Below, piece by piece: positions 1 to 35,979 of a DNA stretch of 35,979 nucleotides (positions within the stretch are counted from its first letter, which is position 1; each line of letters starts with the position of its first letter). The stretch spans positions 1 through 35,979 of the forward strand of contig JANYAN010000355.1 of NCBI GenBank assembly GCA_025361305.1, given 5' to 3'. The notes under the pieces are model-generated. The model was not told the origin of the DNA. It searched no databases and saw only the letters and a list, made by a program, of their open reading frames with translations. This DNA is from Burkholderiales bacterium (lineage in GTDB: Bacteria; Pseudomonadota; Gammaproteobacteria; Burkholderiales; Burkholderiaceae_C). The position numbers and the translations under genes were made by a program.

Positions 1-2
1 CG

Positions 3-236
3 CAGTTGCGCGCCCTGGCCGCTGGCAACGACTGGGTCGACACCGATGAGTTTCTGCACTACGTCGAGGTTTTCCTGGACCTGTGCCGCGGCCATATCGC
101 GCTCGAAGAATCGATCATCTATCCGCAGGCCAAGGCGCGCCTGGCGCAGGCCGTCGCCAGCCGGCTGAAGGAACTGCCACCGCGGCGGGCCACGGCCCCT
201 GGAACCTCACCGCAACCTGCGACGCCGACCAAGTAA
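3..236 (+). CDS. Hemerythrin HHE-domain protein, C-terminal part (5' truncated by window edge)
   Basis: Open from window start; motif ...EFLHYVEVFLDLCRGHIALEESIIYPQAKARL resembles the C-terminal HxxxE of HHE domains. Confidence 0.6.
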   Translation, partial: QLRALAAGNDWVDTDEFLHYVEVFLDLCRGHIALEESIIYPQAKARLAQAVASRLKELPPRRATAPGTSPQPATPTK

Positions 237-1592
237 CCAGGGGACGACCCCGATCGCGATGCCGCCCAAGCCAACGATGTTGGTCGTCAGGTCGAACGTC
301 GGGATGCTGTAGAGCGCAATGAAGGTCAGGAAGGCCGCACTGCCGGCCGGCCACAGAAACAGGAACAGAAAACTGTCGACCGACTTGAACGCCGTCTTGC
401 GGAAGTGCCACATGCACGCGAATCCGGCAAGACTGTAGTAGCACGCCACCTGGAACCCGATCGCGTTGACCGAGTCCTTGATGATCTCGTTCAGGGTCGT
501 GAAATACGACGAGAGAAACAGCAGCACCAGCCCGAAGACGACGATCACACTCGTGGCCACCCACGGCGTCTTCCAGCTCTTGTGCAATATGGCGTAACGC
601 GGGTGCAGCGCGCCATCGCGTCCCTTGGCGTACATCGTGCGCGTAAATTGCAGGATCGAGGTCTCCAGCGTTCCGATCGTGCTCAGCATCACCGCCAGCA
701 CCGCCACGTAGCTCCATGGCCGCGGGAACAATTTGTCGGCGACCGCGAAGACGACGTTGGTACTTGACTGCTCGATTTCCGCGTCGGTGAGCACAACCAG
801 GCAAGCCGCCGCAAACGTCATGAACAGCAGTAGCACGATGACCATTGAAATCACCGCGCCGCGCCCCGGGGCATGAGCGGCATCGCGGGTTTCTTCGTTC
901 AGGTTGAGGGTGACATCCCAGCCCCAGAAAAAGAACAAAGCTGTCAGTGCGCCGGTGGCAAACAGCGACGGCGTGAATTCGGCCAGGGAGAACCAGCGCC
1001 ACGAAACGGCATGGGCCGGGTGCGACAGGTACTGGACCAAGGCGGCCACGATGACGATCACCAGCACGCCCACTTCGATGGCCGTCATCAGGACCTGCGT
1101 ATAACTGGTCGGCTTGATCCCCTTGACGATGACCAGGCTGACCGCAATCAACCAGCCTGCCGCAACGAACGACACACTTGCCGGATCGCTGGCGTGGGTG
1201 GGGCTTATCAGAATCAACGTCGCGGTCGCGGCAGGAATGGTGCCCGACACCATGAACACCGCCGAGGCAACCAGCAGCGACCAGCCGGCGATGAACCCGA
1301 AGAAGGGGCCGAAGACTTCACCGACCCATGCATACGACGCCCCGGCATTGGTGATGACGCGATTCAGGTGCATGAACGCGAAGGTCACGCCGAACATGAT
1401 CAGCCCGCAATAAAGCAGGCTGCCGGCGGACAGGGTTCCCACGGCAGCAACCAGCGTCGCTGTAGTCGCCGCGACACTGAATGCCGGCGCAGTGCCGGCC
1501 ACTCCCATGACCACGGATTCGCCCAGACCCAGTGAATCCGCCGCCAACTGCGGCCCTTTGGGTGCTCCATCGAGAAGTGTGCCTGATTGCAT
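207..1592 (-). CDS. APC-family amino acid permease
   Basis: About 460 aa polytopic protein; N-terminal LGLGESVVMGVAGTAPAFSVAATTATL typical of APC transporters; ATG at 1592 chosen over the upstream alternative start. Confidence 0.85.
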   Translation of the reverse strand: MQSGTLLDGAPKGPQLAADSLGLGESVVMGVAGTAPAFSVAATTATLVAAVGTLSAGSLLYCGLIMFGVTFAFMHLNRVITNAGASYAWVGEVFGPFFGFIAGWSLLVASAVFMVSGTIPAATATLILISPTHASDPASVSFVAAGWLIAVSLVIVKGIKPTSYTQVLMTAIEVGVLVIVIVAALVQYLSHPAHAVSWRWFSLAEFTPSLFATGALTALFFFWGWDVTLNLNEETRDAAHAPGRGAVISMVIVLLLFMTFAAACLVVLTDAEIEQSSTNVVFAVADKLFPRPWSYVAVLAVMLSTIGTLETSILQFTRTMYAKGRDGALHPRYAILHKSWKTPWVATSVIVVFGLVLLFLSSYFTTLNEIIKDSVNAIGFQVACYYSLAGFACMWHFRKTAFKSVDSFLFLFLWPAGSAAFLTFIALYSIPTFDLTTNIVGLGGIAIGVVPWLLGRRRRLR

Positions 1593-1634
1593 GGCGGCAT
1601 TCTGCCCGGCACAGCGCCGCGCCACAAGTGCAGC

Positions 1635-2657
1635 TCAGAGCTTGGCCCTGACCGCCTCGACCAGCGGCGCAATCGACGACGGCGGAAACGGCGAGACACT
1701 GCTGACGTTCACTTCGCACAGCACGTAACCCTGCGGCTCGCCTGGCGCTGTGTTGCCCAGCATGAAGTCGCAGTCCCACAGCAGCGGCAACTGCTCGCGC
1801 GCGAGGCCGACCTGTTGGCGAAGGCTTTCGATCCAGCCGGCTTCGAGCTGCTGCCTCAGCAACTGAAACTCAGGTGTGTCAGCCCCGTCGTACAGGCGCG
1901 AACCCGGCTGCTGCACCGTCGGGTGCAAGGCGTTGATGGCCTGGTGGCCGAATCCAGTCACCCTGCCCTCCACCAGATACGCACGCACCATGCCGTCGGC
2001 AAGCCGCGGCTGCCAAGCCTGGTCGATCATGTGGCCGCCCTGCGCCGGCTCGAAGTAGGGTGCCATGCGTTGCAGCAGACCCGCCATATCTACCCGCTCT
2101 TCTTCACTGCCGCGCTGGGCGTGGCGCAATTTCAGCAGCCCCGCGTCGGCCTCGCCACCCACGGACTCGACCCGCCAGACCCCGATGCCGCTGTGGCCGC
2201 GGTACTGCTTGAGCACGCGCGCACCGCGTTGCAGCCGCGCCGGCAACTCGGCAGCAAGTTGCTCCAGGCTGTCCACACGATGCACGTCGCTGCCGAACGG
2301 CAGCTTGCGCGTCTCGAACAGTACATCCTTGGTGCCCAGGCGAAGGATGGCGTCGGGATGCGCGCTGACCTTGACCCCGGCGTTGGCGACTTCGCGCAGC
2401 AACGCGTCGAGCCGGTCGCGCTGTCGCCCGCCTTCGATGGGGTTGGACCAGACCAGCACGACCCGCATCCGGCGCAGTTGCGCCGCCACCTCGTCGGCAA
2501 AGTCATCGTGATAGACGGCCGGCTCGGCGCGCACGCCGGCCGCTGCGAACGCGTCAAACAGGGCTGCGAAGCGGCTCTGTACGGGATCGGCAGCATCGCG
2601 CGCAGCCCTGTCTCCGGGGTACAGCAGCGCGACCGAGGGTGATGCGGGGTGTGTCAT
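1635..2657 (-). CDS. ATP-grasp-like / Cj0069-family protein
   Basis: 340 aa; KDVLFETRKLPFGSDVHRV, RVLKQYRGHSGIGVWRVE and CEVNVSSVSPFPPS resemble ATP-grasp nucleotide-binding and C-terminal motifs; ATGA overlap with the upstream SOD-rhodanese gene. Confidence 0.6.
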   Translation of the reverse strand: MTHPASPSVALLYPGDRAARDAADPVQSRFAALFDAFAAAGVRAEPAVYHDDFADEVAAQLRRMRVVLVWSNPIEGGRQRDRLDALLREVANAGVKVSAHPDAILRLGTKDVLFETRKLPFGSDVHRVDSLEQLAAELPARLQRGARVLKQYRGHSGIGVWRVESVGGEADAGLLKLRHAQRGSEEERVDMAGLLQRMAPYFEPAQGGHMIDQAWQPRLADGMVRAYLVEGRVTGFGHQAINALHPTVQQPGSRLYDGADTPEFQLLRQQLEAGWIESLRQQVGLAREQLPLLWDCDFMLGNTAPGEPQGYVLCEVNVSSVSPFPPSSIAPLVEAVRAKL

Positions 2658-3574
2658 GGCTTACCTCCCAGCGGCTTGTCGGCCAGCGGGTGGCCGGCGG
2701 CCTGCCAGCCGTCGATGCCGCCTTCCAGGTAGCGCGCGTTCACGCCGGCGGCGCGCAGCCGCATCGCGGTGGCTCGACCCACCTCGTGGCCATAGACGCA
2801 ATAGACGACCACCTCACGGTCCTTGGGCAAGTCGGCTGCCCAGTCGGCCACCGCGCCTGGGTCGCGCCAGCTGGCGCCGGGGATCATCGCGCTGGCCTTC
2901 TCGAATACGCCAGCCCGGCGCACATCGAGCAACATCGCATCCGCAGCGTCTTTCTGTGCGGCGCCGAAAGGCGCGCTGGCCGCATGCACCGCGTGCTGGT
3001 AACGCAGGTAGGCCTGGGCCCAGTCGACATTGGCCATGAAAGCGTCGACATAGGCACCGGCAGCCGCGCCGAAATCCATGTGATACGCGTGTTCGTACAT
3101 GTCCAGCGCCAGGATGGGCACACCGCCGGCCACGGCATGCGTGTGGTCGGCCGCCCACTGGTTGACCAGCGTGCCCTCGCGCGGCTGGAACACCAGCAGC
3201 ACCCAGCCCGAGCCACCGCCCAGGGCCTTGCCCATGGCGCCGAACTCATCCTGCCAGCGTTCGCAACTACCGAAGTTGGCGTCCAGCGCCAGCTTCATCG
3301 CCGGCTCCATGGTCTGTCCGTCACCGCCCAGGCTGCCGAAGTACAGCTCGTGCAGCAGCATCGAGTTGGTGGCGATCAGCTCCTCGCGCTTCAGGCCATT
3401 GAGCTGGAAGCCCGGCGCTCTGGCGAACGAGGTGCGCGCGAGTTCGGCGCGCAGCGCGTTCAGGCGCTTGACGGCCCCGCCGTAGTTGTTGCGGTGATGG
3501 CTGACGAGCAGCTTGTCGGACAGACCGTGCAGTGCGGCCGGGTCGAAGGGCAAGTCTTGTGGCAAGGCGTCCAT
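2654..3574 (-). CDS. Fe/Mn superoxide dismutase-like domain fused to C-terminal rhodanese domain (ChrC-ChrE-like fusion)
   Basis: SOD motifs SHHRNNYGGAV, LLHELYFGSLGGDG, LDMYEHAYHMDFG; rhodanese motif EVVVYCVYGHEVGRATAMRLRAAGVNARYLEGGIDGW. Confidence 0.9.
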   Translation of the reverse strand: MDALPQDLPFDPAALHGLSDKLLVSHHRNNYGGAVKRLNALRAELARTSFARAPGFQLNGLKREELIATNSMLLHELYFGSLGGDGQTMEPAMKLALDANFGSCERWQDEFGAMGKALGGGSGWVLLVFQPREGTLVNQWAADHTHAVAGGVPILALDMYEHAYHMDFGAAAGAYVDAFMANVDWAQAYLRYQHAVHAASAPFGAAQKDAADAMLLDVRRAGVFEKASAMIPGASWRDPGAVADWAADLPKDREVVVYCVYGHEVGRATAMRLRAAGVNARYLEGGIDGWQAAGHPLADKPLGGKP

Positions 3575-3584
3575 GGGAGTTCCT

Positions 3585-4736
3585 TCAGTGAAGCAGGTTG
3601 ATGGTCAAACCGGCAAGCGCAGCGACGACCACGACCAGCGGTTCGGGTACTTTCTTGAAGCGCCAAAGCACACCCACAGTGACCCCTGCCAGCGCGGCGG
3701 TGGGAAGGTCAACGATGGACCGCTGCCCGATGACGATCACCGCGCCGGTGATCGCGCCGATGGCCGCAGCCGTCACGCCATCGACGAATGCGACGACACC
3801 AGGCCGCTTGCCATGCTTCTTGAAATACGGTGCCGGCAGGATGGTGAAGAGGTAGCAGGGCACAAACGTTGCGGCGGCTGCGACCACCGAGCCCCAGAAG
3901 CCCGATACGAGGTAGCCGATGAAACCGGTGGTGATGACCACAGGGCCGGGCGTGATCATTGCCACGGCCACGGCGTCGACGAACTGGCGATCGGTCAGCC
4001 AGTGGTATTCCTGCACTACCCCGCCATACAGGAAAGGCACGATCGCCAGCCCGCTGCCGAAGACAAAGCTGCCGGCATAGGCGAAGTAGGCCCCGACCTG
4101 CCCGAGCTTGTGCCAGTCGAGCGCGTCGATCGCAAAGAAGGCGATGATCGGCGCGGCCATGCTGCTCACGGTGCCGCCCGACAACCACTTCGGCGGCGCC
4201 CGCAGCATCCAGACCAGTACGCCCGCACCGAGGAAGATCCACACATCTTCGGACTTGGTGATCACCGTCATCGCAGCGCTGACGGCAAAGATCGCCCAGA
4301 GCAGCCTGTCCTTGCCGATGTTCTTGGTCGTCAGCTTATAGGCACTCATCGCGATGATGCCGATCACCGCGGCGCCGACGCCGTAGAACACGGCCTGCAT
4401 CCAGGCGATGCCACCGTAGGCGGTGTAGGCCGCGCCAATGGCCACGACCATCAGGAACGAGGGCAGCACGAAGGCCAGGCCGACCAGCGTGGCGCCCAGC
4501 ACCCGGTAGTGGACGTAGCCGAGGTAGATCGCCAGCTGCGCCGCCAGCGGACCCGGCATCAGCTGGGACAGCGCCATGCCCTCCTTGTAGTCGCCCTCGG
4601 AGATCCATTGCCGCCGCTCGACCAGGTCGCGGTACATGTAGCCGACCAGCGCCACCGGCCCGCCGAACCCCCAGGTCCCCAGCGCCAGCATGTAGCGCAC
4701 GATCTGCCACAGAGAGTAAGTGGCGACATCACTCAT
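3585..4736 (-). CDS. chrA: Chromate transporter ChrA
   Basis: CHR-family motifs FGGPVALVGYM and LSQLMPGPLAAQLAIYLGY, and the second-half repeat TPGPVVITTGFIGYLVSG; overlaps chrB by ATGA. Confidence 0.93.
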   Translation of the reverse strand: MSDVATYSLWQIVRYMLALGTWGFGGPVALVGYMYRDLVERRQWISEGDYKEGMALSQLMPGPLAAQLAIYLGYVHYRVLGATLVGLAFVLPSFLMVVAIGAAYTAYGGIAWMQAVFYGVGAAVIGIIAMSAYKLTTKNIGKDRLLWAIFAVSAAMTVITKSEDVWIFLGAGVLVWMLRAPPKWLSGGTVSSMAAPIIAFFAIDALDWHKLGQVGAYFAYAGSFVFGSGLAIVPFLYGGVVQEYHWLTDRQFVDAVAVAMITPGPVVITTGFIGYLVSGFWGSVVAAAATFVPCYLFTILPAPYFKKHGKRPGVVAFVDGVTAAAIGAITGAVIVIGQRSIVDLPTAALAGVTVGVLWRFKKVPEPLVVVVAALAGLTINLLH

Positions 4737-5719
4737 CGGTTGCCTCCCTTGTCGCTTCCCCGCCTGACCTCACGCGCGAAGTGCGCGTACAGTGAATCGA
4801 GCACCGTACTCATCTCTGCCAACAGGGCGTCGTCGTCGACCAAGCGCTCGCGCGCCCCGGCGATCACGGCCTCGAAGCCAACCGCTTCGGGTACCGGCTC
4901 GCCCCCGATGTCCAGCGCGTGCACGATCGTGGCCAGGCGCGCCAGGCCTGGGTCGGTGTCGAGCCCGAAGCTGGCCATCAATGTCTCGAAAGTCACGCGA
5001 TCGTCAACGTGGGTAAACGTCGCCCCGTCGAAGTCGAAGCCAAGCGCTCGCTTCGGACAATCGGAGGGTCTGGCCAGCCACTGAAACCGCGCGTCGCGAT
5101 CGATGAACCGGCGGATCAACCAGGCACTGGCAACACGATCGACCCACAAGCGCCGGCGCGTTGCCCAGGTGCGGCCCTGGTACTGGCTGGGATCAAGGAG
5201 GGGAATCCGGCCTTCGGACTCATGCGGCTCGTCGGGCGATAGAACACCGTCGATGCGCTTGTTGAGGTCGGTCCAGGCCGCCTCGGCCTCGACACTCGCT
5301 TCGCCGGGGAAGAAATCGATTGCCCGAACCGCGTCGTATTCGCGCTGCAGCTTTCGCTGCAACCGGGCGAGCTCTGGCGCGCCTGGCGTGCCCATCCCCG
5401 GGTTCGCCTCGCGCCAGGTCTTGCGCAGTTCAGCGTAGTCCTCGCTGCGGTCGAACAGCTGGCGATAGGTGGCCGATTCGTCCGCAGACCGGGCCTGGAT
5501 CGCCATGAGCCACGCACTGCCGCCCTCGCGGCTGCACTCATCGGCGAGTGCTTGCAGCGCCTCCTCGTGCGCAGGGCTTGCGGGCAGCAGATGGGCACCG
5601 TCGCGCAGGGCCACGCAGCCCAGGCTCTTTAGCGCCCGCCAGATGCGCATGCGGCCCGTGGCGCTGGAGGTGGGCAGCGAGACGATCAGCAATAACCATG
5701 ACGGATGAGTCGGAATCAT
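4733..5719 (-). CDS. chrB: Chromate resistance protein ChrB
   Basis: WLLLIVSLPTSSATGRMRIWRALKSLGCVALRDGAHLLP and RRRLWVDRVASAWLIRRFIDRDARFQWL...CPKRALGFDFDGATFTHVDDRVTFE are ChrB-like; adjacent to chrA. Confidence 0.92.
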   Translation of the reverse strand: MIPTHPSWLLLIVSLPTSSATGRMRIWRALKSLGCVALRDGAHLLPASPAHEEALQALADECSREGGSAWLMAIQARSADESATYRQLFDRSEDYAELRKTWREANPGMGTPGAPELARLQRKLQREYDAVRAIDFFPGEASVEAEAAWTDLNKRIDGVLSPDEPHESEGRIPLLDPSQYQGRTWATRRRLWVDRVASAWLIRRFIDRDARFQWLARPSDCPKRALGFDFDGATFTHVDDRVTFETLMASFGLDTDPGLARLATIVHALDIGGEPVPEAVGFEAVIAGARERLVDDDALLAEMSTVLDSLYAHFAREVRRGSDKGGNR

Positions 5720-5753
5720 GTAGCTAATCATACATTAATGTAAACTTCGCTAC
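5720..5753. promoter_or_regulatory. Concentric dyad operator candidate between chrB and the divergent SOD-rhodanese gene
   Basis: GTAGC-taatca-TACATTAATGTA-aacttc-GCTAC: perfect 12-bp core palindrome (5731-5742) and 5-bp outer arms (5720-5724/5749-5753) share centre 5736.5. Confidence 0.7.
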
Positions 5754-5772
5754 ACACCAAAGGAGCCCCACC

Positions 5773-6738
5773 ATGATTTACGGCGTAGCGCCCCTGTTCT
5801 GCCGCCCCTGGACCTTGAACGGCATTCAGCCGCGTCTGATCGAAAGCCACTATGAACACAACTATGGCTCGGCCGTGCGCCGCCTCAACGCCGTCACAGC
5901 GGAGCTGGCGACACTCGACATCGCGTCGGTTGCGCCCCAGCTTCTGGGGCGCCTGAAGCGCGAACAGGCCAGCCTTCTGAATTCAACCCTGCTGCACGAA
6001 CTCTACTTCGCCAGCCTGGGTGGAGACGGGCGATCCGTCCCTGCGCCTCTGTCAGCCGCGCTCGCCCGCGATTTCGGATCGGTCGATCGCTGGCGCCAGG
6101 AGTTCATGGCACTGGCCGAATCGCTGGGCGGCGAATCGGGCTGGATCGTGTTGTGCTACGTGCCCCGGGATGGTCGGCTGATCAACCAGTGCGCTGTCGA
6201 GTACGCGCAAGGCATTTCAGGCGCTGTTCCCATCCTGGCGCTGGATATGTACGAGCATGCCTACACCATTGAATTCGGTGCGAACCAGACTGCGTACATC
6301 GCCGCCTTCATGCGCAACATCCTTTGGGACGCGGTCGAGGCGCGATTGGCCAGCGCGCTGAATGTTGCGCCGCCCCTGAAGCTGGAGCAGCCCGAGTTCG
6401 GTGACCTTCCGTCCATCGCACCCGAGGAAGTGCGCGCCATGATGACATCGGGGAAAAGAGTGCAACTCATCGACACCCGGCCACGCCACTACACCACCAA
6501 GGCCAACGAAATCGCCTCTGGCGCTGTCTGGCGCGATCCCGAGCGCATCTCGGAATGGATCACCACGCTGTCGAAAGACGAACCGGTGGTGACCTTCTGC
6601 GTCTACGGGTTTCACATCGGCTGCCAATCCGCAATCGCTCTGCGTGAGGCTGGCTACGACGCCCGCTATATGCGCGGCGGACACGCCGCGTGGAAAGCAA
6701 TTGACGGACCAGTGGATCTGTTGAAGCAGCAAGCCTAG
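5773..6738 (+). CDS. Second SOD-like/rhodanese fusion protein, divergent from chrB
   Basis: SHYEHNYGSAVRRLN, LLHELYFASLGGDG, LDMYEHAYTIEFG plus rhodanese VVTFCVYGFHIGCQSAIALREAGYDARYMRGGHAAW; AAAGGAG upstream. Confidence 0.9.
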   Translation: MIYGVAPLFCRPWTLNGIQPRLIESHYEHNYGSAVRRLNAVTAELATLDIASVAPQLLGRLKREQASLLNSTLLHELYFASLGGDGRSVPAPLSAALARDFGSVDRWRQEFMALAESLGGESGWIVLCYVPRDGRLINQCAVEYAQGISGAVPILALDMYEHAYTIEFGANQTAYIAAFMRNILWDAVEARLASALNVAPPLKLEQPEFGDLPSIAPEEVRAMMTSGKRVQLIDTRPRHYTTKANEIASGAVWRDPERISEWITTLSKDEPVVTFCVYGFHIGCQSAIALREAGYDARYMRGGHAAWKAIDGPVDLLKQQA

Positions 6739-6784
6739 CCACACTCACGGAGTTTCAATTTTGCAAGAATGGGGCCGTTTCGCA

Positions 6785-7174
6785 CTAGGCGAACTTCTGC
6801 TTGAGGAAGCTGACTACGTAAGGAGTGGCCGCGGCGGCAACGGTGGACGCCGTGGATGGATCAAGCCCCGCGCGAGCTGCCAGCGATTCGGCCACGCGTC
6901 CGGTCATGAGGCCTTCACCGCCATCGACTAGCGACTTGAAGAACCCATCCCCATGAACCAGGCCCGCGGCGAAGCCTGCGAAGAAGCTCTTGCCTGCGTG
7001 GTCACCCAAAAGGCCGGAGTTCTGCTCCTCGACGTGCTCGTGTGCGGCTGTGGTCGCGTGACTCAATAGTTGCTGTGCGTCGGCTTCGCTAAAGCCTTGT
7101 GCGCTGAGCGCCTGGGTGGCCTGTGCACCCTGCGCGGAGGAAAGAAATTCGGAAACCAGCTGCTGCGCATCCAT
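6785..7174 (-). CDS. DUF937/YidB-like small protein
   Basis: MDAQQLVSEFLSSAQGAQATQALSAQGFSEADAQQLLSHAT...; AGGAGGTGAT RBS immediately upstream of the ATG at 7174. Confidence 0.6.
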   Translation of the reverse strand: MDAQQLVSEFLSSAQGAQATQALSAQGFSEADAQQLLSHATTAAHEHVEEQNSGLLGDHAGKSFFAGFAAGLVHGDGFFKSLVDGGEGLMTGRVAESLAARAGLDPSTASTVAAAATPYVVSFLKQKFA

Positions 7175-7339
7175 TCGATCACCTCCTAAGAAGATACTTT
7201 CCATCCACTCTAGCATCGAAGTGCTCCGGTTCGCGCAGGGCTCGGCTGACCTGCGCGCTACACTCGTTTCGGGGAGAACCACGATGGTCTGGCCTTGGGC
7301 AACTTGCCCCGTGCTTTGGCTTAACTCAGGAGCATCCGA

Positions 7340-7811
7340 ATGAAGCAGTTTCTTTTTTCCCTCACCGCCACCGCAGTCCTGCTCGCATCGAGTGCGGCGT
7401 TTGCCCAGGCCCCCCGCCGCTGCGCCTGCTGGCTCGACGGGACTGTGCAATGACGGTTCCTATACGTCCAACGACACCAAGAAGGGCGCCTGTGCGGGCC
7501 ACAAGGGAGTGAAGGACTGGTTCGGCGCTGCCCCGGCAGCTGCACCCGCAAAGACTGCAGCAGCGGCGTCCGCACCCTCTGCTGCGGCGACGAAGCCTGC
7601 TTCCGCGGCCGCCAAGGCCGCCGCACCGGCACCTACGGCCGCGCCAGCTGCTGGTGGAGGTCCTGGCCAAGTGTGGGTCAATACCAGTTCGAAGGTCTAT
7701 CACTGCTCCGGGACAAAGTACTACGGTAAGACCAAGAAAGGCGAATACATGACCGAAGCAGCGGCCAAGACAGCCGGGGCCCATGCCGATCACGGCAAGG
7801 CTTGCTCTTAA
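7340..7811 (+). pseudogene. Secreted DUF3761-like small protein, reading frame split by a +1 C in a C6 tract
   Basis: ATG at 7340 encodes signal peptide MKQFLFSLTATAVLLASSAAFAQAP then terminates at 7453; the body GSTGLCNDGSYTSNDTKKGACAGHKGVKDWFG...GKACS is in the frame of 7392-7811. Removing one C from C6 (7410-7415) joins them. Confidence 0.75.
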
Positions 7812-7820
7812 GCCGGCGAA

Positions 7821-7845
7821 GACCGCGGCATCGGTCCCCTTTTTT
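7821..7845 (+). terminator. Rho-independent terminator candidate
   Basis: GACCG-cggcat-CGGTC stem followed by CCCTTTTTT. Confidence 0.55.
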
Positions 7846-7887
7846 CCATGCCGCGGTTAGTAAACCGCCATAGCTTGCGGCTCAGAC

Positions 7888-9456
7888 TCAGAAGACGTAC
7901 TTCAAGCCCACGCTCGCACCCTGAAGCCTGCTGCCAGCCCAGCATTTCGGGGCGTTTCCATTTGGATCAAAGCCGCTCGTATCAGGATTGCTGGCGTCGT
8001 GACAATCCGTCGTGACAGCGCGTCCGCCAGCACCCAGGTCGTAGTGTGCGTCGCGATGATTGGCCGTTATCGCGTAGTTGGCGTAATAGCTGTAGTTCTT
8101 GTCGACCCGATGCTTCCAGGCCAGCGTAAACATATTGGCCGCATTGTCCGGATTGGCACCACCTGACGTGTTGTGAGCGCCTGGGTCGCCAGGCGTCGCT
8201 TTGGCATGCGCCCAACCAAAATGCAAGCTGTCATTGGCGTTGAGGTCCTGGCTCACGGCCAACCACGTACCCGTCCGGGTACGCTCATTTTGAATGTCCA
8301 GATAACCAGGCACGCTGCGCTTCAGGTTTTCATAGATCGCGCTGACCGTGGTGCCGGTAGCAAACCTGTATTGGGCACCGATTTTTGCTGCTCTTTCGTC
8401 AGCGATGTCATTTGCGTCGTAGGTTCCCAGGTCACTGGTCCGGTTGACCTGGCGGTGCAACTCATAAGCCCCGGTCACGTATAAGCCCCCGCTTCGATAG
8501 CCGGCACTCACGCTGTAAGCGGTGCCGTAGGCGCCGTCGTTGCAGGCCACGGGCAATCCTCCGCTGCCGGGGACGTTTCCGCCCGCGCAATCGCCTTCAC
8601 CGCCGGCGAGGTTGCTGTTATCGGTCGCCCGGTTCTGCCCAGGGGCCACCAACGCATTAAAACTGAATCCGTTCCAATTGGGCGATTCGTACCAAATCGC
8701 GTGATCCAGGCGGGTACCGAACTCAACCCGGTTGTCTCCGCCGGAATTGCCCATGATGACCGAGTAATCACCTAGCATCCCCGAGAAGGGATTCATGGAG
8801 GCGGTGGAAGTCTTGTACGGCGCATCCGTCTTGCCGATCTTGATCGTGCCCCAGTCCGGCGAGCCCAATCCAATGAAACTGTTGCGCGACGTCAGTCCAC
8901 CCTTGACGACGCTGCTAGTGTTGCTGTTGCTCGCGCTGGTGCCAGATGTCGCGGAAACGTCGATCTGCGTCTCGAGTTGCCACACGAAATTGGCAGGGTA
9001 GCTTCCCAGAGATTGCGAGCCACGCAGCCCAACATAGGACAGGTTCGTCGAGACCGCAGACATCCATCCGCCATTGCCCACTGGCGTGCTTCCGTCCGCC
9101 GCCATCATGCCGGAGATGCCCTTGGTGCTTGTGTCCAGGGAAAGGTCCAGATTCCCATAGACGGATACTTCCCCACCCCGTGTCTTGAAGGTGATGCCAT
9201 CCCCCGGCGCGCGTTCCAGGAAATCGCGGCCGCCCGAAGCCACAGGCGTAGCCGGTGCTGATGGCGCCGCGTTCTGCTGCTCTGAGAGCTTATCGAGACG
9301 AGTCTTGAGCATCTCAATTTGCTTCTGCAACAAATCGATCTGGTGCTTCATCTCCTCGTTGCTGGACTGTGCGCTCGCGCCACTACACAGGCCGAGGCTG
9401 GATGCACCAACCACCAAGGCGCAGACTCTCGCGACGGCGGTTCGCTTCATGTTCAT
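7888..9456 (-). CDS. Gram-negative (burkholderial-type) porin
   Basis: Signal peptide, coiled-coil HQIDLLQKQIEMLKTRLDKL, VSVYGNLDLSLD, NSFIGLGSPDWGTIKIG, terminal ...GASVGLKYVF ending in Phe. Confidence 0.9.
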   Translation of the reverse strand: MNMKRTAVARVCALVVGASSLGLCSGASAQSSNEEMKHQIDLLQKQIEMLKTRLDKLSEQQNAAPSAPATPVASGGRDFLERAPGDGITFKTRGGEVSVYGNLDLSLDTSTKGISGMMAADGSTPVGNGGWMSAVSTNLSYVGLRGSQSLGSYPANFVWQLETQIDVSATSGTSASNSNTSSVVKGGLTSRNSFIGLGSPDWGTIKIGKTDAPYKTSTASMNPFSGMLGDYSVIMGNSGGDNRVEFGTRLDHAIWYESPNWNGFSFNALVAPGQNRATDNSNLAGGEGDCAGGNVPGSGGLPVACNDGAYGTAYSVSAGYRSGGLYVTGAYELHRQVNRTSDLGTYDANDIADERAAKIGAQYRFATGTTVSAIYENLKRSVPGYLDIQNERTRTGTWLAVSQDLNANDSLHFGWAHAKATPGDPGAHNTSGGANPDNAANMFTLAWKHRVDKNYSYYANYAITANHRDAHYDLGAGGRAVTTDCHDASNPDTSGFDPNGNAPKCWAGSRLQGASVGLKYVF

Positions 9457-9552
9457 AGTTGTCTCCTGGTAGTTGCTTCTTCGAGCTACTCGTCGCGAAC
9501 ACGGGACTTACATGCGGCGAGCCAATAGTCCGCTTCGTGCTTACTAAGCGCT

Positions 9553-9568
9553 CTTGACCGCGGTCAAG
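9553..9568. promoter_or_regulatory. Perfect 16-bp palindrome, FNR/CRP-family-like site
   Basis: CTTGACCGCGGTCAAG, matches TTGAC-N4-GTCAA, about 100 bp upstream of the porin start. Confidence 0.5.
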
Positions 9569-9914
9569 TTTCTCGAATTCGGTGGCGCAAGATTTGGGCG
9601 CTAACGCACGTGGCCGTGCATGCCAATGTGATTATCTCGCCGCTGAACTGACCGTGAGCTGACTGATCTCGCGATCAGTAGTGCTTAAGGCATCTGATGA
9701 GTATGACCGGCCCCCTACCGCCGTACCACTCGAATTGAGGAAGTCCGCGGTTGCAAGGTTATTCGATCCTTGTTGGGGTTGAACTGGATCGAGTTGCTTC
9801 GCCAGCGCGCACGCCTGAGCCGTCTGTCGGTCTGGTGGTTGCGCCTGGGGACGATCAAGTCTGGCAGGTCAGCTTCATGGACTATTGGATAGCTGCCGCG
9901 TCGAGCCCGGGGAT

Positions 9915-9955
9915 GGGGCGGAATCGAACCACCGACACGCGGATTTTCAGTCCGC
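9915..9955 (-). pseudogene. tRNA-Phe(GAA) 3' fragment (anticodon arm, variable loop, T arm)
   Basis: Minus strand GCGGA-CTGAAAA-TCCGC-GTGTC-GGTGG-TTCGATT-CCGCC-CC: complete anticodon and T stems, GAA anticodon; no D arm and no paired acceptor stem/CCA. Confidence 0.8.
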
Positions 9956-10933
9956 CGTGATCCCTGCCCGCTTGATCAGCTCACCGTAACGGGCCAGTTG
10001 CGCCCGCGTCGCCGTGCCCAGTTCCTCGGCGGTGCTGCCGCGCGGCGTGAGTCCTTGCGCCACCAGCTTTTCGCGCACCTCAGGATCGGCCAGTGCCTTG
10101 GCAACTTCGGCCTGAAGCAGCTGCACGATGGCTCTGGGCGTTCCGGCAGGCGCCATCAGCGCGAACCATGAGTTGAATTCGAAGCCGGGCAGGCCCGACT
10201 CTGAAACCGTCGGCACCTCGGGGAACTGGGGCATGCGTCGCGGCGTGGTGACGCCGATCAGGCGCATCTTGCCGGCGCGCACCATCGAGTTCACGGTGGC
10301 GATGCCCTGGAAAGCCACCTGCACTTCGTTGCTCGCCACGCCCATGGCCGCCTGGGTCGCACCCTTGTAGGGCACATGCATCATCGAAACTCCTGCCTGC
10401 GAGGCGAACAGGGCCATCGCAATGTGCTGCGGGCTGCCGTTGCCGCCCGAGCCGTAGTTGATCTGGCCTGGCGATTTGCGAGCGCTGGCGATCAAATCAG
10501 CCGCGCTGCGCTGGGGCGCATCGGCGCCCACCACCAGGCCCCATTCCACTGTCGCGACCAGCGAAATCGGCTCGAAATCACGCAGGATATCCCACGGCAT
10601 TTTTGCCTGCATGTTGGGCACCATGGTCATGATGCTGTCGTTGAAGCCGCCCAGCGTGTAGCCATCGGGTGCGGACTTGGCAACCCTTTCGGCGCCGATC
10701 AGGCCGGCAGCGCCCGGCTGGTTCTCGATGACGAAGGCTTGCCCCATGTTCTGCCCCATCTTCTGGGCGAGGATGCGGGCAGCGTTGTCCACTGCGCTAC
10801 CGGCGGCCAGCGGCACGATCATGCGGATGGGCCGGCTGGGATAGCCGGCGGCGGTGGTCTGGGCCAGCGCAGAGCCCGCGCACAGCGCAGCCAACACGAG
10901 CGCGGCGAAGTGACGGCGATGTCGCGTTGTCAT
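9947..10933 (-). CDS. Tripartite tricarboxylate transporter substrate-binding protein (TctC/Bug family)
   Basis: Signal peptide; YPSRPIRMIVPLAAGSAVDNAARILAQKMGQNMGQAFVIENQPGAAGLIGAERVAKSAPDGYTL. Confidence 0.92.
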   Translation of the reverse strand: MTTRHRRHFAALVLAALCAGSALAQTTAAGYPSRPIRMIVPLAAGSAVDNAARILAQKMGQNMGQAFVIENQPGAAGLIGAERVAKSAPDGYTLGGFNDSIMTMVPNMQAKMPWDILRDFEPISLVATVEWGLVVGADAPQRSAADLIASARKSPGQINYGSGGNGSPQHIAMALFASQAGVSMMHVPYKGATQAAMGVASNEVQVAFQGIATVNSMVRAGKMRLIGVTTPRRMPQFPEVPTVSESGLPGFEFNSWFALMAPAGTPRAIVQLLQAEVAKALADPEVREKLVAQGLTPRGSTAEELGTATRAQLARYGELIKRAGITAD

Positions 10934-10951
10934 GGGTTGGTCTCCGTGGTT

Positions 10952-12010
10952 TCACAGGGCCTGCAAGGCGGGGATCCCGGCCTCAGCGGCAAATTCATCG
11001 AGCTGCTTGCGCAGGGCGGCCGGCAGCGCAATGCCATCACGCAGATTGGCGATGCGTCGCTCATGGCTTTGCTCACCAGGCAGCCAGATGCGCTCGACAC
11101 CCGGCATGCGTTCGCTGGCACGCAGCTCGCGCACCAGCTGGTCAACCCGCGCCTTGAACGCGGGCACGTCGCCAAACGCGCTGACATCGATCGCCATGAC
11201 AGCCTGGCCAGTGTTGGTGATGCTGGCCTGGTCGCGATTGAAATCGATCACCTCGCTGCCCATGGCCGCGCCGTTGAGCGTGCCCGCCAGCAAGCCGACG
11301 ATCAACGACAGCCCGTATCCTTTGTAGCCACCAATGGGCATCAGAAAACCTTCTTCGGCGCGTTTGGGGTCAGTCAGCGGCTGCCCGAGGCGATCGATCA
11401 TCCAGCCCACGGGCATCGTCTCGCCGCGCTGCACCTTGGCCTTGACCTTGCCATAAGCCGCCACCGTGGTGGCCATGTCGAGCACCACCGGCGCCTCATC
11501 GCCTGCCGGCACGGCCACCGCAATCGGGTTGGTGGAAAGCAGCATGTCCAGTCCGCCCCATGGTGGCAGGTGGTTGGCGTTGCCCACGGCGAAGTAAAGG
11601 CCGATCATGTCGTGCGCCATTGGCATGCAGGCATACAGCGACGCCGGACCGGCGTGATTGCTCAGACGCGAACCCACCCAGCCGATCCCGCACTGACGCG
11701 CCTTCTCGATGGCCATCTGTGCAGCCCTTGCCATGACCAGGTGGCCCATGCCGTTGTCGCCGTCCAGCAAAGCCATGCCCGCGCGCTCCTGGATCACCTT
11801 GATGTCAGGGTGCAGGTTGATGCCACCGGCCCGGATGCGCCGCGCATACGGCAACACGCGGATCGCGCCGTGACCGTCCGAGCCCTGCAACTCGGCCTCG
11901 GCCATCAAGCGGCCGACCACCTGGGCATCGGCAGCGGGCAGTCCAAGGTGGGCCATGGCAGCCGTGACGAACAGCTTGAGCTGCGAAAAGGCGACGCGCG
12001 ATTCAGTCAT
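10952..12010 (-). CDS. Ldh (malate/L-lactate/ureidoglycolate dehydrogenase) family oxidoreductase
   Basis: SDGHGAIRVLPYARRIRAG, SNHAGPASLYA, LLSTNPIAVAVPAGDEAPVVLDMATTVAAYGKV, GGYKGYGLSLIVGLLAG. Confidence 0.9.
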   Translation of the reverse strand: MTESRVAFSQLKLFVTAAMAHLGLPAADAQVVGRLMAEAELQGSDGHGAIRVLPYARRIRAGGINLHPDIKVIQERAGMALLDGDNGMGHLVMARAAQMAIEKARQCGIGWVGSRLSNHAGPASLYACMPMAHDMIGLYFAVGNANHLPPWGGLDMLLSTNPIAVAVPAGDEAPVVLDMATTVAAYGKVKAKVQRGETMPVGWMIDRLGQPLTDPKRAEEGFLMPIGGYKGYGLSLIVGLLAGTLNGAAMGSEVIDFNRDQASITNTGQAVMAIDVSAFGDVPAFKARVDQLVRELRASERMPGVERIWLPGEQSHERRIANLRDGIALPAALRKQLDEFAAEAGIPALQAL

Positions 12011-12686
12011 GTTCCATCCCCCGGCGCAGGGCCAGTACAGCGCAATCTGGGCTGCTGAGCGCGGTGCAAGTCAGTTCGGCCTGAACGGCGGGCAGGGCCT
12101 GTGCCATCGAAAACTGCGCCAGCATGACCACATCGCAATCGCGCAGCTTGCGCGCGGCCAACGCAATTTTGCGATGATGCAAATCGGCCTGGCCACGGGC
12201 CAGGTCCTGCATCGCTTCGGGGACGAACTCGGCAAGCAACTCGATCGTGCGGCCGCGCTGCGCGGCCATCGCAATCAGTTCGGCCGACATCGAGACGATC
12301 GAAGGCTCGAAAGTGGCAATCAGTCCCATGCGGGCGCCGCTCTGCGGGCCGACGGCCGCCAGCGCCTGGTCGAACATCGCCTCGTTCGGCTTGAGCGTGG
12401 GCAGACCCACGGCCACGCCTGCAGCCTCGATCGCTGGCCCGAATGCCGAGCAGGTGAACAGAATGCCCCCACAACCGGTGCTGCGCGCATAGAGGGCAAG
12501 GTCAATAAAGCGCTGCACCATCGGATCGGTCAGACAGCCTGCCTCCGCCCGGTCGACAGACAGGCTGTCGTCCAGCAGGTTCATGCGGTGTGCCTGTGGC
12601 CAGTGCCGGGCGAACGCCGACTCGATGGGCTGGACCGCCAGTGCCGTGGCGTGAATGAGGGCGATACGGGGGGCGGGAGAAGCCAT
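12003..12686 (-). CDS. Aspartate/glutamate racemase family protein
   Basis: RIALIHATALAVQPIESAF, GCGGILFTCSAFGPAIEAA, RMGLIATFEPSIVSM, CDVVMLAQFSMAQA; ATGA-type overlap with the downstream dehydrogenase. Confidence 0.8.
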   Translation of the reverse strand: MASPAPRIALIHATALAVQPIESAFARHWPQAHRMNLLDDSLSVDRAEAGCLTDPMVQRFIDLALYARSTGCGGILFTCSAFGPAIEAAGVAVGLPTLKPNEAMFDQALAAVGPQSGARMGLIATFEPSIVSMSAELIAMAAQRGRTIELLAEFVPEAMQDLARGQADLHHRKIALAARKLRDCDVVMLAQFSMAQALPAVQAELTCTALSSPDCAVLALRRGMEHD

Positions 12687-12728
12687 GTGGGGCCACGCAG
12701 CGCCGGCCATTATGACGCGCCCGCGCGG

Positions 12729-12962
12729 CTATTTCGGCCGGCCGTCCATCACCGTGGACCAGGTGCCCCAGGCCGCATCGGTTGCATGGCGGGCGGCCAT
12801 CCAGTCACGAAACTCTCCTGTCGTGACAGCGTGCTCAGGTTCGCCTGCGGCCTTCGCAGTCGCGTGAACGGCATCGAACTTCCCCTCGGCCACGTTTTCC
12901 GCGGCTTGCGTGCGCTCGGCCACAGCCGTAGCCACCGCGATTTCTTCGGACCAATCGCTCAT
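12729..12962 (-). CDS. Hypothetical small protein (77 aa)
   Basis: ORF in a gap between strong genes; no recognisable domain. Confidence 0.4.
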   Translation of the reverse strand: MSDWSEEIAVATAVAERTQAAENVAEGKFDAVHATAKAAGEPEHAVTTGEFRDWMAARHATDAAWGTWSTVMDGRPK

Positions 12963-13067
12963 AGTTGCCTTTCAGTTGAGCCCAAGTATGAGGCTTGGCC
13001 GCCATCCATGGGCCAGCAGTGTCTTTGCTGGCAGCGGCAATTGGCGCCGCAGCGCAAAATGGAGCCC

Positions 13068-13916
13068 ATGAAAACACCCAAGAGACTGCAGCCCTTGCTC
13101 GAAGAAGGCCTGATCGATACGGTCGTGCGGCAGCTGATGAGCGGCAAGGAGGCCATGGTCTACGTGGTGCGATGCGGCGAAGAAACCCGCTGCGCCAAGA
13201 TCTACAAGGAGGCCACCCATCGCAGCTTCCGCCAGGCGGTTGACTACACCGAGAACCGCAAGGTCAAGAATTCCCGGCTGGCCCGCGCCATGGCCAAAGG
13301 AACGCGTTTCGGGCGTGAAGCGCAGGAACAGGCCTGGCAGAGCGCCGAGGTCGATGCCCTGTATCGCCTGGCTGCCGCTGGCGTGCGGGTGCCAACGCCG
13401 TATAACTTCTGCGACGGTGTATTGCTGATGGAACTGGTTACCGATGAGCACGGCGACGCGGCACCGCGGTTGAACGACGTGGCATTGACGCCAGAGCAGG
13501 CACGCGTACACCACGCCACCCTGCTGACCGAAGTGGTGCGAATGCTGTGCGCCGGGGTCGTGCATGGTGACCTGTCGGAGTTCAACATCCTGCTGGGCGC
13601 CAGCGGCCCGGTCATCATCGACCTGCCGCAGGCCGTGGATGCTGCGGGCAATAACCACGCCCAACGCATGCTGCTGCGCGATGTGGCCAACCTGCGCGGT
13701 TTCTTCGGCGGCTTCGCACCCGAACTGCTGAAGACTGACTTCGGCGGCGAAATCTGGGATCTGTACCAGCGCGGCATGCTGCACCCGCAGGTGATGCTGT
13801 CCGGCCGGTTCGTCCGCAAGGGCGGTGCGGTGGACGTCAGCGGCGTTTTGCGCGAAATTGACGACGCACAGGCGCAGGAGAAAGCCCGTCGCATTCGCCT
13901 GCAACCCGTCCACTGA
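13068..13916 (+). CDS. RIO1-family serine/threonine protein kinase
   Basis: MKTPKRLQPLLEEGLIDTVVRQLMSGKEAMVYVVRCGEETRCAKIYKE and VVHGDLSEFNILLGASGPVIIDLPQAVD; GGAG before the ATG. Confidence 0.88.
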   Translation: MKTPKRLQPLLEEGLIDTVVRQLMSGKEAMVYVVRCGEETRCAKIYKEATHRSFRQAVDYTENRKVKNSRLARAMAKGTRFGREAQEQAWQSAEVDALYRLAAAGVRVPTPYNFCDGVLLMELVTDEHGDAAPRLNDVALTPEQARVHHATLLTEVVRMLCAGVVHGDLSEFNILLGASGPVIIDLPQAVDAAGNNHAQRMLLRDVANLRGFFGGFAPELLKTDFGGEIWDLYQRGMLHPQVMLSGRFVRKGGAVDVSGVLREIDDAQAQEKARRIRLQPVH

Positions 13917-15151
13917 TGTCCTCCGTGCCTCAGACCGTCGTTCCCGGCGCGGCCGCTGGCATGGCACCCGGCCTGGTCGTGCTGCTGTTGTCGTTGCTGC
14001 TGGGCATCCAGCCGGTGACCACCGACCTGTACCTGCCGGCCCTGCCATCGCTGACCGAAGGTTTCGGGGCGCCAGTGGCACAAGCCCAGCTGACACTGAC
14101 GGCGCTGCTGCTGGCGTTTGGCTGCTCGCAACTGGTCTGGGGACCGCTGTCCGACCGGTTCGGGCGGCGCCCCGTGTTGCTGGCGGGCCTGACGGCCTAC
14201 ACGTTGGCATCGGTCGGATGCGCGCTGGCCGGCTCGATGGCGCTGCTGGTCATCTGGCGCACGTTGCAGGGCGCTGCCATGGGAGCCGCTGTCATGAGTG
14301 CGCGCGCCATCGTGCGAGACCTGTACACGCTGGAGGCCGGAGCCCGGGCCATGTCCCGCGGCCTCACCGGCCTGGGCTTCATTGCGTGTCTGTGTGCTCC
14401 CGTGGGAGGCCTGTTGTCTGACGCCTTCGGCTGGCGCTACGCGCTGGCGGCACTGCCGGTGTTCGGCTCAGTGACCCTGGCCATCGTGGCATTGCGCTTC
14501 GAGGAAACGGCGCCACGCCGGAACCCGCTGGCGCTGCGGCCGCACAAGCTGATCGGCACCTGGTGGGTCATCCTTCGCAATCCGACCTTCCTGGCTTATT
14601 CAGCTCTGTCCACCGCATCGTATGCCGGCCTGTTCACGTTCCTGGCCTCATCGTCGTTTGTGTTCATCAAGCCGCTGGGCCTGACCCGCACCGAGTACGG
14701 GCTGGTGATGTTCTCGGTCGCTTTCGTGTACATCCTGGGCACCTTCGTGTGCCGCCGGCTGTTGCCTCGTTTCGGCGTGCGCCGCTCGGTGGCGATCGCC
14801 GCGGTGCTGACGCTGTCCGGCGGCACCCTGGCTGGCGGCCTGGCGCTGGCCGGGCTGCACTCGGTGTGGTCCGTGATGCTGCCGATGTACCTCTTCATGC
14901 TGGCGCACGGCGTGCACCAGCCTTGCGGCCAGAGCGGTGCCGTCGGCCCCTTCCCCCATGCGGCGGGCGCGGCCTCGGCTCTCAACGGATTCATGATGAT
15001 GGTCACGGCCTTCGCAGTAGGCGGCTGGGTTGGCTTGCGACTGGACGGCACCGTGTTTGCGCTGACCAACGGCCTCTGGTTCTGGAGCGCGTGCATCGCC
15101 TTGGTGGCGTGGACGCTGGTGCAGCGATATGGCGACGTGCGGCGTGTCTGA
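13916..15151 (+). CDS. Bcr/CflA-family MFS multidrug efflux transporter
   Basis: [58 protein letters not shown]; start overlaps the RIO kinase stop. Confidence 0.9.
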
Positions 15152-16076
15152 ACTGAAGGCGCTGGCATTGGCCGGGCCAACCGCGGCGGGCAAAACCGGG
15201 GCCGCGTTGGCGATTGCGCGCGAGCACGACGCCGAGATCATCAGCGTCGACTCAGCACTGGTATATCGCGGCATGGACATCGGAACCGCCAAGCCAACGC
15301 CGTTGCAGCGAATGCACATTCCGCATCACCTGATCGATATCCGCGATCCGCTCCAAGCCTACAGTGCGGCCGAGTTCGTCACCGAAACACACACGCTGAT
15401 CAAACAGATCAATGCGCGAGGAAAGCTGGCGCTGCTGGTGGGCGGCACCATGCTGTACTTCAAGGCATTGTTCGATGGGCTCGATGCCATGCCCGCCGCT
15501 GACTCAAGCGTGCGCGCTGCGCTGGCTGCACAGGCCCAGGCACTGGGCTGGCCCGCCTTGCACGCCGAACTGTCGCGGATAGACCCGGTCACCGCGGCCC
15601 GCCTGGCGCCCAATGATGCACAACGCATCCAGAGAGCGCTGGAAGTTTTCCGTGTCTCGGGTCAACCACTGTCGGCTTTCCACGGCGCCCGTGGCCGCAG
15701 TGAGAGCAACGCAGTCGCGGTGCCACTGTTCTCGCTGGAACCCCGCGAGCGCGGCTGGTTGCACGAGCGAATCGCGCAACGCTTCGATGCGATGCTTTCA
15801 GGCGGTTTTCTGGACGAGGTGCAGGCCCTTCGTGCGCGCGGGGATCTGTCAGCCGATCTGCCCAGCATGCGCTGCGTCGGCTATCGGCAGGCATGGGAGG
15901 CGCTGGACGGCCTGTGGCCCATGCAGCAGCTGCGCGACAAGAGCGTCTTCGCCACGCGCCAGCTGGCCAAGCGGCAACTGACCTGGCTGCGCAGCATGCC
16001 GCAGCGTGAAATCATCGCGTGCGACGCGCCCGATGTGCTGGAGCAGCTGATGGGACGCGTGGGGGCTATCGCATGA
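15129..16076 (+). CDS. miaA: tRNA dimethylallyltransferase MiaA
   Basis: [72 protein letters not shown]. Confidence 0.95.
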
Positions 16077-16744
16077 CGCTCGCGGTGCGCAACCTTGCCA
16101 AGCGCTATGGCGCTACTTCGGTGTTCGCCAACGTGTCGCTGGACGTCGCGGCCGGCGAGTTTGTGGCCATCGTCGGTGAGTCGGGCGTCGGCAAATCGAC
16201 CTTGCTCAACTGCCTGGCCGGGCTGGACCACTGGGACGAAGGCTCGGTCGCCATCGACGGCATCGACCTCGCGGGCCTGAACGACGACGAGCGTGCGCTG
16301 CTGCGCCGCCAGCGGATCGGCTTCGTATTCCAGGCCTTTCATGTGCTGCCTCACCTGGATGTGGCGCAGAACGTGGGGCTGCCGCTGATGCTGCTTAAAC
16401 GGCCCGATGACGCGCGAGTGCAGGCGATGCTCCAAGCAGTGGGGCTGCAGGGGCTGGGATCGCGTCTGCCCCAGGAATTGAGCGGCGGCCAGCTGCAGCG
16501 GGTGGCCATTGCCCGGGCACTGGTGCACAGGCCGGCCTTCCTGCTGGCCTACGAGCCTACCGGGAATCTCGATCCTGGCACTGCGGCCAAAGTGATGGAT
16601 GTGCTGTTCGCCCAGACCCGCGAGCACGGTGCTTCGCTGGTGCTGGTCACCCATTCCGTTGTCGCCGCGGCGCGGGCTGACCGCGTGCTGCATTTGACCA
16701 GCGAAGGAATCGTGCAGCCGACGGTGGCGGCAGCCTCAAGGTAG
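16073..16744 (+). CDS. ABC transporter ATP-binding protein (LolD/MacB-like) with atypical Walker B
   Basis: Walker [10 protein letters not shown], signature [15 protein letters not shown], Walker B region [13 protein letters not shown]. Confidence 0.88.
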
Positions 16745-16754
16745 ACTCTTTCCG

Positions 16755-17519
16755 GTGATCGAATCCCTCCTTCTCACCACCGCCCGCGTTTCCACGTTCG
16801 AAGGCACCCGCCTGCTGACAGGGGCCAGCGGATTCTTCTTCGAGCGCGACGACCGGCTGTTCCTGGTGACCAGCCGCCATGTGCTGATCGACAAGCCGAC
16901 CAAGCACTTCCCCGATCGGATCGAGATCGAGGTGCACACCGACGCCAAGAACCTCACGCAGTCGACCGGGTTGTCGGTGCTGCTGTATCGCAACGGCAAG
17001 AGCATCTGGCGCCAGGGGCGCGATGCGGCCGGTGAAATCGACGTGGCCGTCATCGAACTGGAGCGCGCCGCACTGCCAGCATCCGTGGCCCTGTATTGCT
17101 TCACGCCCGCGCACCTGCAGCGCTCACTGCAGGAAGTGGAGGTAGGCAGTTCGCTCCTGGTCGTTGGCTTCCCGTTGGGGTTCCACGACGCACTGCATCA
17201 CTTGCCAGTGGTTCGCCAGGCGGTGATCGCCTCGTCCTTCGGCCTGCGATTCCAGGGCCAGGGCTATTTCCTCACGGATGCCAGGACGCACCGCGGCACC
17301 AGCGGTGCCCCGGTGGTGATGCGCAGCGCAGGCGTCGACGCGCAGCTGCCATGGAAGCTGCTGGGCGTTCACTCATCGCGCATGGACATGGGCAGCCGCG
17401 ACCTCCAGCTGGACGAGTCGCTCGGCCTGAACTGTGCCTGGTACGCCGACATCCTGCTGACGCTCACCACCGATGCAGCGGCGCCTGCAGCACCAGCGCC
17501 CTCATCAGGGGCTGACTGA
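16755..17519 (+). CDS. Trypsin-like serine peptidase
   Basis: GTG start; apparent triad His in VTSRHVL, Asp in EIDVAVIEL, Ser in THRGTSGAPVV. Confidence 0.75.
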   Translation: MIESLLLTTARVSTFEGTRLLTGASGFFFERDDRLFLVTSRHVLIDKPTKHFPDRIEIEVHTDAKNLTQSTGLSVLLYRNGKSIWRQGRDAAGEIDVAVIELERAALPASVALYCFTPAHLQRSLQEVEVGSSLLVVGFPLGFHDALHHLPVVRQAVIASSFGLRFQGQGYFLTDARTHRGTSGAPVVMRSAGVDAQLPWKLLGVHSSRMDMGSRDLQLDESLGLNCAWYADILLTLTTDAAAPAAPAPSSGAD

Positions 17520-17696
17520 AATCTCGTTCTTGACGGACTTCACGCCACCGACCTTCCACGCGATCATCTCGGCATTGCTCTACTCGCTGCCGCTCTTGGC
17601 GCCCACGGTCCCCTGGCCCCGCGTCACCGCGCACCCGGCAACCGTGAGAAGGGCAACGGCCGCGGTGGCAGTGGCAAGCGATTTGCGAGTGTTCAT
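17505..17696 (-). pseudogene. Decayed BON-domain (OsmY-like) lipoprotein
   Basis: MNTRKSLATATAAVALLTVAGCAVTRGQGTVGA-KSGSE-stop(TAG)-SNAEMIAWKVGGVKSVKNEISVSP-stop; lipobox and BON C-terminus present, centre missing. Confidence 0.7.
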
Positions 17697-17706
17697 TAAC
17701 GGGAAG

Positions 17707-18816
17707 TTACACCCGGGGTTCGCCGCTGGCGTTGACGACCAGCGTGGGGCCCGGCGGTGAGGTCATCTGGACGTGGTACTCCTGGCCCCGGAACACGTAC
17801 GCAACATCCCAGTAGTCGGGGCGGGCTTGCGCGACCGGTCGATCACAACGCTGGACGTCCTGCGTGTATGTCGGTTGGCCGACGTTCGCGCCAATCGCGG
17901 CGCCGCCGATCACCCCTACGGCCGTGGCGGCGTCCCTGCCGCTGCCACCGCCGACCTGGTGACCCAGGATGCCGCCAATCACGGCTCCGGCGATTGCCCC
18001 CGGAACATTGGCGCTGGTGCGGTCCTGGCCGATCTGTTCACGCTCGACCCAGCACCGTTGCTGCGCGTTGCTCACGACAGCGCGCACCGAGATGACGTTG
18101 GCCTGGAACAGTTGCTCCTCGGGGCGCCGGCGATAGTCCGGCGCGTAGGCAGGCGCATACCGATTGTCTTCGACGCGGAAGTCCCTGCTGATAGCGCGCA
18201 CCGATGAGATCCGGTCGTTCATGCCCATCGACGACAGGTTCGCGTAGCGGCCCGGACGCAGGATCAGGCAGCGACCGCCGAAGCGGGCGTCTTCGCAGAC
18301 CTCCCAGCGCTCACCGCGCACCTCGACGGACGACGCCCGGTCGTTGAAGCCAACCCGGCTGAAATCTCCGATGTCCCGGTCGGTCGTAAAGGACCGGCCC
18401 TGGAACCCGTCATGTTCGTAGAAGGTGATCACCGGGCCGGGTCTGGTGTTGACCTGCGCAACGGGCGGTGGCCCATAACGGTTGTCCGAAGCGCGCTCGT
18501 CGCGGCCCACGGGACGTGCCGACGACGCGCGGTCGTTAAAGCCAAACGAGGACAGGTTCGGGTATTGACCCTGCCGCAGGACGATGCACCGCCCACCGAA
18601 TCGGATGTCTTCGCAGATTTCCCAGCGTTCGCCTCGAACATCGACCGAGGAGGCTTTGTCATTGAAGCCGAAACGGCCAAAGTCCTCGACGTCGCGTTCA
18701 GCCGTGAACGACCGGCCCTGATAGTTGTCGTGCTCGTAAAAGGTGATCTGCGCCGCCGCGTGCGTGGCAAACGCCACCGCAGCCAAGGCCAATGTATTTC
18801 TCAAAAATGCAAGCAT
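17707..18816 (-). CDS. Double beta/gamma-crystallin domain protein with glycine-zipper 2TM region
   Basis: Signal peptide; two repeats ITFYEHD.(Y/F)QGRSFT...; four NDxxSS motifs; GAIAGAVIGGILGHQVGGGSGRDAATAVGVIGGAAIGANVG. Confidence 0.88.
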   Translation of the reverse strand: MLAFLRNTLALAAVAFATHAAAQITFYEHDNYQGRSFTAERDVEDFGRFGFNDKASSVDVRGERWEICEDIRFGGRCIVLRQGQYPNLSSFGFNDRASSARPVGRDERASDNRYGPPPVAQVNTRPGPVITFYEHDGFQGRSFTTDRDIGDFSRVGFNDRASSVEVRGERWEVCEDARFGGRCLILRPGRYANLSSMGMNDRISSVRAISRDFRVEDNRYAPAYAPDYRRRPEEQLFQANVISVRAVVSNAQQRCWVEREQIGQDRTSANVPGAIAGAVIGGILGHQVGGGSGRDAATAVGVIGGAAIGANVGQPTYTQDVQRCDRPVAQARPDYWDVAYVFRGQEYHVQMTSPPGPTLVVNASGEPRV

Positions 18817-18985
18817 GTTTTTCTCCCGGATAGTAATGGTCGCCGCCTTAGGGTACACATTGGCCGCAAACCCGTGGGGTGACTACTTGATGCAGGTGTA
18901 ACCACGTGTCAGATTCTGTGCGCGCTGTAGATCAGGTCTGCCGGCGCCGGTGGGTGCCACGGCGCCAGGTAGGTCTTGATCCAGT

Positions 18986-19708
18986 TCACCCGGGCTTGAG
19001 CTTGTCCGCTTCGTAGCGCGCCTTGTTTTGCGCGTTCGGCGGATAGAGACCGGGAAGCGCGTGGCCCGCATCGACCTGGGCCATGATCCAGCCCTCCAGC
19101 CGCTCCTGCTCGGTCGCCAGTTCCACCACCACCTCGAGCATGGCCGCCGGGATCAGCACAGCGCCATCGTCGTCAACTACGATGACATCGTTGGGGAACA
19201 CGGCGACGCCGCCACAGTCCACCGGCTCCTGCCAATTGACGAACGTCAGGCCGGCCACCGAGGCCGGTGCCGCCGTGCCCTGGCACCACACGGGCAGGCC
19301 GGTGCCCAGCACGCCGGCAATGTCGCGCACGACGCCGTCGGTCACCAGCGCGGCGACGCCACGCTTTTGCATGCGAGCGCACAGGATGTCGCCGAAGATG
19401 CCCGCATCGGTGACGCCCATTGCACCGGCTACGCAGATGCAGCCGGCCGGCATGGCCTCTATGGCAGCGCGGGTCGAGATCGGCGAGCCCCAGGACTCCG
19501 GCGTTGCCAGGTCTTCCCGCGCCGAGATGAACCGCAGGGTAAAGGCCCTTCCGGCCCGGCGCGCCTGACCGGCACGGATCGGGCGCGTACCGCGCAACCA
19601 GACATTGCGCAGACCCTTCTTGAGCAGCACGGTGGTCAATGTGGCCGTGGTGATCTTTTCCAGCGCGAGGGCAAGGTGCTGCGGCAGGGGTAGGATTTCA
19701 ATGCTCAT
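18986..19708 (-). CDS. RraA-like family protein (possible aldolase/demethylmenaquinone methyltransferase-like)
   Basis: GDILCARMQKRGVAALVTDGVVRDIAGV, VFPNDVIVVDDDGAVLIPAAM. Confidence 0.85.
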   Translation of the reverse strand: MSIEILPLPQHLALALEKITTATLTTVLLKKGLRNVWLRGTRPIRAGQARRAGRAFTLRFISAREDLATPESWGSPISTRAAIEAMPAGCICVAGAMGVTDAGIFGDILCARMQKRGVAALVTDGVVRDIAGVLGTGLPVWCQGTAAPASVAGLTFVNWQEPVDCGGVAVFPNDVIVVDDDGAVLIPAAMLEVVVELATEQERLEGWIMAQVDAGHALPGLYPPNAQNKARYEADKLKPG

Positions 19709-19725
19709 TTTCGGGAGTCTACCTG

Positions 19726-20451
19726 TCAGCCCAAGGCTGCCGCCCAGAGCATGGTGACCCCGGCCACCAGCAGCAGCCCGTCCATCAGCAGCCGGAATTT
19801 CTCGGGTTTGAGATGCAGGACGAAGCGCTTTGCGATGAACGCACCGGCCATCAGTGAACTGCCGATGATCAGTCCCTTGCCAATCGCCTCCAGCGGGAGG
19901 GCGCCCAGGGTCCGAAAGGCCAGGGCCTTGGCCAGGTACACCACCAGCGAACCCAGCGCCTCGGTGCCCAGAAAGGCCCCCTTGGCCAGGCCGTGCATCA
20001 GAAAGAACGGTGCGTTGATCGGCCCGGTACTGGCCACGATGCCGGTCAGAAAGCCGATGCCCGCACCCACCAGCGCGAGGTGCCAGCGGGTGAGCCTCCA
20101 GTCCTGCGAGGCCATCCAGCGCCGCACCGGAATCATCGTAATGAAGAAGATGCCCAGCACCAATTCCACGACCCCGGGCGGAAGCACGAGCAGGGTCTTG
20201 GCACCCAGTGCGGCAGCGGGCGCACCCGTGGCCGCATAGGCCAGCGCCGTGCGCCAGTCCACCTCGCGCCACCAGGCAGCAACCCGGGAGGCATTGGCCA
20301 TGATCGAGCCCACGGCCATGACAGGCACGGCTTCGCGCGGGCCGAACACCAGCACCAGCGCGGGCATGACCATGATGGACGTGCCAAAGCCGACCACACC
20401 GCCGAGCGTGCCGGCGGCCAGGCCCAGAACCAGGACAAGTGCGAATTCCAT
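19726..20451 (-). CDS. TauE/SafE-family sulfite exporter-like membrane protein
   Basis: LGLAAGTLGGVVGFGTSIMVMPALVLVFGPREAVPVMA, GAGIGFLTGIVASTGPINAPFFL. Confidence 0.87.
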   Translation of the reverse strand: MEFALVLVLGLAAGTLGGVVGFGTSIMVMPALVLVFGPREAVPVMAVGSIMANASRVAAWWREVDWRTALAYAATGAPAAALGAKTLLVLPPGVVELVLGIFFITMIPVRRWMASQDWRLTRWHLALVGAGIGFLTGIVASTGPINAPFFLMHGLAKGAFLGTEALGSLVVYLAKALAFRTLGALPLEAIGKGLIIGSSLMAGAFIAKRFVLHLKPEKFRLLMDGLLLVAGVTMLWAAALG

Positions 20452-20496
20452 GCGGCTCCTCTTGCAGCTTCAGGAGTATGGCGCCATGCTGGGTGG

Positions 20497-21900
20497 ATGA
20501 GAGATGATGACATCGTGCGCCTGGGCGCAGCAGAAATCGCCGCCTCTGTGCGCGCCGGCCGCCTGCGCGCGGAACAGGTGATGCGCGCCTTCATCCAGCG
20601 TACCGAACGGCTTGAGCCACGCCTGAACAGCTACGCCTGCTTCCTGCCCGACGAGGCCATGGCGCAGGCCACAGCCATCGATGGGCGCATCGCACGTGGC
20701 GACGACCCAGGGCCTCTGGCCGGCGTGCCGGTCAGCGTGAAGGACCTGATCGCCGTGGCAAACATGCCGCAGGCCTTCGGCTCGCGCCTGTTCGCCGGAA
20801 ACGTTGCGACTCATGACGCGCCCTCGGTTACCCGACTGCGCTCTGCCGGCGCCTGCATCACCGGCAAGACCACCACCAGCGAACTGGGTTCCAAGGGCGT
20901 AGGCGATTGCCCACTGACCGGCATCACGCGCAACCCCTGGAACACGGCGTACACGCCCGGCGGCTCGAGTGCCGGGGCTGCCGCAGGGGTGGCCGCCGGT
21001 CTGGTCCCGGTGGCCCTGGGCACCGACGGCGGCGGCTCCATCCGCATTCCCGCCGCCCTGTGCGGCTTGACGGGATTCAAGGCACAGTTTGGCAGGGTGC
21101 CGGTATGGCCACCCGCAGCGACGCCGGGGCTGGCCCACGTGGCACCGCTGGCGCGAAACGTACGGGATATTGCGCTGCTGATGTCAGTCATCGCGGGGCC
21201 GGATGAACGCGACGGCACTTCGGCCCTCGGCGCCGTCCCTGACTACGGACAGGACCTGCGCGGGCCCATGCCACGGCTGCGGCTAGGCTGGTGCATTGAC
21301 TTCGGCGAAGGCGGTGCCGACGCTGAAGTGCTGGCAGCCTGCGAGGCTGCCTTGCAGAGCTTGCGCGACTTGGGCTGCACCGTCGTACCGGTGGGTGCCT
21401 GGCTGGATCACAGCGCCCGCGCCACGTGGGAAGCCGAGTTCTATTCGGGCATCGCCGGCCGCATCGCGGGCGTTGCAGGTGCGATGGCGCAAATCGACCC
21501 TGCCCTGCGGCTTCAAGTCGAAACGCTGCAGCAATCGCCGCCCGACTTGGAGCAGTTGGCGCTGGCGCGCAGCTGCGTCGTCAATGAGCTGCAGGCTGTC
21601 TTCGAGCACGTGGACCTGCTGCTCAGCCCCACCCTGCCGGTCTCGGCAATACCCGTCGGGCAGGACGCGCCTGCAGGGTGGGCGCACCAGGGCCCCGTGG
21701 CATGGTCGCACTTCACTTATGCGATCAACCTCGCGGGTAACCCGGCCGCCTCCGTGCCCGTCGGACTGGGCGCAGCCGGCCTGCCTATCGGCCTGCAGAT
21801 CGTCGGCCGGCCACGCGACGAGATCACGGTGCTGCGGCTGGCCGCTGCGCTGGAAGCAGGCGGCAGCCGCTTTGCACTGGCAGCGATCGACTCAGGGTGA
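20497..21900 (+). CDS. Amidase (amidase signature family)
   Basis: PVSVKDLI (Lys), YTPGGSSAGAAAGVAAGLVPVALGTDGGGSIRIPAALCGLTGFKAQFGRVP (Ser-Ser); divergent from tauE-like gene. Confidence 0.92.
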   Translation: MRDDDIVRLGAAEIAASVRAGRLRAEQVMRAFIQRTERLEPRLNSYACFLPDEAMAQATAIDGRIARGDDPGPLAGVPVSVKDLIAVANMPQAFGSRLFAGNVATHDAPSVTRLRSAGACITGKTTTSELGSKGVGDCPLTGITRNPWNTAYTPGGSSAGAAAGVAAGLVPVALGTDGGGSIRIPAALCGLTGFKAQFGRVPVWPPAATPGLAHVAPLARNVRDIALLMSVIAGPDERDGTSALGAVPDYGQDLRGPMPRLRLGWCIDFGEGGADAEVLAACEAALQSLRDLGCTVVPVGAWLDHSARATWEAEFYSGIAGRIAGVAGAMAQIDPALRLQVETLQQSPPDLEQLALARSCVVNELQAVFEHVDLLLSPTLPVSAIPVGQDAPAGWAHQGPVAWSHFTYAINLAGNPAASVPVGLGAAGLPIGLQIVGRPRDEITVLRLAAALEAGGSRFALAAIDSG

Positions 21901-23130
21901 CGACTTGCCGATCACGTCGCCAAACAGAACCCACTGCGTTCCGTTGAAGCGCGACATCTGTCCCTGCTCGATGGGTGCGTGGTCGCTCGGCCCGGTGGCG
22001 ATGGTGATGCCGGGCAGCAGCAGCGGCAGCTTGAAGTTCTTCAGGCTGGCGGCCTGCTTCATCACGTTTTCACGCGTCAGGTCGTTGCCGCATTGTTTGA
22101 GCACCTGCACCATCACCTGGGCGGTGATGTAGCCGTAGATGTTGCTGGCGTCCTTGACGTCGCCTTCGCGGTAATAACGGGCCATGAAGGCGCGCCACTC
22201 GAGCATGGCCGGATCGTCCTTCCATTGCGGATCGGTCGCGTCCTTGTAATACTGCACCGTGATCAGGTCGACCGACTTGTCCAGGCCGGCAGGCGTGAGG
22301 ACCGAGCCAACCGAGGCGCCGACGTTGTTGAGCAGGTGCACCGGCTTCCAGCCGGTGTCGAATGCGCGGCGCACCGCCTGCGCAGCGAACTTGGGCGTGG
22401 TGATGTCGATGAAGGTATCCGCGCCCGAAGCCCTGAGCGTCTGGATCTGCGAATCCACAGTCGGGTCCGACACCTCGTAGGTGGCTTCGGCCACGATCAT
22501 CTTCGCGTTCGGCCCCGCCAGCACATCCTTGACTCCCTTGAGCACATCCTTGCCGTAGTCATCGTTCTGGTAGAGCACCGCGACCTTGGCATTGGGCTTG
22601 TTCTTGAGCAGCCAGCGTGCGTAGATTTCACCTTCGGTCTGGTAACTCAGGTTGAAGCCCATGGTCCACGGATAGTTCTTGGGGTCGTTCCATTTGGTCG
22701 CGCCCGTGGCCAGGAACAGGTGTGGCACCTTTTTGCTGTTGACGTACTTGTGGATGGCCGAGTTGCTGGGCGTGCCCAGCGTCTGGAACAGCGCCAGCAC
22801 TTCGTCCTGCTCCACCAGCCGGCGCACCTGTTCCACCGCGCGTGGCGGGCTGTAGCCGTCGTCCAGCGAGATCAGGTTGATCATGCGGCCGTTGATGCCA
22901 CCGGCGTCATTGATCATCTTGAAATAGGCCATGTGCACCTTGCCGATCGTGCCGTAGGCCGAGGCCGGGCCACTGTAGGGCATGGTCTGGCCGAGCTTGA
23001 TTTCCTTGGCCGAAGCGCCCGGCCCGTACTTGGCCGGAGCCTGGGCCTGGGCCTGGCCGCCCAGCAACGAAACGGTGAGCGCAACCGAGGCCGCGACCCA
23101 CATCGGGTACCGGAATTTGACGAACTTCAT
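21892..23130 (-). CDS. Branched-chain amino acid-type ABC transporter substrate-binding protein (LivK-like)
   Basis: Signal peptide; IKLGQTMPYSGPASAYGTIGKVHMAYFKMINDAGGINGRMINLISLDDGYSP. Confidence 0.92.
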   Translation of the reverse strand: MKFVKFRYPMWVAASVALTVSLLGGQAQAQAPAKYGPGASAKEIKLGQTMPYSGPASAYGTIGKVHMAYFKMINDAGGINGRMINLISLDDGYSPPRAVEQVRRLVEQDEVLALFQTLGTPSNSAIHKYVNSKKVPHLFLATGATKWNDPKNYPWTMGFNLSYQTEGEIYARWLLKNKPNAKVAVLYQNDDYGKDVLKGVKDVLAGPNAKMIVAEATYEVSDPTVDSQIQTLRASGADTFIDITTPKFAAQAVRRAFDTGWKPVHLLNNVGASVGSVLTPAGLDKSVDLITVQYYKDATDPQWKDDPAMLEWRAFMARYYREGDVKDASNIYGYITAQVMVQVLKQCGNDLTRENVMKQAASLKNFKLPLLLPGITIATGPSDHAPIEQGQMSRFNGTQWVLFGDVIGKSSP

Positions 23131-23181
23131 CTTGCTTCCTTTCGACTCTTCACACTTGCACACCGCGGGCTGGAGGTCCCG

Positions 23182-24168
23182 CTACCTCTTCAGGCGCTTG
23201 CGGGCCGCCCGGATGAAACCGGCTACCCCCGAAGGCATCACGTACATGAAGCCAATCAGGAACAAACCGTAGATTGCCCAGGGCGCCGCCTTGGAGATCT
23301 GGTCGGCAATGTTGGGGATGAACTGGATGAACAGCGCGCCGTAGAACGCGCCGGAGATCGACGCGAAACCGCCGACCACCACGCCCACCACCAGGGTGAG
23401 CGACAGGAAGATCGAGAATGAATCGGGTGCCACAAACTGGATGGCGATGGCGCCCAGAGCCCCGGCCACGCCCGTGTAGAAAGCCGACACCCCGAAGGTG
23501 AGCGACTTGTACATGGCGGTGTTCACGCCCATCGCCTGGGCTGCGATGGGCTGGTCGCGAATGGCCACCATGGCGCGGCCGACGCGCCCGCGCAGCAGGT
23601 TCCAGCCGGCGACGAAAAGCACCAGCACCCAGCCCAGCGTGAAGAAGTAAAGCCACTGGTCTTGCGACAACGCGATGGGCAGCCACTCGGGCGGATCGGG
23701 CTTGACGATCACCACGCCCATGACGCCACCGGTCCACTCCTCGAGTCCCTTGTACTTGAGGATCTGCGGCATCGCCACACCCAGAGCGAACGTGGCCAGC
23801 GCCAGATACAGGCCGTCCAGCCGCAGCGCCGGCAGGCCGAACAGGAAACCGGCGACCAGGCAGACCACACCGGCAATGGGGATCGTCGCCCAGTACGGCA
23901 TGCCGGCCTTGTCCATCAGGACGGCCGCGGTGTAGGCGCCGATGGCGTAGAAGGCACCGTGGCCCAGCGAGATCTGGCCGTTGTAGCCGGTGAGCATGTT
24001 CAGGCCCAGCAGCGCGATCGAATAGGCCAGCGCCAGCGTGAGCTGGAACACTCGGTAGTTGCCCAGCACGAAGGGCAGTGCGCAGGCGATGGCCAGCAGC
24101 ACGGCCAGGCCGATGAGCTTGGGGCCACTGAGAGCGGGCGAACGGACTTGCGGCGAAACGGCGTTCAT
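23182..24168 (-). CDS. Liv-type ABC permease (LivM-like)
   Basis: GLNMLTGYNGQISLGHGAFYAIGAYTAAVL; next to LivH-like. Confidence 0.92.
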   Translation of the reverse strand: MNAVSPQVRSPALSGPKLIGLAVLLAIACALPFVLGNYRVFQLTLALAYSIALLGLNMLTGYNGQISLGHGAFYAIGAYTAAVLMDKAGMPYWATIPIAGVVCLVAGFLFGLPALRLDGLYLALATFALGVAMPQILKYKGLEEWTGGVMGVVIVKPDPPEWLPIALSQDQWLYFFTLGWVLVLFVAGWNLLRGRVGRAMVAIRDQPIAAQAMGVNTAMYKSLTFGVSAFYTGVAGALGAIAIQFVAPDSFSIFLSLTLVVGVVVGGFASISGAFYGALFIQFIPNIADQISKAAPWAIYGLFLIGFMYVMPSGVAGFIRAARKRLKR

Positions 24169-24171
24169 GCC

Positions 24172-25041
24172 TCAGACCCTCGCCACATGGACTTTGCCGA
24201 ACAGTCCCGACGGCCGCACCACCAGCACGCCGACGATGAGCACCAGCGCCACCGTGAGCTTGAGCTCAGTGCCCAGGTACATGCCCACGACGTTTTCGAG
24301 CACGCCGACAATGAAGCCGCCCAGCACGGCACCACCGGGGCTGTCGATGCCGCCCAGCAATGCGCCGGCGAAGGCATAGAGCAGGATGCCTCCCATCATG
24401 TTGGGCTCCAGGAACACCACCGGCGCCACCATGATCCCGGCCACCGTGCCGATCGCCGAGGCCAGCCCCCAGCCCAGCGCGAGCATCCAGCCCACGCGCA
24501 CCCCTACGAGCCGGCTGGAGACCGGGTTCTGCGCCGCGGCCCGCATGGCCAGGCCGAGCGGCGTGAAGCGAAAGAAAACGAAAACCAGCAACAGCACGAC
24601 CAGCGTCACACCGGTTGAGCCCAGTTCGTGCGAAGACACGTACGAATTGCCGAACAGCGGCTGCTCGGGGAATGGGCTGGGGAAAGGCTTGATCGTATAG
24701 GTGTAGATCCAGCCGGCCAGACTGTTGAAGATCACCAGTAGGCCAATGAACACGATGACCAGTGACAGCACGGGTGAGTTCTCGACTGGCTGGACCACCA
24801 CCCTTTCGAGCACCACGCCTCCGACAAAGGCGATGGCCACCGTGAGGAAGAAAGCCACCCAGTAGGGCACACCGGCCTGGATCATGGTCCAGGCCAGGTA
24901 GGTGGCGAACATCGCGATCTCGCCCTGGGCGAAATTCACCAGGTGGGTGGCCTGGTAGATCATCACCAACGCCAGCGCGACGCTGGCGTAGATGCCACCG
25001 GTAGCCAGGCCAGAGAGGATTTGGTGCAGCAGCAGGTCCAT
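24172..25041 (-). CDS. Liv-type ABC permease (LivH-like)
   Basis: LSGLATGGIYASVALALVMIYQATHLVNFAQGEIAMFATYLAW; GALLGGIDSPGGAVLGGFIVGVLENV. Confidence 0.92.
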   Translation of the reverse strand: MDLLLHQILSGLATGGIYASVALALVMIYQATHLVNFAQGEIAMFATYLAWTMIQAGVPYWVAFFLTVAIAFVGGVVLERVVVQPVENSPVLSLVIVFIGLLVIFNSLAGWIYTYTIKPFPSPFPEQPLFGNSYVSSHELGSTGVTLVVLLLVFVFFRFTPLGLAMRAAAQNPVSSRLVGVRVGWMLALGWGLASAIGTVAGIMVAPVVFLEPNMMGGILLYAFAGALLGGIDSPGGAVLGGFIVGVLENVVGMYLGTELKLTVALVLIVGVLVVRPSGLFGKVHVARV

Positions 25042-25054
25042 TTGCGCGAGGGCC

Positions 25055-25771
25055 TCAGTAGCCCAGATACGAGCGGCGCACCGCCTCGTCGTTGCGGATC
25101 GATTCGGCGGTGCCGGAAACCACCACGCGGCCGGTCTCCAGCAGGTAGGCGTGGTCCGCCAGCTTGAGCGCCAGCGAAGCGTTCTGCTCGACCAGCAGCA
25201 TGCTGATGCCGTCGCGCTGATTGATGGTGCGGAAGATCTCGAAAAGTTCGCGCACGATCAGGGGCGCCAGGCCGAACGAAGGCTCGTCCAGCAGCAACAG
25301 TCGCGGCTTGAGCATCAGCGCGCGAGAGACGGCCAGCATCTGCTGCTCACCGCCCGACAGCGTGCCGGCCTGCTGGCGCCGGCGCTGCTTCAGGATCGGA
25401 AAATAGCCAAAGACCCGCTCGTAATCGTCCTGCACCTGCGCCTTGTCGCTGCGGGTATAGGCGCCCACGCGCAGGTTTTCGTCCACCGTGAAATTCAGGA
25501 AAGTGCCGCGGCCGTCGGGTACGTGGGCCACGCCCATGCGCACGATGGCCTCGGTCGCCTTGTCCTCGATGCGCTCGCCGTCAAGCAGGATTTCGCCCTG
25601 GGTCCTGACCATGCCACAGACCGCGCGCAAGGTGGTGGTCTTGCCAGCGCCGTTGGCGCCCAGGATGGTGGTGATGCCGCCTTTGCGCACTTCGAAATCC
25701 ATTCCGTGCAGCACGCGGGTGTTGCCGTATTGGGCGTGCAACCCCGTCACCTTGAGCAAAACATCTGTCAT
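25055..25771 (-). CDS. Liv-type ABC ATP-binding protein (LivF-like)
   Basis: GANGAGKTT, LSGGEQQMLAVSRAL, LLLLDEPSFGLAP. Confidence 0.93.
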   Translation of the reverse strand: MTDVLLKVTGLHAQYGNTRVLHGMDFEVRKGGITTILGANGAGKTTTLRAVCGMVRTQGEILLDGERIEDKATEAIVRMGVAHVPDGRGTFLNFTVDENLRVGAYTRSDKAQVQDDYERVFGYFPILKQRRRQQAGTLSGGEQQMLAVSRALMLKPRLLLLDEPSFGLAPLIVRELFEIFRTINQRDGISMLLVEQNASLALKLADHAYLLETGRVVVSGTAESIRNDEAVRRSYLGY

Positions 25772-26547
25772 TGCTCAACACCCAGGTAGGCGCGGATCAC
25801 GTCGTGATTGCTCTGCACCTCGGCCGGCGTGCCGTCGGCGATCTTGCGGCCGAAGTCCAGCGCGATCACCTGGTCGGAAACGCGCATGACCAGATTCATG
25901 TGGTGCTCCACCAGCAGGATGGTGAGATTGAGCTGGTCCCGAATGCGCCGAATCAGCAGGCGCAGCCCCTCCACTTCCTCGTGATTCAGGCCCCCGGCCG
26001 GCTCATCCAGCAGCAGCAGCTTGGGCTGGCTCACCAGCGCCCGCGCCAGCTCGACGCGCTTTTGCGTGCCGAACGGCAGGTCCATCACTGCGATGTCACG
26101 CACGGCACGCAAATCGAGCAGGTCGATCACCTGGTCGGCATGGTCGCCCAGGCGCAGTTCTTCGCGGCGCACATGCGGCAGGCGCAGCGCGCTCGAAAGG
26201 AACCCGCTCGAGGTGCGGCAATGCCCGCCCAGCATGACGTTCTGGCGCACGCTCATCGTGCGGAACAGCGCCAGGTTCTGGAACGTGCGCCCTATGCCCA
26301 GCGCGGCAATGCCATGCGCCGGCGTGTCCGTCAGCGGCCTGCCTTCGAACAGGATCCGGCCTTCGCTGAAACCATACAGGCGCGACAGGCAATTGAAAAG
26401 CGTGGTCTTGCCCGCCCCATTGGGGCCGATGAGGCCGGCTATGCTGCCGCGCGCGACCGAAAACGACACATTGTCCAGCGCCGTGATGCCGCCGAAGCGC
26501 ACGGTGACACCCTCGATGTCGAGCAAGGCTGTTGTTGGCGTTGGCAT
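25768..26547 (-). CDS. Liv-type ABC ATP-binding protein (LivG-like)
   Basis: GPNGAGKTTLFNCLSRLYGFSEGRILFEG, LPFGTQKRVELARAL, LLLLDEPAGGLNHEE; ATGA overlap with livF-like. Confidence 0.93.
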   Translation of the reverse strand: MPTPTTALLDIEGVTVRFGGITALDNVSFSVARGSIAGLIGPNGAGKTTLFNCLSRLYGFSEGRILFEGRPLTDTPAHGIAALGIGRTFQNLALFRTMSVRQNVMLGGHCRTSSGFLSSALRLPHVRREELRLGDHADQVIDLLDLRAVRDIAVMDLPFGTQKRVELARALVSQPKLLLLDEPAGGLNHEEVEGLRLLIRRIRDQLNLTILLVEHHMNLVMRVSDQVIALDFGRKIADGTPAEVQSNHDVIRAYLGVEQ

Positions 26548-26668
26548 GTGGTTTTGAATGGCTCCTGGCGTACCGGTGCCCGTTTATCACGCCGCCGCCG
26601 TTTGCCACCAAGGGTAGAAACCCGAGAGCGGCTAACGGTTGGGCGTTATCCTGCGGTTGGCAATCCCG

Positions 26669-27187
26669 ATGGCTGGCACCGTGCAATCCCCCGACACCCG
26701 AACCCTGCTGATCGTCTATCACTCGCTGACGGGCGGCACGCTGCAGATGGCGCACGCGGCGGCCAAAGGGGCGGGCAAGACGCCCGGGCTGCTTGTGCGG
26801 ATGCTGCGCGCTGTCGATGCAAGCCCCGACGACGTTCTTGCGGCGCAGGGCTACCTTTTCGCCACGCCGGAAAATCTGGCTGCGATCTCGGGTTTGATGA
26901 AGGATTTCTTTGATCGCACCTACTACCCTGCACTGGAACGAATCAACGGCCGACCCTATGCGACCCTGATCTGCGCGGGCAGCGACGGCGCCAATGCGGC
27001 ACGCCAGATCGAGCGCATAGCGACGGGCTGGCGTCTGCGGCAGGTCGCGCCAACCCTGATCGTGTGCACCCACGCGCAGACGCCCGAGGCGATCCTGGCG
27101 CCAAAGACGATCCAGCCGTCCGACCTTGCGGCCTGCGAGGATCTTGGCGAAGCGATCGGCACCGGGCTGGTATTGGGCGTCTTCTGA
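26669..27187 (+). CDS. Flavodoxin / NAD(P)H-dependent oxidoreductase family protein
   Basis: TLLIVYHSLTGGTLQMAHAAAKGA (FMN phosphate loop), GYLFATPENLAAISGLMKDFFDRTYYP. Confidence 0.8.
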   Translation: MAGTVQSPDTRTLLIVYHSLTGGTLQMAHAAAKGAGKTPGLLVRMLRAVDASPDDVLAAQGYLFATPENLAAISGLMKDFFDRTYYPALERINGRPYATLICAGSDGANAARQIERIATGWRLRQVAPTLIVCTHAQTPEAILAPKTIQPSDLAACEDLGEAIGTGLVLGVF

Positions 27188-27221
27188 CGCGCGGTAAAGT
27201 AGCTACCCACCTGGAGGCCCC

Positions 27222-28154
27222 ATGCTGCTCAATTCCGATGCCAAGGGCGTATGCGTGATCGCGCCGACGCCGTTTCTGGACGACGGCGCGATCGATTCGT
27301 CGTCGATCGACCGGATGACCGATTTCTTCGTCGAAGCCGGCGCCACGGGCATCACGGTGCTGGGCCAATTGGGCGAGGCGCCCAAGCTGGAGCACGGCGA
27401 AGCGGTCGCCGTGGCCCGCCAGGTGATCCGGCGGGCAGCACGCCTTCCCGTGGTGGTGGGTGTGTCCGCACCAGGCTTTGCCGCAATGCGCGCCCTGACG
27501 CAGGAGGTGATGGCTGACGGCGCGGCAGGTGTGATGATCGCGCCACCTAACACGCTTCGCACCGACGACCAGATCGCCGGCTACTACCAGCAGGCGGTGC
27601 AGGCCATCGGCGGCGATGTGCCCTTCGTGATCCAGGACTACCCGCTGACCTTCACCGTGCAGATGACACCGGGCGTGATCCGGCGCATCGTCAATGACAA
27701 CCCGTCTTGCGTCATGCTCAAGCACGAAGACTGGCCGGGCCTGGAAAAGATCTCGAAGTTGCGCGGCTTCGAGAAGGACGGCACCATGCGCCGCATCTCC
27801 ATACTTTGCGGCAACAACGGACTGTTCCTGGACTTCGAGATGGAGCGCGGTGCCGACGGCGCCATGACCGGCTATTGCTTCCCCGACATGCTGTGCGACG
27901 TGGTGCGACTGTCATCAGGGGGCCGACGCGACGAGGCGCACGACCTGTTCGATGCCCACCTGCCGCTGATCCGCTACGAGCAGCAGCCTGGCGCCGGCCT
28001 GGCCGTGCGCAAGTACGTGATGATGCGCCGCGGCATCATCACGTCGGCCGCCCAGCGCAAGCCGGCGGCGGCGATGTCGGCGACGGCTCGCGGCGAGGTC
28101 GACTATCTGCTTGCGCGGCTGGCGCAGCACGACAAGCGGGCCTTGCTGGCCTGA
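27222..28154 (+). CDS. Dihydrodipicolinate synthase (DapA) family protein
   Basis: TVLGQLGEAPKLEHGEAVAVARQVI, VIQDYPLTFTVQM, CVMLKHEDWPGLEKI (candidate Schiff-base Lys). Confidence 0.88.
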   Translation: MLLNSDAKGVCVIAPTPFLDDGAIDSSSIDRMTDFFVEAGATGITVLGQLGEAPKLEHGEAVAVARQVIRRAARLPVVVGVSAPGFAAMRALTQEVMADGAAGVMIAPPNTLRTDDQIAGYYQQAVQAIGGDVPFVIQDYPLTFTVQMTPGVIRRIVNDNPSCVMLKHEDWPGLEKISKLRGFEKDGTMRRISILCGNNGLFLDFEMERGADGAMTGYCFPDMLCDVVRLSSGGRRDEAHDLFDAHLPLIRYEQQPGAGLAVRKYVMMRRGIITSAAQRKPAAAMSATARGEVDYLLARLAQHDKRALLA

Positions 28155-28183
28155 CCCTATTCAACCCTTCAGCGAAGCCCCCC

Positions 28184-28915
28184 ATGAATCTTGATCCGAA
28201 CCTGGTGAAGGAATTCACCCCCACTGGCAAACTGCGCGCCTCGCTCAACCTGGGCAACCCGGTGCTGGCGCACAGCCGCACCTCGACCGAGCGGCCCGCC
28301 GGCGTGTCCATCGACATGGCACGGCAATTCGCCAACTACCTGGGCGCTGAGGTGGAGCTGATCGAATTCGAAACCGCCGGCAAGTCGGTCGACGCCCTGA
28401 CGCGCGAAAACGCCGATATCGGCTTCATGGCAATCGATCCGCTGCGTGCGGCCGGCATCCACTTCACACCGCCGTACGTCCAGATCGAGGGTTGTTACCT
28501 GGTGGCCAGCGATTCACCGATCCGCAGCAATGAGGACGTCGACCGCCCGGGCATCCAGGTGGTGGTGGGTAACGCCAGCGCCTACGAACTTTATCTTTCC
28601 CGCACGCTGCAGCATGCCAGCCTGGTCAAGGTGCCGACATCGGAGGCCGTGGTCGACGCGATGCTGGAAGGCAAGCTGCCGGTGGCTGCGGGCGTGCGCC
28701 AGCAGATGGAGGCAGACGTCGTGCGCATCGGCGGCCTGCGGCTGCTGCCGGAGCGCTTCATGGTGATCAACCAGGCGATGGCCATGCCGCGCCACCGCAG
28801 CGCGGCCGCGCATGCGATGCTGGACGACTTTGTCCAGCGCCTGAAGGCATCGGGCTTCGTTGCACAGGCGCTGGCCAGGCACGGCATCGCTGGCGCGAAG
28901 GTGGCGCCTTCCTGA
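28184..28915 (+). CDS. Extracellular solute-binding protein family 3-like protein lacking a signal peptide
   Basis: TGKLRASLNLGNPV, GVSIDMARQFANYLGAEVELIEFETAGKSVDALTRENADIGFMAIDPLRA; N-terminus begins directly with the domain. Confidence 0.82.
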   Translation: MNLDPNLVKEFTPTGKLRASLNLGNPVLAHSRTSTERPAGVSIDMARQFANYLGAEVELIEFETAGKSVDALTRENADIGFMAIDPLRAAGIHFTPPYVQIEGCYLVASDSPIRSNEDVDRPGIQVVVGNASAYELYLSRTLQHASLVKVPTSEAVVDAMLEGKLPVAAGVRQQMEADVVRIGGLRLLPERFMVINQAMAMPRHRSAAAHAMLDDFVQRLKASGFVAQALARHGIAGAKVAPS

Positions 28916-28938
28916 GGCTGCAGCGAACCACCGCCGGC

Positions 28939-28954
28939 TGGCACGAGCCTTGCG
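28939..28954 (+). promoter_or_regulatory. Sigma54 (-24/-12) promoter candidate
   Basis: TGGCACGAGCCTTGCG versus consensus TGGCACG-N4-TTGCW; 47 bp upstream of ATG 29001. Confidence 0.65.
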
Positions 28955-29000
28955 TAATCGGTACTACCATAGGCACTTGATGTCCTGAAAGGCGTTCGCC

Positions 29001-29855
29001 ATGATGCACGGCTTCATTCCACCGCACCGCTTCCTGCCCTACCTGAGCTGGACCGCCATCGACGCGCTGCCGGATCGCGAGAACACCGTGATCGTGCTGC
29101 CGGTAGGCGCGATCGAGCAGCACGGGCCTCACCTGCCCTGTTCCGTGGACACGGTGATCTCGTCTGGGGTCATGGGCAAGGCGCTGGAGAAGCTGCCGGT
29201 CGACGTTCGAGCCTTCGGGCTGGCGCCGATCACCTACGGCAAGTCTGACGAACACCTGCACTTCCCGGGCACCATGACGTTGACCGGGCCCACCCTGCTG
29301 GCCATGGTCACGGAAATCGGCGAGTCGGTGTATCGGGCAGGGTTTCGCAAGCTCCTGCTGGCCAACGGCCATGGCGGACAGCCCCAGGTGATGGAAATGG
29401 CCGCGCGCGAGCTGCGCGTGCGCCACGGCGACTACGTGATCGTGCCCTTCCATGTCTCGCGCGTGGCCAATTCGTCGGGCAAGTACATCTCGGACCGGGA
29501 AAAGCGCCAGGCCATGCACGCCGGCCATTCCGAGACCGCCCTGATGCTGGCCCTGGCGCCCGACACGGTGCATATGGAGCGCGCTGTTGCCAATTTCCCA
29601 CCCGAATTTCCTTCGAAGATCCTGTCGGGCGACGGCCGCCCCGCTTGCGCCTGGACGGCCCGCGACTTCGGCCCCAGCGGGGTGATCGGAGACCCGTTCG
29701 GCGCCACGCGGGAACAGGGACTGGACATCCTGGACACGCTATCGGACAGCTGGGCACAGGCCATCACCGACCTGTTCCACATGAAATGGGTCGTGCGCGA
29801 CGCCGCTTCCTGGGGCCAGGGGCACCAGCAAGGCCATATCGAATCCGCCTCGTGA
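29001..29855 (+). CDS. Creatininase family protein
   Basis: VIVLPVGAIEQHGPHLPCSVDT, LLLANGHGGQPQVME, HAGHSETALML. Confidence 0.92.
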   Translation: MMHGFIPPHRFLPYLSWTAIDALPDRENTVIVLPVGAIEQHGPHLPCSVDTVISSGVMGKALEKLPVDVRAFGLAPITYGKSDEHLHFPGTMTLTGPTLLAMVTEIGESVYRAGFRKLLLANGHGGQPQVMEMAARELRVRHGDYVIVPFHVSRVANSSGKYISDREKRQAMHAGHSETALMLALAPDTVHMERAVANFPPEFPSKILSGDGRPACAWTARDFGPSGVIGDPFGATREQGLDILDTLSDSWAQAITDLFHMKWVVRDAASWGQGHQQGHIESAS

Positions 29856-29896
29856 ATCCACTTCGCAACCGCTGCCACCTTCCTGAAAGGCTCATC

Positions 29897-30880
29897 ATGA
29901 AACCATCGATCGCTCGCACTCTTCTGGCCGCCTCGTTCGGCCTGGCGCTGGCCGCAGGCGCCCAGGCGCAGGAGAAGTTCATCTACATGACCAACTGGTA
30001 TGCCCAGGCCGAGCACGGTGGGTTCTACCAGGCGGTGGCCACCGGCATCTACAAGAAATACGGATTGGATGTCACCGTCAAGATGGGCGGCCCGCAGGTC
30101 AACATCAACCAGCTCATGGCGGCCGGACAGGCCGACTGCATCATGGGCTCAAGCGACCTGTCGATGATGGTTGCGCGCAACAACGGGCTGCCGGTGGTCA
30201 CGGTGGCATCGGTGTTCCAGAAGGACCCGCAGGTCCTGATCGCGCATGACGACGTCAAGGGTTTCGAGGATATGAAGAGCAAGACGATCCTGATTTCGTC
30301 CGCCGCGAACGCCGGCTACTGGCTGTGGCTCAAGAGCAAATACGGCCTGCTGGATTCCCAGACGCGCCCCTACACCTTCAACATCCAGCCTTTCGTGGCC
30401 GACAAGAATGCTGTACAGCAGGGCTACCTGACGTCCGAGCCCTTCGCCATCCAGAAGGCCGGCGTCAAGGCCAATGCCTTTCTGTTCGCCGATCACGGCT
30501 GGCCGTCGTACGCCACCACCATCTCGTGCATGGATGAGACCGTGAAGAGCCGAAGCAAGGCCGTGGCCGCGTTCGTCAGGGGGACGATGGAAGGCTGGAA
30601 GAGCTATCTGGCCGACCCGGCCCCCGCCAACGCGCTGATCAAGAAGGACAACCCCAACATGACCGACGAACAGCTGGCCTACAGCGTGTCCAAGCTCAAG
30701 GAGATGGCCATCATCACCAGCGGCGACGCAGGCAAGCTGGGCATCGGCATGATGAATGAGACACGCATCAAGCAGAACTACGCCTTCCTGGTGGACAACA
30801 AGCTGATCGATCCGGCCAAAGTCTCGATGGCGCAGGCCTACAACTTCGACTTCATCAAGGACGTCAAGGTGATGCCTTGA
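29897..30880 (+). CDS. ABC transporter substrate-binding protein (NMT1/THI5/SsuA-like)
   Basis: Signal peptide; FIYMTNWYAQAEHGGFYQAVATGIYKKYGLDVTVKMGGPQVNINQLMAAGQADCIMG. Confidence 0.9.
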   Translation: MKPSIARTLLAASFGLALAAGAQAQEKFIYMTNWYAQAEHGGFYQAVATGIYKKYGLDVTVKMGGPQVNINQLMAAGQADCIMGSSDLSMMVARNNGLPVVTVASVFQKDPQVLIAHDDVKGFEDMKSKTILISSAANAGYWLWLKSKYGLLDSQTRPYTFNIQPFVADKNAVQQGYLTSEPFAIQKAGVKANAFLFADHGWPSYATTISCMDETVKSRSKAVAAFVRGTMEGWKSYLADPAPANALIKKDNPNMTDEQLAYSVSKLKEMAIITSGDAGKLGIGMMNETRIKQNYAFLVDNKLIDPAKVSMAQAYNFDFIKDVKVMP

Positions 30881-31689
30881 TGCCGGGCGGTGCCCAGCCA
30901 GACGTTGCCGCGGTCGAGGTCCTGTCCGCGCACAAGACCTACCCCGACGGGACGGTGGCGCTTCAGCCGGTCGACCTGACTGTGCGGGAGGGTGACTTCG
31001 TCACCCTGCTGGGCCCTTCGGGCTGCGGCAAGACTACGCTGCTCAAGATGATCGCCGGCCTGTTGGAGCCCACCGACGGGCGCATCCACCTGTGGCACCG
31101 ACCGATCGCGCAACTTGAGGAAACGCGTCATCAACTGGCGTTCGTGTTCCAGTCCCCCACCCTGATGCCCTGGGCCAGCGTAGCCACCAACGTGCGCCTG
31201 CCACTTGACCTGGCCGGGGTGCCGCGGGCGCAGGCCGACACCCGCGTGGCCGAGGCATTGGACCTGGTCGGTCTGACGAAGTTTGCCGCCGCGTTGCCAC
31301 GCGCGCTATCGGGCGGGATGCAGATGCGCGTGTCGATCGCCCGCAGCCTGGTGGTCCAGCCCACGCTGCTGCTGATGGATGAACCCTTCGGCGCGCTGGA
31401 CGAGATCACGCGCCACAAACTCGACGATGATCTGCTCACCCTTTGGCAGGACAAGAAGCTCACTGTGGTCTTTGTGACCCATTCGATCCACGAGGCGGTG
31501 TTCCTGTCGACCCGCGTCGTGATGATGGCGGCCCGGCCCGGGCGCGTGGTGGACGAAATCACGATCGACGAGCCCTATCCGCGCCATCCCGACTTCATGG
31601 TCACTCCCCGCTTCGCCGTCTACGCCAAGCGATTGCAGGACAGCCTGATGCGCGCCAGCCAGGGCAGTGACGAGGAGACGGTGCAATGA
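30880..31689 (+). CDS. ABC transporter ATP-binding protein (SsuB/TauB-like)
   Basis: GPSGCGKTTLLKMIAGLLEPTDG, LSGGMQMRVSIARSL, LLLMDEPFGALDE; TGATG overlap with the SBP. Confidence 0.92.
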   Translation: MPGGAQPDVAAVEVLSAHKTYPDGTVALQPVDLTVREGDFVTLLGPSGCGKTTLLKMIAGLLEPTDGRIHLWHRPIAQLEETRHQLAFVFQSPTLMPWASVATNVRLPLDLAGVPRAQADTRVAEALDLVGLTKFAAALPRALSGGMQMRVSIARSLVVQPTLLLMDEPFGALDEITRHKLDDDLLTLWQDKKLTVVFVTHSIHEAVFLSTRVVMMAARPGRVVDEITIDEPYPRHPDFMVTPRFAVYAKRLQDSLMRASQGSDEETVQ

Positions 31690-32495
31690 AGTCAGCCGCG
31701 GCGTCCCGCCGCGATGCCGCGCGCATGCAGCGCGTGCTCTACCCGGCGGTGGTCGCTCTGCTCCTGCTGAGCGGCTGGCAGGCCATGGTCACGGTGCTCA
31801 AGCTCCCGCCGTACCTGGTGCCCTCGCCAGTGCTGATGTTCACGACCCTGGTGACCGACTGGCAGTCGCTGGGCGGCGCCCTGCTGGTCACGCTGAAGAT
31901 CACGCTGCTGTCATTCGGCACGGCCACGCTGGTCGGCGTACTGATTTCCTTCCTGTTCGTGCAGAGCCGGGCCATCGAGACCGCGTTGTTCCCGTATGCG
32001 GTGCTGCTGCAGGTCACGCCGATCGTGGCCATCGCGCCGTTGATCATCATCTGGGTCAAGAACCCCACGGCGTCGCTGGTATTGTGCGCGGCACTGGTGG
32101 CGCTGTTCCCCATCATCTCCAACACGACGCTGGGCCTGCGCAGCATCGACCCCGACCTGCAAAGCCATTTCGCCATGAACCGGGCAACCCGGCTGCAGAC
32201 ACTTGTGCGGCTGCGCATCCCCAGCGCGCTGCCCTACTTCTTCGGCGGCCTTCGCATCTCCAGCGGCCTGGCCCTGATCGGCGCCGTGGTGGCCGAATTC
32301 GTGGCCGGCACGGGCGGCCAGGCGGCCGGCCTGGCTTACCAGATCCTGATGGCCGGCTACCAGCTGAATATCCCGCGCATGTTTGCGGCCCTGCTGCTGA
32401 TTTCGCTGGCAGGGGTCGGCCTGTTCGTGCTGATGGCCTGGCTGACCAAACTGGCACTGGGTTCCTGGCACGCGAGCGAACTTTCACACGAATGA
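31686..32495 (+). CDS. ABC transporter permease (SsuC/TauC-like)
   Basis: LPPYLVPSPVLMFTTLVTDW, TALFPYAVLLQVTPIVAIAPLIIIW, EFVAGTGGQAAGLAYQI. Confidence 0.9.
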   Translation: MKSAAASRRDAARMQRVLYPAVVALLLLSGWQAMVTVLKLPPYLVPSPVLMFTTLVTDWQSLGGALLVTLKITLLSFGTATLVGVLISFLFVQSRAIETALFPYAVLLQVTPIVAIAPLIIIWVKNPTASLVLCAALVALFPIISNTTLGLRSIDPDLQSHFAMNRATRLQTLVRLRIPSALPYFFGGLRISSGLALIGAVVAEFVAGTGGQAAGLAYQILMAGYQLNIPRMFAALLLISLAGVGLFVLMAWLTKLALGSWHASELSHE

Positions 32496-33871
32496 ACACC
32501 ACACACCCCATCGAACAACTGCAGGCCGAACTGCCTGATCTGGACTGGGTCACCGATCCGGCCCGGGTCGCCCGCCTGTCGCAGGATTTTTCGTGGTTCA
32601 GCCCGGTGCTCAAGCGCCGGCTGGCCGACAAGCGCGCCGATGCCGGCGTGCGCCCCCGCACCGAGGACGAGATCAGGCGGCTGGTCAGCCTGTGCGCCCG
32701 CCTGCGTGTGCCGATCACAACCCGTGGCAGCGGCACCGGCAACTACGGCCAGTCGGTCCCGCTGCAAGGCGGCGTGTTGCTTGACATGAGCGGCTACAAC
32801 GGCTTCATGTGGGCGCGGGACGGCGCCGGCCGGGCCCAGGCGGGCATCCGGCTGTCCGATTTCGAGAAACAGTCGCGCGCCCTGTGCGGCATGGAACTGC
32901 GCTGCATGCCGTCCACATTCCGCACGGCCACCCTGGGTGGGCTGTTTGGCGGCGGCTTCGGCGGCGTGGGCTCGATCAACTATGGCCCGCTGGCGTCGCG
33001 AGGCAACGTGCTGGGCCTGCGCGCGATCACGATAGAGGAAGAGCCGCAGTTCATCGAGCTGCGCGGCGCCGATGCGCTGGCCATGCACCACATCTGGGGA
33101 ACCAACGGACTGGTGCTGGAACTGGAACTGGGCCTGGCCCCCGCCTGCGATTGGCAGGAGAATCTGGTCACTTTCACCAGCTTCGACGATGCGCTGGAAT
33201 TCGGCAATGCCGTGGCCATGACGCCGGGTATCGTCAAGCGCGAAGTCGGCTTTCTGGGTGCGCCCGTGCCGGACTACATGAAGGCGCTGGGCGAATACCT
33301 GCCGGCCGGCTGCCACGCCCTCATCCTGGCCATTGCACCGGCAAGCGAAGCGGCCATGCTGGAGCTGGCCACCCTGTGGCACGGCACGGTGACGTATCGC
33401 AAGACCGCCGCCGAGGTCACCGCCAGCAACAGGACACTGCTCGAATACACCTGGAATCACACGACGCTGGTGGCCTTCAGGGTCGACAAGAACCTGACCT
33501 ACCTGCAAAGCGCTTTCACGCCGGGCCAGCACCTCGAACAGATCAGGCGCATGGAAAAGCTGCTGGGCGGAGAAGTGCTGATGCACGCCGAATTCATCCG
33601 CAACATCGATGGACTGACAACCTGCACCGCACTGCAGATCGTGAAGTTCACGACCGAAGAGAGGTTGCAGGAAATCATGCAGATCTATCGCGACAACGGC
33701 GTTCGCATCAACGACCCGCACGTGTTCTTCGTGGAAGACGGCAAGGCGGCAGGCGGCGGCGCGCTTTCCCAGGCAGTGCTTGACGCCAAGCGCCGGTTCG
33801 ATCCGCTGGGCCTGCTCAACCCCGGCAAGGCGCGCAGCTGGCTCAAGCCCGGTGAGGAGACATCGTCATGA
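32492..33871 (+). CDS. FAD-binding oxidoreductase (GlcD/FAD_binding_4 type)
   Basis: RPRTEDEIRRLVSLCARLRVPITTRGSGTGNYGQSVPLQGGVLLDMSGYNG; C-term FDPLGLLNPGK; ATGA overlaps at both ends. Confidence 0.9.
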   Translation: MNTTHPIEQLQAELPDLDWVTDPARVARLSQDFSWFSPVLKRRLADKRADAGVRPRTEDEIRRLVSLCARLRVPITTRGSGTGNYGQSVPLQGGVLLDMSGYNGFMWARDGAGRAQAGIRLSDFEKQSRALCGMELRCMPSTFRTATLGGLFGGGFGGVGSINYGPLASRGNVLGLRAITIEEEPQFIELRGADALAMHHIWGTNGLVLELELGLAPACDWQENLVTFTSFDDALEFGNAVAMTPGIVKREVGFLGAPVPDYMKALGEYLPAGCHALILAIAPASEAAMLELATLWHGTVTYRKTAAEVTASNRTLLEYTWNHTTLVAFRVDKNLTYLQSAFTPGQHLEQIRRMEKLLGGEVLMHAEFIRNIDGLTTCTALQIVKFTTEERLQEIMQIYRDNGVRINDPHVFFVEDGKAAGGGALSQAVLDAKRRFDPLGLLNPGKARSWLKPGEETSS

Positions 33872-34338
33872 CCGTCGGCAATCCCATGGCCAACTACGCG
33901 GCCGCGCGCCGCGCCGGGGACTTCGTTCTCGTCAGCGGGGTAGTGGCGGTAGACGCGTCGCGCAAGGCCATCGTGCAGAGCTACGACGAGTTGCCCCAAC
34001 AAGCGCAGGAGGCGCTGCACGCCATCGGCTACGTCACTGGCCAGATGACAGTGGACTTGTATGAAGCGCCGGCAGTGGCGCAAAGCTGGTTCGTGCTCGA
34101 GCGCATCCGCCGGATTGCCACAGAACACGGCGGTTCGATGGCGGACGTCATCAAGCTGGTCCAGTACTTTCGTGATCTGCGCCACTACCCCTTCTACAAC
34201 CGCGTGCGTGGGCTGTTCTACCCCGGCGAGCCGCCGGCCAGCACGGTGGTGGAAGTCTCACGCTTCATGCCGGGCGACGCGGCGCTGATCGAAGTGGAAG
34301 CCACGATTTATCTGCCAGGCTTGTCGTCCCGCACCTGA
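33868..34338 (+). CDS. RidA (YjgF/YER057c/UK114) family protein
   Basis: GDFVLVSGVVAVD, YDELPQQAQEALHAIGYVTGQM, DVIKLVQYFRDLRHYPFYNRVRGLFYPGEPPASTVVEVSRFMPGDAALIEVEATIYLP. Confidence 0.85.
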   Translation: MTVGNPMANYAAARRAGDFVLVSGVVAVDASRKAIVQSYDELPQQAQEALHAIGYVTGQMTVDLYEAPAVAQSWFVLERIRRIATEHGGSMADVIKLVQYFRDLRHYPFYNRVRGLFYPGEPPASTVVEVSRFMPGDAALIEVEATIYLPGLSSRT

Positions 34339-34405
34339 CTTGTCATCCCGGACATGACGCTGTCATGCCGGACTTGACGCTGTCATCCCGGACGTGATCC
34401 GGGAT
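34322..34405. repeat. Tandem 19-20 bp repeat ending in a REP-like palindrome
   Basis: TGTCGTCCCGCACCTGACT / TGTCATCCCGGACATGACGC / TGTCATGCCGGACTTGACGC / TGTCATCCCGGACGTGATCC; last unit forms ATCCCGGA-cgtga-TCCGGGAT. Confidence 0.8.
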
Positions 34406-34527
34406 CCATGTCGTTCCACCTTGGCAGGCGCGGACGGCGGCCGAGGTGCATGCGCAACCCGGATACCGGACCGCAGCCGTTCACACTGCTGGGCGAAGAC
34501 ATCACTGTTGAAAACGGCAGCATCGGT

Positions 34528-35715
34528 TCAGAGCTTGCGCTGAACGAACAGATTGCGCTTGGCGTCCTGCGCATAGGCGAAGGTCACGGCGCCGTCCTTC
34601 ACCACGCCCATCACCAGCATGCTTTGCGTCAGCGCATCCTTGTCGTCGGGGCTGAAGGGCCGCTCATAGGTGGCAACGACACCGTAGTAGACACGATGCT
34701 TGCCTTCCAGCGCCGCCTTGACTGCGGGCCCGGACAAGTTGCCGTCACGGATGCCGAACAGCGAATACAGCAGGATGTAGGTGGCGTCGTAGGCTTGCGC
34801 CGCCGCCATCGGCACCGGGATGCGCTTGATGTTGAATCGGCGGGCATAGCCGCTGAGGAACGATGAGCGCCGCTCGTTGCTGGGCTCCGCAATGAACGTC
34901 TGCGCCATCAGCGCGCCCTCTGCGGCTTCGCGCGCTCCGTCGATGAAGAAGGGGAAGGACAGTGTCCACGCGCCCACCATCGGCGCCTTCCAGTTCAGCG
35001 CCTGGCGCCCGCGGGCGATCACCGCATTTTCCTGGCCCACGGTGTAATTCAGGATGACGTTGGCGCCTGCCGCCTTGGCCGTTCTCAGTTCACCGCTCAG
35101 GTCCTGCACACCCGTCGCGAAGCGTGCCACATGCACCGGCTTCAGGTTGTGCTCGGCCAGCGCCTTCTCGACATCCTTCAGGCCCGCCTCGCCGTAGCCC
35201 GTTGTATCGGCAAACACGGCGACGCGATCCCAGCCGCGGCTGACGATGTCGTTCACGATGAAAGGCGCCTGAATCGAGTCTCTGGCCGAGGTGCGGAAGA
35301 TGTAGCTTTCCCGCGGGGGAAAACGTGACGTCAGGCCGGTGCCGGTGGCGCAGGGAATGATCAGCGGCATCTTGCCGGCCTGGAACACGTCGATCGACTT
35401 GGCGGCGACGCCGGTGTTGCAGTAACCGATCGTGGCCACCACGTTGGCGCTCGCCATTTCCGTGGCCAGTTTCAGCCCTGTCTCGGGATCTGCCCGGTCG
35501 TCCTTGATCACCAGTTCCAGCTGGCGCCCGAGATAGCCGCCAACCGCGTTGACTTCGTCGGCTGCCATCTTGATGCCGTTGAGCATGTGGACGCCGAAAT
35601 CCGATGACGGCCCGGTGAAAGGCCCGATCACCCCGATTCGAAGCGGCGGGGGCGATTGCGCCAGGGAACACAGCGGCAGTAGTGCCGCAAAGATGAGCAG
35701 TGCGAGTGTGCGCAT
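34528..35715 (-). CDS. ABC transporter substrate-binding protein (LivK-like, orphan)
   Basis: Signal peptide; LRIGVIGPFTGPSSDFGVHMLNGIKMAADEVNAVGGYLGRQLELVIKDDRADPETG. Confidence 0.9.
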   Translation of the reverse strand: MRTLALLIFAALLPLCSLAQSPPPLRIGVIGPFTGPSSDFGVHMLNGIKMAADEVNAVGGYLGRQLELVIKDDRADPETGLKLATEMASANVVATIGYCNTGVAAKSIDVFQAGKMPLIIPCATGTGLTSRFPPRESYIFRTSARDSIQAPFIVNDIVSRGWDRVAVFADTTGYGEAGLKDVEKALAEHNLKPVHVARFATGVQDLSGELRTAKAAGANVILNYTVGQENAVIARGRQALNWKAPMVGAWTLSFPFFIDGAREAAEGALMAQTFIAEPSNERRSSFLSGYARRFNIKRIPVPMAAAQAYDATYILLYSLFGIRDGNLSGPAVKAALEGKHRVYYGVVATYERPFSPDDKDALTQSMLVMGVVKDGAVTFAYAQDAKRNLFVQRKL

Positions 35716-35906
35716 GGATGTCTCCTATAAGAAACCGCAAGGTAGTAGCGTTGCCGGGGACAATTCCAGGGGTTTTTGCGTGTTTCGGGAAGTTCTCAAA
35801 CAGCGCGGAAGAAATTTCAATCGGAGGTCGCTCACCTCAGGGTCAACCCTGCCCGCCAATTTGATCTATGTCAGATCAGGCGCGCGGATGCGTGATGCAA
35901 TTTGCC

Positions 35907-35979
35907 ATGAGCACCCCTCGCGTTCCTTCCATTCAAGGGCTGCAGGCATTCGAAGCGCTGGCCCGGTTGCGCAGCGTCA
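35907..35979 (+). CDS. LysR-family transcriptional regulator, N-terminus (truncated by window edge)
   Basis: MSTPRVPSIQGLQAFEALARLRSV matches GcvA-like LysR N-termini; divergent from the SBP gene. Confidence 0.65.
   Translation, partial: MSTPRVPSIQGLQAFEALARLRSV

Follow-up and report, generated by a model that had tools for sequence, protein, structure and literature searches.

The anticodon loop is one of the main subsites at which integration into tRNA genes takes place (PMC4383910). The integrase of Salmonella genomic island 1 (SGI1), whose primary site is the 3' end of thdF, also recombines at a degenerate secondary site between sodB and purR (PMC2297512). In the locus described here, a 42-bp block of tRNA-Phe is joined, within its anticodon loop, to the 3' end of a protein gene, tctC. 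The window that we analyzed, a stretch of 35,979 nucleotides, spans the whole of contig C62 in a 4.06-Mb draft assembly (556 contigs, only 27 tRNA genes found). The 42-bp block is probably a decayed hybrid attachment site of the attL/attR type, left by an integrative element that recombined at the 3' end of tctC. It is a true but ordinary recombination scar, and its position at a secondary site is its only unusual feature.

A truncated tRNA-Phe segment

Table 1. Features of the window, and small integrative elements of relatives, with positions on their own contigs or loci
Feature	Position	Strand	Evidence and remarks
Chromate cluster	2654..6738		ChrA 3585-4736 (-), ChrB 4733-5731 (-); Pfam
SOD-rhodanese fusion genes flanking chrA/chrB	2654-3574 and 5773-6738	- and +	Pfam
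Porin, first gene left of the scar	7888..9456	-	PF13609
IS3-family IS end remnant, truncated towards the tRNA fragment	9704..9810	+	Terminal repeat TGACCGGCCCCC and 3' end of orfB; 85% identity to the IS end in L119
Partial tRNA-Phe(GAA), nt 27-68	9914..9955	-	41/42 bases identical to intact tRNA-Phe, C506:9576-9651 (blast against own genome, E about 1e-13); Rfam tRNA 25.2 bits
Proposed recombination half-site, GCGGACTGA	9947..9955	-	tctC codons GCG GAC TGA (-AD*), coinciding with tRNA-Phe nt 27-35 (GCGGATTGA)
tctC, tripartite tricarboxylate transporter receptor protein, intact	9947..10933	-	PF03401, E=9e-72; orthologues at 72-81% identity across almost their full length
Resident genes upstream of tctC	10952..12710	-	Malate/L-lactate dehydrogenase family, 10952-12010 (PF02615); Asp/Glu racemase family, 12003-12710 (PF01177)
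Small integrative elements at tRNA-Phe, about 5 kb	L078 (7116-12281), L080 (7201-11990), probably L083		Tyrosine integrase, REP_ORF2-G2P, protein of about 127 aa

On the minus strand, positions 9955-9914 read GCGGACTGAAAATCCGCGTGTCGGTGGTTCGATTCCGCCCCA, retaining the anticodon arm, the variable loop, the T arm and the start (3 nt) of the 3' acceptor strand, with the D arm and CCA missing. The match to tRNA-Phe is far beyond chance, and its sole mismatch to the host gene is T32 -> C. The only other copy of the block in the genome is the intact tRNA-Phe(GAA) gene on contig C506 (Table 1), so that a matching intact tRNA does exist. The exact repeat common to the two contigs is 36 bp long (tRNA nt 33-68), and the DNA flanking it differs from C506 on both sides. 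The fragment ends at nt 68, where CCCCA runs into TCCCC (in the intact gene, CCCCAGGCCACCA) and continues as TCCCCGGGC, GGCCACCA being expected from the intact tRNA-Phe. The original prediction of a tRNA-Phe fragment without a D arm and with a disrupted acceptor thus describes the sequence correctly and can be refined, in that everything from nt 69 onward is gone, namely the rest of the acceptor 3' strand, CCA and terminator. On C506 (L003), the stretch 9576-9778 holds the intact tRNA-Phe and downstream DNA like that of occupied relatives; the contig ends within 127 bp after the tRNA gene, and an ORF starting MRVFLSWSGSKS (possibly TIR-like) begins just before that end.

ARAGORN called no tRNA in the window. 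The Rfam tRNA model aligns to 9969-9909 with a score below its gathering score of 29, the D arm missing, and this alignment, which spans the tctC/tRNA joint with a partial acceptor stem, is what speaks for a functional block, be it a D-armless tRNA-like RNA or a terminator or processing signal of tctC. Such a role is extremely improbable, as the block folds no better than shuffled sequence (z -1.05), its preferred fold is not a cloverleaf, it has neither CCA nor a U-run, and it is not present in relatives. The complete cloverleaf, acceptor stem and CCA of a functional tRNA gene are not found in it, and a functional tRNA-like RNA was rejected on fold and completeness.

Could the joint be an artefact of assembly, with contig C62 chimeric at a repeated tRNA segment? 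The segment is indeed repeated in the genome, and a draft of so many contigs in which so few tRNA genes were found invites the suspicion. However, the exact repeat of C506 is short and its flanks differ on both sides, a simple swap at the repeat would have fused tctC to the complete 3' end of the tRNA, a fusion that the sequence does not show, and the joint on the tctC side has only 9 bp (one mismatch) in common with the tRNA. A chimeric contig is therefore highly improbable.

The joint at the tctC stop codon

The TGA stop codon of tctC (9949-9947, minus strand) lies within the anticodon loop (C-TGA-AAA), which confirms on the minus strand the earlier claim that the joint falls in sequence shared by the two genes. 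The C terminus of the protein, -GITAD*, aligns with the ends of its genus orthologues (-ITAE*, -ITAD* or -ITSD*), and tctC is neither truncated nor extended. Because the orthologues stop at the same residue, GCGGACTGA is the native coding end of tctC. It shares 8 of 9 bases with GCGGATTGA, and the common core half-site expected for integration at a secondary site in tctC is thus present; a 9-bp match with one mismatch at a fixed register has a probability of about 1e-4 by chance. The tctC orthologue in a related genome (G026) spells GCGGATTGA exactly, identical to the tRNA. The C at position 32 of the fragment is the base expected from the GAC codon of tctC, but tRNA-Phe genes with C32 occur elsewhere, in a genome of the same order (G053) and in Azospirillum, so that this base is no proof of a tctC origin. 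Neither the tRNA piece nor the window's left-hand DNA was found behind tctC orthologues in the genus, where the downstream DNA is unrelated. For annotation, this arrangement explains a tRNA-like match that overlaps the end of a coding gene.

tRNA-Phe as an integration site in the genus

Related genomes contain many partial (3') copies of tRNA-Phe, most of which, among those tabulated, extend to CCA and a terminator-like hairpin. The 5' start lies at nt 29-32, the border of anticodon stem and loop, in 12 of the 19 tabulated fragments. At four loci (L078, L080, L081 and L090), a tRNA-Phe fragment lies at the edge of an element that encodes a tyrosine integrase. The interval of about 5 kb between intact tRNA and fragment in two genomes (G025 and G035) encodes a 325-aa tyrosine integrase (PF00589), a REP_ORF2-G2P replication protein and a conserved protein of about 127 aa, and other integrase-like genes, recognized by sequence without a Pfam scan, adjoin fragments in two more (G031 and G032). 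tRNA-Phe is thus an integration hot spot in this genus, with crossover in the anticodon loop. The window copy turns tRNA-specific inside the same loop, a known crossover subsite. With an intact tRNA-Phe in the genome and heavy use of this gene in the genus at the same breakpoint, the original prediction of an attachment-site-like recombination scar is supported.

Several features of these elements vary. The gene next to the tRNA is acyltransferase-like in one element of about 5 kb and protease-like in another, and L083 is incomplete, showing nothing beyond the small protein and the beginning of a Rep-like protein. On one contig (G031:C27; L081 and L082), an intact tRNA-Phe and a 3' fragment lie on the same strand, separated by about 234 kb. 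An integrase adjoins the fragment; this arrangement is possibly a very large island or a tandem array.

The window's own genome carries, on contig C469, part of an integrase that shares 85% identity with the integrase of the tRNA-Phe element family and is interrupted by an IS66-family element (L129, G000:C469, 1528-3530). A tRNA-Gly gene follows tRNA-Phe in several relatives and is a frequent neighbor in the genus; both tRNA-Gly and the small conserved protein typical of these elements were sought in this incomplete assembly, and neither was found.

The two sides of the scar

On the right, tctC and the two genes upstream of it form a block of about 2.7 kb that is kept in many relatives, with 74-79% DNA identity in the genus, and this side is resident because of that conservation. 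On the left, the tRNA fragment is separated from the porin gene by an IS3-family end, 104 bp away from the fragment. The matching IS in L119 carries orfA (HTH_Tnp_1) and orfB (rve), both recognized by Pfam, and copies of it are dispersed through many genomes of the family, several at contig ends. Between the tRNA block and the IS end (9811-9913) there was no phage match, and plasmid matches covered the tRNA part only. The border on the 3' side of the tRNA block is clearly decayed, and other rearrangements have taken place there, as shown by the missing 3' end of the fragment and by the IS3-family remnant that separates it from the porin gene. Farther left, the chromate cluster shows partial matches of about 69-71% to plasmid-borne chromate clusters, and at about 7.0-10.0 kb the GC content lies at 0.59-0.62, compared with about 0.65 to the right. 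The two superoxide dismutase-rhodanese fusion genes run in opposite directions and are about 69% identical over a 294-bp stretch.

In the neighborhoods of relatives that were examined, porin and chromate genes were never found beside tctC or tRNA-Phe, so that the junction is, as far as the compared genomes show, specific to this lineage. With DNA identities of only about 75-80% to these relatives, the junction is not datable. The same truncated fragment or junction was found neither in viral contigs nor in phages. Six plasmid records matched, and the two inspected were intact alphaproteobacterial tRNA-Phe genes. Among genomes of 84,980 species, there was no other tctC-tRNA-Phe fusion of the same form, only one unrelated chance match.

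The original prediction had also suggested that the porin/chromate segment may be one side of an old island boundary. Synteny breaks at the fragment, with no porin or chromate genes beside tctC in the relatives examined, and an intact tRNA-Phe is present in the genome, so that neither of the two conditions named as refuting the prediction holds. The ORFs of the window that were scanned with Pfam yielded no integrase, and no second core or repeat was found within the 36-kb contig, which ends at position 1 and is open at both ends. A genome-wide search for the Phage_integrase family likewise gave no match in C62; the tRNA lies on another contig and the interrupted integrase on a third. It is plausible that the left side (1-9900) is an island. 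If the reading as a hybrid attachment site is right, the scar marks one border of a rearranged segment beside a chromate resistance cluster.

The locus is not a classical pair of tRNA and displaced fragment, since a protein gene, tctC, takes the place of a tRNA on the 5' side. A classical island would make the fragment the displaced 3' end of the genome's own occupied tRNA-Phe, with tctC the last island gene and the porin and chromate genes the old downstream chromosome. The surroundings of the tRNA-Phe on C506, where the DNA between the gene and the contig end resembles that of occupied relatives, would suit an occupied site, as would the fact that the window copy is the only other tRNA-Phe copy in the assembly. 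But displaced fragments keep the 3' end and terminator that are missing here, porin and chromate genes are not next to tRNA-Phe in the relatives examined, several of which have tRNA-Gly there, tctC and its two upstream genes are resident in many relatives, and the stop codon is native. We consider a classical island quite unlikely.

Proposed origin of the junction

How could a tRNA-specific integrase leave its mark on a transporter gene? For a hybrid attachment site at tctC, we propose an integrative element whose attP held the 3' half of tRNA-Phe and whose tyrosine integrase would normally recombine within the tRNA-Phe anticodon loop. The 3' end of tctC would have been used instead as a secondary site, its codons GCG GAC TGA reproducing, presumably by chance, the left half of the tRNA anticodon arm (GCG GAT TGA). 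The 3' tRNA half of the element, from the loop onward, would then have been joined to tctC, which would have stayed intact because its stop codon lies inside the shared part. Later, the acceptor end, neighboring element DNA and any integrase may have been lost by deletion, and the IS3-family end may have arrived. Such a deletion must be assumed because an attP that restores tRNA-Phe must carry the full 3' end, and the fragment stops at nt 68. We infer that the junction is the work of an integrase, that the element brought in all or part of the left side, and that the steps followed one another in this order. Against a hybrid attachment site stand the lack of an integrase near the scar and of the partner junction in a window that is a whole contig.

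The main rival is illegitimate joining, in which the shared 9-bp stretch let a broken end with a piece of tRNA-Phe fuse to tctC, by microhomology or an IS-mediated deletion, with no integrase involved. The 8 of 9 bases common at the joint would serve such an event, the nearby IS3-family remnant shows that rearrangement took place, the second breakpoint at nt 68 fits no known attachment endpoint, and the scanned ORFs of the contig include no integrase. Yet the joint falls in the anticodon loop, at the same few bases as the breaks in the 12 fragments of relatives, whereas a random joint would land in the loop only about 1 time in 10 (estimated from the fraction of the gene that the loop makes up). 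Joining without an integrase is therefore unlikely.

If integration at tctC is the right reading, the locus shows clearly, at the sequence level, how a tRNA-directed integrase can act on a protein gene that mimics half its site and leave the gene unbroken. It would be a long shot to generalize that the stop-codon ends of the TctC family (-AD* spelled GCGGAYTGA) are recurrent secondary attachment sites for integrases of the tRNA-Phe anticodon loop; if this were true, the large tctC repertoires of these bacteria would amount to many harmless landing sites for mobile elements.

Comparison with known systems

Genomic islands of the Islander type, which are integrated in tRNA genes, have a displaced 3' tDNA fragment and use the anticodon subsite (subsite A; PMC4383910), resemble this locus in having a tRNA fragment with its 5' boundary in the anticodon loop, and the genus itself supplies many proper examples at the same tRNA-Phe. 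The intact cognate tRNA that Islander looks for in the same genome is present on C506. Unlike islands of that type, the locus has a protein gene as the 5' partner, a fragment without its 3' end, and neither an integrase nor a partner tRNA found in cis. The internal-fragment filter of Islander would reject the fragment, which covers nt 27-68 only and reaches neither end of the tRNA. The small tRNA-Phe elements of the genus (L078, L080 and probably L083) share the tRNA and the breakpoint with the scar, and a remnant of their integrase survives on C469, although none of their genes or flanks is left beside tctC. In contrast to SGI1, the event is read here from sequence alone, the element is gone and its second junction was not seen. 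On the proposed reading, the locus resembles secondary-site integration by SGI1 in that the 3' end of a coding gene would have been the target, the gene stayed intact, and a degenerate match to the primary core would have served as the second site.
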